From Schizochytrium sp. TIO01 (lineage: Eukaryota > Sar > Bigyra > Thraustochytrida > Thraustochytriidae): 64,000 nt of DNA. A program made the translations under genes and the position numbers. Shown in pieces: positions 1 through 64,000 of this stretch (its first letter is position 1; every line of letters begins with the position of its first letter). The DNA lies in assembly GCA_004764695.1 (NCBI GenBank), contig SMSO01000014.1:2679148-2743147 (forward strand), given 5' to 3'. Below the pieces are notes generated by a model. It worked only from the letters and a program-made list of their open reading frames with translations. It ran no database searches and was not told where the DNA came from.

Positions 1-8
1 AGAGCTCA

Positions 9-40
<32 letters not shown>

Positions 41-700
41 TTGGACGAGCTCAGCACCCGAGACACGGATAAAGGTACAGTCTGTGTGGTGAGCCACAGC
101 ACGCGCCAAGAGTGTCTTACCAGTACCCGGAGGGCCATAGAGCAGCACACCCTTGGGTTGCGCGACACCAAGACTCTCGAAGAGCTCGGGATGCTTAATG
201 GGCAATTCAATGACCTCTTTGATCTCCCGAATCTGCTTCGACAAACCACCAACCATATCGTACGTCGAATCAGGAACCTTTTCAACCTTCATGAGGGAAA
301 CAAGTGGGTCCACCTTGGACGGGAGGATCTTGTGAAGAGTATAGCTGTCGTTGCGGAGAGCTACGCGGGTGTTGGGCGTACACTTTGAAATGTCGATCTT
401 AGGGTCAACATCCACTACATACTTTCCCTCTGGGTTCACCTTTACAAGAACCTTCTTCTTGCCCATGGCCTTAACAACTTCACCTACATATGAGCCAGGC
501 TCCTGAAGAACCTGCAGCTCGTCACGGAGAAGACGAACTTGAGTGTTTAGCTCATTGCGCTGAGCCTGCAGACGCCTCAAGTTGGCTGTCTTCTCACGGA
601 GCTGAGCCTCCATACGCTCAATTTTGCTCCTGAAGAACGTACCCACGCCGTCGGTGCTGTCCACATTCATAGCTTTGGTCGAGCTAGCAGAAGGTGCCAT
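1..700 (-). CDS. PSMC5: 26S proteasome regulatory ATPase Rpt6 / PSMC5, N-terminal part (runs off left edge)
   Basis: One of the six AAA+ ATPases of the 19S base that unfold ubiquitinated substrates and feed them to the 20S core, in nucleus and cytosol. The visible 233 residues are one uninterrupted exon starting at the ATG whose complement is 698-700. Seen in order: an N-terminal heptad-type coiled coil (about residues 24-60), the OB-fold segment, then the AAA domain with Walker A GPPGTGKT at about residues 189-196, almost exactly where it lies in human PSMC5 (family knowledge). The stretch before Walker A ([18 protein letters not shown]) is the Rpt-specific linker. The C-terminal ~170 residues, including Walker B and the HbYX-type tail, lie outside the window. 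Expected to be constitutively expressed. Very secure identification. Confidence 0.97.
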
Positions 701-1511
701 TTTTGCGAATTGAATTTAGACTTTGAAGAGCGATTTATCGAAAAATATCACTAATCTAGCAAGGCTCAAATCCACTTGAGACTTAGCCACACTGGGAAAT
801 CCAAGAGATACTTCGCAACCTCAAGACCGGAAGGCGAATAACTTCAGCCTTTACCCCTTGATCTCCCTGCACGAAGCTGGAGACTGCGATCTACGTCGCA
901 ATTCGATTATGGTTTTGCCTCTGTCTGGTTTTGGCTATTTGAAGATAGTCGCAGAGAAGGTTGACGAACAGTCGATGATGGGTGATCGATCGCTGCTCCA
1001 CCGCGGACCGTTATAACCAGGGGACCACCGCACGGGGCCTCCTCCTATGACTGAAAGACACAAATATACTCTCGCCGCGCCACCTCGGCTCCGCAAGATC
1101 GCCGCGAGCGCACAGAGTTTGGTGCCGACGCCAAAGTGCTTCTTTCTGCTTCTTTCGCCGTTTGCCTGTGGGTTCGCCGTCCAACCAGGACGCCTAGGTT
1201 GAGTCCCTCTGATTGGTTGTAAGTGGATTATCAGTATTTATACTATGGGTCATAAGTTTGTTTCATAGTACAGGCTTGCGTAAAAGCTATTTTGGCGCAC
1301 TAAGGTGTAGAGAAGAGCAGATTTATGGGGAGATTGGAGGAGGACTTACGAAAGGATTGCAAGAAGGTAGGGAGTCAAAGGCTAGGAAATGGTTGGGAGG
1401 TGCGTTCGAAAGTTGGTTTTAATCATGCTAACATATAGTATACACAGAGGGTGGTTAAAATCTAGGTGTGGCTTGGTGAGTTTAGATCTTTGAGAAGGGG
1501 AGGTTCTCTGA
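701..1511. other. intergenic: PSMC5 promoter side and CCDC24-like 3' side
   Basis: No convincing gene. The PSMC5-proximal part (about 830-1200) is relatively GC-rich, containing the probable promoter and 5' leader; the part beyond 1200 is AT-richer and abuts the 3' end of the next minus-strand gene. The 69-residue open frame at 1213-1422 has no recognisable content. Confidence 0.5.
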
Positions 1512-2606
1512 TTAGGAGGTATGGGATGACGAAGATGCCTGTCGACCGGAGTTTACAGCGAAATGTAGCCTTTGTACAATTCGGGAGTTTGAACGAGAGG
1601 GGGAGGATGAAGGAGACTCGCAAAATGCTTTTATAGGTAGAGGTCTCACTGGCGAGTCTTTTGCGTGAGACTGCCTCGAACGTGGAGTTCTAGTTTGATG
1701 GTGCCTTGGAGAGTCCTGCGAATGTTTGGTATTCTGATTGTCCTCATAATGTTTTTTGTGCAACTCAGTTTCTTTTTCCTTCCTCTTTTCAGCTAAGAAG
1801 CTGGGAACTCCTGCCGAGGACTCCAAATCCTCTAATAGCCATGTCTTCTCTAGCTTGGCACTGTACTCGCGCATATCTTCCAGGGCAGGTGGAGGCTTCA
1901 TCGCTTCGTTTTTCTCTTGCGTAATATCCTCATGCTCCATTTCAAGCAAAGATTGTACATGCTCAATATCTTGAAGGAGTTCCTCGGCTTCTTCCTCCAG
2001 AGCTGCTCGGATGTCTTTTGTAATTTTGTCAATTGCAAACACGCTCAAATCTCCACGATTCAGAGGATCAAAAATATCAACTGGAGCAGATGAAAATGAA
2101 GCTCGAGATGTGGTTGAGCTCGCCGTCCCTGGGCGTGCTCGAGAGGCGTATATTTCACTTCTTGATGTCCCACAGCTTGTCATGGGTCGAGCGAGGCCAT
2201 CCGCACCTCCTTGCGATCTTTTTTCTTCTCGTTTTAACACGTAATTAAATACTTCTTTTTCTGCGCAGGTTTTGGGCTGTAATGCAACCTGTGCAATATT
2301 GCTTCCGCTTTTCCTTACTGAGTTCAACAACATAAGGATTTGCTGCTCAAGCAGAACACGCGCGGGGTGCTCAGGTAGAGCTGGGCGATTCCTCAGCTTG
2401 TCACGGAACTCGCGATTCTGTTGCTGAAATTCAACAAGGATCTCACGAAGAGCGTCAAGCTCATCTCGTAAACCTTCGCACTTGTCAATGTGACGCGAGC
2501 CAATAATTTCACGAATTTCGTCACGCTCTGCTCCAGGAACCTGTTGGACGATGTGTTCCCAGATGGTGAGCCGCCTCGGTGGCAGCACCAACCCGGCAAC
2601 CTCCAT
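1512..2606 (-). CDS. CCDC24-like coiled-coil protein
   Basis: A 364-residue protein from an ATG at 2604-2606. Its N-terminal ~50 residues (IWEHIVQQVPGAERDEI onward) align by eye with the start of vertebrate CCDC24, whose motif is LWELVEEHVP..ER.E...ILG followed by LR.E...LR.LL.E. A second matching block is near residues 180-225, where a predicted helix contains AALEEEAEELLQDIEHVQSLLE, comparable to the CCDC24 block LRGLLEEECHTLE. Between them is a Ser/Thr/Arg-rich linker; the C-terminal ~110 residues are charged then Ser/Arg-rich and probably disordered. The molecular function of CCDC24 is not established as far as I know. It is divergent to the EF-hand gene at 3249, separated by 642 bases. 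No intron is needed. The match is from remembered family sequence, not a search. Confidence 0.72.
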   Translation of the reverse strand: MEVAGLVLPPRRLTIWEHIVQQVPGAERDEIREIIGSRHIDKCEGLRDELDALREILVEFQQQNREFRDKLRNRPALPEHPARVLLEQQILMLLNSVRKSGSNIAQVALQPKTCAEKEVFNYVLKREEKRSQGGADGLARPMTSCGTSRSEIYASRARPGTASSTTSRASFSSAPVDIFDPLNRGDLSVFAIDKITKDIRAALEEEAEELLQDIEHVQSLLEMEHEDITQEKNEAMKPPPALEDMREYSAKLEKTWLLEDLESSAGVPSFLAEKRKEKETELHKKHYEDNQNTKHSQDSPRHHQTRTPRSRQSHAKDSPVRPLPIKAFCESPSSSPSRSNSRIVQRLHFAVNSGRQASSSSHTS

Positions 2607-3248
2607 CTCTTAACCTGCCTAGCACCAGCAGGCCTGAATGTTACTCACTCGTTAGCTTGCTGTCTTGCCTGGCTGTCCAACAGCCACGCGCGACTATTTG
2701 CCAGGCCTGCCTTCGCCTGCAATAGCGCAGGTACTGGTGCATTGATGACCCGAAATAAAGAATGGTAGAATGGATTAGGTGCACACCTCGAGTACACTTA
2801 CTATTAGAGCCGTTGACAGCTCCAATATTTTTCTATTCTTTTATTTTTTAAAAAAAAGGAAACGAAAGAGGTAAACATTTTATCCAAGTGAATGCTCACG
2901 ATCAACCAGAGAAAAAGCTGCGCGTTGGCATCAGCAGTTATGATTGTTTTGTGTCCTCGTGACTTTAAATAACACATTATGGTGAAATTAAGTTTGCACT
3001 TGACTTTGGAGATTACATTTATCCAAGCAAAGAGAAGTACATTACAGCCTTCTGATATCAGGATACATGGTTACGTGAGCATTTTTCCCAAGTTCGGATT
3101 GTTTATAAAGAAAAACCATGTTTAAAACAGCCTCTTTACGAGATAACCATAATTGTTGGAAGGTTAAGTGAAACAAATAAAGAGACTTTGCTGCGTGGTG
3201 CATTTCCAGAAGGTATTCATCCCGGAGGAGAAATCAGGACACAGAAAG
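2607..3248. promoter_or_regulatory. divergent intergenic region between CCDC24-like gene (-) and EF-hand-like gene (+)
   Basis: 642 bases between two divergent starts, so it should hold both promoters. AT-rich, with a T/A-rich stretch at about 2830-2860. No clear TATA box could be tied to either start. No other gene seen. Confidence 0.4.
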
Positions 3249-4028
3249 ATGACGACTCTCGCTCCTGAGCGACGCTCTATCAGCAAGCCTGAGGCTACAA
3301 GCCCAGGTCGTAAAATGAGCACGAGGAAGTCATTGAGCAAAGCGTCGGGGACCAATGCAACAGCTAGTGAGGAGCAACAAGATGCTGCCATGGGTAGCGG
3401 CGACCTTGATGCTGAAGAAGTATTTTTTGGACAGCAACCCCCTGGTAGCTTAAAGATTCCATTTGGAGATCAAGAAGATCCAGATGAGATGGCTGGGGCG
3501 TATTGGTTCTCTGAAGTCTCCCTAGAGCAGGCGAAACAGTCGAAAGGTACATCTGAAACAAAAGCCACAGAAAGCCAATTCCGACTTGTTGGATCCTGGA
3601 TGCGACATGGGATTCATGCTGAAAGGAAAGCAATGCGTGACGTTGTTGCTCTTGGCCCGATCCTCCCTATTTCGTCTTTACAGTTTCTCGATCTATCATT
3701 TGCTGAAGAAATGACACGACCTTCTACTGCTGAGCGTGAAAAACAACGTCGGCAGTCAGCAAAGGAGCTTGACCTTACACCGGAACTTATTGCAAGAGAC
3801 CCTTTCTTCGTCCGAATTGGTGACCGCCTCATTGATGTCGATGCTTCTCTTCGGCACGTCTATAAAGAAAAGAGTGACCACACGGGGCAGGTGCATCGTA
3901 AAGATTTCGTCCATCTTTTGCTAGCTCTAGATCTCGAATTAGATGAAGATGAGCTCAAAGAGGCCCTCCTGCCTTTTCCTGATGAGCATATTTCGTTCAT
4001 CGCCTTCCGAGAGTGGTGGATGGGCTAA
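3249..4028 (+). CDS. EF-hand-like protein of unknown function
   Basis: 259 residues from the ATG at 3249. The frame is open back to about 3168 but the first in-frame ATG is at 3249, preceded by A-rich sequence, so I start there. Residues 1-75 are basic and Ser/Thr-rich (probably disordered). The C-terminal ~75 residues look like an EF-hand pair: a helix ending in RHVYKEK, a loop-like stretch SDHTGQVHRKDF, a Leu-rich helix, a helix DEDELKEALLPF and a final short FIAFREWWMG. The first loop lacks an Asp at position 1 and the second has no acidic loop, so calcium binding is doubtful. Proteins of this type are common among axonemal components, but no specific family is recognised. Ends in TAA, 375 bases before the convergent tRNase Z stop. 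Confidence 0.7.
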   Translation: MTTLAPERRSISKPEATSPGRKMSTRKSLSKASGTNATASEEQQDAAMGSGDLDAEEVFFGQQPPGSLKIPFGDQEDPDEMAGAYWFSEVSLEQAKQSKGTSETKATESQFRLVGSWMRHGIHAERKAMRDVVALGPILPISSLQFLDLSFAEEMTRPSTAEREKQRRQSAKELDLTPELIARDPFFVRIGDRLIDVDASLRHVYKEKSDHTGQVHRKDFVHLLLALDLELDEDELKEALLPFPDEHISFIAFREWWMG

Positions 4029-4403
4029 AGAAAATATTGTGTCTGTAGAGAAAAGAATAAAGGCCATATCACTCAGAAAATTCCTCGAGAAGGGAATAGA
4101 CGTCTTTACAAAATGTGCTGTATGTGCTATGCTATGAAGCCAAAATTGAACCGCTGCTACTTTCATTTCAAAAAAAGAAATGCGGACAAGCAAAAACCTG
4201 AAAAATACCAACTCTCTACATCTATATCACCTTTCTTGGGGTAATGGTAGGTGGTATTTTAATAAAACGACTAAATAACGATCAGAGATTACAAATATGT
4301 ATGTAAACGTCAAATAACTAAGAATTTATAGTGAATTTTGTTAAACTTGTTTACTGCTCATCAATGACATGTTACAACATTGCTTATAATCTTTCACCCC
4401 AGC
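4029..4403. other. convergent 3' intergenic region
   Basis: Space between the convergent stops of the EF-hand-like gene (+) and tRNase Z (-). AT-rich with several AATAAA-like motifs on the plus strand (for example near 4056 and 4260), which would serve as 3' processing sites. No gene seen. Confidence 0.45.
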
Positions 4404-6734
4404 TCAATTGTTTGCATCCAGAGACTCGATAATCGCTTGTACTGCAGAACCAAGGCTACAGGCCTTGTCAAGCGTAGCTGGGCTCAAAGTCATTAAATCG
4501 GAGGCTACGGCGACCTTGGGAATTTTCGTATCAACTGAATCAGTCTCGTCCGCTTGTGTAACAAGAGGAGGGATCTTCGGGTACCGCTGGCTAAAGTGTG
4601 TTAACACAGTATAATCCACGCCCATACGTTTACCGATGGAAATGGCTTCGCTCAAAGTTGAGTGCCGCTTAGCACGTGCTTGATCAACTTTTTCATCCTC
4701 GAAGGTTGCTTCATGAATAAGCATATGTGCACCCTTGCCGACCATTACCAATCGGTCACATGGCTGGGTATCTCCAGAGTAAACAAGCTTAGTTCCACTT
4801 GAAAGATTTACCACAACTCCATATGCATCATAACAATGATAAACCAGTACAGATGTGAGGGTGTTTACCGATGGAAGAATATAGGAGATATCGATTTCAT
4901 GGCCAGATGGTCTTCCCCCGAGTTTGTGATCCAAAGCAATAAATTCATACTCTGGCATTGGGCCCTTGAGCGCATAAAGTGACTTTTCCAAAAAGTCAGC
5001 TAAGTCGGACGGACCCACAACAAGCAACTTTGGAGATTTTGCGCGAGCGCGCCATGAGAGCACATTGAGGAGTCCTAAGTGGTGATCAGCGTGCATGTGA
5101 GTAATATAGACGCACTTCAAATCAGATTCCACAAGCTGGTGTGCACCCTTCTGGCCAAGAAGACGCGCGAGCTGGGCACACGTGCCTTCACCGGCATCCC
5201 AGAGCATCGATCCAGAATTTGTTCGGAGAAGAATCGAGCTCACATTGCGATATTTAGACGGAATTGCGCTTCCAGTCCCCAGAAATGTTAAATTCCAATC
5301 ATTCTCGTTTTTGGGCAACTGCACTTGCGGATTTAACACTAAAGGATCTACAGGTACTTTGACTGGATATGCAGTAGGTCTCGCCGTAAACGACTCCCCG
5401 TAGCCCCGACGAGACTCAGGATGGACAACACATGCAGAACCAACGACGCCAATCTTACATTTTTGTACAAGCTCGGCGGGGATTTCGTCAAGAGGAGAAC
5501 CTCCATTGTTAATGACTTCAGGCTCGAAACTAGAATAATCGATATTAAAGCAATCTTCATCAACTTTGCTTTGTAACTCAGATTGTATGTATGCACTTGA
5601 TCTGAACACGGGGCCATTTTGGGGGTCAACCCTTTCGCTAAACAAAATATGCTCGATGTTTGGTGCAGTAAATTTCTGCATCCACAGTTGATAATCCTTT
5701 GTGGAAAAAACCTCCGAGCTTGCAAAATGGATGACAAATCGACTCCCCGGGAGTGCGTAGAAGGCTTCAAATGCTGGTTCCATTTTCAGTGCTGGGATGA
5801 ATGATTCATCTGGGCATTCCACAATAAGAATGTGCTGTTCAGGTTCTGCCTGAGCCATGCAGTCCTCAGGCTTAATCACTCTTCCATCAGCAAGGGTAAT
5901 CGCTTCTCCTTTTGTGAGGCGCCCAAAGCTGGGGCCCTTGGGCACACCGAGCTCAATGGCCTTGGCAGGCAGAAATTTTCCACGTTTTGCTGGTGCCGAG
6001 AGGATATACGAGCAGCATACATCCTCCTGGTCAACGTGAGCAATATCTTCGTCGACTTCAGCTTCGTGGCCTTGGCGTGTAGAGCAAACCTTGAACTTTC
6101 CAAACTTGTACGGTACCGCAAAAGGTTTATTTTCTGTAGTCTTCGCTTCATCTTCGGCGCGAGCCTGACCATCCACGTCAGCGTTGTCGTTTTCTTCGGT
6201 TGCTTGTTCCTCAACCTTCCTTCGTTTCATTTCGGGCTCTTTGGTGTCTTCCTTAGTCTCGTCTTCACATGTTGCCAACGGGTGACGGCGAATTGCAACA
6301 GGGCGTACTTTCAGCCCGCTCTTCAGCTCAACCTCTGAGGCAGGGTTGGCAACCTCGTGAACTGTGATACATGACTTGTTGCGTTTATAGACGTGGTGAT
6401 GAGCATGCACAAGTTTACCGAGGCCTGTAGGACCATAAACGTTCATAAGAAATGTGGTGTCTGCTGCATCCATATTTTCGAGCCGCATCGACGAGACGCC
6501 TGCTAGTGTGAGCAGCATGCCACCAATGCCAAGAGTGGCATCACTGTGCAGCCTTGTGAGCAATATATTGTCCATGTTGGAGATTCGCATTCTGTTCTCT
6601 CCGCACATACGTTGACATCCTTCTGGCACATTCACCAGAACTCGTTCTTGGCCATGCGTCACAACAAGCGACGGCGCACGATGTCCATCCGCCAGGACGG
6701 TGCTCACGGCCTCCACATAGAACTCTGAAGACAT
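4404..6734 (-). CDS. ELAC2: tRNase Z, long form (ELAC2-type 3' tRNA endonuclease)
   Basis: 776 residues. Cleaves the 3' trailer from tRNA precursors, in nucleus and/or mitochondria. The long form is an internal duplication of the metallo-beta-lactamase fold: the N-terminal half has lost its metal ligands, and the C-terminal half is catalytic. The catalytic half starts at about residue 481 with FLGTGSAIPSKYRN (the PxKxRN motif) and carries the metal-binding HMHADHH at about residues 545-551. Downstream are further expected elements: YSGDTQPCD and HEATFED, then a C-terminal HFSQRYP. A Lys/Glu-rich insert (about residues 155-205, containing MKRRK) separates parts of the N-terminal half and may hold a nuclear signal. 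The start is the ATG at 6732-6734; the frame continues 25 codons upstream but with no ATG, so a mitochondrial form from an upstream AUG is not supported. Divergent with the NYN/KH gene. Confidence 0.95.
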   Translation of the reverse strand: MSSEFYVEAVSTVLADGHRAPSLVVTHGQERVLVNVPEGCQRMCGENRMRISNMDNILLTRLHSDATLGIGGMLLTLAGVSSMRLENMDAADTTFLMNVYGPTGLGKLVHAHHHVYKRNKSCITVHEVANPASEVELKSGLKVRPVAIRRHPLATCEDETKEDTKEPEMKRRKVEEQATEENDNADVDGQARAEDEAKTTENKPFAVPYKFGKFKVCSTRQGHEAEVDEDIAHVDQEDVCCSYILSAPAKRGKFLPAKAIELGVPKGPSFGRLTKGEAITLADGRVIKPEDCMAQAEPEQHILIVECPDESFIPALKMEPAFEAFYALPGSRFVIHFASSEVFSTKDYQLWMQKFTAPNIEHILFSERVDPQNGPVFRSSAYIQSELQSKVDEDCFNIDYSSFEPEVINNGGSPLDEIPAELVQKCKIGVVGSACVVHPESRRGYGESFTARPTAYPVKVPVDPLVLNPQVQLPKNENDWNLTFLGTGSAIPSKYRNVSSILLRTNSGSMLWDAGEGTCAQLARLLGQKGAHQLVESDLKCVYITHMHADHHLGLLNVLSWRARAKSPKLLVVGPSDLADFLEKSLYALKGPMPEYEFIALDHKLGGRPSGHEIDISYILPSVNTLTSVLVYHCYDAYGVVVNLSSGTKLVYSGDTQPCDRLVMVGKGAHMLIHEATFEDEKVDQARAKRHSTLSEAISIGKRMGVDYTVLTHFSQRYPKIPPLVTQADETDSVDTKIPKVAVASDLMTLSPATLDKACSLGSAVQAIIESLDANN

Positions 6735-7452
6735 CGTCAGAAGAACGCCCCTAGATGCTAGGACACCCCAGCGAGCTCCACACAAGACAATTTTACACAC
6801 AGGTATCAATCAGCTCTGCAGACAACTAATTGGTTTGAACTTTTCCCCTGCGATTGAAGGTTCGAGCTGATCACTTGGTTGGACTTCCGCCATTCACTCC
6901 TATCAATTCCTTTATGGAAAACAATTGCCTAAAAATAAAGAGAAAATATGTACTTTGGAAATTCGTACCAACCATAACTTTTATAACCACGCTTCCATAA
7001 ATAACACAAAACCTTTTGTCCTCTGCGAAGCTATGTCAAGGACTCAAGTATATCATGATCTGCGCATCATTGGCGAGAAATCTGTGAATATCCTTCGATG
7101 CTGCAATTCAAGAAAGGTTTGGTTTTAAAATCCATTCTTCATTCGAATGAAGTTATGCATGTTTCTTCGTTTGTAATAATAAAAACTGTACTACGTATGA
7201 TTATTAACTGCCCCCCAAAGAAAATAAAATAAAATAAAAATGACAATAACTCACTCTACCATTGTAATAATAAGATAACTTAGTAAATCAGTTCACAATC
7301 GTTATGGCAGCTAAGTACCTAGGTATTCGAAAGCTGAGCAGGAATCTACAGAAGCTTTGCCTCGAAGCGATTGTCATTCTCTATTGCTAGGAGGGCTTCC
7401 ACTGGCCCTGGGAAGACGTTGACGAAGTAAAGGTCAGCATTTGACAATATCG
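6735..7452. promoter_or_regulatory. divergent intergenic region between tRNase Z (-) and NYN/KH gene (+)
   Basis: 718 bases, AT-rich, with an A-rich segment (AAAATAAAAT type) around 7218-7240. Presumably contains both promoters. No other gene is visible. Confidence 0.4.
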
Positions 7453-9103
7453 ATGCTTGCTGGTCCAGCGGCGCAAGCTGGAGCGCCGCTCTCGATCGTT
7501 CTGGACGCTGCAAACCTTTGTTGGGCCTTCGTCAAAGCGCAGCCAGGATGGACTCACGTCAACTCTGGTGGCGGAATCGTAAGTGCGGATAATTACGCGA
7601 GTCTTGTGCAAATACAATGCAATTAGGATTTCTATTCATTGGGTTGGGCAAGAAGGTCACTGACGAGATCGCTTTTTATTTCTGCGGTTTGCAATGGCTT
7701 CAACGAATGGCTAACTTCTGCATGATGCCATAAGTGCGACTAAATGCATGCGACAATACTCAATTTAACCATATGTGAAATCATCAATACAAATTGTTGC
7801 TCCACTACTCACAACTCATCACAACCTACTGCACGAAATGACATGTTCAAAATACGAAATGGTATATGTCATTCCAAATTTGCTGTCGCACTTTTGGACT
7901 GCTTTGTGGGGGGGTCATGTGTATACAAATATATGTAATCTGCATGCAGAGACCTCCAGTGTCTGGTATGATTCTTTGTATTGAGTTTTTTAGGAGCTAT
8001 GGAGTAACACCTGTTGCAATATGTCCTACTTGGTGGCTCCGAACAAAGGATCAGGGAATATGGGGCAGCACCGCCTGGGAGGAGCAGGATTTTAGGAGGC
8101 TTATGGCCCTACAAGAGGTAAGTTGAACCCATACCATAAGAGTGCAGTCTTTTGGCAAACTTATGAAGAGTAATCACACACTTACATCCGAATGCATGCT
8201 TTGTTTATTATTTGCTCTGAGTAGGAGGGACTACTGTTCGCATCTCCTTCTGGAGAACATGATGACCTATATATTCTTGATTACTGCTACCGTACAGACG
8301 GATTCCTTGTCTCAAATGATAAATATCGAGATCACCGTCGCGAACGAAACCTCGACCCTGACTGGATTGATGCGCGTCGCATTGGCTTTATGTTTGTGAG
8401 AGATACGTTTCTGCCAAACCCAGATCATATTATCCGCTTGGAGGAGTTTGTGCGTCAGACAGGCAAGGTTGTAGGATTCAGTACCTCTTCCCAACGTCAT
8501 TATGATCTTCTTCCACCTCCACCTCCAACAACAGATTTAGCAGCAATGAGAAGCGAATTTCGAACACAACAACAGCAGCAACACCAGCAGCAACACATGA
8601 TGCATTCTGCATCGGAGGACACGGTAATGGCTGGTTCAACTTTGTCTCAATTTGCGGGGCCCGTATCAACTCATAATAACTACGCGAATGTAGGGTCTTC
8701 GGGAGAGCCTTGTGATATGGTTGACTTTCCAAAGCCCGGCCTCGGTTTTTTAATTGGGAAGAAAGGGGCACGTATCCATGAAATCCGAGAAGAATCTGGT
8801 GCATCTGTTGAAATCCAAGATGCAGTGACAGATGCTTCTGGGAATATTCGTGTAGTCATTAAAGGAAGTGATGAAGCTCGCGACCGGGCTCGCCAGGCTG
8901 TCTTGGAAATGCGAGATGTTGCATATCGAAAGTTGGGCATGGGAGGAAGTCGTACCCCTCCTCCCACAAATTCCTTTGTTACAGGTTCATCATCCGAAAT
9001 GGATTCCGCCAACACAATTCGTCTCGCAAAGTCAGACCCCGTGGGTATGGGTTATAACAATGTGGGAGGGTTTGTTGAAGGTGCAAACTCAGATTTGCAA
9101 TGT

Positions 9104-9139
<36 letters not shown>

Positions 9140-9187
9140 GATTATCATATGATGGATGACCATCATGATATTGATGACGATTTGTAG
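7453..9187 (+). CDS. NYN (Zc3h12a/regnase-type) ribonuclease with C-terminal KH domain; three exons
   Basis: Exons 7453-7578, 7950-8117 and 8225-9187 join in phase 0 to 418 residues. Introns (371 and 107 bases) begin GTAAGT and end in AG. The joined frame gives an NYN/PIN-like RNase domain: IVLDAANLCW (Asp18), FFRSYGVTPVAICPTWW, GEHDDLYIL (Asp111, Asp112) and LVSNDKYRDH (Asp130). These match the four metal-binding aspartates of regnase-type enzymes. A linker with Pro and Gln runs follows, then one KH domain (about residues 260-330) with the RNA-contacting loop IGKKG. Near the C-terminus is a 12-13 residue Gln tract and an acidic His/Asp tail. Likely role: sequence-guided endoribonuclease acting on mRNA or structured RNA. 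In vertebrate KHNYN/N4BP1 the KH-like module precedes NYN; here the order is reversed. Convergent with the thiolase-like gene, 195 bases apart. Confidence 0.88.
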
Positions 9188-9382
9188 TAATGAATGTAGT
9201 TCACATTGGTGCTAAGGCACTGGTATTCTGCACATCTGGCAGAGCATGTTTTTTTAAAGAAATTAAATCATAATACCTTCTATTCCATAATCTGTGACCG
9301 ATAAGCAAGAATGAAAGACTTGGGACGCGTATAGGAAAGGGTATGAACAAACATATATAAATTGTGGTTACTGGCCTATGCT

Positions 9383-10609
9383 TTAGAAAAGAGTATTGTT
9401 CGAGTCGAACTGAACAGGCTTAGACATGATAGCAACAGCGGAAGAGCTGAAAATACCTCCATTTCCATAAACGAGAGCGCGTCTACAATCGGGAATCTGC
9501 TGACCAGCTGCACCATTAGTTAGCTGACGAATTGACTCAATTACAGCAAAGATAGCAGGGGCTTCCCATGGTGCACCAAAAGAGAGCAAGCCACCATGTG
9601 TATTCACAGGAAGTACATAGTTTTCATCTTGAAGAATGCGATCATATTGCTCATCAATCCACTTTCCACCTTCGCCCTTGTTGCAGAGTCCGACAGCTTC
9701 AATAGCACGCAAGAAGCAGATTGGGAAGCAATCGTAGAGGCCAAAAAAGTCGATCTCATCAGGCCGCACTTGAGCTTCCACGTATGCAGATTGAGCGGCT
9801 TGCTCACAGCTAAACATTGTCTCATCAATAACAGTTGGGGGTGACAACGGGCCAGAAGCTTCGCCACCAGAAAGAATTACAGCATCACCACGCCCATGGT
9901 TTCCTTTGTTGAGAAGACCACGCTTTTCAAGAAAGCGAGATGAAGCTACAATTACGGCGCCAGCTCCATCCATACGCCTTGCACACTCCAAAAGGTTGAG
10001 TTGCGGGGTGATTTGAGGAGAGTCGAGCACCTCCTGAAGGCTATATCTGCGTCGCGTGATTGCTTTAGGGTGCTTAGAGGCCTGGTGAGACATGAGACAC
10101 GCAACCTTTGCGAATTGCTCACGGGTAACACCATAGGTCTTTGCATGCCAGTCTGTAATGAGACCGTAACCGTGCGGAATCGAAGGCGAAGGTAAGCGCT
10201 CCGAGCCGATTCCGGCGTCAGCACGTCGCAGAAATTCCTCAGTTGAGAGAGAATGCACAGAATCTCCAGCAACAACTGCCACAGCTTGGCAGTTCTCGGC
10301 TTCGATCATGCGACGGCCTTCAAGAAGAGCTGTCACGGGGCCTGCGCCACCTGTGTCAATGGTTCTAGTGAGGAAATTTTTGCGGGGCAGAAGTCCAACT
10401 TTCGTGGCAAGGTAGTGAGCTTCCATCAGATGAGGATCGCTGAGACTGGGAACAGCAATGAGACCATCAAGGTCATTAAGCTCCAGACGAGCTGAGGATA
10501 AAGCTCCTTGCAGAGCTTCCGCCATGAGCGAGCTGGCAGACCTACCGAGCTTGCCAAGCTTCGTCGAACCGCATCCCACCACGCGTACTGTCTGAGCCAA
10601 ACGCGGCAT
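9383..10609 (-). CDS. thiolase-superfamily protein of the SCP2/Ltp2-like type, thiolase catalytic residues absent
   Basis: 408 residues from the ATG at 10607-10609, one exon. The fold is clear: start VRVVGCGSTKLGKLGRS, a segment GGAGPVTALLEGRRMI, AVVAGDS, a DGAGAVIVAS block, then FFGLYDCFPICF, KGEGGKW, and LPVNTHGGLLSFG. These blocks are typical of the thiolase-like proteins related to sterol-side-chain aldolase Ltp2. Thiolase catalysis needs a nucleophilic Cys before the GG(S/A)G segment, a His in a GHP motif and a C-terminal Cys. Here the first is Thr/Gly (DTGGAG), GHP is replaced by GAP, and the C-terminal motif reads YGNGGIF. So it should not be a condensing thiolase; a retro-aldolase (the YDCF tyrosine is kept) or a non-enzymatic acyl-CoA binder is more likely. 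No peroxisomal C-terminal tripeptide is seen (ends TLF). Confidence 0.85.
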   Translation of the reverse strand: MPRLAQTVRVVGCGSTKLGKLGRSASSLMAEALQGALSSARLELNDLDGLIAVPSLSDPHLMEAHYLATKVGLLPRKNFLTRTIDTGGAGPVTALLEGRRMIEAENCQAVAVVAGDSVHSLSTEEFLRRADAGIGSERLPSPSIPHGYGLITDWHAKTYGVTREQFAKVACLMSHQASKHPKAITRRRYSLQEVLDSPQITPQLNLLECARRMDGAGAVIVASSRFLEKRGLLNKGNHGRGDAVILSGGEASGPLSPPTVIDETMFSCEQAAQSAYVEAQVRPDEIDFFGLYDCFPICFLRAIEAVGLCNKGEGGKWIDEQYDRILQDENYVLPVNTHGGLLSFGAPWEAPAIFAVIESIRQLTNGAAGQQIPDCRRALVYGNGGIFSSSAVAIMSKPVQFDSNNTLF

Positions 10610-11271
10610 CTTGGCACGTCAACTGTTGAAGGTCTTTCCTACAGGAGTCAAGAGGCTCAAAGTGGTTATGCACGCCAAAATGCACGCAGTATTCCGTCCG
10701 ACGTGTCTGATTTGGGTCTCAATTGTTGTGACCCTCACTGACGAAAGAATTCAATGTAGGTAATTGCTGTTTTTGTGGATCTAGAGGGAACTTCTGCATT
10801 CACGGAGGGACCCTAGAGTTACTACGTAAAATGATAGCTTCATTGCAGTTCCTCTGTGTGGCATTCCAGCAGCACCGGAGCACCTCTGGAGATCAGTGCC
10901 AATAGGGCCTTTGAGCAGCTAGTTCCTAGCGAAGCAATCGTCAGGCTTGGATGATCACATGGCGAGTTCAATAATTTGTGACAGTGGATCTTGACTATGG
11001 TAGAAAAGAAAAATTTGGGGCGAAATAGTGGGACCCCTTAGTGACGAGAAACAGAGTATGCCAATTATGTAACGGGTTTCTTTCGTTATAATTAGCAGGC
11101 AACGAAGAACTGTGCGAAAGGCAAAAGCTGAGGACTGCCTTGGGATAGGCAACCAAAAAACGGGATTAATACTACCAGAGGTTGTTGGACGTGAGCTTCA
11201 GACTCAGGCAGGGTTTGGAGCAGGTTGACAAACATCCAGGGTTCATGGACTAAGCAGCAGAACATCTAGAC
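10610..11271. promoter_or_regulatory. divergent intergenic region, with a minimal uORF before the EF-hand gene
   Basis: 662 bases between two divergent starts. At 11245-11253 lies ATG GAC TAA, a two-codon upstream reading frame 18 bases before the main ATG at 11272; it could dampen translation if the transcript begins upstream of it. Nothing else recognised. Confidence 0.35.
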
Positions 11272-12777
11272 ATGGCCAAGAAATCGCCAACCAAGGCAAA
11301 GTCGCCAGCCAAGGCTGGCTCAAACTCACCAACTAAGAAGTCACCAACAGCAAAATCCGTAAAGACTGCGAGATCAGAGCTGGCGAAATCGCCAACAACC
11401 AAGACAGGGAAAACTGACAAGACAGACCTTGTTAAGTCGCCTACGTCCAAGACTAATGTGACCAAGCCTTCTTCAGCAAAATCAAAGACGAAGCCATTAT
11501 CAGCCAAGTCAAAGTCTAAAGCTTCGCCAGGCAAATCAAAAGGCAATGGGCGGCCTAAATCTAGCAAATCTAAGTCTAACAAGGCCGATCGAGAAAATGA
11601 GGAAAATGATGAAGAGAACAAGAATGATCTTGAGGATGAGGAGTCTAAGACGATCAGCAAAGAGGTAGAGATTCGAGCTGTTTTTGATCTGATCGATGAA
11701 GACAACTCGGGCGAACTTTCGATGCAGGAAATTCGGAAAGCTTTGCGTCGAGATCGCAAAGTAATTAAATTTATTAAGAAAACGCCTTCACTGAGACCTC
11801 TTCTTGAACCTCGTTTTTTTCATGATGCAATAAAGCAAATGGATCTCGATAGTGACGGAAGCATCTCGTTTGCAGAATTCTATACTTTCTGTCTGGCTGT
11901 AGGTCAGCGTCAGACCTTAGACGAGCAGTCAATTGAGCTATTTGCAATCATGCAAGAAGAAAGAAAGGAAAGTGAACCATTGTATTATGACAATTTACCT
12001 TACGCGTTGTATACATGTGATAAAACTTTGTCATATCTTCGTGAAAAGGAAAATCTTTGGCTTGATGAATTAGAACAAGGGGTGCTGCCTTCAAAGTCTC
12101 AATTCCCTATCGCTGTCATGCTGAAACCCCTGACAGTGTATCGGGGGGTTCACGAGTACCGTAAAAACAACGAGGTGGAGGGAGTTGTACGAAGCCCGGC
12201 AGTATCAGAGCTTGACTTTCGGTGCATTGCATCATCAGTCTTGCACATGAGGATTGGGGAATTTTCTTCCCAGGCACCCCAAGAGGAATTGGAGGCAATC
12301 CGTCGTCGCAACCTTCCACATGCTGAAACCTTTTCCGAGATGGCCCACGTCACAGCAAATAAGCAAGATGCAATTACTTATCTTGAACAGAGCATCAATT
12401 TGTTGCCAGAGGATAAGGTTTATCGAGTGGCGCTAGCAGAGCGACTCTTGCACAAATACGATTTTCCAGGTTGTGCTCAGCATGCAGAAATTGCGTTGCA
12501 GGTCACCGAACGATTTTGGCCTCATGCATTAGAGCTTTTTGTTATCGCTCGTCAAGCACAGGAAAATTTGGTGCGTATTCAAGCAGAGAATGCCGCAGCC
12601 CGTGCCGCAGCTGAAGCAAACGCTCGTCAAAATTCTGCTAAATCATCACGGCCAGGTACTGGGCAGGGTGGTAATCCTCGTGATGACGAAGAAGATGAAG
12701 ATGATTCTGAAGACGAAGATGAGGATGAGGATGTTGACGAAGACGAGGACGAAGACGACGAAAGTGATGACGAGTAA
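11272..12777 (+). CDS. EF-hand protein with H1-like Lys/Ser/Pro head, TPR-like C-terminal part and acidic tail
   Basis: 501 residues, single exon. Residues 1-110 are built of Lys-Ser-Pro-Thr/Ala units (KSPTKAKSPAKA style) like linker-histone tails or neurofilament KSP repeats: disordered, basic and rich in proline-directed phosphorylation sites. Then come two canonical EF-hand loops: DEDNSGELSMQE (about 142-153) and DLDSDGSISFAE (about 191-202), both with acidic residues at 1, 3 and 12, so calcium binding is likely. Residues ~230-440 are a mixed alpha region; the part around 360-430 (DAITYLEQSINLLPED..YRVALAERLL) resembles tetratricopeptide helices. The last ~40 residues are nearly pure Asp/Glu. 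No specific orthologue recognised. A strongly basic head plus strongly acidic tail suggests charge-driven self-association or chromatin/microtubule contact (inference). Confidence 0.85.
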   Translation: MAKKSPTKAKSPAKAGSNSPTKKSPTAKSVKTARSELAKSPTTKTGKTDKTDLVKSPTSKTNVTKPSSAKSKTKPLSAKSKSKASPGKSKGNGRPKSSKSKSNKADRENEENDEENKNDLEDEESKTISKEVEIRAVFDLIDEDNSGELSMQEIRKALRRDRKVIKFIKKTPSLRPLLEPRFFHDAIKQMDLDSDGSISFAEFYTFCLAVGQRQTLDEQSIELFAIMQEERKESEPLYYDNLPYALYTCDKTLSYLREKENLWLDELEQGVLPSKSQFPIAVMLKPLTVYRGVHEYRKNNEVEGVVRSPAVSELDFRCIASSVLHMRIGEFSSQAPQEELEAIRRRNLPHAETFSEMAHVTANKQDAITYLEQSINLLPEDKVYRVALAERLLHKYDFPGCAQHAEIALQVTERFWPHALELFVIARQAQENLVRIQAENAAARAAAEANARQNSAKSSRPGTGQGGNPRDDEEDEDDSEDEDEDEDVDEDEDEDDESDDE

Positions 12778-15700
12778 GCTACCAAATATACTTACTCTTC
12801 ACCTTTTGTTAAGAGTTTATGTAGCGATACATCATGGTCTTGACGTTTTTAGGCAACGGCTCAATGGACAAATGCTTGCGTCCTCCCATGGGATTTTATA
12901 AATTGTGCAAGATGTGTGGTTGCGTGTGCATTGCCTTCCTACTTTCATGTAATTTTACTAGTTTTTGTTTAATTCTTTAATTTGGCTAGATACTTTGCCT
13001 CTTCTAATATAAATACTGTTTTCAAATAATGAGACGCTGTTGATAATTGTCAAACGTTCTTGCGCACCAGATGCACACGTTGGATTTTTCCGGGACCACC
13101 ATTTTCCCATAACGCTGAACGCGTACTTCTCCTCGCCACTATTTCGCTTTGAAGTAGACATTGACTTTGTTGCTTAAGAGGTTGGTTGGCGGCACCCTTG
13201 GGCTAAGGATCTCTTTATCTATCAATTCAAGGTATCAACTATAAATATGGTGTGAACTATCGTATCATTTGGCGGTTCTTGAAGCCCATGTTCCGGAGCG
13301 TATCTGCCTAGCACTCACCTACTAGGCTATCTCTTTATTAAAACTATTAATTCTTTTACTCAAGGTATTACAGCACCTATCTACGATCAGGTCACGTCAG
13401 GTTTAGCACTTTTGCGCACCTGAACGGAAGCGTGTCATGCGCAAGGTCTTGTGATGACAGGGTCAATTGCAAGAACTTGTGCAGGTACACAAAAAATTCT
13501 TGGACGCTTAGAACCCATTCAGAGCTCTTCAGAGTAATGAATAAAACCTGTTTAGCTGGCCGCGCTTTGGGGCTGCTAAGAACTCAGAACTATTCGCTTT
13601 GTTTATCACATATCTTCCTAGCAGGCCAGAAAAACGTTGGTTCCGACTGCTTTGGGTTTGGATTAATCATCATAACATATTTGCTGTTAGTTGATTGGAG
13701 CCCGTCGACACGGTGAGGAACTATAACCTATCGAAGGGTTTTCTGAATGGACATTGAATCGTAGCGAACATGATGGCCAACTCCTGGTGGAAAGTTGGCC
13801 ACGTACTGAGTTGCTGCGTTTGACAGAAATGCACTTTTAGTCAAATTGTAGAACAAAAAGTTTTAAGTATAAGTACTATTTTCTGCAAAACGAAGTTTTG
13901 TAAATAAGTCATTTTTGTCTTTATCTTGCTTGACAGCTGCTAGAAATGGCATAACTAAGAATGTGCTTATTTCTACTTGACTTTGGGAAAGTTGACGTTC
14001 TCTTTTCCTTTAGAAATGTCAAGAAACAAAATAATTAAACATTAATCGCGTAGGGTACATTTTTTTCTTCAACAAATGTATTAAAAACCAGTAGTAATTG
14101 TTTGGGCTTAGCTTATTACCTTTGTGTTGAAAACTATCGGTAGAACCTTGAAACCCAGAGAGAATACACCATAAATCAGTAGGTACCAGGTATTACCAGC
14201 TTCACTTTGCTTACTGAGGCCTGCACCGTATGAGTAAGTCGCGTGCTGCCACGCTTGTGGTGGGAAAGAGTAGTACCTAGAACCAGTTTCCAACAAAAGA
14301 AACAACCCATCTTGAAAGACAGAACAACGACTAGAATTACTCTATTACGCTACTGCCTGCTAGTATTAAATATGATGATTTTTAATATGGTTATTTCAAG
14401 TTATAAGGTGATAGCTATTGTAGTGCTAAGTTTATATTTATTTCTCGTGATTTTTTTTCAATTTTTTTTTAACTTTAAGCTTTTGAACTAAAGATTATAC
14501 AGAAAGACGTTTCATTCTCCATCAAATACGCCTATATACATTTTTTATTTAATGTCAGAAATTGATGTAATATTCATTATTGTTTACTGGTGTTTAAAAT
14601 TACATTGCGTCTTCTCAGCTTCTGAACCTGTACCTACCCTAGTATCCGATTTAAGAGTAAGTTTTCTTTTGCTTGTACCAGTTGATTCTTCGAAGATCCA
14701 CAACTGTTCTGCTCGCAAACGTTCTGATCTTCATCAGTCGATCGAAAAGCATAATTAATATTCCAGGAGGAGACCGAAGAGCCAAGAAAACACGCACGTA
14801 AAACCACGACATTCACTCAGTTTAACGCATATCGCAATATCAAAAGTATAAGATTGGGAGTTGACGTAGAAAAAAAAGCATAACCTGAATATATTAACTG
14901 TGACTATCTTGCCAAAGTTACACCTATGCTGAAGCCCTTTACCCTCCAAGAATTATAGATTGCCTAGCTCCACACAAAGCGCCTGACAGCGAATTACTTT
15001 TTTTAAATTTTTTTATTTTTTTTTTTAAATTTAAATGTACCTTCGTACATAGTAATTGTTTTCTGTATTTAAAAAATGTTAGAGAAAGAAGTGATACTGG
15101 CGGGCGAGCAAAGTTATTTCGCAGATCTATACAACTTCACTCTCTTCTCCAACAGCAAGAAAACCAAGTTGAACTTTGACAACATCCTGAACAAAACCTA
15201 GGGCTGCTAGAGGTTTCGTTTCCTCTATCATCAGGGCCAAATACTAAAAGGAAACTCGAAGGGAGTGAGCTTGAGGAGGCGCTCTGAATTGGGGCTGCTT
15301 GAAGGGGGGTCAGTTAGTCTAGATATGGGTGTGGTTATGAAGGAAGGCCCAGGCCTCTACTGGGGCTTTAGTCCAATACGAAGGCCACGCTTGTCTTCAA
15401 ATTTCAAGTCGATAATTGACCATCGGTCAACAGAAGGTGATACAAGTAATGAATTAATCCAGGTCACTCCATCAAATTCCTAATCAAATCAATTTTGGAC
15501 GATTTACCAAAGTTCGTGAGCAACAACGGCCAAGAAACGTGATTCTGCTTTTCTTGTTCCATAGCACACCTCGGAGTCCTTCAAAATAATTCACTTTTGC
15601 CTCCACAAAAGCTGTGACAGCGTTTTGTTGCATTTCATATAGTTCGCATCTCGTTGTAGTGCTTTCACCAACTGTTAAAATAAATACGCTCAAAAAAGAG

Positions 15701-17874
15701 TCTATATTAAAGAAGTTGTTAAGGGGCAGCAGCCTGCACACAAACTTTGTCATCGCCTACCTTCTGAACTCCTCCGCTCTAAAATACAAATGTGATCGCC
15801 CTGAAAACTACCTTATCAAAACCATTTTGAAGTTTGATCCTCGTGAATGATAATGAAGATGGAGAACCCAATGCTATGCAATTTCAATGTTTATTCTTTT
15901 GTTCTAAATACTTATTTTTTTCGTACTAAATAGGCCTCGCCCGAATCGAATTTTCTTTTGTGAAGTGCACCCGTAAAATTTGCATCACTGGGATAGATTG
16001 GTTTATAACAAGTAGAAATTATTTACTTGCAATCTGGTCAGCCCAAGACTTAGATCCTGTTCTAATCATAAAAACAGGTCTTGGTCACACCCGAAGCAGG
16101 TTTGAAGCGTCTTTGCCAGCTAATTGAAGTGGAAAGTCAAGATTGACGTTTATGCACGTATGTGGCACTTGACCCATGTGTATTGGTAAGGTGCCAACAA
16201 CTTGAAATAGTTTGAACTACAGTGGATTTCTCTATGTTAGGTGAAAAACTCACGTTAAGTTGTTAATTGACTATTTGTAAAGTAGAGAAAATTTGCATCT
16301 ATGTTTGAAACTTTTAGGTTCCATCGAGTCCTTGCTCTACTAACATCCGCTCACCCTTGCGATAGATTAGGTTTATTCAATTGTAAACCACGGCAAGGAG
16401 ATTGTATGAGTCTAAAAAAAGACCAAATGTACGGCAGGTGGCATCTGCATTGACCATTTTGTCATTCGACGTAGCAGCTTGCTTTACTACTCCACTAGTT
16501 CTGGATTTTAATTTCGACGAGGTTCCCACATCAATTTATTATGTTTCGCTACGATTGAATATCTATCTTGTGTGTCATTTCCTGCTACATGTCACGTTCT
16601 CGATGCTCATTCTTTACCTTTCCATATATGTCTGCTTATTTACATAGTCACATACTCCATCGGTTCTTTGTCGGCATTCTCTCTAAACTATTCTCTTTGA
16701 TGAAATGAGTAGCGACAAAAAGCAAATACTTATATACATCGGTACTTTGTTAAAATCTTAAGAATTATAGGTGCTTATTTCTTTGAAGGCAATAATTCAC
16801 TTTCATGCATAATTAAACATAATTCATGAGGCACAAACAAACGCAAGAAGATAAGCTGTTCTATATGATTGCAGCGGCACTTGGATTTCTGAGTCAGAAA
16901 CAAGCATTGAGGCTCTCCAACCTAGCGTCGAAGACGTAATGCTCAAGAGACTCCACAACGCAATTCAATAACGAATAGATGGGTAGTCATTACACACACG
17001 GTACTAAAATCGTACACAACTATGTATTTTATTTCTTAGGGGCATAACATTTTTAAATTCTAAAGAGTTTATTTATTGAAAAAAAAAGAAAAAGTACATA
17101 GTGTCATTAGTAATATCTAATTATGTACTAACACAATCGTGTTAACATGAACTCGAATTTCCAGCACACACACAAAGAGCGAGACAGCTCAGCACGAAAT
17201 TCCTACCAGGTAGCACCAATTATGTACCGACTCGACCAAGAGGGCGAACATCCACTCATCAATCAATCAAATACTGATATCAGTCTACAGAAACCAACGT
17301 AACAGATCGCCATAAAAGCTCTTCAGTGCTCAAACAAACACAGGCACGAAGAAAAAGTACATACAACTAAGCTAATAAATAAGAAAACGCAAATTAAAAA
17401 TCAGCTCAACAATAAACTGTGCATAGCACAAGTGCACAACTAATTGAATAAACATACGTGTCTCTAATGCCAGCGAGTTTGCGTCTAGCTTGAATATATT
17501 AAAGTCAACCTGAAAAATGAATCTCGACGTCCCTACATCTCGAATGAATCGAGCAAGTGTCAGAAATCGTCGACGCTTAGTTCTTCCCTCCTTCGTCGCA
17601 TCCCTTGATTTATTTATTCATTCATTTAGTCATTCCAGCTTTACATGATGAAGGTAGGTATAGGTAGGTAGGTACCAACTCCTGTGAAGCCAAGTGGAGC
17701 TAAGCTTAAACAAAGCACTGCAAAGGAAGAGGTCGAAGCATTGCCAGAAATAGAAGAATGAGCTTTACCTACAATCTCCAGATTAAGTTCAAGTTGCTAA
17801 AGCTATAAAACAATTAAACTTGAGGTGTAGCTATTGGGTAGCTACTTCTTTTTGCTCAAGCTTATTATGTTGTA

Positions 17875-17930
17875 AATAAATAAAATAAATAAATAAATGA
17901 ATAAATGAATGAATTAATTAATCAATTAAA
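17875..17930. repeat. AAAT/AATG-type degenerate microsatellite
   Basis: Imperfect run of AAAT, AATG and AATT tetramers within the AT-rich desert. Confidence 0.7.
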
Positions 17931-18105
17931 AACATAATATAGGTAAATAAGGAAAGTAGTATAGGCATACTATATTCGAAAACACTGTATAATTAAAAAG
18001 AAAAGAAAAACATGTTTGTTTGTTTTGTATGTAAAAGTCATAGTAAGTGCTTAGTCGATGAGTAGAGTAATGAGAAAGTAATTAGGCTATAATAAGGAAA
18101 GTGGA

Positions 18106-18170
18106 GAAAGGAAGAAGAAGACGAAAGAAGAAGAAGAAGAAGAAGGAGAAGAAGGAGAAGAAAAACAACG
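18106..18170. repeat. (GAA)n-type purine tract upstream of the HECT ligase gene
   Basis: About 65 bases composed almost wholly of GAA/GGA/AAG triplets, ~250 bases before the start codon of the HECT gene. Homopurine strands of this kind can form triplex DNA; here it simply creates a Lys/Glu-only open frame that is not a gene. Confidence 0.75.
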
Positions 18171-18421
18171 AAAGAGCGATCGGCAAAGCAAGCAAAGTCC
18201 TCACGGGCACGCTCGCCAGCGGAGCGAGGCCGAGTTTGCGAGGGAGGCAGGCTTGGATCGGGCGGGTAGATAAAATAGGAGAGGAAGAGCCCCGGCGCGT
18301 GGCTTGCGTCTAGCTCCTTGAGCGGGAGATTCGATAGGTCGGGAACCAGGTCGGAGGAGCGCTCAAGGCCGTGCGCTTCGGCATCCGGCGCTTCAGCTCC
18401 GCAGCACTCGAGGTGACCACC

Positions 18422-20809
18422 ATGGGTAACAGCAAGTCGTCAAGCTCGAGCTCGCGCGGAAGCCACCGCGGGAACTCTCAGAGACCCGCCTCGTCGCTCC
18501 CGCGCCCCTCGGCGGCTGCCTCGTCGGCCTCAAATTCGGCGACCCCCTCGTCTTCTCAACCTACATCATCGGCCGCTCCGCAGGGTCCCTATCCGGGCGG
18601 TGCCGGGCGCTCAGCAGGACAACCTCCTCCCGTGCGCTGCCCTCGATGCCGTCGGCTGTTGCAGCCTCCCGCGAATCATGACCGTTTCCTGTGCCCATGT
18701 GGTCAAATGCTCATGGCGCCTTCCGCGGCCAACAATGCCGCATCGAGCACGAATGGCCAAACTGGTGGTGGTGCTGCGTCATCTGGAACCTCTTCCACAT
18801 CGCAATACCCTGGTTCAGGACCTAGTTCGATTTATGGTCGAAACGGCGGCCCACCAAATGCGGGGCAAAATCAAGTCCAACATGTGCGATGCCCCACGTG
18901 TAACACGACACTGGCACCGCCTCCAGGAGCTCCAATATTCAGGTGTCCTTGTGGAACGCACTTGAGAGCGCCTAATATAAATACAATGCAGACCTCACAG
19001 AGAGCTCTGGTCGACCCTGCAACAGGTATGAATTCAAGACAGAGTAATGGTACTTTAGGAGGCGAAAGCGAGGTCCAGAGGAAGCTTCAAGAGCATCCGG
19101 AAATGGCGGAGATGATGGCAACCCTTGTGCAAAGACGCGGAGAACTCCAGTGGCTTAGACAGGTGGACGCCTCGGGGGTCAACCTTGTATGGAAGAATTT
19201 GCAATCTGACGAGGAAGAGGCTCGCAAATATAAGCTTGAGCAACAGTGCATGAGCGAGTTTGCAAGCAAGATTCCGGACCTGACGACTAAACAGCTGTAT
19301 GAAAAGCTTGAGACAATGCAAATTTCTACGGAGGCATGCGAGAGCGACGAGGATCTCAGGGAAACCCTACTACATGCAAAGGAAACGCTCCTGGAACTCC
19401 CGATCGAAGAGCTCCAGAGCAGACTTGACACTCTCGGCGTGAGCTATGATGATGTCAATGATCCATCTGAGCTTGCTGATAGGCTCATCACAGCAGTGTG
19501 GTACAGTGGACTGTACGACGACGGTTACGTACGTGAGGTGCTTGAGGACTTCTCGTTGGACTGGATTCCAGCGGCAAAGTATAAGCTGGATCCCTCGAAA
19601 CCGCCGCGCCCCGTTGCAGCGTCGGTACTCGAGCACATGAGCACCCAACCGTTCAATGACAAGCTTCAATGGTTCAAGGAACACATGAAAGGAATGAAGA
19701 CACCCTGGGAGGATGGGCATGTTCAGGTCAAGGTGAGGCGCCGCGAACTCCTGCGAGACGCTTTTACAAACCTGAACCAGTTGACTCCTGAACATATGCG
19801 CCGTCATTTCCGATTCGAGTTCCTCGGAGAGCCCGGTTTGGATGCTGGTGGTGTAGCCCGCGAGTTCTTTGAGCTTGTCACTGATTCGATTTTCAATGTC
19901 GATTTTGGCCTCTTTGAGTACTCCGGTGTGGATAACATTTGTTACAGTATTAACCCTAGTTCAGGTATCGCAAATGAGTTGCACATGCGCTACTTCTACT
20001 TCCTTGGACGCATTATGGGCAAAGCTCTTTTCGATGGACACATTATCCCTGCGCATCTTACGCGCCCTATGTATAAGCATTTGCTCGGCTTCCCAATCAC
20101 AGAAGCTGATATTGAGTTCGTCGACCCTGTGGTGTACAAGAGTATGGCCGACATCAAGGAATGCGAGGATGTTGAGTATCTGTACCTCGACTTTACCACG
20201 GCAAGCCGTGTTTTTGGCGAGACCCAAATGGTTGAGCTTAAACCCGGTGGCGCTGATATTGAGGTTACAAATGAGAACCGCGAGCAGTATTTGCACCTGC
20301 TTGTCAAGTTTATCTTGTTTGACCGGCTCGCCCCACAGCTTGCGATGCTCTTGAAGGGTTTTTACGAGGTTGTCCCCGCACATCTGATTTCTATCTTTGA
20401 CTACCAGGAGCTTGAGCTTCTCATGTGTGGTTTGCCAAATATCGACGTTGATGACTGGCGCGAAAACACCATGTACCGCGGCGCTTACCAGCAAAAGGGT
20501 GATCGCCATCAGGTTATTCAGTGGTTCTGGGAAGTTATGGGCGAGTTCTCCCAAGAGCAGCGTGCAAAGTTTTTGCAATTTGCCACTGGTACTTCTCGGG
20601 TTCCTGTGCAGGGGTTTTCGGCTCTGCAGTCTTCCGATGGTGTTCTGAAACTCTTTACAATCGATTCTATTCCTCAAGACAAACTCTTTCCCCGCTCTCA
20701 TACATGCTTCAACCGGATAGACCTTCCTATCTATCCGAACAAGCAAACCCTTAAGCGCTACATCTTGCAGGCATTGTCTTTAGAAGCGGTTGGTTTTGCA
20801 GAGGAGTAA
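18422..20809 (+). CDS. HECT-type E3 ubiquitin ligase with N-myristoylation signal and two LSD1-like zinc fingers
   Basis: 795 residues from the ATG at 18422 (context ACCATGG). The frame is open 17 codons further back but without an ATG. The N-terminus MGNSKSSS fits the N-myristoylation consensus (Gly2, Ser5, Lys/Ser), predicting membrane attachment. Residues ~6-70 are Ser/Pro-rich. Two short Cys modules follow, from about residues 73 (CPRCRRLLQPPANHDRFLC) and 157 (CPTCNTTLAPPPGAPIFRC), matching the plant/protist LSD1 zinc-finger pattern C-x2-C-x-x-L-x-x-P-x-G-A. A WW-like or helical middle region leads to a full HECT domain (about 440-795) with the N-lobe phrase FLGEPGLDAGGVAREFF, E2-binding elements, and the catalytic Cys at residue 762 in SHTCFNRIDLP. 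All core HECT features are intact, so it should be active. Substrates unknown. Confidence 0.94.
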   Translation: MGNSKSSSSSSRGSHRGNSQRPASSLPRPSAAASSASNSATPSSSQPTSSAAPQGPYPGGAGRSAGQPPPVRCPRCRRLLQPPANHDRFLCPCGQMLMAPSAANNAASSTNGQTGGGAASSGTSSTSQYPGSGPSSIYGRNGGPPNAGQNQVQHVRCPTCNTTLAPPPGAPIFRCPCGTHLRAPNINTMQTSQRALVDPATGMNSRQSNGTLGGESEVQRKLQEHPEMAEMMATLVQRRGELQWLRQVDASGVNLVWKNLQSDEEEARKYKLEQQCMSEFASKIPDLTTKQLYEKLETMQISTEACESDEDLRETLLHAKETLLELPIEELQSRLDTLGVSYDDVNDPSELADRLITAVWYSGLYDDGYVREVLEDFSLDWIPAAKYKLDPSKPPRPVAASVLEHMSTQPFNDKLQWFKEHMKGMKTPWEDGHVQVKVRRRELLRDAFTNLNQLTPEHMRRHFRFEFLGEPGLDAGGVAREFFELVTDSIFNVDFGLFEYSGVDNICYSINPSSGIANELHMRYFYFLGRIMGKALFDGHIIPAHLTRPMYKHLLGFPITEADIEFVDPVVYKSMADIKECEDVEYLYLDFTTASRVFGETQMVELKPGGADIEVTNENREQYLHLLVKFILFDRLAPQLAMLLKGFYEVVPAHLISIFDYQELELLMCGLPNIDVDDWRENTMYRGAYQQKGDRHQVIQWFWEVMGEFSQEQRAKFLQFATGTSRVPVQGFSALQSSDGVLKLFTIDSIPQDKLFPRSHTCFNRIDLPIYPNKQTLKRYILQALSLEAVGFAEE

Positions 20810-21599
20810 AGATAAAATCAACAAATACACGTGTATGTGTGTATAGATGCTTGTTCGCTAACCCTCTTGACTCCTTTTTCGTACTCCCAGAAACATTTTT
20901 TTAGAAGCACAAATTAAACCTCCTGCTTACAGACCACGCACAATTTCATTCCAGACGCACTGATGCTCATTCAGACGAACCATTATTACACGCACGTAGG
21001 AGATGAGTGCTAGCTCAACACATTATCTCGAGAGGACCGCAGGCTGTTTTGTATTATTTCATCTCTCCACGCATCATCCTCGCTACTTTGGCCTTGTTTA
21101 ATTTCCTAAATCTTCCTTTTCTGAATAGTTTGGGGATGAAGAGAGAACTCCCCTGCATAAATGGCATCGTTACCTAACTGTCTGATAGGCCTGTGTTTTC
21201 ATTTTGACCTTCAATTACCATAATCCCTTCTCAATATTACTACCCACCTCTTCTTATCAAGCCCGTTCGCTCCTTCTTCTTTTCATTTTTTTCAGATATC
21301 AATTTAACAAACCCCAAACCCGAATTGTTGCTCTTTATATTCTTATAGTCTACTCTCTCTTGGCTTGTCTTCATATATTTTCCGGAAGAAGCAGAGAGCA
21401 TGTGTACAACATATAGTAGCTGCGAAATCATCTATTTCCGAAGAGCGGTATAAAATCAAAACTAAACGGAAGACATGATTTCACCCCTTAGTCTATATGG
21501 AAACACCCTTCCAGCTTGTAAAAAATCAAGAGGGTTTGATCTTCGACATCACTCTTAGTTTTAATCGGAAAGGAAAAATAGAAATCACGCATATTCAAG
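20810..21599. other. convergent 3' intergenic region
   Basis: 790 bases between the stops of the HECT gene (+) and the EEP-family gene (-). AT- and pyrimidine-rich; open frames here (up to 70 residues) show no protein-like content. Confidence 0.45.
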
Positions 21600-22454
21600 T
21601 TACATTTTAGATGACTTATGGGAAAAGTCAATTACAATTGGAAAGTGGTCGCTGAGGCAAATCGCATTCTGGACGCTTGCGCTGTGCAGGTTAAAATGCT
21701 CGAGAAAGCCAGGGCCAGCAAAACAATAGTCGATGCGATATAGTGGTTCTTCCACACTGGCTGTTGGCGTCGGAGGAGTGTCTAAATCAACATAGTGGAA
21801 ACAATCCAAATAACCATGGTTCTCTAGCTCGTCCAGGCAACCATGCGAAGGCATGGCCCACCCTCTTTCGCGATGCCTATCCTCGAGTTGCTGCCAATGC
21901 TGATCTTCATAATCCTTTCGCTTAAGAGCATTGAAGTCCCCGCAAAGAACAACAGGCTCGTTCCGCTCAGTTTTTACACTTTCAAGAACCTCGCGAACAT
22001 GTTTAAGTTGGACACGCCGCTCATCTTCGCTCATGTGATCCAAGTGTGTGGCAGCCACTGTAAACTTGGGCAAGCCGACTGGGCTACCATCTATGCTACA
22101 CACAAGAAGTCCACGCACTATTTGATGAACCTTGTCTTCAAATTTAATCCGTGAGCCGCCCTTGAGCTGTGTGGCTTTGCACTGCTCTAAAGGCAAGCTT
22201 GAGCAAACTGCATTTCCATAATTCCCATTTCGCACATGGCCATAGAACTCCACATTTGACACACCAAGAGCTCGGCCAAACCTCTCAAGTGTGTCAGGCC
22301 ATCGATTCAGGTCTACCTCGTTCAAGCAGACTACCGTGGGGTTTAACTTTGCAAGAGACTGGCCTATTGCCTCAATAGTGCACTCCCCTGTCGAGCCCAC
22401 GAACTGCTTCACATTGTAGCTCACAAACCTCAGCCTCGACGAGGAAGAGGCCAT
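21600..22454 (-). CDS. endonuclease/exonuclease/phosphatase (EEP) family hydrolase
   Basis: 284 residues, one exon, ATG at 22452-22454. All core motifs of the EEP (DNase I/APE1/sphingomyelinase/deadenylase) fold are seen in order: SYNVK near the N-terminus, CLNEVD (catalytic Glu), ATHLDH, CGDFNALK (Asp/Asn pair), RIDYCF and finally LSDHFPIV (Asp-His). The protein is near the minimum size for the fold and has no signal peptide or membrane segment. Substrate cannot be assigned from sequence alone: candidates are phosphodiester bonds in DNA/RNA, tyrosyl-DNA adducts or phospho-lipids. It is convergent to the HECT gene and divergent to the two-exon gene at 23353. Confidence 0.88.
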   Translation of the reverse strand: MASSSSRLRFVSYNVKQFVGSTGECTIEAIGQSLAKLNPTVVCLNEVDLNRWPDTLERFGRALGVSNVEFYGHVRNGNYGNAVCSSLPLEQCKATQLKGGSRIKFEDKVHQIVRGLLVCSIDGSPVGLPKFTVAATHLDHMSEDERRVQLKHVREVLESVKTERNEPVVLCGDFNALKRKDYEDQHWQQLEDRHRERGWAMPSHGCLDELENHGYLDCFHYVDLDTPPTPTASVEEPLYRIDYCFAGPGFLEHFNLHSASVQNAICLSDHFPIVIDFSHKSSKM

Positions 22455-23352
22455 TTCGCTGTGCGCCTCGCAAACTTTTCGCCAAACCCAGCCCTCGCTG
22501 AATCGATATTTGCCTACTGCGCACCGCTGAAGACTCGACCAAGCAGACGAGTGGAATGATGGATATCTCCACGCCGGTGTTGGAGTCCCGGACTTTGAAT
22601 GATTGAATGCCTTTTTTCAAGCAAAAGCAAAGATTTATTTATATAACAAGATGGCCTATAGCTAACTACTCCTACTACTAAGACTCGGGTTTAGAAGCAA
22701 AAAAGAGGTTTTGCGTTCTTTTGATCCATGAGTTCTGCATGTTCTGAAAGTTCCTTGTACACCTGGTCTGGTAGCCACGGCTTGTCTGTGGGGGAAAAGA
22801 AATCCGTTCACGTGGCGTGAGCAGTTCCGAGAGCGGAATTCTTGAACTTACATGTGGCTGGCGAGTCGACTTGCTGGAGTTTTGCATCTTGATGGATAAG
22901 AAACACTATGGAGATACTAGGCGAAACAGATATTCTCTGGCGATCGATAAAAGTACTTTGGGAGTAATGATGCGCCACTGAAATTCTCTTACAGTCCTCA
23001 CAAAGATGGTGTGCGAAAGATATTCCGCGGCGGAGAAACGAATGCAAGCAAGCAAGAAAGTGACCATTGAAATTGGCGTGGAAAGCTAAACGAATCGATC
23101 ATGATATACCGCGAGTTCCTAGATAGATTACACATTATTGCAAACCTGTGACCAGAAGAGCAAAGCTGCTTCATCATAACCAGCTGCCTGTATGCGCCGC
23201 GCGCAAGTGAGCAGAACTACAGCACTGCAATAGAGGATCTTGAGCCTTTTCAATCTGTGCTGCTGTGAACTGCAGACTTGCCTTGCTCTTGCTGGTGTTG
23301 AGGGCAAGACAAAGGGAGTCTAATAGTTCGAAGTTGAGTTTGGCGAGCAACC
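22455..23352. promoter_or_regulatory. divergent intergenic region that may hide a short spliced gene
   Basis: 898 bases between divergent starts. Besides promoters, the minus strand from about 23070 down to 22691 contains plausible splice sites (see the separate entry). Confidence 0.35.
22691..23047 (-). other. possible short spliced gene (minus strand), incomplete model
   Basis: On the minus strand a GTAAGT donor at 22851-22846 and an AG after a C-rich tract at 22787-22786 define a 66-base intron. Joining them gives the C-terminal sequence VDSPATYKPWLPDQ followed by a helical VYKELSEHAELMDQKN and a stop at 22691-22693. A second donor-like GTAAGA (near 22990) with an acceptor near 22910 would extend it upstream in phase. 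I could not find a convincing initiator ATG, and other frames are also open over this interval, so this is only a candidate for a small (about 70-90 residue) protein. Confidence 0.25.
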
Positions 23353-24252
23353 ATGGCTCTGGCAATGAGACCGGCGTCAAGCCGTAGCTCAACGTCGAGG
23401 AGCAGCAATAGCGGGTTTGATGAGGCCAGCTTTAAAATGCCGGGGCAAGTTGATACTGTAAAGGAGTATTTTCAGATGGCGTCGCAGCCTCCACGGCATC
23501 ACTTTGGCAAGCGCGTTAATAATCAAGCTCGTCCTCATATTTATCAAGAGTGGGATTTTCTGAAGGTAAGTTACTTGATGCCCATACTTTGATTGCCTTC
23601 AAAGTTGTGAGACCTTGGCATGCTATCACTGTTGCGTTGGATCAAAGGCACTGAATGCCCTTAGATACAACGAAATGTTGATTTGCTGAAGCTAACAACG
23701 AAACTGGAATTTACATAAATGCAGAGTTCCAATGAGCCTCAATGGCAGCAGGCTCGAGGTGTAAGAGAGACTCGGTTTCACAAGGGTTTTGAGCGAAGAA
23801 AATATGAAAACATCGAAGGAGCTCCGCACCGATCTTGTAATAACTCAGGCGAGCCATTTAAACCATCCCACTCAGCGAGGAGAGAGGCTTTGGCATATCT
23901 TAAGGGCGAGTGTACAGGGTACAATATTATCTCTGGTGACCGACCATCAACTACTTCAGGTGCTCGTGTCAAAGAGCTGTACCCGTCATATGGTGTTGTC
24001 CGTGAAGTACGCGGGCGTCGGCATTTTGATGAAGAGCATTGTCGCCCAAAGACACGCGGTAATATGAATGAATACAGACAAGTCAAATTTTATCAAGAGC
24101 AGAAAAACTCAGAAGCGTCACGACACCGACAAGAGTTACTCTACAAAGATGGTCTCACAAACAGCGTTAAGCGGACCTCTGTTCTGGGTTACGGGCGAGG
24201 CGACATGTCCTCTCGCGGCGTGTCAGATAACTTTCAATACGGCCAGCTCTAG
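23353..24252 (+). CDS. two-exon basic protein of unknown function
   Basis: Exons 23353-23565 and 23725-24252 (intron 159 bases, GTAAGT donor, GCAG acceptor, phase 0) give 246 residues. The protein is rich in Arg, Tyr, Gly and His and has no membrane segment. Phrases such as HFGKRVNNQARPHIYQEWDF, GYNIISGD and a C-terminal GYGRGDMSSRGVSDNF have the short aromatic/Gly turn pattern often seen in axonemal microtubule-inner proteins. That comparison is impressionistic and no family is claimed. The splice join is well supported because codon content is continuous across it. Divergent with the EEP gene. Confidence 0.7.
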
Positions 24253-25337
24253 ATGGTATACCTTTCTCTTAATTTCATATGAGCCAACATTTGAGTAATG
24301 CCTTCGTTTACGCTCTTTGACAGGTCTAAACGCCAAGATTGACGCATATTGTGGCTCACCATCTTGTCGACCGGTGATGTACCTCGAGGACAGCGTCCAT
24401 GATTCTAAACATATACTATGTATTTTTTTTTCTTATGTCTTTTTCTCAAAGTCTATATGTCGAACGCGAGGATGACATCATTAAAGTGAATGAGAAACGC
24501 AAGGAGTGTGGTGTTACTTCGTCAAACCCAAGCTTGAGTTGCATAGTTAGGGAGGTTTGGTGAGCTAGCATATTTCTTACCTTGATGGCTTGGTTATTTC
24601 TTTAAATTAAAAGATTGATTTTAATTTTAAAATAAATAATTTATAATCAATTATTAATAGTTGATAATTAGAATATCCTAGAAAAGAATAATAAAATAAA
24701 ACTTTGAAAAAACTTGATGTATTCAACTATTTCGTTGCTACTTCTTCTTGACTACTTCACGCGGTATATGCTGCAGCATCTAGATTTGTCTTGGTGTCAT
24801 TTTCTAATCCCCTTCAACATTCATGGATCCGAGCGAAATTTGTTTAGTAAAAATAAGAAGTTCTCGGTCTCACTGCTTTTATTATTATTATAAAGTTGTC
24901 TTCTTGGTGGAGGTCTTTTCCCCGAGCACACAAAAGTACCTTATTAATGAAAAACAAACAAATGGTGCACTATATTCGATTCAAAGTCAACTTAAGAAAA
25001 CTAAATTCGACCTTCTCTCCTCAACTCGCCACTTCAAAAACTGATCTTCGCAGAGAAACCGCGTTCCAAAAAGCTTTTGATGGCACCCACAAAGTAAAAA
25101 AGAGGATAAAGTTGCACTTTCGAGTATTATTACCACGCATCACTTAGGGATAATAGATTTGTAGGCCAATGTTCAACGTGTGTACACCAAAGTTAGCACG
25201 TGGACACCACAACCTTCAGACTTTCACAAAAGCTTTTCTTTGGCCCAGCCTGTGTCACTCAGCATATCCTAAAGAGGGCACATACCCCTGGGCCCCGTCG
25301 CCGAGTTAAACCTCGCTGAAGTCTGAGGGCTGGTAGT
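24253..25337. other. intergenic, AT-rich
   Basis: About 1.1 kb between two plus-strand genes. Strongly AT-rich around 24600-24720. Just before the next ATG (25275-25345) is a GC-rich stretch with limited resemblance to 5S rRNA internal sequence (see findings). No gene called. Confidence 0.45.
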
Positions 25338-26171
25338 ATGACCAGACTTGGGGAGGGCGTCGCTAATTTCCACGAGGGCCTCGTGCACGTGCTGTTTGCT
25401 GGGCACAGCACAGGTCCTGACGCTGATGCGGAGGCCTATGCGGAGGCAGCGCGGTTTCTTGCAGGTGATGATGGTCCCGATTGGACACTACACTCATGCT
25501 GTAATCGGAGACAAATTGTTTTATGCTGCCTGATTGGAGGTTACACGCTTATCATCTGGTTCTTGTGGAGATGGCTAATCATTCGCCCCTTTAAAATCCT
25601 TGCTGTTTTCCTACATGAACTTTCACATGCGATCGCTGCGATTATCACATGCGGCTCAGTTGAAGGTATGGAGGTTCACGCTAATGAAGGCGGCGTTACA
25701 AAAACCGTAGGTGGTTCACCTTGGTGCATTGTCCCAGCTGGGTACATTGGGTCCGCTTTGTGGGGATTCTTCTTTATGTTATGCTCGCAATCTTATATCG
25801 CATCGCAGTTTGCGTCAGCTATCTTGGGTGTATCACTAGTTGCAGTTCTCGTGATCGCAGACAATAATACGTTACGCTTATTGTGTTTGGCTTTCATTGC
25901 CCTCCTGGTGACATTTTGGGTGCTTCAGGTAGAGCATATTTTCGAGGGTCTTCAATATCTTTTGTTGTTTGTTGGAACAATGAATGGATGGTTTGCCATT
26001 TATGATTGTCACGATGATTTAATTAGTCGCCGTGTCAATGGCTCCGATGCTGTTGTATTTGCAGAGATGACACACACATCTGCTCGTTGTTGGGGAATTA
26101 TCTGGGCACTCTTTAGTCTCGGCATAATGACTCTTGGGGTCTACCTGTCACTCGTTATCGCGAGCCACTAG
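25338..26171 (+). CDS. M50-like integral membrane zinc metalloprotease (site-2-protease-related)
   Basis: 277 residues, single exon. After a ~50-residue soluble start come several hydrophobic helices. The zinc motif HELSH (HExxH) is at residues 93-97 inside FLHELSHAIAA, directly following a hydrophobic helix, as in the M50B-like peptidase family. A second conserved feature, the GYIGSALWG turn at about 135-143, matches the G-x-x-G-x-x-x-W/G segment of these proteins. About 6-7 membrane segments are visible, the last near the C-terminus. Such proteins cleave substrates within or next to membranes; the substrate here is unknown. An acidic residue after the membrane core (for example NN or D near NGWFAIYDCHDD) could supply the third ligand. 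Start chosen at the first ATG in the frame. Confidence 0.85.
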   Translation: MTRLGEGVANFHEGLVHVLFAGHSTGPDADAEAYAEAARFLAGDDGPDWTLHSCCNRRQIVLCCLIGGYTLIIWFLWRWLIIRPFKILAVFLHELSHAIAAIITCGSVEGMEVHANEGGVTKTVGGSPWCIVPAGYIGSALWGFFFMLCSQSYIASQFASAILGVSLVAVLVIADNNTLRLLCLAFIALLVTFWVLQVEHIFEGLQYLLLFVGTMNGWFAIYDCHDDLISRRVNGSDAVVFAEMTHTSARCWGIIWALFSLGIMTLGVYLSLVIASH

Positions 26172-28211
26172 GCCAATATGGAATCAGACCACTGCCGTTT
26201 TACTCTTTTGCTTTCCGTGAAGGTAACAACTGCGAATTTTGCGTAATCTTCTCATATCCCTCTTTTTGTTTTATTCTTCTATAGAAGAAGGTGAAGTGAA
26301 GCGAAAATCATTTTAATGCAACATAATACCTGTCGCAGCAACTTCGAACCTTTTCAGACTTAACTCAGTGGCTTTAATTAGAATTAAAAACTGTGGTGGA
26401 CATTGAACTCTAAGTATTACGTCACATACATCACGAACCAACTCTGGTGTCCCTTTTTCGTCACTAGACTAAGCTATAAGTGAAGGAAAATGCAGTCCTA
26501 CCGCTAGGCGCGGCCAATTTCGATACACTTTTGAGTCTTCGCAACACGTAAACCAATCGATGAATATTTTGATTTTTGTATCTCTGAATTTTTTTCGCTG
26601 TTCCTATGTTTACTATCGTGGCTAGAAACGATGTTGGCGACTTTCTAGATCTCGTTTTCACGTGTAACACATTTAAAAAACCTTTTTTTTAAACAGATGC
26701 AAGATAGACACTGCCACAACAACAGCAATAACAAGACGCATACTCTGGGTATTTATGCGGCGACCCAAGGGGTTCCTTACAATGAGCATATTTACCGATT
26801 CATAACTTTCATATTTTCATTTTTAGGAAAGGACATAAGGTCAATTGCTTATTGCTTAACTGTGGTTGAACATCGTATGCATGCAGAATAATCGATCAGT
26901 GGACATAACAGACTTCAGCTGTACGAGCCCTGGCCAGCTACCTGACTTGCTTCTGTTGTGAAAATGTTAATCTTAGCAGGCGATTTTCTCGAATAATCTG
27001 CTAGACTGTCTTTCGTCGTGATTGACGATTGACGATGGTGTAGAGCTTTTCACACCGAACTATTTTAGTTCTCGATATCTAGTAATGATTGATGGTTGAT
27101 AAAAACACTTGAATTATTTTTCACACTCCCGTACAATCGATCCCATCCCCCTTCGATTTTCTTAGTCAAGGAACACAGCTACAAGAATAGCAGCCTCTGC
27201 CAAAATAAATAGCAAGATTATCGCTCTAGAGAATCTCGAGACACTTCCCCGAAACGTGCCGCCGAAAATGGTCTCTCTACTATACCTTTTCAATATTGAA
27301 AATCAAAAAAGCTTGCCAGGAGGCATATTTCTCTGGATCAACTTCGGGTTCATGGGTCACTCGAATAGCCATCGAAAATCCACACTAAACTTACAAGAGT
27401 AAAGCAGAAGATTGGTAGTATATACCCTACCGCATATTATTACTAGATTAAAAAAATTAATTTGGGTTACTATTTACAAATTTTAAAATATAAAAAGGAC
27501 ATGCAATTACCGGAAAGATCAAAGCAGTTAGAACAGAGTACGTGCCAGCAACAAGCAAAGTACGAAGATCAATGAAGAATATCCCCAAAACGCTTTTGCA
27601 CTACTAACCTCCTGTTTGTCAACGTAGTTAGTTGTACGACAATTTAGAAATATCTTTCCTCTCTGAGTATTCCTCACAGAGATAGAACATCTCCTTCATA
27701 CTCATCACCATTTCAATAGGCCACATTAAATATCTTGATGCAAAAATACAATCTTATAGTGTCATTCGCACGATATCCTCTGTGTCAAAGGACTTCTTAT
27801 TGTAGAAGCTATGCCATGTTCACTACGCAATGCAGTGAACGAGTTGAAGGGCCAAGTTCGCACGAACGAACTAAACAATGCCAGGGTAAAATAAACATAT
27901 GTACCTGCTTGTTCGCAGTAATAATAACAAGCACATAGACAAACAAATACTAAGGAAAGTATTAGTAGATCAACAAATAAGTGACCAAATAGGAATGAAG
28001 AAAACATTTTATAAGATATATAAAAGCAGAGAACGAAACCTTCCTTAGCAAAGTCGGCTTCGACGTTGCCACGTTGTTCGGGCGCGAGCCAAGGCCGCTC
28101 TGCTCGGGAGCAACAAGGTCCGCCGGGGTGGCGGGTGCTCGGGAGGGTGCCGGTCTCCCATAATCTTCCTGCTTGCGTCGTCTCAGCCTAACACGGTGCG
28201 ACAGGCTCATC
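26172..28211. other. 2 kb intergenic, no gene seen
   Basis: AT-rich with stops in all frames; open frames are all under 85 residues and unlike protein except where they overlap the leader of VPS54. The last 150 bases (28060-28211) are GC-rich and form the likely VPS54 promoter/leader. Confidence 0.5.
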
Positions 28212-31200
28212 ATGGCTGACCGCAGGAGTTCATCAGCGTCTAAAGATGGTGCCACGACGGCCTCCAAGACAAAAGCTGGTAATGGCAAGGCAACTAGCGC
28301 TATCACTGCAGCTAATGGTCCTCAGGCTAAAACATCAATTCGTAACTTGGAAAGCCCTGCGAGGCCCGCGAGGCTGCTGGATGCGATTCCAGAGGACATT
28401 AGGGCCGAATTGCGGCGAATTCAAGGTCAACACAACTTAAGTTCTGTAATGCACGGGGCCGCATTTGCAGACAATGAAGATCTTGGCTGGTTCGGAAGCC
28501 TCGGAGCACTAATGTTTGAGGGTAGAGATACATTTGAGTCCACAGCCCCTATGCCGTCCGTAATAGCACCTGTGGAGCTCGAAGATTTTCAGGAGTACCT
28601 TGCCAAGAGCAGGGCAGCTCTGCACATTTTTTTAAGAAATCATGACGTAACACCACTCTCAAAGGTGAATGCTGCTGCAAGACGAATTCGACTCAGAGAA
28701 AGGCTTTCTGTGGACGAAACTTCTGCCTCAAGCCCTTCTGGATCTGTCAAACGAACCTTGCAGCTTGCTAAAGGTCTAGCAGCTCTGCAGCAGCAGCAGC
28801 AGCAACAACAACGGCGCGAGCTTGCATCAGGGGGGTCAGATGGGAAGCAGGCTCTGGAAGCCTGCTTCCGCCTGGTGCCGTCAAAATTTTTTGAGTCCAA
28901 AATGGACGTTTCGTTGGAGGATGGAGATAATGACTCACATGCAGCATATCTTATGCATGAAAAGCTGTCTGGATGGCTAGATCAGGTAGAGGTTTGTCTC
29001 TGGAGCCAGACTACATCTCAGGCACATGAGTTCTTTGCAGCATTGAGTGACCTAAGCTCGCTTAGCTCTCAGGTCGCAGGTGCCTGCCAAGAGATCGCGG
29101 CGCTCCGGCGCCATATTCAGGATGCACGGCGAAATGTAGCAGAAAGCAACCTTGCGGTTCTTCATCACAAGAGGAGACGACAGAATGTAACTCGGTTGGA
29201 AACACTTATGTCACAGATTCGCGAGGTCCGTTCGTGTATTCCCACAGTAGAAAAACTCACGCAACTTCATGATTATAGCGGCGCCCTTGCGCTACTGGCA
29301 AATGCAAGACGAGTGCTTCGCACTGATCTGCGCAAAGTGCACAGCTTGCAGACTCTGCAACGCCAAATGACAGATTTTGAGGATATGATTGTGGACCAAC
29401 TGAAAACTCGTTTTGTTGAAGTTGCGGTAAACTTTGAGGTTGATGACGAACGTGAAGATGGAACTGAGTTGGAAGAAGATGCTGCAGTCATGCAACTAAA
29501 GGAGCAACTTATGCCCATCGTTGTTGGTCTCTTCACCGCTTATCAATCCCAGCTCGAGGCAGCAAATGACAAAAAACATAAAGCAAATACTAAGGACAAA
29601 GGTATTGAAGCCATGGAGGGAAAATCTGGCGCAAACCAGTTTGAGAATAAAAATGCGAGTAAACAAGGACAACATGGATCAAATGGATCAGACGCATCGG
29701 CTCAATCCTCGAAAACTTTAATTGGGGTTAATCCAATCATGGGTGCACTAGAGAGCTACCGTGAGGCCGCCATCGCCGAAGTTCGCTCTAGCGTAGAGAA
29801 TGGTGTTGCAATGGCCCTAGCAGAAGTCCAGGCAGAATCTGAGGATGCTGGTCGAGGTGAGGCAGCACCTGTTACCGTTAATCGAAAGCAGCTCATTGAG
29901 ATGAGTCATGCTTCTTTCCTTACTTTTATTGGCCTTGTGTTTGAGAGTTTAACTGTTGTAATGGCCCGAGCAGCTCGCCTTGATAAGGCTCTACGTAAAT
30001 GCATTCAGGAACAAGGTATAGAGAGTGAGAATGTGGTAGAGTCCTCAGGACGAATTCTGGCAAAGGTGTCTGAATTATCGCAGTCTAGTGTTGGTAAGCT
30101 TTATACATTGCGCATGAACTCTTGTATTGATCAGGTTAGCCTCGTGGAATTCAAGCAACTGTATGAAAAGGTCGGCGCTTTTACTGTTCAAGCTGAACGC
30201 CTCACTGGGTTACGTCGGGGCGGTAGTCTTCTGGAAAGTTTACGAGCGCAAGCTCGGCGCTTCCTTACAACAACACACAAGCATGCCATGGATAATTTAC
30301 GTGAAAGCCTTAATAAAGACTTGTGGAAGGCTGTTGAGGTACCTCGTTCTGTCCAAGGTACAGTCCGTCGTCTCTTATCTGGTAATCCGCGAATGGACCG
30401 CCCCCCTATCAACGTCAACGGGGTGCTTGAGGTGGGGAGAGGAACAAAGGCATCAGCTTCTGTGTCTGGATCACGTGGCGCAGGTGCTCTCAACCTGAAC
30501 ATCAATGGTCAACCACACAAGGCAGTCTCAAGCTCACTAAGTCTCTTGCACGCTCTTGAGTCTTACATGTCATGCGCACAGCAATTATCACTTAGTCATG
30601 ACACCTTGGGCTTAACTGTAGAGATCCTACGGCTCTACAATGAGCGGTCTAATCGACTGGTTCTGCATCTTGAGGCTTGCTCTGAGAAAACAGCTGGGCT
30701 TTCTGGAATTACTACCAAAAATCTTGGTATGGCTTCTCAGGCGCTGTCCATTGTTATTTCGCTGGTACCTTGCCTTCGGGCTATTCTTGCTAGTTCTTTG
30801 CCTTCGCGCTCGCGCCATCTGGAGCGGGACAAACGTGATATCCAACTTCAACTTGAACAAGTCTCCTCAGAGTTCGAGCGCCACAGAAAGCGAATCTTTG
30901 ATAAGATTGTCGAGTTATTGACGAGCTTGTTGAATGACTGCTGCAGCGCACAATCTCTGAGCTCCGTAAATTGGGATCACGCGCAGATGGAACAGCCAGA
31001 GCCTTACATGCTCAAACTTACCAAGGGTGTGCGCTCTGTGCATCGGGTCGTGTCTAAAATTCTCCCCCCGGAGCAGTTGCAAGAGGTGTTTGAGATGGTC
31101 TTTCAGGTCTTCAACAAGCGTGTCCCTGAACTCTATGCTGGTGTCCAACCTAAAACTGGGGTGGGCAATGTCAAAGTATATATTGATCTGAATCATCTCT

Positions 31201-32549
31201 CTCGCTGTCTCCACATGCTTCCAGGAACGCATGGCTTGGGTGACGAACTCGATGTTTTTATAAACCAACATTTCCCGCCGACCGCGTCTCAGTCGCGAAC
31301 AAGAGAGCAGGTAGCCTCTGCTGCCGCAGTAGCTAGTGCAAAGGCAGAAAATGCAGCAAAGGCTGACGAGGACTCCGGAAACACAGGCGTTGTTGAGGTA
31401 CCAAAGATGGTTCCGGATGAATCGCAGGGTCTTGGAAATGAAGCAGGATCTGGTGCTGCTTCTGCCAACTCCACTTTCCCCCTTGTTGACGCAGAGAATA
31501 AAGAGATATCTCGAGTAGAAACGACAACACCCACCGAAATAGAAACTATAAACATAGGGGAAACTGAAGAAAGATCAGAAGAAGCAGAAAATGAAACAGA
31601 AGCGGTAGCAGGCGCAGAAGTAGATATGGAGGATCCATATCCTAATGGCACGCAAGAGGTGTCAGAGAGTGACGCTCTGGAAACTGTAAATGACAAGAAA
31701 GAGGTGAAAACAGAGAGTGAAGAGCCGCCTCTGGCTGCGGACGAACCTATTGAAAGTTTACCCGATATTAATGCTGCTGACGAAGCAACGGCTGTCCAAA
31801 GTAATTCATTAGGTGACGCGGAACAAAACAACGCCCTTGTTTCCTATGATCAAGACAAAAACTTGAATAATGAGGAAGATGGGATTTTAGAAGATCAAGA
31901 GCAAAAAGAACCATTCAAGACCAAAATTGAGGTAGCTCATGGAGAGGAGGAAGATCGATTCGAAAACCATGTGGAGGAACCAAACCACGTGGAGGATTTT
32001 CAGAACGACCACGCAGATCAAGCGAACAGTGGTCCCTTTCTTGAGACTGACCCCATGTATGATTTGCCTGGTGAGACCGATTCTCATGAAGAAGACGAAT
32101 CAGACGAAGCTCCTGCTGATCTAATTCGATTGGATGACGACGATGCTCTCATTGAGGCTGAAGACAACGCCATGGCGATTGCTACATCTCTGGATGTGTT
32201 GGACGCACCATTAGATGTTGGAGACGCTTTCGGAAATACGGAGTATCATGAGGGAAATTCGAGTTACCCTGAGGAAGGCAAAGAGGATCACGATCAAGAC
32301 CAAGATCATGTCGAGACCAGAAATAGTCTTGGTTTTGGCGAAGACTCTGAATTGGAGCATCCTGTTGGGGATGGCATAACATCAGAAGGCAACTCCCAGG
32401 ACGCAAAGCTTCAAGAGAACGATTCTGAGTGTGACGGTGAGAGTTCCTTTTTTGACAAGGCAGAAAGCTACCCTATTGGAAATGGGGTTGAGGAGATCAT
32501 GACCAAGACCGCAAAACCAGAGTTTGCCGAAGGAAACATGGCCGATTAA
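28212..32549 (+). CDS. VPS54: GARP complex subunit VPS54 with a ~420-residue acidic C-terminal extension
   Basis: 1445 residues, one exon, from the ATG at 28212 (open upstream but no earlier ATG). VPS54 is a subunit of the GARP tether that captures endosome-derived vesicles at the trans-Golgi network. The N-terminal ~90 residues are Ser/Ala/Lys-rich; a Gln tract lies near residue 195. The conserved VPS54 N-terminal coiled-coil block is clear: HEKLSGWLDQVEVCLWSQTT..HEFFAALSDL and HDYSGALALLANARRVLRTDL (about 240-390). The C-terminal VPS54 domain (WDHAQMEQPEPYMLKLTKGV..VHRVVSKILPPEQLQ..F) lies around 920-1020. From about residue 1027 the chain becomes an extremely acidic, low-complexity tail of ~420 residues, absent from animal and yeast VPS54 (about 900-980 residues). 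Convergent with the small SPT-subunit gene. Confidence 0.9.
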   Translation: MADRRSSSASKDGATTASKTKAGNGKATSAITAANGPQAKTSIRNLESPARPARLLDAIPEDIRAELRRIQGQHNLSSVMHGAAFADNEDLGWFGSLGALMFEGRDTFESTAPMPSVIAPVELEDFQEYLAKSRAALHIFLRNHDVTPLSKVNAAARRIRLRERLSVDETSASSPSGSVKRTLQLAKGLAALQQQQQQQQRRELASGGSDGKQALEACFRLVPSKFFESKMDVSLEDGDNDSHAAYLMHEKLSGWLDQVEVCLWSQTTSQAHEFFAALSDLSSLSSQVAGACQEIAALRRHIQDARRNVAESNLAVLHHKRRRQNVTRLETLMSQIREVRSCIPTVEKLTQLHDYSGALALLANARRVLRTDLRKVHSLQTLQRQMTDFEDMIVDQLKTRFVEVAVNFEVDDEREDGTELEEDAAVMQLKEQLMPIVVGLFTAYQSQLEAANDKKHKANTKDKGIEAMEGKSGANQFENKNASKQGQHGSNGSDASAQSSKTLIGVNPIMGALESYREAAIAEVRSSVENGVAMALAEVQAESEDAGRGEAAPVTVNRKQLIEMSHASFLTFIGLVFESLTVVMARAARLDKALRKCIQEQGIESENVVESSGRILAKVSELSQSSVGKLYTLRMNSCIDQVSLVEFKQLYEKVGAFTVQAERLTGLRRGGSLLESLRAQARRFLTTTHKHAMDNLRESLNKDLWKAVEVPRSVQGTVRRLLSGNPRMDRPPINVNGVLEVGRGTKASASVSGSRGAGALNLNINGQPHKAVSSSLSLLHALESYMSCAQQLSLSHDTLGLTVEILRLYNERSNRLVLHLEACSEKTAGLSGITTKNLGMASQALSIVISLVPCLRAILASSLPSRSRHLERDKRDIQLQLEQVSSEFERHRKRIFDKIVELLTSLLNDCCSAQSLSSVNWDHAQMEQPEPYMLKLTKGVRSVHRVVSKILPPEQLQEVFEMVFQVFNKRVPELYAGVQPKTGVGNVKVYIDLNHLSRCLHMLPGTHGLGDELDVFINQHFPPTASQSRTREQVASAAAVASAKAENAAKADEDSGNTGVVEVPKMVPDESQGLGNEAGSGAASANSTFPLVDAENKEISRVETTTPTEIETINIGETEERSEEAENETEAVAGAEVDMEDPYPNGTQEVSESDALETVNDKKEVKTESEEPPLAADEPIESLPDINAADEATAVQSNSLGDAEQNNALVSYDQDKNLNNEEDGILEDQEQKEPFKTKIEVAHGEEEDRFENHVEEPNHVEDFQNDHADQANSGPFLETDPMYDLPGETDSHEEDESDEAPADLIRLDDDDALIEAEDNAMAIATSLDVLDAPLDVGDAFGNTEYHEGNSSYPEEGKEDHDQDQDHVETRNSLGFGEDSELEHPVGDGITSEGNSQDAKLQENDSECDGESSFFDKAESYPIGNGVEEIMTKTAKPEFAEGNMAD

Positions 32550-33300
32550 ACGATCAAACATAGTAGCTGCATTTCTTGATTTCGAATGAGGATGGGAAGA
32601 AATAAATAAAGTAAAGATCATAAAAGTCAGTTCAGAGGTCTTGTATTTTTGCAGGACCTAGAGAATCAGATTTTGCAACATATATGTCTATGTAATGAAG
32701 AACCAAAAATATTAGAAACACAATTTAGCTCTTATTTTCTTGTTATAAGCGATAGAAACAAGACACAAAATAATTTAGAGTTTGGCCATACAATAATCTC
32801 AACTAGAAGAGATCAAAGGATGCAGAGACTGCCAGATGAATAAACACACTTGCGTACACTTAGACTCTTGGTTTTAAAAAACAAAAACAAATTGAGATCA
32901 AGTGCAGACGAGCTATTGACTAGACTCATTCGCTGAAACGGAAGAGCTGATCAATTTCCAAAGCGATTCTTCAACAAATAATTTCTTTCTCTCTTCTCAA
33001 TTCGCTGTTATTGGTCGGTGTTCATCATTGCTAACCCGTATTGGGCTTATACTAAAAATTAGCCAGAGCAGCAACTCCAGGTAGAACTTAGCAAATCTGC
33101 TTACACCAACAATTCATGGGCACACTTATGAGCAACAACCGCTATCCTTTTAAAATACTCAACTCGTAAACCGTTCATATTCTATGGTTGTTCCACAATT
33201 CGTATTTAACCCGCATCGCCACACTGTCAAGGTGAATTCACAAGAGTCTCGCTTGAAACCTTCTGTAAACATTGTAAAAAGCGTATCAAGACCCCAAAAG
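32550..33300. other. convergent 3' intergenic region
   Basis: 750 bases between the stops of VPS54 (+) and the small SPT subunit (-). AT-rich; no gene seen. Confidence 0.45.
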
Positions 33301-33612
33301 CTACAAGACTTCAGGAATGGCAGAGTCAACATCGAGTCCGGAGTCAACAGAGGCCGCTTCGGCGGCGGCCTTCTGAACGGACTCCGCAACAGTTTCTGCA
33401 TTTTGGGCCGCGTCAGGGCCGCCTGCGACGAGCGTGAAGATGAAATAGGCGACCAGTAAAAGCATGACAAGCAGCATACCTGCCTCCCAATCATCAAGCA
33501 TATACGCACCGCTCCAAAGGCGTAGTAAGTACAGCTTGTGCTTAAGCCACGGCAGCGGCTCCTTGCGACTCCGCTCCATGTAGCGCAACCGGCGGTCAAG
33601 ACCCTGCGTCAT
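33301..33612 (-). CDS. serine palmitoyltransferase small activating subunit (SPTSSA/ssSPT-like)
   Basis: 103 residues, ATG at 33610-33612, stop TAG at 33301-33303. The core reads LPWLKHKLYLLRLWSGAYMLDDWE followed by a ~22-residue hydrophobic helix. Animal SPTSSA has Y-x-Y-L-L-V-T-A-L-Y-M-L-E-P-W-E followed by one transmembrane helix, so the amphipathic helix, the YMLxxWE motif and the membrane helix all correspond. Family role: binds the SPT heterodimer in the ER, raising activity and setting acyl-CoA preference in the first step of sphingolipid synthesis. The C-terminal ~40 residues (Ala/Glu/Asp-rich) are not in the animal protein. Easily missed by annotation because of its size. Confidence 0.75.
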   Translation of the reverse strand: MTQGLDRRLRYMERSRKEPLPWLKHKLYLLRLWSGAYMLDDWEAGMLLVMLLLVAYFIFTLVAGGPDAAQNAETVAESVQKAAAEAASVDSGLDVDSAIPEVL

Positions 33613-33990
33613 GGCGGCTCCTGAAAGAGAAACTTGACTTGGTGAAGGTCGCGAGGCGAAGGTCTCAGCTCTGGCACAGAGCGCTATCTCTCGTTCGCTT
33701 GTCCGCTGGGTCTCGGACGTTGCTTCGGACAGGCTGTTTTGGGTCTGGTTTCAATAAATTACTTTGGTCCTTATCCTGAAAGGAAGGAAAGAACTTTTTA
33801 CCGCTAAAGCAACACCAAGATGCGAAACTCGGTGCGGCAAATACAACAAACGCTGCTGCAGGAAACCTGGAAAACGCCGCTGGGCAATGAAAACACCTCC
33901 TTCAGTCTCTGTTGGCCACACCCCTCCCTTAAACTATGCCAATCGTGATGTGATGCACATTTTCTTGGTCAGAAAAACAATATTCATCGC

Positions 33991-34303
<313 letters not shown>

Positions 34304-34713
34304 ATAAGTAGAAATAAAGAAATAAGCAATTTGGAGGTACCAGGTTCGCAGGTGTACCCATGAAGTGAACACCTCCACGTGCCTCATAGTAAGACAGAAA
34401 CTCGTGTAATTAATTACCTACACGACATCGAGCCCCAAAGAGATAGCACTGCGGCCATTGACCTTCATCAGCTGCAGCGTGCACTGCTCTCGTGGAACCT
34501 GAAGTGACTCAACGCTACATCGGCGCAAGAATACCTTGAGCACAAAGCAGCAGGCCCCTGGCTTCTTTACATGATAGCAACTGCAGGGTCTTCTGCCAAC
34601 TCTATGTTTCCCGTAGCTGGCCTTAAGGATGGTAGGTGAGGCGGGCCAAGTGGGGTATTCGAAGTGTGTAAATAGACTATAGAGCTGCCAAGTGGGTTAT
34701 AGGGCGTATAACT

Positions 34714-34779
34714 GACTTGCAGAAACCTTATAATCGACTTGCAGAGATCCTATAATTGACTTGCAGAACTCGCTTGGCA
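34714..34779. repeat. 22-bp minisatellite, three copies
   Basis: Unit GACTTGCAGARAYCYTATAAT-like occurs at 34714-34735, 34736-34757 and (diverging in its second half) 34758-34779. The words GCCAAGTGGG just upstream also recur (near 34645 and 34688). Confidence 0.8.
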
Positions 34780-35619
34780 GCGTTTACAAACCGTGCCAAA
34801 GTGAGCGAAGCCGGTGCCGAAGGTGTCGAGGATCCCTTTTGGACGGCATTTAATCCATTTGGATGTAGTAGAAGGCGTATCTGGGTCCATGATCTCATTC
34901 ACTGCTGCTGCGTCACTTGATCGCTGATTTACGTATACAGTGCATGTTGGCTGAAGGCCTCTCACAGGGCGCGTTCTTAAGGTGTTCCAGAGATCGATGT
35001 GGGGTAAACGTTCTTCTAGGATGCGTTCTATTAAAGATTGTGCTGTTTAAGAACAGCGCGAAGGCAAGTTGGAGTGCCTGTGAAGAAAGCAGATGATGTC
35101 CAATGCGCTTACGCTCGCGGCGGATATTCCGCCGCCAGGGCTCTTGTGAAGGGATTGCGAGGGTCCAGAATCCCTCAGCGCTGATCAAAGTAAACCAGCA
35201 TTGCTGGTGCCGTCACACGCCGGGTCCCTGCTGCCTGGCATCAGGCATCGAGCATTTGTTCGAGGAGTGCTGCTTTGCTGTACTTTGCAATACGCTTCAG
35301 TGCTTCGTTCCAAACGCTGGCGCATTCAGAAGCAAATCTTCGAGTGTGAGTATTACTGACGGAGGCCGGGGGGCTACCTCTGTGCTTGCAAACGGGGTTG
35401 CCTGTCTACGTGCAAAAATTTTCAAGTTGCGAGATTTGGGAATTATATATTGTTGTGGTTCATTTCGTCAATTTCGGGGCACTCATTGGACTTGATAATT
35501 TGCTTGCTCATCTTTCCACGAGCTTTGCTGTAGCGCATATCTTTCATCTGGCTTCTTGCTGATTTATTTTGTTTCGCACCAGGACTCTGCGGGCTTTGGA
35601 AGTGGGAGAGTAGTCCATA

Positions 35620-37623
35620 ATGAGCGTGATATTGGTGAGTCAGCCCGCCCAGGCTTTCGTAGGGCTTTCGAATCCATACACGTCTGTAATGCATTTCGTG
35701 TTTGTGGTCTTGCCCCCTGAGGATCCTGATGTGAAGCAAGAGGAGTCTTCAACACCAAAGAAGAATATACAGCTACCAGTGCTGCAGGATGAGAAACCAC
35801 CATTAATGAAATTGCAGACGCAAGAGATCGTAGCCGAGCAGAACGAGGCAGGGTCACAACCGCCAAGGTGCTATTTTGAGGGCCTTGATATCTTGCAAAG
35901 AGGCATTGTGAGACCGGATCGCGAGCGTAGCAAGGATTTTACTATGGAGATAGAGGGCGTCTCGAGTAATGGAGCCAAGGGTCCCACCCCGAACCCAAAT
36001 GGGTGGTGGGGTGACCGAGTACACGTTATTTCTTTGCGGCCATCGAGACGGTTCTGCATTGATGCCAAATCAGATTATAGCAATGACTTCTATGTGAAGT
36101 TTCGGTTCTTGTTTATGAGCGGGGATGCTCCGCACACACCATTGTTTCGAGGCACTGTAACCTCTCGTGATGTTAACTTGCGTTCTAAGAACAAGACCGC
36201 AACAAGCGAACAGTATCAGGCTTTCCGGAGTGGTCAGATTCTCTTTCGTGACCATCTCATGGAGGGAGTACGCCGTGCTCGTGCTCATTTTCAATCATAC
36301 GGGGAAACCCGACCGGCCGTCATGACCGCATTGGCAAACATGCCAGCACTCCCAGATAACACGGATATTTTAGAGAAGTATATGGGCTACGCGACTCGCT
36401 CATCATCTTCGAACGCAAATAATGGAGCGACAGCAGCTCAAAACAAGCATGCTTCCACAACTAACAGTGCTTCATCATCATCAATAAAAACAACAACAAA
36501 TACTACTACAACAACCACGATAACAGCAAAACCTTCGGCAAAATCTTCATCTAACACGTTTTCTACAGGCACTAAAGTTACAAGCTCTGGTTCGGTAAAC
36601 GAAGTTGAACAGAAATTATGCGCACATCGAAAGATTTTTGGAGCCAAAGGTTCCGGAACGAAGACAAATTCTGCTAAATCAGACTCAACTAAAGCCTCTA
36701 CAGCGAGTGACACTGGATCAATGGTATCTGTGACTGAGGGTGGTTCTTCCTCCAATGTGCCGAAACGATTGTCATCTGGATATATGACATCGTCAATGAT
36801 TTCAGGCGACCCAAACCCTTCACCAACATCGGCAGGTTCTATCACATCAGCAATGTCGCCTAACTCAGTGGCATCATCTTCCCCGAATGGGAAGGGATCT
36901 CTTTACAAGGTTGGCACAGCCACTTTTGCTTCCGTAGCAGCCGGGCCGCAAGATACGAGCCGAAACTCTTCTCTTTCGTTATCTTCCACGTCATTATTGG
37001 GAACCTCATCTTCATTCCATGAGCAACTTCAAAAGCTACAACAACAAATCCAGCAGCAGTACCAGCCTCAACACCAGCAACAGTTTCAGCTGCAGTTGCC
37101 AAGGCATTTATCAGAAATGACAAAAGCAGAGCACTCAGCAGCTTCTTTTTTAACTTCATCAGCGGTCTCGGCAAACCAAAAGCGTTCTCGAGCAGTGCGA
37201 ACATCCATGGAGGAGGGCCTGCTAGACGATGCTGATGAGCCAAAGAGAATGCGTCCAACGCTAGATTCATCTAGTACCAATGCGCAAGGACACTTGAATT
37301 CTCAATTGCCAGGATTATCACCAGCACAATCTCAAATGTCACAGCAACATTATCAACTGCTCCAGCAGCAAAAGCAATTGCCCCTGCAACCTCAGTATCG
37401 CCAACATCATCATCAACAACAACAACAGCAACTTCAAGCATTTGCTATGCTGAGTAGTCTTGCTGAAGCATCCACATCCTTAAAGTCGCTGCAACCTGAA
37501 TCAGAAAGTGCATCGTCTCGGATTGCAAGTTTAGAAAGCGAAGTTTGTGAACTTCAAACTGTTGTTCAAACACTGACTGATCGTCTTGACAAACTAGAAA
37601 AAATTATTGCCCAAAAGGGGTGA
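35620..37623 (+). CDS. Ser/Gln-rich protein with a conserved-looking N-terminal core and C-terminal coiled coil
   Basis: 667 residues if read without an intron from the ATG at 35620. A compact region (about residues 80-260) contains CYFEGLDILQRGIVRPDRER, GWWGDRVHVISLRPSRRFCID, and FYVKFRFLFM and looks folded. The middle (270-470) is Ser/Thr/Asn-rich with Thr runs, 470-620 is Gln/His-rich, and the last ~40 residues form a regular leucine-spaced coiled coil (SRIASLESEVCELQTVVQTLTDRLDKLEK). Such an organisation is common in transcription regulators, but no DNA-binding fold is recognised. A GTGAGT at 35635 and an AG at 35720-35721 bound a possible 87-base in-frame intron; if spliced, the first 29 codons after MSVIL are removed. 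Convergent with the protease gene, 383 bases apart. Confidence 0.75.
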   Translation: MSVILVSQPAQAFVGLSNPYTSVMHFVFVVLPPEDPDVKQEESSTPKKNIQLPVLQDEKPPLMKLQTQEIVAEQNEAGSQPPRCYFEGLDILQRGIVRPDRERSKDFTMEIEGVSSNGAKGPTPNPNGWWGDRVHVISLRPSRRFCIDAKSDYSNDFYVKFRFLFMSGDAPHTPLFRGTVTSRDVNLRSKNKTATSEQYQAFRSGQILFRDHLMEGVRRARAHFQSYGETRPAVMTALANMPALPDNTDILEKYMGYATRSSSSNANNGATAAQNKHASTTNSASSSSIKTTTNTTTTTTITAKPSAKSSSNTFSTGTKVTSSGSVNEVEQKLCAHRKIFGAKGSGTKTNSAKSDSTKASTASDTGSMVSVTEGGSSSNVPKRLSSGYMTSSMISGDPNPSPTSAGSITSAMSPNSVASSSPNGKGSLYKVGTATFASVAAGPQDTSRNSSLSLSSTSLLGTSSSFHEQLQKLQQQIQQQYQPQHQQQFQLQLPRHLSEMTKAEHSAASFLTSSAVSANQKRSRAVRTSMEEGLLDDADEPKRMRPTLDSSSTNAQGHLNSQLPGLSPAQSQMSQQHYQLLQQQKQLPLQPQYRQHHHQQQQQQLQAFAMLSSLAEASTSLKSLQPESESASSRIASLESEVCELQTVVQTLTDRLDKLEKIIAQKG

Positions 37624-38006
37624 CCTGTCCTGTCTCCACAAGAAAAAAAAAAGTACAACAAAAGAAATGAGCTTCAAACTGATTTGCAAAAATATAGCAA
37701 GCATAAAAATAACAAAAGTTCAATTCTAATCACCCTTGTGATGGACATCTCTTTGTTGCATCTAATGTAATAATGGTCTGCAGGATAAAAAAACTCCCTT
37801 CGAGCTCAACAGTTGAAAGCTTTCATGTTTAATTCTGGCATGTTCTTAATGACACCAGAAAGCAAATCGTTGGGCAGGTCAAAAAGGAAGCGGGCGGGGT
37901 GAGGAATTGCATATCAACTGCAAATTCAAACAGATCATATACAATACGAGAGAAGATATTTGATTTATATAACCGCAGATTTTGCGCAAGATTGGAGAAT
38001 CTTCTT
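37624..38006. other. convergent 3' intergenic region
   Basis: Short AT-rich space between two convergent stops; no gene seen. Confidence 0.45.
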
Positions 38007-39140
38007 TCAATCATCTTCATCTTGTGGCAAAATCTGGCTTGACCGCCGCTTTGTTTTTTCTAGTCGTGAGCCATTGTGAGAAAGTGGGAGCCCGGGGATA
38101 GCCTTGCTAAGACTTTCTTCCGCAATGAGCTGATTTTGAGACTTGAAGCGATGTTTGAGAATCAGAAGGCCGAGCACAATCAATGCGATCAGTGTACAGC
38201 CTACGGCGATTGAAATGATAATAATAACCCAACCTGGAAGACCAGAGGTTAGTGCAGCTGACCCTGTGGGTGCTGAAGTAACTTTTAATTGTAGTGTTGC
38301 ACCAAGATCATCAACATACTCGTTAATAAAATCTTCATAGGCTGAAATTCGGACATAAACTCCGGGGTAACCGGCTTCTGCACAGCCAGCACCAAATGAG
38401 GTTATACCAATTTGAATACTTTCAACATATCCTTCATAAAACATTGGTCCACCACTATCGCCTTGACAACTATCTTCTGTGCCACTCGTGTTCCCAGCAC
38501 AAATCATGTAAGTTGCCTCGAAAAGAACTCCGTAGCTAGTAGAGGAACCACAATAGTCGTCAGAAATAATCTCAATGTCAGCCTCTCTCAAGTTGTCTCG
38601 CTCGGCGTACGTGCCTGCAACACCTTCTTCGAGGACTCCCCAGCCTGCGATAACAACATCGATGCCTGCAATTTCAAGCTCGGATGAAGAATTCCCCAGG
38701 TTTAGTTGGATAGGACTTATATCATAAACGGGTGAGGCCAGTCGAAGCAATGCAATATCATTGGCGTGACTCGTGGATGCATCGTAGTCAGGATGGACGA
38801 TAATTTCATCAATAAGGAAGAGTTCCCCATGGGAACGAGAGACATTTCCAATTCTGACCGAAGCAACATTCGAGATGCAATGTGCTGCTGTAAGAACGAA
38901 ATAAGGCGCAATGAGACTTCCTCCACAAAGGAAACCAGTACCAGACTCTTCTTGCATCAAAGCGGCCATGAACTCGCGTCCATCCTGCGTTGAGAGGTGC
39001 CCTCCAACAATATGAGTGATCACCTGAACAGAGTTCGTCGTTGCATTGGCTGCACTGTCCGCAGAAGTTGCAAGAACAGTGTTCTCGGACCCTATCAAGA
39101 CAAGAGCCGCGAGGCTTACCAGCATCCAAACGTCCATCAT
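38007..39140 (-). CDS. trypsin-like S1 serine protease with C-terminal transmembrane anchor
   Basis: 377 residues. A hydrophobic N-terminal signal (residues 4-24, LVSLAALVLIG) is followed by a short prodomain and mature N-terminus IVGG at 44-47. The catalytic triad is complete: His87 (TAAHC), Asp128 (NDIALL) and Ser229 (GDSGGP). Asp223, six residues before Ser229 in EDSCQGDSGG, is the S1 specificity residue, so cleavage after Lys/Arg is expected. After the protease domain comes a linker and a ~27-residue hydrophobic helix (about 303-331, GWVIIIISIAVGCTLIALIVLG), then a basic/Ser-rich cytoplasmic tail of ~45 residues ending QDEDD. So it is predicted to be a type I membrane protease facing the outside or a vacuole/ER lumen. 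The residue before IVGG is His, not Arg/Lys, so activation by trypsin-like self-cleavage is unlikely. Confidence 0.93.
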   Translation of the reverse strand: MMDVWMLVSLAALVLIGSENTVLATSADSAANATTNSVQVITHIVGGHLSTQDGREFMAALMQEESGTGFLCGGSLIAPYFVLTAAHCISNVASVRIGNVSRSHGELFLIDEIIVHPDYDASTSHANDIALLRLASPVYDISPIQLNLGNSSSELEIAGIDVVIAGWGVLEEGVAGTYAERDNLREADIEIISDDYCGSSTSYGVLFEATYMICAGNTSGTEDSCQGDSGGPMFYEGYVESIQIGITSFGAGCAEAGYPGVYVRISAYEDFINEYVDDLGATLQLKVTSAPTGSAALTSGLPGWVIIIISIAVGCTLIALIVLGLLILKHRFKSQNQLIAEESLSKAIPGLPLSHNGSRLEKTKRRSSQILPQDEDD

Positions 39141-40632
39141 GGATGTCCAACGTCACAACCCGACCCCATTCGGAAATGCTAGCCTTAATTCTCTGAGTGA
39201 CACGCGACCGCTGCCAAGAGTTTCTCGTTTTATCTCAGAATCCGCCATCTTGCCGTGCTTTCCTCGCACTTTACTTCTCTACTACTATACAAGTTACTAG
39301 TACCAGCTAACTCCTTTCAAGTCCTCTATTCTTTCAGTGTAAGACCGACGCATTCTCAAACTATACAAAACCTGCGCATTAAAGTACAACTTATCATATA
39401 GCAAAATGAGACGTGGTGTCTAATACTCCGGTGCTGGTAATAAGGTTTTTAGGATGGGAAGAAAAGTGCGAGATCTCTTACGAATCAGCGCTGATTGAGA
39501 TCCTTGATAGGAGACGCATGAGCTTATTGCTGTTCTTCCGTGCTTGGCCCACTTGGTAGGTACGATGCCAGACTCCTGCTGGAAGCATTACATATTTTCT
39601 GATTAGCCGCAGCTTGTGGGGTCTTGATATTTCATCCTTGCAGAATCCTTTGATCAGAATCCTTTGACAAGAGTACTGGTATCACTTACTAATACTTCTT
39701 AGGTAAGTGTAAGGCCATGAAAATGTTGTGGTGTTAAAAATTAACTGACATATTGCTGTAGTTCGTGTTAAGACTTCAAGTTGATTTGCGCCATGCATAT
39801 TTTACGGTGAAGCCTGAGCCTATCGAGTGTGCTGATCATGTATCTGTGTGTTTACAAAATTTTCCGAATGTTAAGAAGGTTTCGACGGTATGAACTTATG
39901 AATAGCTGTAGGAGAAAAAAAGTTGACTCACAAGTGCTAAGTTCAAGAAATAATGGTTTACTGGTGGCGATACTAGTCTTTCTTAGCAGCTTTAGTGCAA
40001 ACTACCAAGCATTGCAATGCTTGCCCCAAAGGTGTACGGAAAGTTGATTTATCAGTGCACATGAAGAGCTTCACTCAAGACCTGCTACGAGATATGGGAT
40101 GTGAAGATTAGTCAACAATTGTCCTTGTCCATACTTGGTAGATTTTTAGGAGCGGCCAGCTGCTGCAATGGATATGGTAAAGTTGAAATCTTCCATACCA
40201 TAACAATGGATAGATATGCTCGAGGTATGGATTGTGACGACGATAGTAACACGAAGAGGGAAACATTTCTGCTTAATGGATTCTTCCTTAGGTCTGCCTG
40301 GTACTTGGGGCGCTCACGGTTCTCTTAAGTGCTGGTGGATTCACCACAGTACACGAAGAAGACCTTCGCTTAAGACTTGCTACAAGATATGAGAGATGTA
40401 AAGGTTTGTTAAACATTTTTTCTTGTCTATACTTGAGGAATTTTAGGAGCGGCTAACTGCTGCAATAGACATGGTAAAGTCAATTTTCTTCATGTCATGC
40501 CGGGATTCATACAAATATGCTCGAAGTAGGGATTGGACGTGATGATAATACGAAGAAGGAAACATCTCTGCTCAATGGATTACGGCTGCCTGGTGCTTGG
40601 GGCGCTCCCGGTTCTCCAAAATGCTAGTGAAG
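39141..40632. other. intergenic with an imperfect ~290-bp tandem duplication
   Basis: 1.5 kb between two minus-strand genes. The left part is the protease promoter; the right part holds the duplication described separately. No gene seen. Confidence 0.45.
40055..40628. repeat. imperfect tandem duplication, period about 292-295 bp, two copies
   Basis: Copy 1 about 40055-40335 and copy 2 about 40349-40628. Shared landmarks: CTGCTAC.AGATATG (40082 and 40377), TTTTAGGAGCGGC (40143 and 40440), TGCTGCAAT.GA.ATGGTAAAGT (40161 and 40457), ATATGCTCGA, GGAAACAT.TCTGCT.AATGGAT, and CTTGGGGCGCTC.CGGTTCTC (40304 and 40596). Divergence is roughly 20-25% by eye with small indels. Copy 2 ends within five bases of the stop codon of the neighbouring oxidoreductase gene. 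Confidence 0.85.
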
Positions 40633-41823
40633 TTAAAAATTAGCCATGGTGTCACGTACATCTTCAATAAACTTTTGCCGTGAAGACAAGTCCTGGTAGT
40701 CCATGTTATAAAGACCGATCCAAGTCAAGGTGCACGTGTCAGCCATGAGCGATACGAAGGCTCGAGAGATCATGCTACGGCCATTGTCACCAGCAAGAAA
40801 TACAATGTGTTGAGGTGAACCATATGTTGTAACACAAGCCACTTTTTTAATGTTTGATAGATTTGGCAAAAGTCCAAGATCTCTCAATTTAAGCTGATCT
40901 GCAGCTTCAGGCTCTAAATGGGGAAGGCGGAAAGCTGTGTGCAAAATCCATTGAGGTGAAGGTCATGTGAGTGGGGTCTGTTCGTATAACTTGGCTATTT
41001 ACGTTTAAAGTTTTCACTTACCAACACCAGGCAAAAAGACACGGTCAAAGAATCCCTTTAGAATAGCTGGAACATTAAACCTACTCAGTCAAATTTCACA
41101 CAATTGTGGGATAGAAAATTATCCAAAAGTCTGGGGTTAGACATTTCTCTTTTCCAGTCTTCCAATATTGATCTTTCCCTGTAAAATGAAACTTACCACC
41201 ATGTAGGGTACACAAGGACAAGGGCATCTGCACGCTTTAGTCTTTCAACAATTGGTGCTACATCGCTTGAAGGTGTAGGATAGACTGTCGTGTACTCCTT
41301 TCTTTCGTCAGCGGTGAGGCACGGCTGAAAAGCGTTTCCTTTGCCATCCACATCGTAAAGCTTCAGAACATCTACTTCATGGCCAGCGCGCTCTAAACCT
41401 TCGGTCGCTGCTTGCGCAAGCGCTGCTGAGTAAGAATCTTGAACAGGGTGTGCATGTCTATAAATGCAAATGCATTCGTTTTATAATGTGCATCATAGAT
41501 CACAAGAATCCAGGTTCCCATTTCTTTCTGGTTAGTCTGGTATATAAAACTTAAAGTCAGGCATGAGCTAGGACCACTTCGCGCATCAGCCAAATATGCA
41601 TTTGCATACTCTCTCAGCGTGTATGTTTTCCAAAACAAGGTGCACAGCAAGAGTTGGTGGGTTGACTTTACCCTGCAAAGAGTTGAACGACATTGCCCAA
41701 AGTAGGTCCCGTCCAAGCAGCTACTTACACAAGAAGGACTCGCTTGACACCCTGAGAGGATGCCGGTCCTGGCACAAAGCCCTTGCTTAGCCGATTGGCC
41801 TGAGTTTGAAACCACGCGATCAT
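40633..41823 (-). CDS. NAD(P)H:quinone oxidoreductase-type flavodoxin-fold protein; four exons
   Basis: Minus-strand exons 41729-41823, 41197-41457, 41022-41080 and 40633-40934 join to 717 bases (238 residues). All three introns (271, 116 and 87 bases) start GTAAGT and end AG, and the junction codons rebuild conserved sequence: VLLVHAHPVQDSYSAAL (first junction), VLVYPTWWFNVPAILKGFFDRV (second) and LPGVAFRLP (third). These are the diagnostic blocks of the NQO1/2, MdaB, flavodoxin-like fold family (FMN/FAD phosphate loop, and W-W-F-x-x-P-A-x-L-K-G active-site segment). A later VTTYGSP matches the flavin-contact loop. Likely role: two-electron reduction of quinones or related compounds with NAD(P)H. 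The ATG at 41821-41823 has upstream stops in frame. The N-terminal ~25 residues (MIAWFQTQANRLSKG) could be a targeting sequence. Confidence 0.88.
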
Positions 41824-43152
41824 TCTTAGTATAGTTGAGGGTTTGCTTCGTTTTGTGGCGCAATCTCATTTTCACATCATCATCTGCTTGAACTTTCCAT
41901 TTTTTATCTTTAGCTAAAAGAATGAGAAGAAAATGATTACCTAAGGAAATAGGTATTACTACTACGTACTTTCCTCTGATGTCACGGACAAAACAAAGTA
42001 AACAAATCGAAGGAATGAGATACTATCTCAGCAACGAAGCATCTTATCTGAGGCAAAAGGTCATTCAAGCACAAGAGTGTTTGGCGTTATCCGCACTTCA
42101 TCTAATCGCATAATTTTTTCAATCACTAGTCTTTAAGGCAAGTATCTACCATCCATCGCAAGAGATCTCTCCTTCCCCTTACGCTCGTCGATTCCCACTC
42201 GCGAGACAAACTATATATGTGCCACCCGTCTTTTAGTCTGTGCAAGATGATACCAAATCGGCTGTCAAGCTCTCAGCAGCTTTTGGCTTTCCGACACCTA
42301 ATCAAATCCACAAGCACTTCAAAGACACATCTTGGATGAAGTTCCCCTGTATCTAAATTTGAGCTCAATAAATCAGACAAGCAGCACGCCGTTTCCCGTT
42401 GGCTGCGCTTCTCGCGAAGACGGAGACCTAATTCTATTGTGCATCTTAGAATGTGATTTGATTAAGCGAAGAGGAGAGAATCATGAAGAAAAGTATTTAT
42501 TCTATTCTATTTTCTACTCCTAAGACTTTATACTATGTGACTCTAGAAGAGAAGAAGAAAATCTTTCTTGAGGAATACTATATTCTTATTGAGCTAAATA
42601 GCGCTCAGCAAACCAAGAAAGAACCACGCGCTTCTCGAGTTTGAACTCTGGCGGCCGTCGGCTCGGTCTCCCGGCGTACCTGCTTGTGACGGCACTAGTC
42701 CTCTCTGCAAAGAGAGCTTTCTTCCTATACGCGCGGTCGGCTGTTCCATTTCCGCTGGTGCGCGGGGTTCTGCCGGATCTGGCAGCAGAGGGCTTCGCCA
42801 AGAAGTTCCCAGGCTAGTTTCCTGAGAGGAGGTGGCAGAAACAGAGAGACGATCTTCGCAACTACGGAGGAGGAGAGTGTCGCACAGATTTTGATGGGAA
42901 CAAACTTGTCCAAATAGGAAAGTTTGTGGAGCAGTTTTTTGAGTGGTAAGGGTTGATTTCTTCCCTTCAAGACCGTACGGCAGAACTTTATTGAGAACTT
43001 TACTAGAGAACCCCTTAGAGCTTTCTGGGATTCTTTACTTCAAAGCTGAGACTCGTACGCTACCGAGATTGTATCAACTGTTTGGTATTGAGCTGAGACG
43101 AGACTTTGATTTATCTCATCCGAAGCAATTGTTGAACTTGGTCTATTTGTGA
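41824..43152. promoter_or_regulatory. divergent intergenic region, oxidoreductase (-) / WDR26-like (+)
   Basis: Holds both promoters and probably the 5' exon of the WDR26-like gene. A GTAAGG donor-like site at about 42948 followed by an AG at about 43159 could bound an intron in its leader. No independent gene seen. Confidence 0.4.
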
Positions 43153-45531
43153 AGACCAGCCATTCTCGTCGCGGGCGGGCACCTGTGCTTGCTCGCTCGT
43201 CTGGCAAAAATTGCGCGCTCATCAGGAAAGCGCGGCAGACAAGGCGCTTCTGGGCAGAGCGCTTTGGCAAGGCCGAATAAAAAACAGCGCCAACGGAAAC
43301 AATCATCTAGATCGTCTCGGGCTGGAGAACCTCATAGCTCATCGGCAAGTAGGAGTGTCACTGGAAAAGCATCAAGTGAAAGCAGCCGAGGGAGCATTAG
43401 TGGCAGCCGTGGCACCAATAGAAGCAGTAACAGTAGCAACAGCGGCAGCTCCGAGGACAGAAAATTTGCTGGCAGCCCAAAGAATCAAGGCATAGTTGAT
43501 AGCTCTAAAGGAGTGTCTAGTAAAAGTAGTCAACATAAGACCAAGTCAACAAGTGTGCCAGCCTTGCAAGAGACTGCACCTGGAAAGGAAAGAAAACCCT
43601 CGAGACGTAGCTTAAAGAGGAAAATGCAGAACGAAATGGCTGAGAATGGCAAGAGCAAAAAGATTAGCAAGCTGCATTCACGCAAGAAGGTTAATGGTAA
43701 CGCTGGTAATGGTGTTGCTGAAGATGCCTTGCTGACAACCCCGTTGAGCGGATTCACCGTGAATCGTGGTGAAATGATTCGCATCATGCTACAATCCCTG
43801 CGTGACCTCGGCATGGATAGCACAGCAACAACCCTCGAAAAGGAATCTGGCATTTCCGAAGAAAACACTGAGCTAGCTACTGTTGAGAAACTCATCTTGG
43901 TTGGAAAATGGAAAGATGCAGGACAACGATTAATAGAGACATTAAGCAAATCCACGGCGCAAAACATGCGGAAAGATTTCGATAGGGTTGTACGGCGATG
44001 CCAAGTGCTGCTGGCACAGGAGAAGTTTTATGAACTAATTCTTCGCGGACAATTTGCTGCAAGCTTGGAATGCTTACGCGACGAAATCTCCCCCATATTT
44101 GATCGCAAAGATACAGCACGGTATGCAAATCTTATTTTATGTGAAGACCTGGATGCTGTGCATAAAATTCTTGGTAGAACAGCTGAAACTGAAGTTGAAC
44201 ACCGGGCGAAAGTTGTAGAGCGTCTTCGTGAACTATTACCACAATCGTTAGTCTTACCTCGTCAGCGTTTACTAACTTTAGTAGATTATGGTTTACAAGA
44301 ACAACTACGACAGCTGTTCCCCCCCGGCTCTTCAAAAAAAGTTCAGAGTGATATATCTCGCATGCCACTTGCGTACGATTTGTCAGAAGCCCCTGCTGAT
44401 GTCAATCGTGTTCCTACACGAGTTATTCAGCGAATTGTCGTGCATGGGACTAATTGTCAGATTTGGTCAGTTCAGTTTAGCCATGATGGTTTATATATAG
44501 CTTGTGGAGGGACAGATCGTTGTGTAAGAGTTTATTCAGTTCGTGGGAATACGAAGAAGGACCCAGCGGAACGCAAACAAGGCGTAGGCATGCAAAACGG
44601 CGGATCAGATGCTCTCACTCTACATCCATATGTTGTACTTCATGGTGGCCCCGTGACTCGCTTGGCCTGGAGTCCAGATGACACATGGCTAGCTGCGGGT
44701 GATGACAAGGGACACATACTATTGTGGGATGGCCTGCGTGGTAATGCACCAAATTCAGCTCCAGCTTTTGTTTTTCGAAACTTTCGGAAACGAGTAACTG
44801 GCCTTTGTTGGGTGGGAAATACAAATTCCCGCCTTTTAGCGAGTAGCATAGACATTGGAATTGTTCTTTATGACACAATTGATGGCGCGATATTGGCACA
44901 ATGGGGAGGATATCCAGTGTATGATTTTGTCTTTTCGAACGCACAAAAGCTCTTGGTTGCTGCTTGTGGCGGAACTAAAGAATGCCAAGGTCATCACAAA
45001 GATAACTTTAACAGTCGACGGATGCGAGTCTTCTCAGTGGAGACCAATGAAACAGGACGGAAATTTCGATTGCGCGATTTTTCAGATGCGTGCAAAGCGA
45101 ATAGCTTTGGGTCGAGCAAGGACTGTGATGTTGTAGTGAGTATGACACTTTCTCGCGATGAGGAGACTCTTGTGACTACTTTCGAAAACAGCAACCTTAC
45201 AGAATGGAGCATGAAAACTGGAATGCCGCAAAGGACATACATTGGGGCAGACTGTGGTAATGCCACAATGCGGTCGTCGCTGGGCGGTTTTTGTGAAAAC
45301 CTGCTTGCGACGGGCACAATCGATGGTCAAATTTGCATCTGGGACCGTGCTCGCCCTGCTCCTACTTTCGCATCTTTTGAAGACACAAAAGATATCCCAC
45401 CATTGCTCACATTGGGCAATGAACACGTGCAGCCTGTGAATTCAGTCGCTTGGTCTCCTGTGGATCCGTCTCTACTTGTTTCGGTTAGTGATGATGGTTT
45501 AGTATTGCTGTGGTCATGGGCTAGAGAGTGA
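43153..45531 (+). CDS. WDR26: WDR26 / GID7 homologue (LisH-CTLH-WD40 subunit of the CTLH/GID ubiquitin ligase); true start unresolved
   Basis: The open frame runs from just after a stop at 43150-43152 to TGA at 45529-45531. The first in-frame ATG is at 43624 (635 residues), yet the 470 bases before it code for a coherent Ser/Arg/Lys-rich segment, so an upstream exon probably supplies the start. Counting from the ATG, there is a LisH (EMIRIMLQSLRDLGMDSTATTLEKESGI), a CTLH region (VEKLILVGKWKDAGQRL; FYELILRGQFAASLECLRDEI) and then a seven-bladed WD40 propeller with repeats such as WSVQFSHDGLYIACGGTD, LAWSPDDTWLAAGDDKG and a final VNSVAWSPVDPSLLVSVSDDGLVLLW. This order and spacing are those of WDR26/GID7, a subunit that dimerises and recruits substrates to the CTLH E3 complex. 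Divergent with the oxidoreductase. Confidence 0.88.
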   Translation, partial: RPAILVAGGHLCLLARLAKIARSSGKRGRQGASGQSALARPNKKQRQRKQSSRSSRAGEPHSSSASRSVTGKASSESSRGSISGSRGTNRSSNSSNSGSSEDRKFAGSPKNQGIVDSSKGVSSKSSQHKTKSTSVPALQETAPGKERKPSRRSLKRKMQNEMAENGKSKKISKLHSRKKVNGNAGNGVAEDALLTTPLSGFTVNRGEMIRIMLQSLRDLGMDSTATTLEKESGISEENTELATVEKLILVGKWKDAGQRLIETLSKSTAQNMRKDFDRVVRRCQVLLAQEKFYELILRGQFAASLECLRDEISPIFDRKDTARYANLILCEDLDAVHKILGRTAETEVEHRAKVVERLRELLPQSLVLPRQRLLTLVDYGLQEQLRQLFPPGSSKKVQSDISRMPLAYDLSEAPADVNRVPTRVIQRIVVHGTNCQIWSVQFSHDGLYIACGGTDRCVRVYSVRGNTKKDPAERKQGVGMQNGGSDALTLHPYVVLHGGPVTRLAWSPDDTWLAAGDDKGHILLWDGLRGNAPNSAPAFVFRNFRKRVTGLCWVGNTNSRLLASSIDIGIVLYDTIDGAILAQWGGYPVYDFVFSNAQKLLVAACGGTKECQGHHKDNFNSRRMRVFSVETNETGRKFRLRDFSDACKANSFGSSKDCDVVVSMTLSRDEETLVTTFENSNLTEWSMKTGMPQRTYIGADCGNATMRSSLGGFCENLLATGTIDGQICIWDRARPAPTFASFEDTKDIPPLLTLGNEHVQPVNSVAWSPVDPSLLVSVSDDGLVLLWSWARE

Positions 45532-46613
45532 TGTTTGTGTCATGTTAGGTATAAAACGAATTTTTAATTAAAATCAAGCTTGATGTTTTCAAGATATTTT
45601 TCCTTTGAATGAGGTGGTCGGATAGACGAGCAATCAAAAGGAATAAACTAGATAAATTTTTGAGATTGAGTATAAGCAATAGAACGGCATTTCCTTTTTT
45701 CCCTTCTTGTACCTTGACTTCATTTGTTTACTTTTAATTTATAAACAGATATACAAGGGAGCGCGAAATTGAAATGGATGAATGTGACATGGTGCTTCTT
45801 GTGGTTGTCGTATTCTTAAAGCTGTGTGTTTGTTTTGTCTTTCCGCCGTCGACTGGGCGGAATATACGAGCAGTATTTTTTGAATGCTCTATACCTTCAC
45901 AATCCCCCTTTCTCTGCCCTCCTGGGTCCTCCCGGAATGTTTGTCTTAATGTACCCTACCTGGCGAATATGCACGTCAGGCCCAGGAAATGTTCCACCCT
46001 TCATCTACACAACTACGACAACGACAAGCACTTATTTTAAATGAGCAGAAAAACTGCCTGAGCAAAACTTTCAGATGGAAATCGTTTAAAAGAATTCTCG
46101 ACGACGATGTAGCCGCCTGCCTAAATAGTTTCTAAACAGTCATGCCGCCCCCGGCAGTATGTTTTGCCTGTTGCGGAATGAACTTGGACGCACCAAAAAT
46201 AAGGGACACTCTATAAGATCCAAGAATCCCTCTCGATCTTGCTCGGAGCGCTGCGACGGAAACTCTACGAGCAGATAATTTGCAACTTACTAGCGACGGT
46301 GAGTCTTCCAACTTTCTATCCAGCATGTGGTGCCGTCTTGTGGCATGTGCTGCAGTCTCTCTCTTTAGGCTGCACTGCGTTACACACAAAGGGAAGTACG
46401 ATTTCGTACACGTGCGACCCGCGCGTGCAAAACCTGCACTTTTGATTTGGAGACATGCGATCTTCTTTTCATGTGATTACTATCTCGACCAGACAGCAAC
46501 GGGAGCTACCTCGTGTTAAAATTCATCACTGCAACCCTCTTCAATGGGTACCTTCAAGATTGTAGAGGTTTGGCTCAGCTTGGATGCAAATGACAACTAG
46601 ACCAAGGCCAGCT

Positions 46614-46666
46614 GGGAGCTGGGAGCTGGGAGCTGGCTGCCTGGCTGCCTGGCTGCCTGGCTGCCG
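46614..46666. repeat. GGGAGCT x3 followed by GGCTGCCT x4
   Basis: Three 7-base units at 46614-46634 run directly into four 8-base units at 46635-46666: two different short tandem repeats with a shared AGCTGG/GGCTG junction. Confidence 0.85.
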
Positions 46667-46928
46667 GCCATAAACTGCAGAATAATCTGCGAATGTCCAT
46701 ATGATCTGAACATTGGCTTGGCTTGAAGCGAAGAAGCTGGGTGGTAGACGTTGTCCATGTTTTCAGGGTGCATACTGATGCACTCAAAATGCAGCGTTAT
46801 GACGGCAGTGCACACCCCCTATTACCAAGTTTATGACCTTTTAATTATTCATTTATTATTATACTTAAAGAAACATATTTGAATTAAAAATTTATTTTAA
46901 AATGTTGTTTTATTTATTTGATTTAAAT

Positions 46929-46932
<4 letters not shown>

Positions 46933-46959
<27 letters not shown>
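46933..46959. repeat. poly(A), 27 bases
   Basis: Uninterrupted A run in an AT-rich stretch. It could mark the end of a retrotransposed sequence, but no coding remnant or target-site duplication is apparent. Confidence 0.9.
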
Positions 46960-46960
<1 letters not shown>

Positions 46961-47183
46961 CTTTTCGAAATGACGCGAATGATATTTAAACAAAATACAA
47001 ATATTCTGTTTGGGTGAAAAATCTTAGTGAGACTTTCTCATTTGCCACAGGAATTCGTAAAAAGGCGCTTAAAACGCATGGGCGAATGCTGCACACAGGC
47101 ACCTACCTGCCTATGAGCGAGGCCGCTAGACGTTGACCATGCGATCTATGGCGACACGTAGGCAGGCACCTGGGTCCTTTCTG

Positions 47184-47213
47184 TTTGTTGTTGTTGTTGT
47201 TGTTGTTGTTGTT
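47184..47213. repeat. (TTG)n microsatellite
   Basis: About nine TTG units. Confidence 0.9.
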
Positions 47214-47485
47214 ATTTTTGAAGTTTCGTCTCCCTTCTTGAATTAACAAAACATTCAATTTGGGAGCTCGTTTTCAGGAACTACGATGCTTTTTACTCTC
47301 AAGATGCAAACAACTCGCAAAGCGATGGTTAGTTCCGCACGAAAGGAATTACACTCGAAATGCTATCTTTGTAATCCCAGCGATGAAAGACTTTCGACCA
47401 GTGGCGATTGCGCTCACCGGAAACCCGGAGCTCGGCGCCGCCGCGACAGCGAAGCCTCTGCGCGCGAGAGAGCCAGGCCCCAGTT

Positions 47486-47486
<1 letters not shown>

Positions 47487-47516
<30 letters not shown>

Positions 47517-47517
47517 G
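47487..47517. repeat. (CTGC)n microsatellite
   Basis: About seven CTGC units within a GC-rich patch. Confidence 0.9.
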
Positions 47518-47571
47518 CAGTGCAACCCCGCCGGTTTGCTCAGCGCCGGGACGAAATAGTTCGTCTCCATC

Positions 47572-47573
<2 letters not shown>

Positions 47574-47605
<32 letters not shown>
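47574..47605. repeat. (CCG)n microsatellite
   Basis: About ten CCG triplets; reads as polyalanine or polyproline in chance open frames. Confidence 0.9.
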
Positions 47606-47606
<1 letters not shown>

Positions 47607-47885
47607 TCGTGACGATCGATCAAAGTGCCCTCCATGGCCGTCATGGCCGCCATCATCAGCGTCGCCGCCAGGATTCAAACCGTGGAGGCTCTGGCGGTTC
47701 AACGGGATGGGATCTTCCTTCGCCTTCGAGCAAGCAGCCCGGCGCTGCCGTCGAGCAGCAGCGGCAGCGGCAGCTCAGGCAGAGGCCGCGGATGACGGCG
47801 GTGATAGAGTTACCGCTTCGAGCGATTCGGGTCCGTGTTGAAGCTAATTCTGTGCTGCCGCCTCAGGTCCACACGCCTCGAAGAG

Positions 47886-47922
47886 ATGCGATGCGATGCG
47901 ATGCGATGCGAAGAGATGCGAT
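47886..47922. repeat. (GATGC)n pentanucleotide repeat
   Basis: Seven GATGC/GAGATGC units with one interruption. Confidence 0.85.
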
Positions 47923-48289
47923 GCTTCTCCTCGACGGCGGAAGATCCTGGCGGCTGAGGTGCTGTGGTCTTCGTTGGAGTTGAGTTTGAGTTTGGGTTTG
48001 AGTTTGGGTTCGAGTTGGAGTTGGAGACGGAGCTCGGGCTCCTCGTCTGAGATTTCTGGCGACCATCGCCAGAGATTCCCGCGGACCTCTCGCTCCTGGT
48101 CCAAGCTCGCTGCCGGCCCATCCTCAGGTTCTTGCGCTCGAAGACGAGGGTTCTCGAGGTTCCCTCTGCAGAAGCGCTCCGGAGCGCGCGATCGATGGCG
48201 AAGAAGACGAAGAAGAAGAAGAAGAAGTCCTTTTGAAGCGGCTTTCTCTTCGAAACCTCTTCGAATCCCCGCGCGATTTCAAATCATCC

Positions 48290-48430
48290 AAGTAACTCTG
48301 AATTTCGAATTTTGAATTTCGAATTTCGAATTTCGAATTTTGAATTTCGAATTTTGAACTTTGAATTTTGAACTTTGAATTTTGAACTTTGAACTTTGAA
48401 CTTTGGCCTTTGACCTTTGAAACTTGAAAG
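48290..48430. repeat. heptanucleotide array, GAATTTY grading into GAACTTT
   Basis: About 19 units of 7 bases. Left units read GAATTTC/GAATTTT, right units GAACTTT, then GGCCTTT, GACCTTT and CTTGAAA, so variants are ordered along the array. A short relative (CTTGAAA x3) is at 48858-48880. Confidence 0.9.
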
Positions 48431-48445
48431 TCGAGGACACTTTCT

Positions 48446-48490
48446 CTTCTTGTTCTTGTTCTTGTTCTTGTTCTTGTTCTTGTTCTTGTC
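48446..48490. repeat. (TTCTTG)n hexanucleotide repeat
   Basis: About seven TTCTTG units. Confidence 0.9.
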
Positions 48491-49124
48491 TTGTAACACC
48501 GTACTAGAATTATCATGCCCACGGGGTGCTATCCGCCTCTTATGCTCTACTGTAGCAGTCCAGGTCCTCTTTCCTCTGCTTCTCGTTACAGAGAGCCTGA
48601 CCAGCCGGAAATGACAAGGTGGAACTGACAGCGCGCGTATAAACAAACGGTCCGCGGGGAGTCTCCCGGCGCTCGGAGCTCGTTCTGTAAGCTAGCGAGC
48701 ATGTTTCTAGTTCTTGTTGACGTCAATTGTGATTTCTTTCTTTCTCGTTGAGTCTCTCTCTGAGGGATCCTATTTACCTACTATTTACATTTATTTATTT
48801 ATTTATTTATTTTCATTTAAAGTAAAATAAATCAAAATGGATAAACTAAAATTAGTCAAACTTGAAACTTGAAACTTGAAAAAGTTGTTGAAAGTTGGAG
48901 AAAGGCCAAACTTCAACTGAAAACGGAGGTCCATCGAGGATAACCAAAGCGCGACCCGGAGCGAACAAAGGAAAGCGAAGATACCGACGCCGAATTAACG
49001 CCCCGATTAGACTTTGGCCACCGTCGATGAAGAGCTCAGCGAAGCCTGTCGAAGCACTGCATATCTTCCGAGCCGGTTTTGGCGTGCGTTGGCTCTGCGT
49101 CACGAGAACTGACTTTGCTTACTT

Positions 49125-49129
<5 letters not shown>

Positions 49130-49192
<63 letters not shown>

Positions 49193-49194
49193 TC
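49130..49194. repeat. (TTTC)n microsatellite
   Basis: About 16 perfect units preceded by three TTAC units. Confidence 0.95.
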
Positions 49195-50842
49195 GGAGTG
49201 TTCTATGTTGGGCGCTTCGGTGTTCTTATGCTTCATGACTCGTATTTACCCATTACTAAAAGCAACAATGAATGATAGCACCTGTTATTGATTCCATTTC
49301 ATTCCAATCTCATCTTTACGATTTGGGGAAACTGCTGCTGTTAGATGAAAACGTATATTGCATGCTATTTGATCGAAATCTTTCGCGAAGGCAAGAAAAG
49401 AGGGCCTTTGCCGCGGCTTTCCTTCGCTCTTCTTCGGGCCACGAGGAGAAAGAGGCCGTCTCCCAGAGCAGAGACACGGGTTTCGAGCTTCCTTATCCCA
49501 TCCTCGAAACTCTGATCGGCCAAAGCAGAGGGAAAGCAAGAACGGGACGTTTTACTTCATTTCACTTTATTACATCTTCATTTGTTCATCCATTCAGTTT
49601 TGAATGCTTATTTAAAGTCATATTTTTTTTAATAAAATTATTAAAAGAAGTTCTTTTCGAGCCTCTCCAAGAATGTAAACATCATTCAGTTGGAACCTAC
49701 CTGTTCCTCCTCCATATTCAAACTGGCGAGGAACGAGCTCAGCTCGCTAGCCACCCTAGGGATTAGCTTAGGAGGCGCTGCGGCGCCCGCAGAGAACAGC
49801 TCGAGGTCACCCGGCTCGTGCCTTCTTATTCGGCGTGGCTGGCCTATTAATTGGTACTTGATCCATTCTTTCGTTCATTCATTCATTCATTCATTCTCTT
49901 CGCTTCCTCTCTTACGCGAAAGAGGCGAAGTTGACTATGAAATGGCCTATTCTCTGGAGCGCCGGTCTATCTGCCTCATCTTCGCTTCGATCCGCAGGCA
50001 CGTGCGGCCTCATTCCTTCATTCGTTTCCGCTCCGTCCTTCTTTGCTGTTTGCCTTCCCTCGCGAAGCTTCGCAAAGCAGCGGCTCTGAGCGAGAACGAG
50101 CAAAGAAACAAACAAACAAAGCCTTCGAAGGCCCTTTGGAATGGCTGACGCCCAAAACTGCCGAAGCGAATAGGTATCACCACCTCCTCGAAATTCAAAT
50201 TTTCAGGCTTCAGGAACCGAGGAAAACACAGGTGGGTGGAATGAAGAGTGAATCGTGAATCGTTCTTTCTTTCTTTCTCTGTCTCTCTCTTTCTCTCAGG
50301 TGTCTTGAAGAACGCGCGCGCTGTCCTGCTTTTCTGGTGTGTGGTGGTTTGACGATTGAAAAACAACGCAAACGCTGCGGCGGCGGCTTCTTTGATCTCG
50401 ATTTGGGGAAAACAATCTGCGAGCAGCGCGTCAGAGGCGCCGTCGCACTCTTATTTGCCGTCTGCAACTGCTTCTGCGAGCTCAGGACAGCAATTTCCCA
50501 AAATCAATATCTTTATTATAATTGTTGTTATTATCATTTAATTATTGTTAGTTTTAATTAAAAGATTTTTTTTCTTCTTCTTCTTCTTTCTTTTCTTTTT
50601 ATGAATATAAACGTATAACTTCATTATAATATTTCTGATTATCATCGATCATTATTTAAAATTTAAGTCTGAGGACTTGCTTTATTTCATGGAGGGAAAG
50701 GCAAGTGAGAGACAGGCGATAGATCAGGAACGCGCAAAAGCAAAGCCAAGCGAATATTACGGCAGTTTCACGATAAAGAACCTGCGGAAAACTCATAAAA
50801 CGACCGGCTCTGGCGAAGAAATGCTCAGATGTTCGGAAGAAT

Positions 50843-50892
<50 letters not shown>

Positions 50893-50900
50893 CAATCAAT
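50843..50900. repeat. (AATC)n microsatellite
   Basis: About 14 AATC units, with one slipped unit near the right end. Confidence 0.95.
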
Positions 50901-51364
50901 CAAACGAAGAAGTTTGCTGCGCCAACTATAGCTAGCGGAGGAAAGCACACCAGGCTGAAAGAAATGTCCTTCGGACCCTTTCTGGTTGTCCCGGATAGTA
51001 GTGCCTAGCTAGATAGTAGCTACCTATCCAGTAGTACCTTGGTAACCACTAAACTGCCTATTTCATCAGTCCGCCGAAGAGGTCTCAAGGCGCCTGCATA
51101 GCTTTTTCGGTAGGACTGCTCATGATGTACGTGCACGCCTCTGAAATAAGTTCCTTTCAGGTTCGCACTGCGGGGCTTGCTGGCGCGATCCATCTCGCTC
51201 AAGTCTTGACTCGCGCCTCTGTGCACTGCCTCATGGAAACGCCAGTGGAGAGCAGAGAAAGCTGCGGGGCACGCGAGGCAACTCATGCCTGCGACTGCGG
51301 GGCTTGGAGCCATGATTTTCTACTTTGGATGTTGAGCAGACCGAGCGTCAGCGACGAAAGGAGA

Positions 51365-51420
51365 GAAACAAACAAACAAACAAACAAATAAATAAATAAA
51401 TAAATAAATAAACAAACAAA
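51365..51420. repeat. compound (AAAC)n(AAAT)n(AAAC)n microsatellite
   Basis: AAAC units flank a central run of AAAT units. Confidence 0.9.
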
Positions 51421-51639
51421 ATAACAAACACCTTGGAGTTGCTGGCTGGGAGGAGATTGGCAGTGAATTATTTCGTGGCTTTGTGAAGAATTGGTCAATT
51501 CGTGGAGAAATGAGGCCCTTTCGAGAGCGCTCGGATACCACGAATTGGGGACGAATTCATTAACGACATTGAAGAGTATCTTCTTTCGAATGCTTGCAGC
51601 TTTTCAAGTCTCTTGGTTTCCCCTACTTAATTCAATGCA

Positions 51640-51925
51640 AATCAAACCGATTAGCTCAATCAACTCAAATCAGCTCAAATCAAAGCATATCAAATTTAGC
51701 CAAACTCAATTAGGTCAAATTAGATCAAATCAGATCAAATCAGATTAGCTCAAATCAAATCAAATCAGCTCAGATCAACTCAGATCAGCTCAAATCAACT
51801 CAAATCAACTCAACTCAACTCAACTCAACTCAACTCAACTCAACTCAAATCAAATCAACTCAAAACAAATCAACTCAAACAAATCAAATTCAATTCAACT
51901 CAACTCAACTCAAACCAAATCAATT
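51640..51925. repeat. degenerate pentanucleotide array, TCAAC/TCAAA/TCAGC types
   Basis: Nearly 290 bases in which almost every fifth base starts TCA; a homogeneous TCAAC block lies at about 51806-51848. Confidence 0.9.
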
Positions 51926-53115
51926 CTCATGCATCTCACAGGTTTCAAGCACCTTCATGGCTTTCAAAATCTCATCCAAAATTCACGATTCCTTCTTCTT
52001 TGTCTATTACTCTTTTTAATTCTTTCTTCCAGATCTCGTACGTCACCCTAATGGCTTTCTCACAGCCCACGAGAGCCCAGCGAGCAAACGCAACACCAAG
52101 CTAACATACGAAGGCCAAACAAACTCGAGGTTTCCGCCGCCAAGGTTCTCGAGGGCCTCAGTTAAGACACGGGTTTGGCACGGCCCGTGCCATCCAAAAA
52201 CGCAGACGCTCTAGCCGAACGCCGGCCCTTCAATTCTCAGGAGGCGGCTTCTCAGCCACTCCTGAGACCCATCTCCAAGTGCTGTGCTCAGAGCCGCACG
52301 CTTGCGTCAGCCGGGCCGCCCTGCTTGCACTCGTATCAAACCCTGCGCAGCACCTTCGACGGCACTTTTCCCTTCAAGAGCCTGTGTTCCAGGTGTTCTC
52401 TCGCGCGCGACCCACAGAGAGGCACGAGCCGCGGCAAAAAAGGAGATCGGGCGCCTCGTCAATCGCAGACTGGAGCCGAAGCAGGGAGCTCTGAGAGGGT
52501 TTAGACGGGACCCTCGGCCACGGAGGAGCTTGGAAGGCTCGTCTTTGCAAGACACCAACATAGAGGAAGAGGTACGCAGGTTTGCGGAAAGAGAAGAAAC
52601 CCAGGTCAGGTTGGATGCTGATCTGATTTTATGGAGCTCTTTTTTCCCTTCAAGTTGTTGGGATTTGTTTTTTAATTTGAAAAGAAGCTAAAGTCGCGAC
52701 AAGAATTTATTGGTTTTATAACTTGGGTTGCCGGAAAGACGCTCTCTACGGCGCAGGCCTTCGCAGTTCAAGTTTCCCCCGGGAAGGCCAAGGGAGAGAC
52801 AGCTCAAGCAGAGCGTATACGCAGCGTGATGATCGAGGCGACGAGAGAAGCGCGGCCTTCTCCGGTCTATCTGGAGCCTCCTCTAATTATCAGGTTATTT
52901 ATTTTAAAAGTCACTTTTGCTTTGGAATCACGAATCGTCCTCTCTATTTCCCATGTGGGTTTCCTTAACTTCCAATGAAATGAAATCGAGTTCTTCCTCC
53001 TCTTCTTCTTCTTTCTTTTAAATAAGTACATACATTCATTCTTTCGCTCACCAAAACCCATCGAGATGAGGTGCAATGTTAATCATCAATCAATCAACTT
53101 GAAGGGTTCATGGAC

Positions 53116-53190
53116 ATTCATTCATTCATTCATTCATTCATTCATTCATTCATTCATTCTTTCTTTCATTCATTCTTCATTCATTTAACG
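53116..53190. repeat. (ATTC)n microsatellite
   Basis: About ten perfect ATTC units then degenerate TTTC/ATTC copies. Confidence 0.9.
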
Positions 53191-53575
53191 AAGACAGAGC
53201 AGAGAGAAAACACACAGGGTTGGAGACACGCCACGCGAGCATCTTGAACTCAAGAGTCCGAGCTCGTGCTGGTCACTAGTCTGCCAGAGGAAGGAAAGCA
53301 AGCAAGCAAGGCGCATGAACAGAGGTCGAGGGACCGACCGACCGACCGCATGTTTCCTGCGGGTGGTTGAGATGTCCCTTTCCCTTCCTTTCGGCGTTTA
53401 TAATGTTATTTTTTTTCTGTTATTTTTCGATGCATCTTTACACGTTGTGCTTCTTTTTCAGATTAGCTTTTCAATTGAATTGTAATCGTGTCGAGAAGAC
53501 GATATGGAAAAGAGGGAGGCCGGATATTACCATTTTTAGCCTTTCAGCTGCTGCCGCTGTCTGCTCTCCTGCTAT

Positions 53576-53700
53576 AGTTGGATAGTTAGTTAGTTGATTG
53601 ATTAATTAGTTGATTGATTGATTGATTGATTGATTGATAGATAGATAGATTGATTAATTAATTGATTAATTAGCTAGCTAGCTAGCTAGCTAGTTAGATA
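53576..53700. repeat. compound TTAG / GATT / GATA / GCTA tetranucleotide repeats
   Basis: Successive short blocks of GTTA, GATT, GATA, TTAA/GATT and finally AGCT units; the AGCT block is self-complementary and could form a hairpin. Confidence 0.85.
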
Positions 53701-53800
53701 GTACTTCGAAGTGATAAGTCATCGCCACCATCCATCCATCCATCCATTCGTTTATCCATTCATCCAGCATACGAGCCTGATATGCCACAATGAAGTGAGC

Positions 53801-54048
<248 letters not shown>

Positions 54049-54310
54049 GGCTTCTGAAAGAGGCCAAGAGGCGAGCAGATAAGCGCGGCGCGCCTCGCGT
54101 TCCCTGCTCTGGCGACGCCCGGTGGAGCGTCTCCGCAACCTTTGCGCAGCGCTGGCTGAGGAGAGAGCGTGCGTGGGCAGAAGAGGCAGCGCAGTGCAGT
54201 GCATTCATTCTTTGGTTCATCGCATGCCTGAGTGACCTGTGCTCCGAATAAGTAAGTAAGTGAGTGAGTAAGTGATTAACATATGGCTAAGTGGTAAAAG
54301 AAGACGAAAG

Positions 54311-54341
54311 AGCTTTCTTTCTTTCTTTCTTTCTTTCTTTT
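54311..54341. repeat. (TTTC)n microsatellite
   Basis: About seven to eight units. Confidence 0.9.
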
Positions 54342-54598
54342 AGATGTACACAGCAAGTAAGGTAAGAAAGTGGTAGTAGAGATCTTTCTACATCTTTAGT
54401 TTCTGATATTTGTCTTGAAATTGAAAAGGGACAGGAGGTACGTACATGCAAGGGAAAGGGCACAGCCCATTCCTTTCATATCATTCTTGCAAACAGATTT
54501 GCTTGCTTATTGTACATGAACATGTAAATTTAAAATGCAATTTCCCCCTTTTTCATTTATCTATCAAAAAATAAAATAAAAATAGAACAGCGAGTTAG

Positions 54599-54621
54599 TT
54601 TTTTTTTTTTTTTTTTTTTTT
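54599..54621. repeat. poly(T), about 23 bases
   Basis: Uninterrupted T run within AT-rich DNA. Confidence 0.9.
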
Positions 54622-55295
54622 AAATTTAATTCTAATTGAGTTTTATAAAATGAGCTTTTAAATAAACAATTAAGTAGAAAGGAATGGGAGAGGCTGAAGA
54701 GTAGTAGAAGAGAAGAAGCACGCGATGATGGCGAAGACTGAGGATTAACTGCCGCTTCTCTCGTCCTGCACTTTCTTTAGGACAGCTCGGGAACTTAATT
54801 AAAGGATCACCTTTAAAGCAAAGCTCCGATGTAAATTGATTAAAGAATTTGCTCGTCATCACTCCCTTTCTACTCACGGAGGAGTATTAATTAACCTTTT
54901 TAATTATAATCAAATCAAAAACTTTAATTGAAAAAATAATAAACAATGGTAAACTGGAACGATCATTCAAATCTTCAAAAAGCAGAAATGGGCCCAGGAC
55001 GGTCTCGGCCGAGCGGAGAAACAAGCAAGCTGTCCTCTCTGGGGAGAATGGCGACGCGTGGCTGCGGAGATGATACGAGTACTTAGAGTATTGTAAGGAT
55101 TGGAATGAAGAGGAAACTCGATCAACTGATGATGATCGTGTGATGCAAACCCCAAACTCCAAGCCAAAGGCCACAGATAAACTCGAGCGGCCCAGTTCCG
55201 CTTCGAAGAGCGAGCAAGCAAAACCGGAACTTGGATTCCGCTTCTGTAAACGTTTAGGCTTAACATTCCTTGTGCTTGCCTTCTCCAAGTAATTT

Positions 55296-55303
55296 TATAA
55301 AAG
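55296..55303 (+). promoter_or_regulatory. candidate TATA box of the nucleobase permease
   Basis: TATAAAAG lies 26-33 bases before the permease ATG at 55329. If it acts at the usual distance the transcript would start almost at the ATG, giving a very short leader. It may be coincidence in an AT-rich flank. Confidence 0.3.
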
Positions 55304-55328
55304 GGTGGGTGGGGCTGGATATCTCAAA

Positions 55329-57056
55329 ATGGTGTCTCCCAGAGAAATTGCAACCTACATGAAGCCCACTTTGGGCGACCTGAACGGTATGGTCCAGCTG
55401 TTCTTCGATAACGGCGGCACCATTCTCGCTCTCATGTCCACGACCTACGCCGTGGTTTTTGCTCCGGCCACTGATGCACAGGCCGCCGAGGCCAACGACA
55501 TTATCTACCAGCGTATCATTCCTGGCCTTGGTGTCTCTGTGCTCATTGGTGGTCTCTTCTATGCCATCCAGGGTGCCATGCTCTCTGTCAAGGAGGAACG
55601 CTTGGCCACAGCTCTCCCGTACGGTATCAACACCCCGGGTTCCTTTGCCGTTCTCTTTGGCATTATCGGCCCTGTCTTCTGGGCTAACAGTGCCGGCTGT
55701 AGTGATGATGCATGTGTGATCAATGCCATGGAAGAAGCATGGCGTGCAGGTATCACCACCAACTTTCTTGTTGGTGTGATCTCTGTCGTGCTTGGCTTCT
55801 TTGGACCTGCTGTCCGCAAATTCACACCTCCAGTTGCTCTTCTTACAGCTCTTGCCGGAATTGGTATGGCCTTTCTCACTATTGGCCAGCTCACCAACAT
55901 TTATGCAGAGCCTATTGCTGGAATAATTCCTCTCTTTATGGTTTTCATCCTCTACTTTGGTGATGTGTCCATTGGTGCATTCCCCAAGTCCTTGGCCATC
56001 ATTATCGTTGGTACAATTCTCGGCTGGGCTGACTCTGTTCACTCCGGTGCAGACATTCGTGATGCGGCTGATAACCTCAAATGGTGGGGTATTCAAACCG
56101 GATTTAGCGCTCTTGGTGACTGGAGTTCTGTTGGAGATTCCATTGGCACTGTCTTCCCCGTTGCCTTTGCTGCTGCCGCTGGTACCCTTATGAACGTCTA
56201 CTCTGCTGAACAGGCTGGTGACTCGTACGGTGTTACGCTGACCATGGTCTCTGACGGTATCGGAACTATCATTGCCGCTCTCTTCGGTTGCCCGTTCTCC
56301 ACCTCTGTTTACATCGGCCACCCGGCTTACAAGCGCATGAATGCTGGCACCATGTACTCTGTCTTCAACGGAGTTGTTCTCTTCTTCTTTTCACTCTGTG
56401 GTATGTTCGCTATGATCTCTGCTATTGTCCCCATGCCTGCTGTTTCCCCCATCCTCGTCTTTGTCGGTCTCACCATTACCGCCGAGGCAATTGTTGCAGC
56501 TCGCCCTCATGAGTACCCGGCGTTTGCTCTTGGTATCATTCCCTCTATTGTTGACTGGGCCAACCAGGGTGGTGCTTACACCCCCGGCACTGGTGTTGGT
56601 GGTGACAACCCATCCTCATACTACGGCTACGTCGCCATGTGTGATGGCCCTCTTCTCGTCGCTCTCGTGACTTGTGCTATTGCTACTTACACTTGCAACC
56701 GTCAATTTGTGTACGCTGCCGCCTGGTCTCTTGCAACTACGATTCTTGCTGCATTCGGCTTTATTCATCAGCCTTCAGTACGCGTCAAGAACTATTCCGA
56801 GCCTGGATCAGAGTACTGCTACAGTGAGTCCGTTGTTATGGATGTTGAGCGCTTCGAGAGCTTCTCGGACTGTGCCACGGCCTACTTCCCGACTCTGCCC
56901 TGGCGTTTCCTCGTCTCTTACCTCATGCTCACCATCGTCTTCCTTGGCCTTGTCTTCCTCCAGCGCGCTGGCAAGGTCGCCGAGAGCATCCCTATGGATG
57001 AGGATGACGTTCCCAAGCGTGTTGCTGAGAACGAACCTGAGCACCTCGCTGCTTAA
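55329..57056 (+). CDS. NCS2/AzgA-type nucleobase (xanthine/uracil/adenine-guanine-hypoxanthine) permease
   Basis: 575 residues from the ATG at 55329; the eight codons upstream contain no ATG. About 12-14 hydrophobic membrane segments. AzgA-type landmarks: an early FFDNGGTILALMSTTYAV, a GINTPGSFAVLFG segment on the substrate half-helix, FGDVSIGAFPKSLAI in the middle, and a GCPFSTSVYIGHPAYKRMNAGT block, equivalent to the conserved helix-8/10 region. A Cys-bearing extracellular loop (AGCSDDACV) may hold a disulphide. The tail is short and acidic. Likely proton-coupled uptake of purines or pyrimidines at the plasma membrane. Codon use is visibly richer in C-ending codons than in neighbouring genes, suggesting high expression. 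The exact substrate cannot be read from sequence. Confidence 0.88.
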   Translation: MVSPREIATYMKPTLGDLNGMVQLFFDNGGTILALMSTTYAVVFAPATDAQAAEANDIIYQRIIPGLGVSVLIGGLFYAIQGAMLSVKEERLATALPYGINTPGSFAVLFGIIGPVFWANSAGCSDDACVINAMEEAWRAGITTNFLVGVISVVLGFFGPAVRKFTPPVALLTALAGIGMAFLTIGQLTNIYAEPIAGIIPLFMVFILYFGDVSIGAFPKSLAIIIVGTILGWADSVHSGADIRDAADNLKWWGIQTGFSALGDWSSVGDSIGTVFPVAFAAAAGTLMNVYSAEQAGDSYGVTLTMVSDGIGTIIAALFGCPFSTSVYIGHPAYKRMNAGTMYSVFNGVVLFFFSLCGMFAMISAIVPMPAVSPILVFVGLTITAEAIVAARPHEYPAFALGIIPSIVDWANQGGAYTPGTGVGGDNPSSYYGYVAMCDGPLLVALVTCAIATYTCNRQFVYAAAWSLATTILAAFGFIHQPSVRVKNYSEPGSEYCYSESVVMDVERFESFSDCATAYFPTLPWRFLVSYLMLTIVFLGLVFLQRAGKVAESIPMDEDDVPKRVAENEPEHLAA

Positions 57057-58052
57057 ATTTGCGAGATTATTTCCACCTCCTCTCTGTTTTCCAAGAATTA
57101 AGTTTTACATCAAGTAGGTTCCTTAGACCGCTTGACCAAATTTGTATCATCGGAATGCAAGTATTCCCGATATGCACCCTTTCGTATTTCTTTGCTGCTT
57201 CCGTTTCCACTCCACTACCCTCCTCGCTGTCGAACTTTGGTAAATCTAATCTCGATTTTGTGTTGTCAATACTTCTCATGATATCTGATGCTTGCATGTA
57301 ATACCATCCCGCAGAAGAAGTGGTTATGTTTTAGAAATTCATTTGAAACTTTCATCGCTTGAACTTGAGATTCGCTTGAACTGAAGAAAGTGCACTGCCT
57401 CTGTTTAGCAGGGATGGTCTACTTTTGGTGATGTTGCAAGCAGAAGGTAGTACCTGATGTGTGAATCTCGCTTATGATGGCAGATTGAAGACTTGATGAA
57501 GCCTACCCGAGCCTCACAGCTATTTAGTGTTAAAATTGTATACAGGGAAAACACAATCTTCAATCAATGTATATGTAACGTTAGTTCTTTATACGTGCAG
57601 TATGTATGTACTATATAACCGTTCATTCATGTCTTTCAAACACATTCCTTCATCACACAAGATGAGGTTTTTCACTTTATTTACCCTACCTTGGAAATGG
57701 CTTCTATCTTGTGAGTATTCATTCATTGGTTGATTGCTATAATTGAAAGCTCTGCCTCAGGCAACTTGAAATCCTGTCTGCTAGATTTAGGAACGGGTGG
57801 TCGCTATTCTCTTGAAATCGTTATCCTCGACAACTCCTCTGTTGCTGGCATCCCATCTCTTTGCTGTCCTCTTCATTATCGTATTTTTAGAAGATAGCCA
57901 TGGTCCCTATTTATCAGAATCACAAAGATTAAGATAGAGTTGGGTAGTACCGACTAATTATTTTTGTAAACAAAAAAAATTGATGGAGCAATTCAATCAA
58001 CCAGTTTGGTCAATTCCAAAACCAATTTCAACAGCCAAGAGAGCTCGCGAAG
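57057..58052. other. intergenic, no gene seen
   Basis: About 1 kb between two plus-strand genes; 3' flank of the permease and promoter of the end-repair gene. No recognisable element. Confidence 0.45.
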
Positions 58053-60965
58053 ATGCTCGCTTTTGTGCGATGGAAGTGTCAATGTTGTGGATTTGCGGGC
58101 AACGCCGGTAGCAAGGAGCTATGCGGCAAGTGCGGCGCCGAGCGAGGCGCCAAAGCCGGGAGTGGGCCTGGACAAACGCCATCGTCGTCTGAGCCCTCTG
58201 CATCGGGAACGGCAGTTAGTTCTGCAGCAACAGCAGCAGTGATACCGCCGTCAAAGCGAGCTAGGCTTGCAGACGAGCGCGATGACTTTTCCACGAGATA
58301 CCGTATGGTGAGCCTCCCGCAACCGTGGCTTGCGGCGGCCAAAGGTTCTGTAATCTTTCGAGCGTATGAAACTGTGGAGACAACCACCGGAATGACCAAA
58401 GCTAGCGGCCAACAGCCTGTGGCGGGCTTTGATTTCGATGGATGCCTGTGCGTATTTGCTCGTGGCGCAAACACTAGCAACATCATGCAAGCGAACAATA
58501 TTGAGAAGCATCTTGTCTTTAGTCATATTAAGGACGTGCTGGTGGAACTCCATAAACTTGGCTACCGCATCGTCATTTTCTCAAATGAATCACTTGTACG
58601 ATTCAAAAACCCAGACCCAATCCGCGAGGCACTCTTACGAAAACTAGCTCGTTTAGATGCCTTCCTTGAGTATGTTAAGATACCCATGGAAGTATACTTG
58701 GCAACGCACAATGACGACTACCGCAAACCATCCACAGCGGACTTTGAAAAGGGCGGCTATGGCGGTATTGCAATGTGGACTTTCATGAAATCGGACCCAC
58801 TGAAACTTGGCAAGTCAGCACCAGAAGCCTCAAACCTTGGATTCTATGTCGGTGACGCAGCAGGTCGGCCAGGAGATATTAGTGATGGAGATCGCCGTTT
58901 CGCATTGAAGATAGGGTTGCCTTTTCACACTCCAGAAGACTTCTTCTTGCGAGACGGTGCAGCTATGCGACTTACAGGGGTCCAGCCATTTCAGTCCTCA
59001 ATGACCTCAGCAAATCTAACCCAAAACGCGAGTGTGCCACCATTTTCAGGAGATAGCTCTCAAGTGGACCTTGCCTGGCAGCAACTCATCTCCAAGGCTT
59101 CGCGGCCGCTGCTGCTTGTACTCTCTGGGCTTCCAGGCTCAGGTAAATCTTCACTTGGACAGCGTCTTTGCGAAGCAGTTGGTGGTGCGACCAAAGCAGC
59201 TCGATTCAGCCAAGATGTTCTCAAGAGTCGTCCTAAGGTAGAACAGGCCTGTGCACAAGCCCTCAATGAGGGGAAAAAACTTGTCATTGTAGATCGAACT
59301 AACCTCGTGCCTGGGCAGAGGGAATCGTGGTTACATCTTGCAAAGGACCACAATGCTGATGCTGCGCTTGTATTTCTTGAAGTGCATCCATTGGAGTGCG
59401 TTCAGAGATGCCAACAGCGTAAGAATCACGAAGGCAACTTTCCTACAGCCCGAGATCAAATACTCAATGTTGTTCAGCGATTTGCATCCAACTTAGAACT
59501 TCCTCAGACAAAGGAGGGATTTGGGGCATGCTCTGTGCTTCGACAACCTCTAAGCACCGATATCGCAGCATGGGAATTAGCTCATAATTCAGACCTTGCA
59601 GCACTTGTGTCTGGCGCAAAAAATGACCACAGTAACGCTTCTTCCCCGGTGCAGCGTCCGGCAGTTTTGGCCTTCTCATCCATTTCCACGGGGGAGTTCA
59701 AATTTGATATTACCAAGGCTGTAGGTGTTATGCTCCGAACAATCTCGAGATGCTCACAATCATGGAACCTCGGCCCCAAAACCCTTCGCCTCGTGGAGGC
59801 GCCAGGGAGCCCTGTGCTTAAGGCCTTGCAGGAAGATGAGAAACTTGCTGCACAAGTACGCCTCATTCCAGCACTGGAGATAGTTGATGGGGACATTACA
59901 TCTCAAGTAAATGTGAAGGCATTAGCCGTCGGTTCTATTAAGCGTCTAACAAGGCCTGGGGAAAATAAGTCCAACGTCAAAATTCATGCTGCAATCAATC
60001 AAACAAAACCCAATCAACTTGTTGAATTGCTTCAAGGTCGCACTATTGCTGAAGTAGCAAATCCTGTAGCATTAGAGCTTCCTGAGGACCACCCATTGCG
60101 AAAGTCAACCTCAGCTACACACGTTTTGCTAACCCTTGGACCGAACATGAATTCTGCGAAAGATGATTCGTTAGCCGATCAACCACAATATGCTGAGGAG
60201 CTTCTTGAACGTTGCTATTTGCAGTTATTTGAAACATTCAAGACACTTGTGGCCTCTAGCCCAACCCATGAGTCTGCTACGCAGCTATCTGAGGTTTCCC
60301 AAAGCAAAAAGATTACATCTTTCCCGTCTAAAATAGATGTTCCCGCGGGGCCAGTCCCTCCCGCCTCCCGGTCTTGGAAGCATGCACTTAAAGACTATAT
60401 CCACAAGCCAGTTCCCACGAGCCACCTGCCATACATTTATTATCAAGACTCAGAATATACTGTCATCTACGATGCATTTCCCAAAGCTCGAGTTCACTTA
60501 TTAATTTTGCCGCTGGCTACTTCCGGCCTGGCTGAAGTGGATCAGGTTGGAGAACTTGAATCTAAGCACATACCTGCAGTAGAAAAGCTTGCCGGCTTTG
60601 CTCAACAACTTGCCTCTCATGTATATTCCGTTCTGCAAACTGTCAATGCAGATGCGGCCCCTGTGCATATTGGATTCCATGCTGTCCCATCTCTGCACCA
60701 CCTTCATGTACACGTGATATCCCAGGATTTTGATAGCCCGTGTCTCAAGATTAAGAAGCACTGGAATTCCTTCACACAACCTCAGTTCTTCCTCCCGGTA
60801 GATTTAGTATTACAGACCTTGAAAACGAAAGGTCATGATGGCGTTTCTCAACTGCTTCAGCATAGTGAAGAGGCCCTCAAGGCCCCTCTGGCATGCCACC
60901 GTTGTAAGAAATCCATGTCAAATCTCCAGATGCTCAAAGCACATATTGCTACCCCTTGTGAATAA
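58053..60965 (+). CDS. DNA end-processing fusion: RanBP2 zinc finger - PNKP phosphatase - P-loop kinase - macro-like - aprataxin HIT - zinc finger
   Basis: 970 residues, one exon. Seen in order: a RanBP2-type zinc finger (W7, C9, C12, C24, C27); a HAD-type PNKP 3'-phosphatase with GFDFDGC (Asp127, Asp129), IVIFSNES and FYVGDAAGRPGD; a P-loop kinase with Walker A GLPGSGKSS (359-367), SQDVLKS and VDRTNL; a region (about 545-740) with LAFSSISTGEFKFD, IVDGDIT and GPNMN that matches the macro-domain segment of plant aprataxin-like proteins; an aprataxin HIT domain with HxHxH at His883/885/887 in HHLHVHV; and a terminal C-x2-C-x12-H-x4-C finger. PNKP converts 3'-phosphate/5'-OH ends to 3'-OH/5'-phosphate; aprataxin removes 5'-AMP from abortive ligation. 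Together they would restore ligatable ends in nuclear single- and double-strand break repair. The phosphatase motif has Cys where DxDGT usually has Thr, and the macro part lacks the Gly-rich ligand loop. Confidence 0.93.
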   Translation: MLAFVRWKCQCCGFAGNAGSKELCGKCGAERGAKAGSGPGQTPSSSEPSASGTAVSSAATAAVIPPSKRARLADERDDFSTRYRMVSLPQPWLAAAKGSVIFRAYETVETTTGMTKASGQQPVAGFDFDGCLCVFARGANTSNIMQANNIEKHLVFSHIKDVLVELHKLGYRIVIFSNESLVRFKNPDPIREALLRKLARLDAFLEYVKIPMEVYLATHNDDYRKPSTADFEKGGYGGIAMWTFMKSDPLKLGKSAPEASNLGFYVGDAAGRPGDISDGDRRFALKIGLPFHTPEDFFLRDGAAMRLTGVQPFQSSMTSANLTQNASVPPFSGDSSQVDLAWQQLISKASRPLLLVLSGLPGSGKSSLGQRLCEAVGGATKAARFSQDVLKSRPKVEQACAQALNEGKKLVIVDRTNLVPGQRESWLHLAKDHNADAALVFLEVHPLECVQRCQQRKNHEGNFPTARDQILNVVQRFASNLELPQTKEGFGACSVLRQPLSTDIAAWELAHNSDLAALVSGAKNDHSNASSPVQRPAVLAFSSISTGEFKFDITKAVGVMLRTISRCSQSWNLGPKTLRLVEAPGSPVLKALQEDEKLAAQVRLIPALEIVDGDITSQVNVKALAVGSIKRLTRPGENKSNVKIHAAINQTKPNQLVELLQGRTIAEVANPVALELPEDHPLRKSTSATHVLLTLGPNMNSAKDDSLADQPQYAEELLERCYLQLFETFKTLVASSPTHESATQLSEVSQSKKITSFPSKIDVPAGPVPPASRSWKHALKDYIHKPVPTSHLPYIYYQDSEYTVIYDAFPKARVHLLILPLATSGLAEVDQVGELESKHIPAVEKLAGFAQQLASHVYSVLQTVNADAAPVHIGFHAVPSLHHLHVHVISQDFDSPCLKIKKHWNSFTQPQFFLPVDLVLQTLKTKGHDGVSQLLQHSEEALKAPLACHRCKKSMSNLQMLKAHIATPCE

Positions 60966-62388
60966 ATACGATTCACACTGTACTGGGATAGAACGTCAAG
61001 GAAGTACCTTGTGCACCCCTCCAATTTTAGTTTCTAAATTTTTGAAGTGAAAGGATTTAGGTTTTTATTTTTTAATCATGTACAACAACGTCTCCACGTA
61101 ATCGGCTCATGTCTCTGTTCTTGCGAAACAAACCGCAGTAATGAGTTATAAGCAAATGTATGCATTGCACGTAATATCCATTTGGCCAATGCGCAAGGGG
61201 GAAGTGATTGCAGATACATGACACTGTGCGAGCAACACGACGAAAGGAGAAATGAAGTAAATGTTTTTAAAAAAAGATGAAGGAAACGAATATAGAAGAA
61301 ATTCATTTCTAGGAGTACTATTAGGCCTTGTATGCTAGGAATGCTTGAGAGTGCACACCTTTGTGATTAGTCAACGGACAATCGGGGGGACGAATTTGAC
61401 AATACTGTAGCGCAAAGGGGGGTCACCAGTTGTGTGCACGACAGTTTCAGGTCGCCAAATTTACTGCTATTCCCGGGCACGAACAGAGCAGCGTGTTGCG
61501 CCCCTTTCACGGCTACCTTTACTGCTGGTACTGACGTTTCTATCGGTGGCAGTGATTGAGACAGTGCTCTGAGTGTAACAGGGTACAGCAGCTGTGTACG
61601 TGAAGACCTTTATTGATCTTCAACCCAAAATTTAAAGGTTGATTTCTCCACATACGTTCAAAGGTTATCATTGAAATTCGTGTTATCTTCCCTTGAAGCT
61701 TCTTGCAAGGTGGCCTACGTTGTTCTCCTTCCTATTCATGATTTACTGTCAAGTGTTTAGTTTTCTTTTTTCTCTTAATTCTCTATTTACTTGTCAGTAG
61801 ATGTTTTTTATTTTCTAAAGAAGAACCAGTACAAAGAACCTCCCTAATTCCTATTTTAATGTAGAAGAGTACTATGCATTGAGCAAACCCCAAAACAATC
61901 GCACCGCTCCACGCCGCTGGTTAGCGAGCAAGCTCACGTGCTTGTTTGCTTACTCGAGTGGGGGCGGCGAGCCCGATTTTGTTTCAACGGGCCAACAGAA
62001 ACAGTGGTCTTTGCTCTTCTAAGCTGAAGGCGACACACCTCGGTGGGCTTGAGAACCAGAAAGGCGTGGACGACTTGAAGTGCTTGACGTTCTCCACCCA
62101 TAAGCTGCCTTGCAACTATTACAAAATAAATCAGTTTTCGACAATCGACTTTGCGAGGTGCTGCCTGAGTGAGACATCAAGTAGAGTCGCTTGGCATTGC
62201 CTTTGTAGCCTCAAGTTTTGCGATCCTTCATACTTTGCGTGTCAACAACAGCCATAACAACGGCACTCCCGGACTGCAAAGCTGGCTGGTGGGAAAGTCT
62301 GAGTGCAGTTCGTTCATTTTCCTAGCAGCAGCATATTTCTCGATCGTAGTTGCAGTAGTATACGCTCTCGTTGATTTCGTACTTCGCT
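60966..62388. other. intergenic, no gene seen
   Basis: 1.4 kb; AT-rich left part, mixed right part. Open frames up to 103 residues (61946-62257) show no protein-like pattern. The right end is the leader of the coiled-coil gene, with an in-frame stop at about 62356. Confidence 0.45.
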
Positions 62389-64000
62389 ATGTCGTATTAT
62401 TCTCCTTCCCCAGGTGCACCGGCTATCTCACGCCCGAAAACTTATGATCCAGATCTGGCAAGACGAACGCAGGAGGAATACGAGAGTGAAATGCATCTTC
62501 ATGATCTTGCAGACAGGATCGCAGAGAACCAGCGACGTTCACTGCGTCAGGAACTTGGCTTCGATGATGACGATGACTTTTTGCTCGATAGTGAAGATGA
62601 TGAAGAAGAGTGCAAAGGAGGCGAAGCAGACGCTGTCATCCGTGAGGAACTTCAGCAGCTTCAACAGCGCTACATGACAGCCTTGCGAGAGCTACATGAG
62701 ACAGGAGAGAAAGAACGCCGTGCCGCCGAGCAAGTGGCAATTCTTAAGCGTATGTCAAAGACACAAGTTACAATTTTGAAGAAATCTTTCAAAGAAAAAC
62801 TTGGCCAGCACCATACCTTAGCACATCGTCTCTTAGCAGAGTTGAAGACTTACGAAAGCTCTCTTGGTCAAGAAGACACTAAATCGGAACGATTTGCAAG
62901 GGCACTTGCTGAGGAGCGTTTGGCCACTGATAATTTTATTGAGAGCGATGTGTCTGATGGTCTTTCAGAGGCAGAGATCTCCCCATCAGTGGAAGATCGG
63001 CTTAACTCATTGCAACGCCAACTTGAATCTCTTGAATCGGAGAATTCTATATTGCGTCAGTCACTTGACGACCTTCGGCCTAGCCACATGCTACTGCGTT
63101 CTCGAACGGGCTCCATCTCAAATCCTGAGACCCCAAAGATGAGGGCCAAGCCCTCAAATGGTGATGCTGGAGCTGAGCGCATTATTACGGATTTGCCCAT
63201 GACCCCTCGCACAGAAAATGCTGATACCCCATCATCTGTGAGCAGCAAGTTGAACAGTCTGAGTGTTGAAGCACTTCGTGTCAAGTTAGTGAAAGCACTT
63301 AAGGTTGCCAAAATTACGCAGACAAAGCTTGCAAACGTAGAGCAAGAAAAGGTCGCCATGCTTGCTTTGTTGAACGAAGCGCAAGCTGAACTTGAGCGCC
63401 GTCAACAGGAGTCTCAAGCACCATCTGTCGCAACCACTCCACCAGCAGCACCTCAGGTGGAGAACATTCCTGCGACACCAAAGAGAACTCCGCAATTGCA
63501 GCTTCAGAGTGAAGCACTTCAAGGTCCCCAAACGCCACCTACACCGGCCATGTCGAATAAGGGTGAAAAAATTAAGGAGAAGTTTGAGAAGCTCAAACAG
63601 AGACTTGCGGAGCGAGAACAGGAAGTTGAAGAGGCAAAATCACTTATGGCTGCTCGTGAAGGCGAACTGTCCAATGCAAAGGCAATCATTGCAGAGCTCT
63701 CAACAGAGCTCGAAAAGTCCCGGAAGGAGGCAGACCATGGTGCACAACAAGAATCTCGCCGGGCTAAAGAGCTTCAGCGAAATCTGGATTCACAAAGTAA
63801 AAAGCAAAAGCGGCTTATCAAGGGACTTGGACGAGTTCGTAAAGAGCTACAAGACTTGCATGCCTTCAAGTCTCAGTTCACTCAGGAGGTACAGGCGATC
63901 ACGCAAAAGACAAATATTGACATGGCAAAGCTTATTCACGAACTCTCAGCGCGTGTTGCTGCTAAGGAGGCTTCGGTATCGGGCATTGTAACCAAGTATG
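62389..64000 (+). CDS. long coiled-coil protein, N-terminal part (possibly a C-terminal-motor kinesin); runs off right edge
   Basis: 537 codons from the ATG at 62389 with no stop before the window ends. Residues 1-30 are Ser/Pro-rich (MSYYSPSPGAPAISRPK), then an acidic patch (DDDDDFLLDSEDDEEE), then long heptad-type helices (about 80-200, 215-240, 290-345, 395-537) separated by Ser/Pro/Thr linkers containing several TP sites (NPETPK, PMTPR, PATPK, PQTPP). The last visible stretch is a dense coiled coil ending SGIVTKY. Kinesin-14 proteins have this plan: disordered head, long coiled coil, then a neck phrase starting Y-R-K-E followed by the motor; the window stops exactly at such a Tyr. That reading is speculative; golgin- or centrosome-type coiled-coil proteins are equally possible. 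Confidence 0.8.
   Translation, partial: MSYYSPSPGAPAISRPKTYDPDLARRTQEEYESEMHLHDLADRIAENQRRSLRQELGFDDDDDFLLDSEDDEEECKGGEADAVIREELQQLQQRYMTALRELHETGEKERRAAEQVAILKRMSKTQVTILKKSFKEKLGQHHTLAHRLLAELKTYESSLGQEDTKSERFARALAEERLATDNFIESDVSDGLSEAEISPSVEDRLNSLQRQLESLESENSILRQSLDDLRPSHMLLRSRTGSISNPETPKMRAKPSNGDAGAERIITDLPMTPRTENADTPSSVSSKLNSLSVEALRVKLVKALKVAKITQTKLANVEQEKVAMLALLNEAQAELERRQQESQAPSVATTPPAAPQVENIPATPKRTPQLQLQSEALQGPQTPPTPAMSNKGEKIKEKFEKLKQRLAEREQEVEEAKSLMAAREGELSNAKAIIAELSTELEKSRKEADHGAQQESRRAKELQRNLDSQSKKQKRLIKGLGRVRKELQDLHAFKSQFTQEVQAITQKTNIDMAKLIHELSARVAAKEASVSGIVTKY

Follow-up and report, generated by a model that had tools for sequence, protein, structure and literature searches.

A single open reading frame (ORF) in the window analysed here, a 64,000-nucleotide stretch of Schizochytrium sp. 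TIO01 DNA, most probably (we put the likelihood at about 0.8) encodes a nuclear DNA-end-processing protein in which a plant-type kinase-macrodomain-aprataxin chain has a zinc-finger 3′-phosphatase joined in front. The modules follow each other in the order C4 zinc-finger-like motif, 3′-phosphatase, P-loop kinase, permuted macrodomain, aprataxin HIT domain and C2HC/E finger, and the ORF is best read as two plant proteins, ZDP and the aprataxin-like protein, set end to end. The modules are known and their arrangement is new, a finding that we regard as real and well supported. The enzymatic activities, recruitment through ADP-ribose, nuclear localisation and the hand-over of an end from one site to another are predictions from sequence.

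The ORF (58053..60965, + strand, as are all features below) consists of a single exon of 970 codons plus a stop. It opens with the ATG at 58053 and closes with the stop codon at 60963-60965, contains no internal stops, and is preceded by 23 in-frame codons, none of them ATG, that separate it from the nearest upstream stop. Coding potential was evaluated by a codon-usage score, for which nine further long frames of the window, 6594 codons in all, served as the training set. Of 16 segments, 15 scored best in the frame of the ORF, among them the three linkers that join phosphatase, kinase, macrodomain and HIT; these linkers are ca. 50-70 residues long each and carry coding signal throughout. The margin was narrow for residues 1-50, 421-500 and 851-910, and the segment 51-118, i.e., the linker past the N-terminal finger, resulted in a tie with an antisense frame. 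One full-length copy of the ORF is present in the assembly. The uninterrupted frame described in the initial annotation is thus borne out by both the ATG-to-stop span and codon usage, and the key residues D127/D129, Walker A (359-366) and H883/H885/H887 lie where that annotation had placed them.

Pfam PNK3P matched residues 123-298 (58419..58946) at 1.1e-27, with 97.2 bits against a curated cut-off of 22, and the same region matched the solved structure of PNKP at 2.7e-14. The DxD, S, K and D motifs of this phosphatase family are all present (D127 and D129 within GFDFDG at 125-130, S177, K225 and D268); the cut-off of the stricter NCBI model TIGR01664 (DNA 3′-phosphatase) was narrowly missed (97.6 vs 107.65 bits). 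At the opposite end of the chain, DcpS_C (4.2e-17, residues 795-903, 60435..60761), HIT (1.2e-9) and zf-C2HE (5e-10, residues 911-967) all scored above their curated Pfam cut-offs. K811, H815, P820, H876, H883, H885, H887 and D892 are found in the HIT domain, with W904 just past it, and the C-terminal zinc finger (residues 911-970, 60783..60962) offers C948, C951, H964 and then C969 or E970 as ligands. The combination that defines aprataxin, an HxHxH HIT domain followed by a C2HE/C2HC finger, is therefore complete. Taken together, HIT and finger matched a solved aprataxin, which we take to be the human protein, at 1.1e-27, the motifs HVISQDFDSPCL and KKHWNSF being common to both. K811, P820, D892 and W904 presumably correspond to human K197, P206, D267 and W279, which are known disease-mutation sites. 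In human APTX, the place of phosphatase, kinase and macrodomain is taken by an FHA domain at the N-terminus. Both the PNKP-type phosphatase and the aprataxin HIT domain had been proposed earlier, and neither was missed by the domain searches; their activities are predicted from residues whose catalytic roles, like those of the kinase residues described below, are the ones known from relatives.

The P-loop polynucleotide kinase occupies residues 354-485 (59112..59507). AAA_33 matched residues 354-470 at 2.1e-15, above its curated cut-off; KTI12 and Zeta_toxin also exceeded theirs over this stretch, as P-loop cousins. Walker A (GLPGSGKS, 359-366, with K365 and S366), D388 and DRTN (414-417) are present. 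When the kinase alone was compared with the PDB, two small solved kinases, 9drz (58 bits, 6.9e-15) and 9d8a (55 bits; the entry is named as a Rhizopus azygosporus kinase), were recovered well ahead of PNKP (23 bits, 5.1e-4). The PNKP equivalog model TIGR01663, aligned over residues 118-492, reached 100.2 against a cut-off of 502.8. By these scores the kinase is not of the PNKP type, which corrects the initial annotation. Judging by the company it keeps, that is, by the neighbouring modules in the chain, this is probably the plant aprataxin-like kinase. A protein search of the genome retrieved one relative of the kinase; it forms the last part of a 1166-residue frame, which also contains two RNA ligase stretches and a 2H phosphoesterase. 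Since this relative sits in an RNA-ligase chain and its best solved relatives are also 9drz and 9d8a, RNA could be a substrate of the ORF kinase. Profile searches of the genome, here and below, were performed exon by exon and the best candidates were scored. The AAA_33 search gave 11 matches from the 21 of 58 candidates that were scored, and the seven matches inspected were the ORF, two RNA-ligase chains (L009 and L038), two 6PF2K/phosphatase enzymes, an adenylate kinase and a CDC48-like ATPase.

Residues 538-733 (59664..60251) form a macrodomain of the permuted APL type. Pfam Macro remained below its cut-off (14.8 vs 22 bits), and PDB chain 5lw0 was collinear with the entire stretch at 3.7e-12. 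The domain searches suggested in the initial annotation thus succeeded for PNK3P, AAA_33, HIT/DcpS_C and zf-C2HE, with Macro below cut-off and zf-RanBP not among the families listed. 5lw0 is presumably the permuted macrodomain from rice reported in PMC5087659, a paper in which this code appears once. According to that paper, a circularly permuted macrodomain is common to Dictyostelium APL and plants, the rice domain was solved with bound ADP-ribose, and plant proteins join the permuted macrodomain to aprataxin and polynucleotide kinase domains. Collinearity with 5lw0 means that the ORF module is permuted as well; the pieces of alignment to MacroD proteins, each far below significance, came out swapped (query residues 181-202 against chain residues 120-141, and 5-45 against 142-182). 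The region first described as macro-like is therefore a macrodomain, of a more specific type than had been proposed and with an altered loop. F549 and D614, counted by hand from the 5lw0 alignment with a constant numbering offset of 65, are the counterparts of F113 and D175, which the available text of PMC5087659 names as residues of the ADP-ribose pocket. Loop 2 (SISTG) is kept, whereas loop 1 reads RPGENKSNV instead of the glycine-rich KPGGGGVN of 5lw0. Since the glycine-rich loop is replaced, binding of ADP-ribose by the ORF macrodomain may be weak or lost. A second permuted macrodomain in the genome, fused to an aldo/keto reductase, reads PSENLDNV at the position of loop 1. A role of the ORF macrodomain in reversing the ADP-ribosylation of DNA ends was considered in the light of PMC5725667 and is not preferred, because loop 1 is altered and no hydrolase activity of APL is reported in the available text of PMC5087659.

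At the N-terminus, residues 5-31 (58065..58145) contain W7 and four cysteines spaced C9-x2-C12-x11-C24-x2-C27, plausibly a small zinc finger. An earlier assignment of this motif to the RanBP2 type was not confirmed. No family was among the matches listed in a Pfam scan of residues 1-100 at E<=5, a scan in which HMMER filters discard most matches above E of about 0.1, and the motif was not one of the 42 RanBP (PF00641) matches found genome-wide at E<=10. Matches to the PDB were weak: ArnA gave an E-value of 0.016, and the finger of RNF31, the nearest of RanBP2/NZF type, an E-value of 0.2. With RanBP2 identity unconfirmed, the notion that the finger substitutes for an FHA recruitment domain is a guess. 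The next in-frame methionine is Met85, and a start at this codon would remove the finger. A basic stretch, PPSKRAR (residues 65-71, 58245..58265), presumably resembles a nuclear signal and is treated as a putative one.

In the genome, the zf-C2HE profile found a single place, the one in the ORF, from which the chain appears to be the genome's sole aprataxin. PNK3P was found in two places, the ORF and a 254-residue frame that holds the phosphatase alone. Neither of these frames contains any of the 26 FHA matches in the genome, and Pfam scans of the ORF itself revealed no FHA domain, at the N-terminus, where PNKP has it, or elsewhere. Since no FHA match falls in either PNK3P frame, an animal-type PNKP does not seem to be visible in this genome. 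The proposal that a single polypeptide deals with 3′-phosphate, 5′-OH and 5′-AMP ends stands in that all the modules are in the chain; given the second, lone 3′-phosphatase, the chain is not necessarily the principal enzyme for 3′-phosphates. PARP domains gave 12 matches in 11 frames, and three ATP-dependent DNA ligases were found. Profile searches of the genome for XRCC1_N and XRCC4, which had no working control, gave no match; for this reason, and because plant XRCC1 is described without the N-terminal domain in the available text of PMC10573277, we do not claim that either protein is absent. A polyunsaturated fatty acid synthase was also recorded in the genome, above cut-off once neighbouring matches were summed, as would be in keeping with a labyrinthulomycete.

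With the phosphatase set aside, plant kinase, macrodomain and aprataxin presumably stand in the same order as in the ORF. The plant aprataxin-like protein (rice Q10MW4) has the same three kinds of domain, the macrodomain being permuted, in one chain (PMC5087659, available text), which supports the plant fusion invoked in the initial annotation. The ORF differs from it by the 3′-phosphatase and the C4 motif ahead of the kinase and by loop 1 of the macrodomain. Plant 3′-phosphatase is found in ZDP, which, according to the available text of PMC10573277, carries three PARP-like fingers but neither a kinase domain nor FHA. The ORF resembles ZDP in combining a zinc finger with a 3′-phosphatase in the absence of FHA; in contrast to ZDP, it has one short C4 motif (Pfam scans of the ORF list no zf-PARP), followed by kinase, macrodomain and HIT. 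With animal PNKP it shares a similar phosphatase that precedes a kinase in one chain, but it lacks the FHA domain, its kinase belongs to another subgroup and the equivalog cut-off is not reached. Dictyostelium APL has a macrodomain of the same permuted family, which binds PAR (PMC5087659), though its solved structure, 5lw6, matched the ORF weakly (E-value of 0.2); unlike the ORF, APL carries FHA and PBZ domains, and the available description of it in that paper includes no end-repair enzyme.

No fusion of this kind came up among the best-matching papers listed for these protein families and for Ligase 6, mostly outside subscription journals. Novelty is judged from this literature alone, so the chain may well occur in related species and have gone unnoticed there. 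A first scan of IMG/VR for viral relatives confirmed none. A second scan pointed to 36 residues (E-value of 8e-5) of an 1800-residue frame at locus L010 that, on visual inspection, looks like an unrelated protein of structural type, and the match was dismissed as due to chance. Prokaryotic genomes yielded 21 pattern-matching stretches, none of which was confirmed; scans of this type detect close relatives only.

One may ask whether phosphatase and kinase together represent nothing more than a conventional animal-type PNKP, fused to aprataxin with a macrodomain inserted. The order of phosphatase and kinase is that of PNKP, TIGR01663 aligns across both domains, and so does solved PNKP in the whole-protein search of the PDB (residues 118-435). 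Yet the TIGR01663 score is about a fifth of the cut-off, the kinase is much closer to the small kinases than to PNKP, and no FHA is seen in the ORF, which is not among the frames of the 26 genomic FHA matches. Moreover, kinase, macrodomain and aprataxin together are a published plant combination (PMC5087659, available text). We consider such an origin improbable. Slightly less credible still is that the chain mainly repairs RNA ends. This would agree with the RNA ligase stretches and the 2H phosphoesterase that accompany the kinase's relative in the genome, and with the identical pair of small kinases that are the best solved relatives of both, but PNKP-type 3′-phosphatase and aprataxin HIT with its C2HE finger are DNA-end enzymes in known systems, and neither a ligase nor a 2H module is listed by Pfam in the ORF.

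The plant-type DNA-end-processing protein that we favour could also have a macrodomain that is silent for ADP-ribose, in which case recruitment of the chain would rely solely on the N-terminal finger or on protein partners. Replacement of the glycine-rich loop 1, and the similar change in the second permuted macrodomain of the genome, speak for this; retention of F549, D614 and loop 2 speaks against it, as do codon scores of 0.23-0.24 in the macrodomain segments, as high as those of most other segments. On balance, a silent macrodomain appears unlikely, though it deserves to be kept in mind. That a neighbouring gene pair, or a misassembly, has been taken for one gene is very hard to believe. 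The ORF is known from a single assembly, but coding signal runs through the linkers that connect phosphatase, kinase, macrodomain and HIT in one open frame, kinase, macrodomain and aprataxin are already combined in plants, and the assembly holds one full-length copy. Since codon usage favours the ORF frame in the enzymatic modules and in the three linkers between them, a two-gene reading is disfavoured for this part; the score says less about the finger.

If the ORF product is the DNA-end-processing protein proposed here, a break would be marked with poly(ADP-ribose) by the PARPs of the genome, and the macrodomain, perhaps together with the N-terminal finger, would recruit the chain. The phosphatase would then convert 3′-phosphate to 3′-OH and the kinase 5′-OH to 5′-phosphate, while HIT and its finger would strip the 5′ AMP remaining from failed ligation. 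An end cleaned in this way would be suitable for polymerase and ligase. One can further imagine, as an improbable extension, that the chain with its six modules represents an ancient all-in-one enzyme for DNA-end repair, whose separated halves are ZDP and the plant kinase-macrodomain-aprataxin protein, with ADP-ribose sensing and the three end activities physically coupled. If this were true, a single chain would ready both sides of a nick.

In animals, the end-cleaning activities are divided among proteins that XRCC1 and XRCC4 bring together, and neurological disease results when PNKP or aprataxin is lost. A natural fusion of these activities would make cooperation between the sites directly measurable. 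The ORF connects ZDP and the plant aprataxin-like protein, which have so far been studied apart, and the macrodomain at its centre may couple the cleaning of DNA ends to PARP signalling.

Elsewhere in the genome of Schizochytrium sp. TIO01, a single 1306-aa frame on the minus strand (L033:1164-5081, C33 of this genome) combines an SNM1/Artemis-type domain (DRMBL) with a DNA ligase; it also holds a RanBP-like finger, whose match fell under the cut-off (E 0.0013). This layout resembles that of Arabidopsis Ligase 6, an enzyme described as plant specific in PMC3198793. Another fusion, of 662 aa (L008:1807-3795, minus strand; C30), joins an APL-type permuted macrodomain to an aldo/keto reductase in one frame.

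A DNA 3'-phosphatase frame standing alone was found at L001:1417-2181 (minus strand; C13; PNK3P, 1.1e-34). Two adjoining PARP1-like frames, strongly alike by eye, lie at L035:1533-4961 and 6431-9301 (both minus strand; C34), the former carrying zf-PARP, PADR1, WGR and PARP domains. In the window itself, a neighbour of the end-repair chain is a 575-aa frame (55329-57056, plus strand) with numerous hydrophobic stretches; it had no Pfam match at E<=0.001 and by eye looks like a membrane permease.

A 995-aa frame at L038:1468-4452 (minus strand; C4), in which a T4-type RNA ligase domain is accompanied by a C-terminal AAA_33 kinase, shows likeness to tRNA ligase. A 1166-aa frame at L009:696-4196 (plus strand; C24) unites a 2H phosphoesterase, two RNA ligase stretches and a kinase, with additional weak matches to TPR and 5'-nucleotidase; this chain is possibly an RNA counterpart of the end-repair chain of the window.
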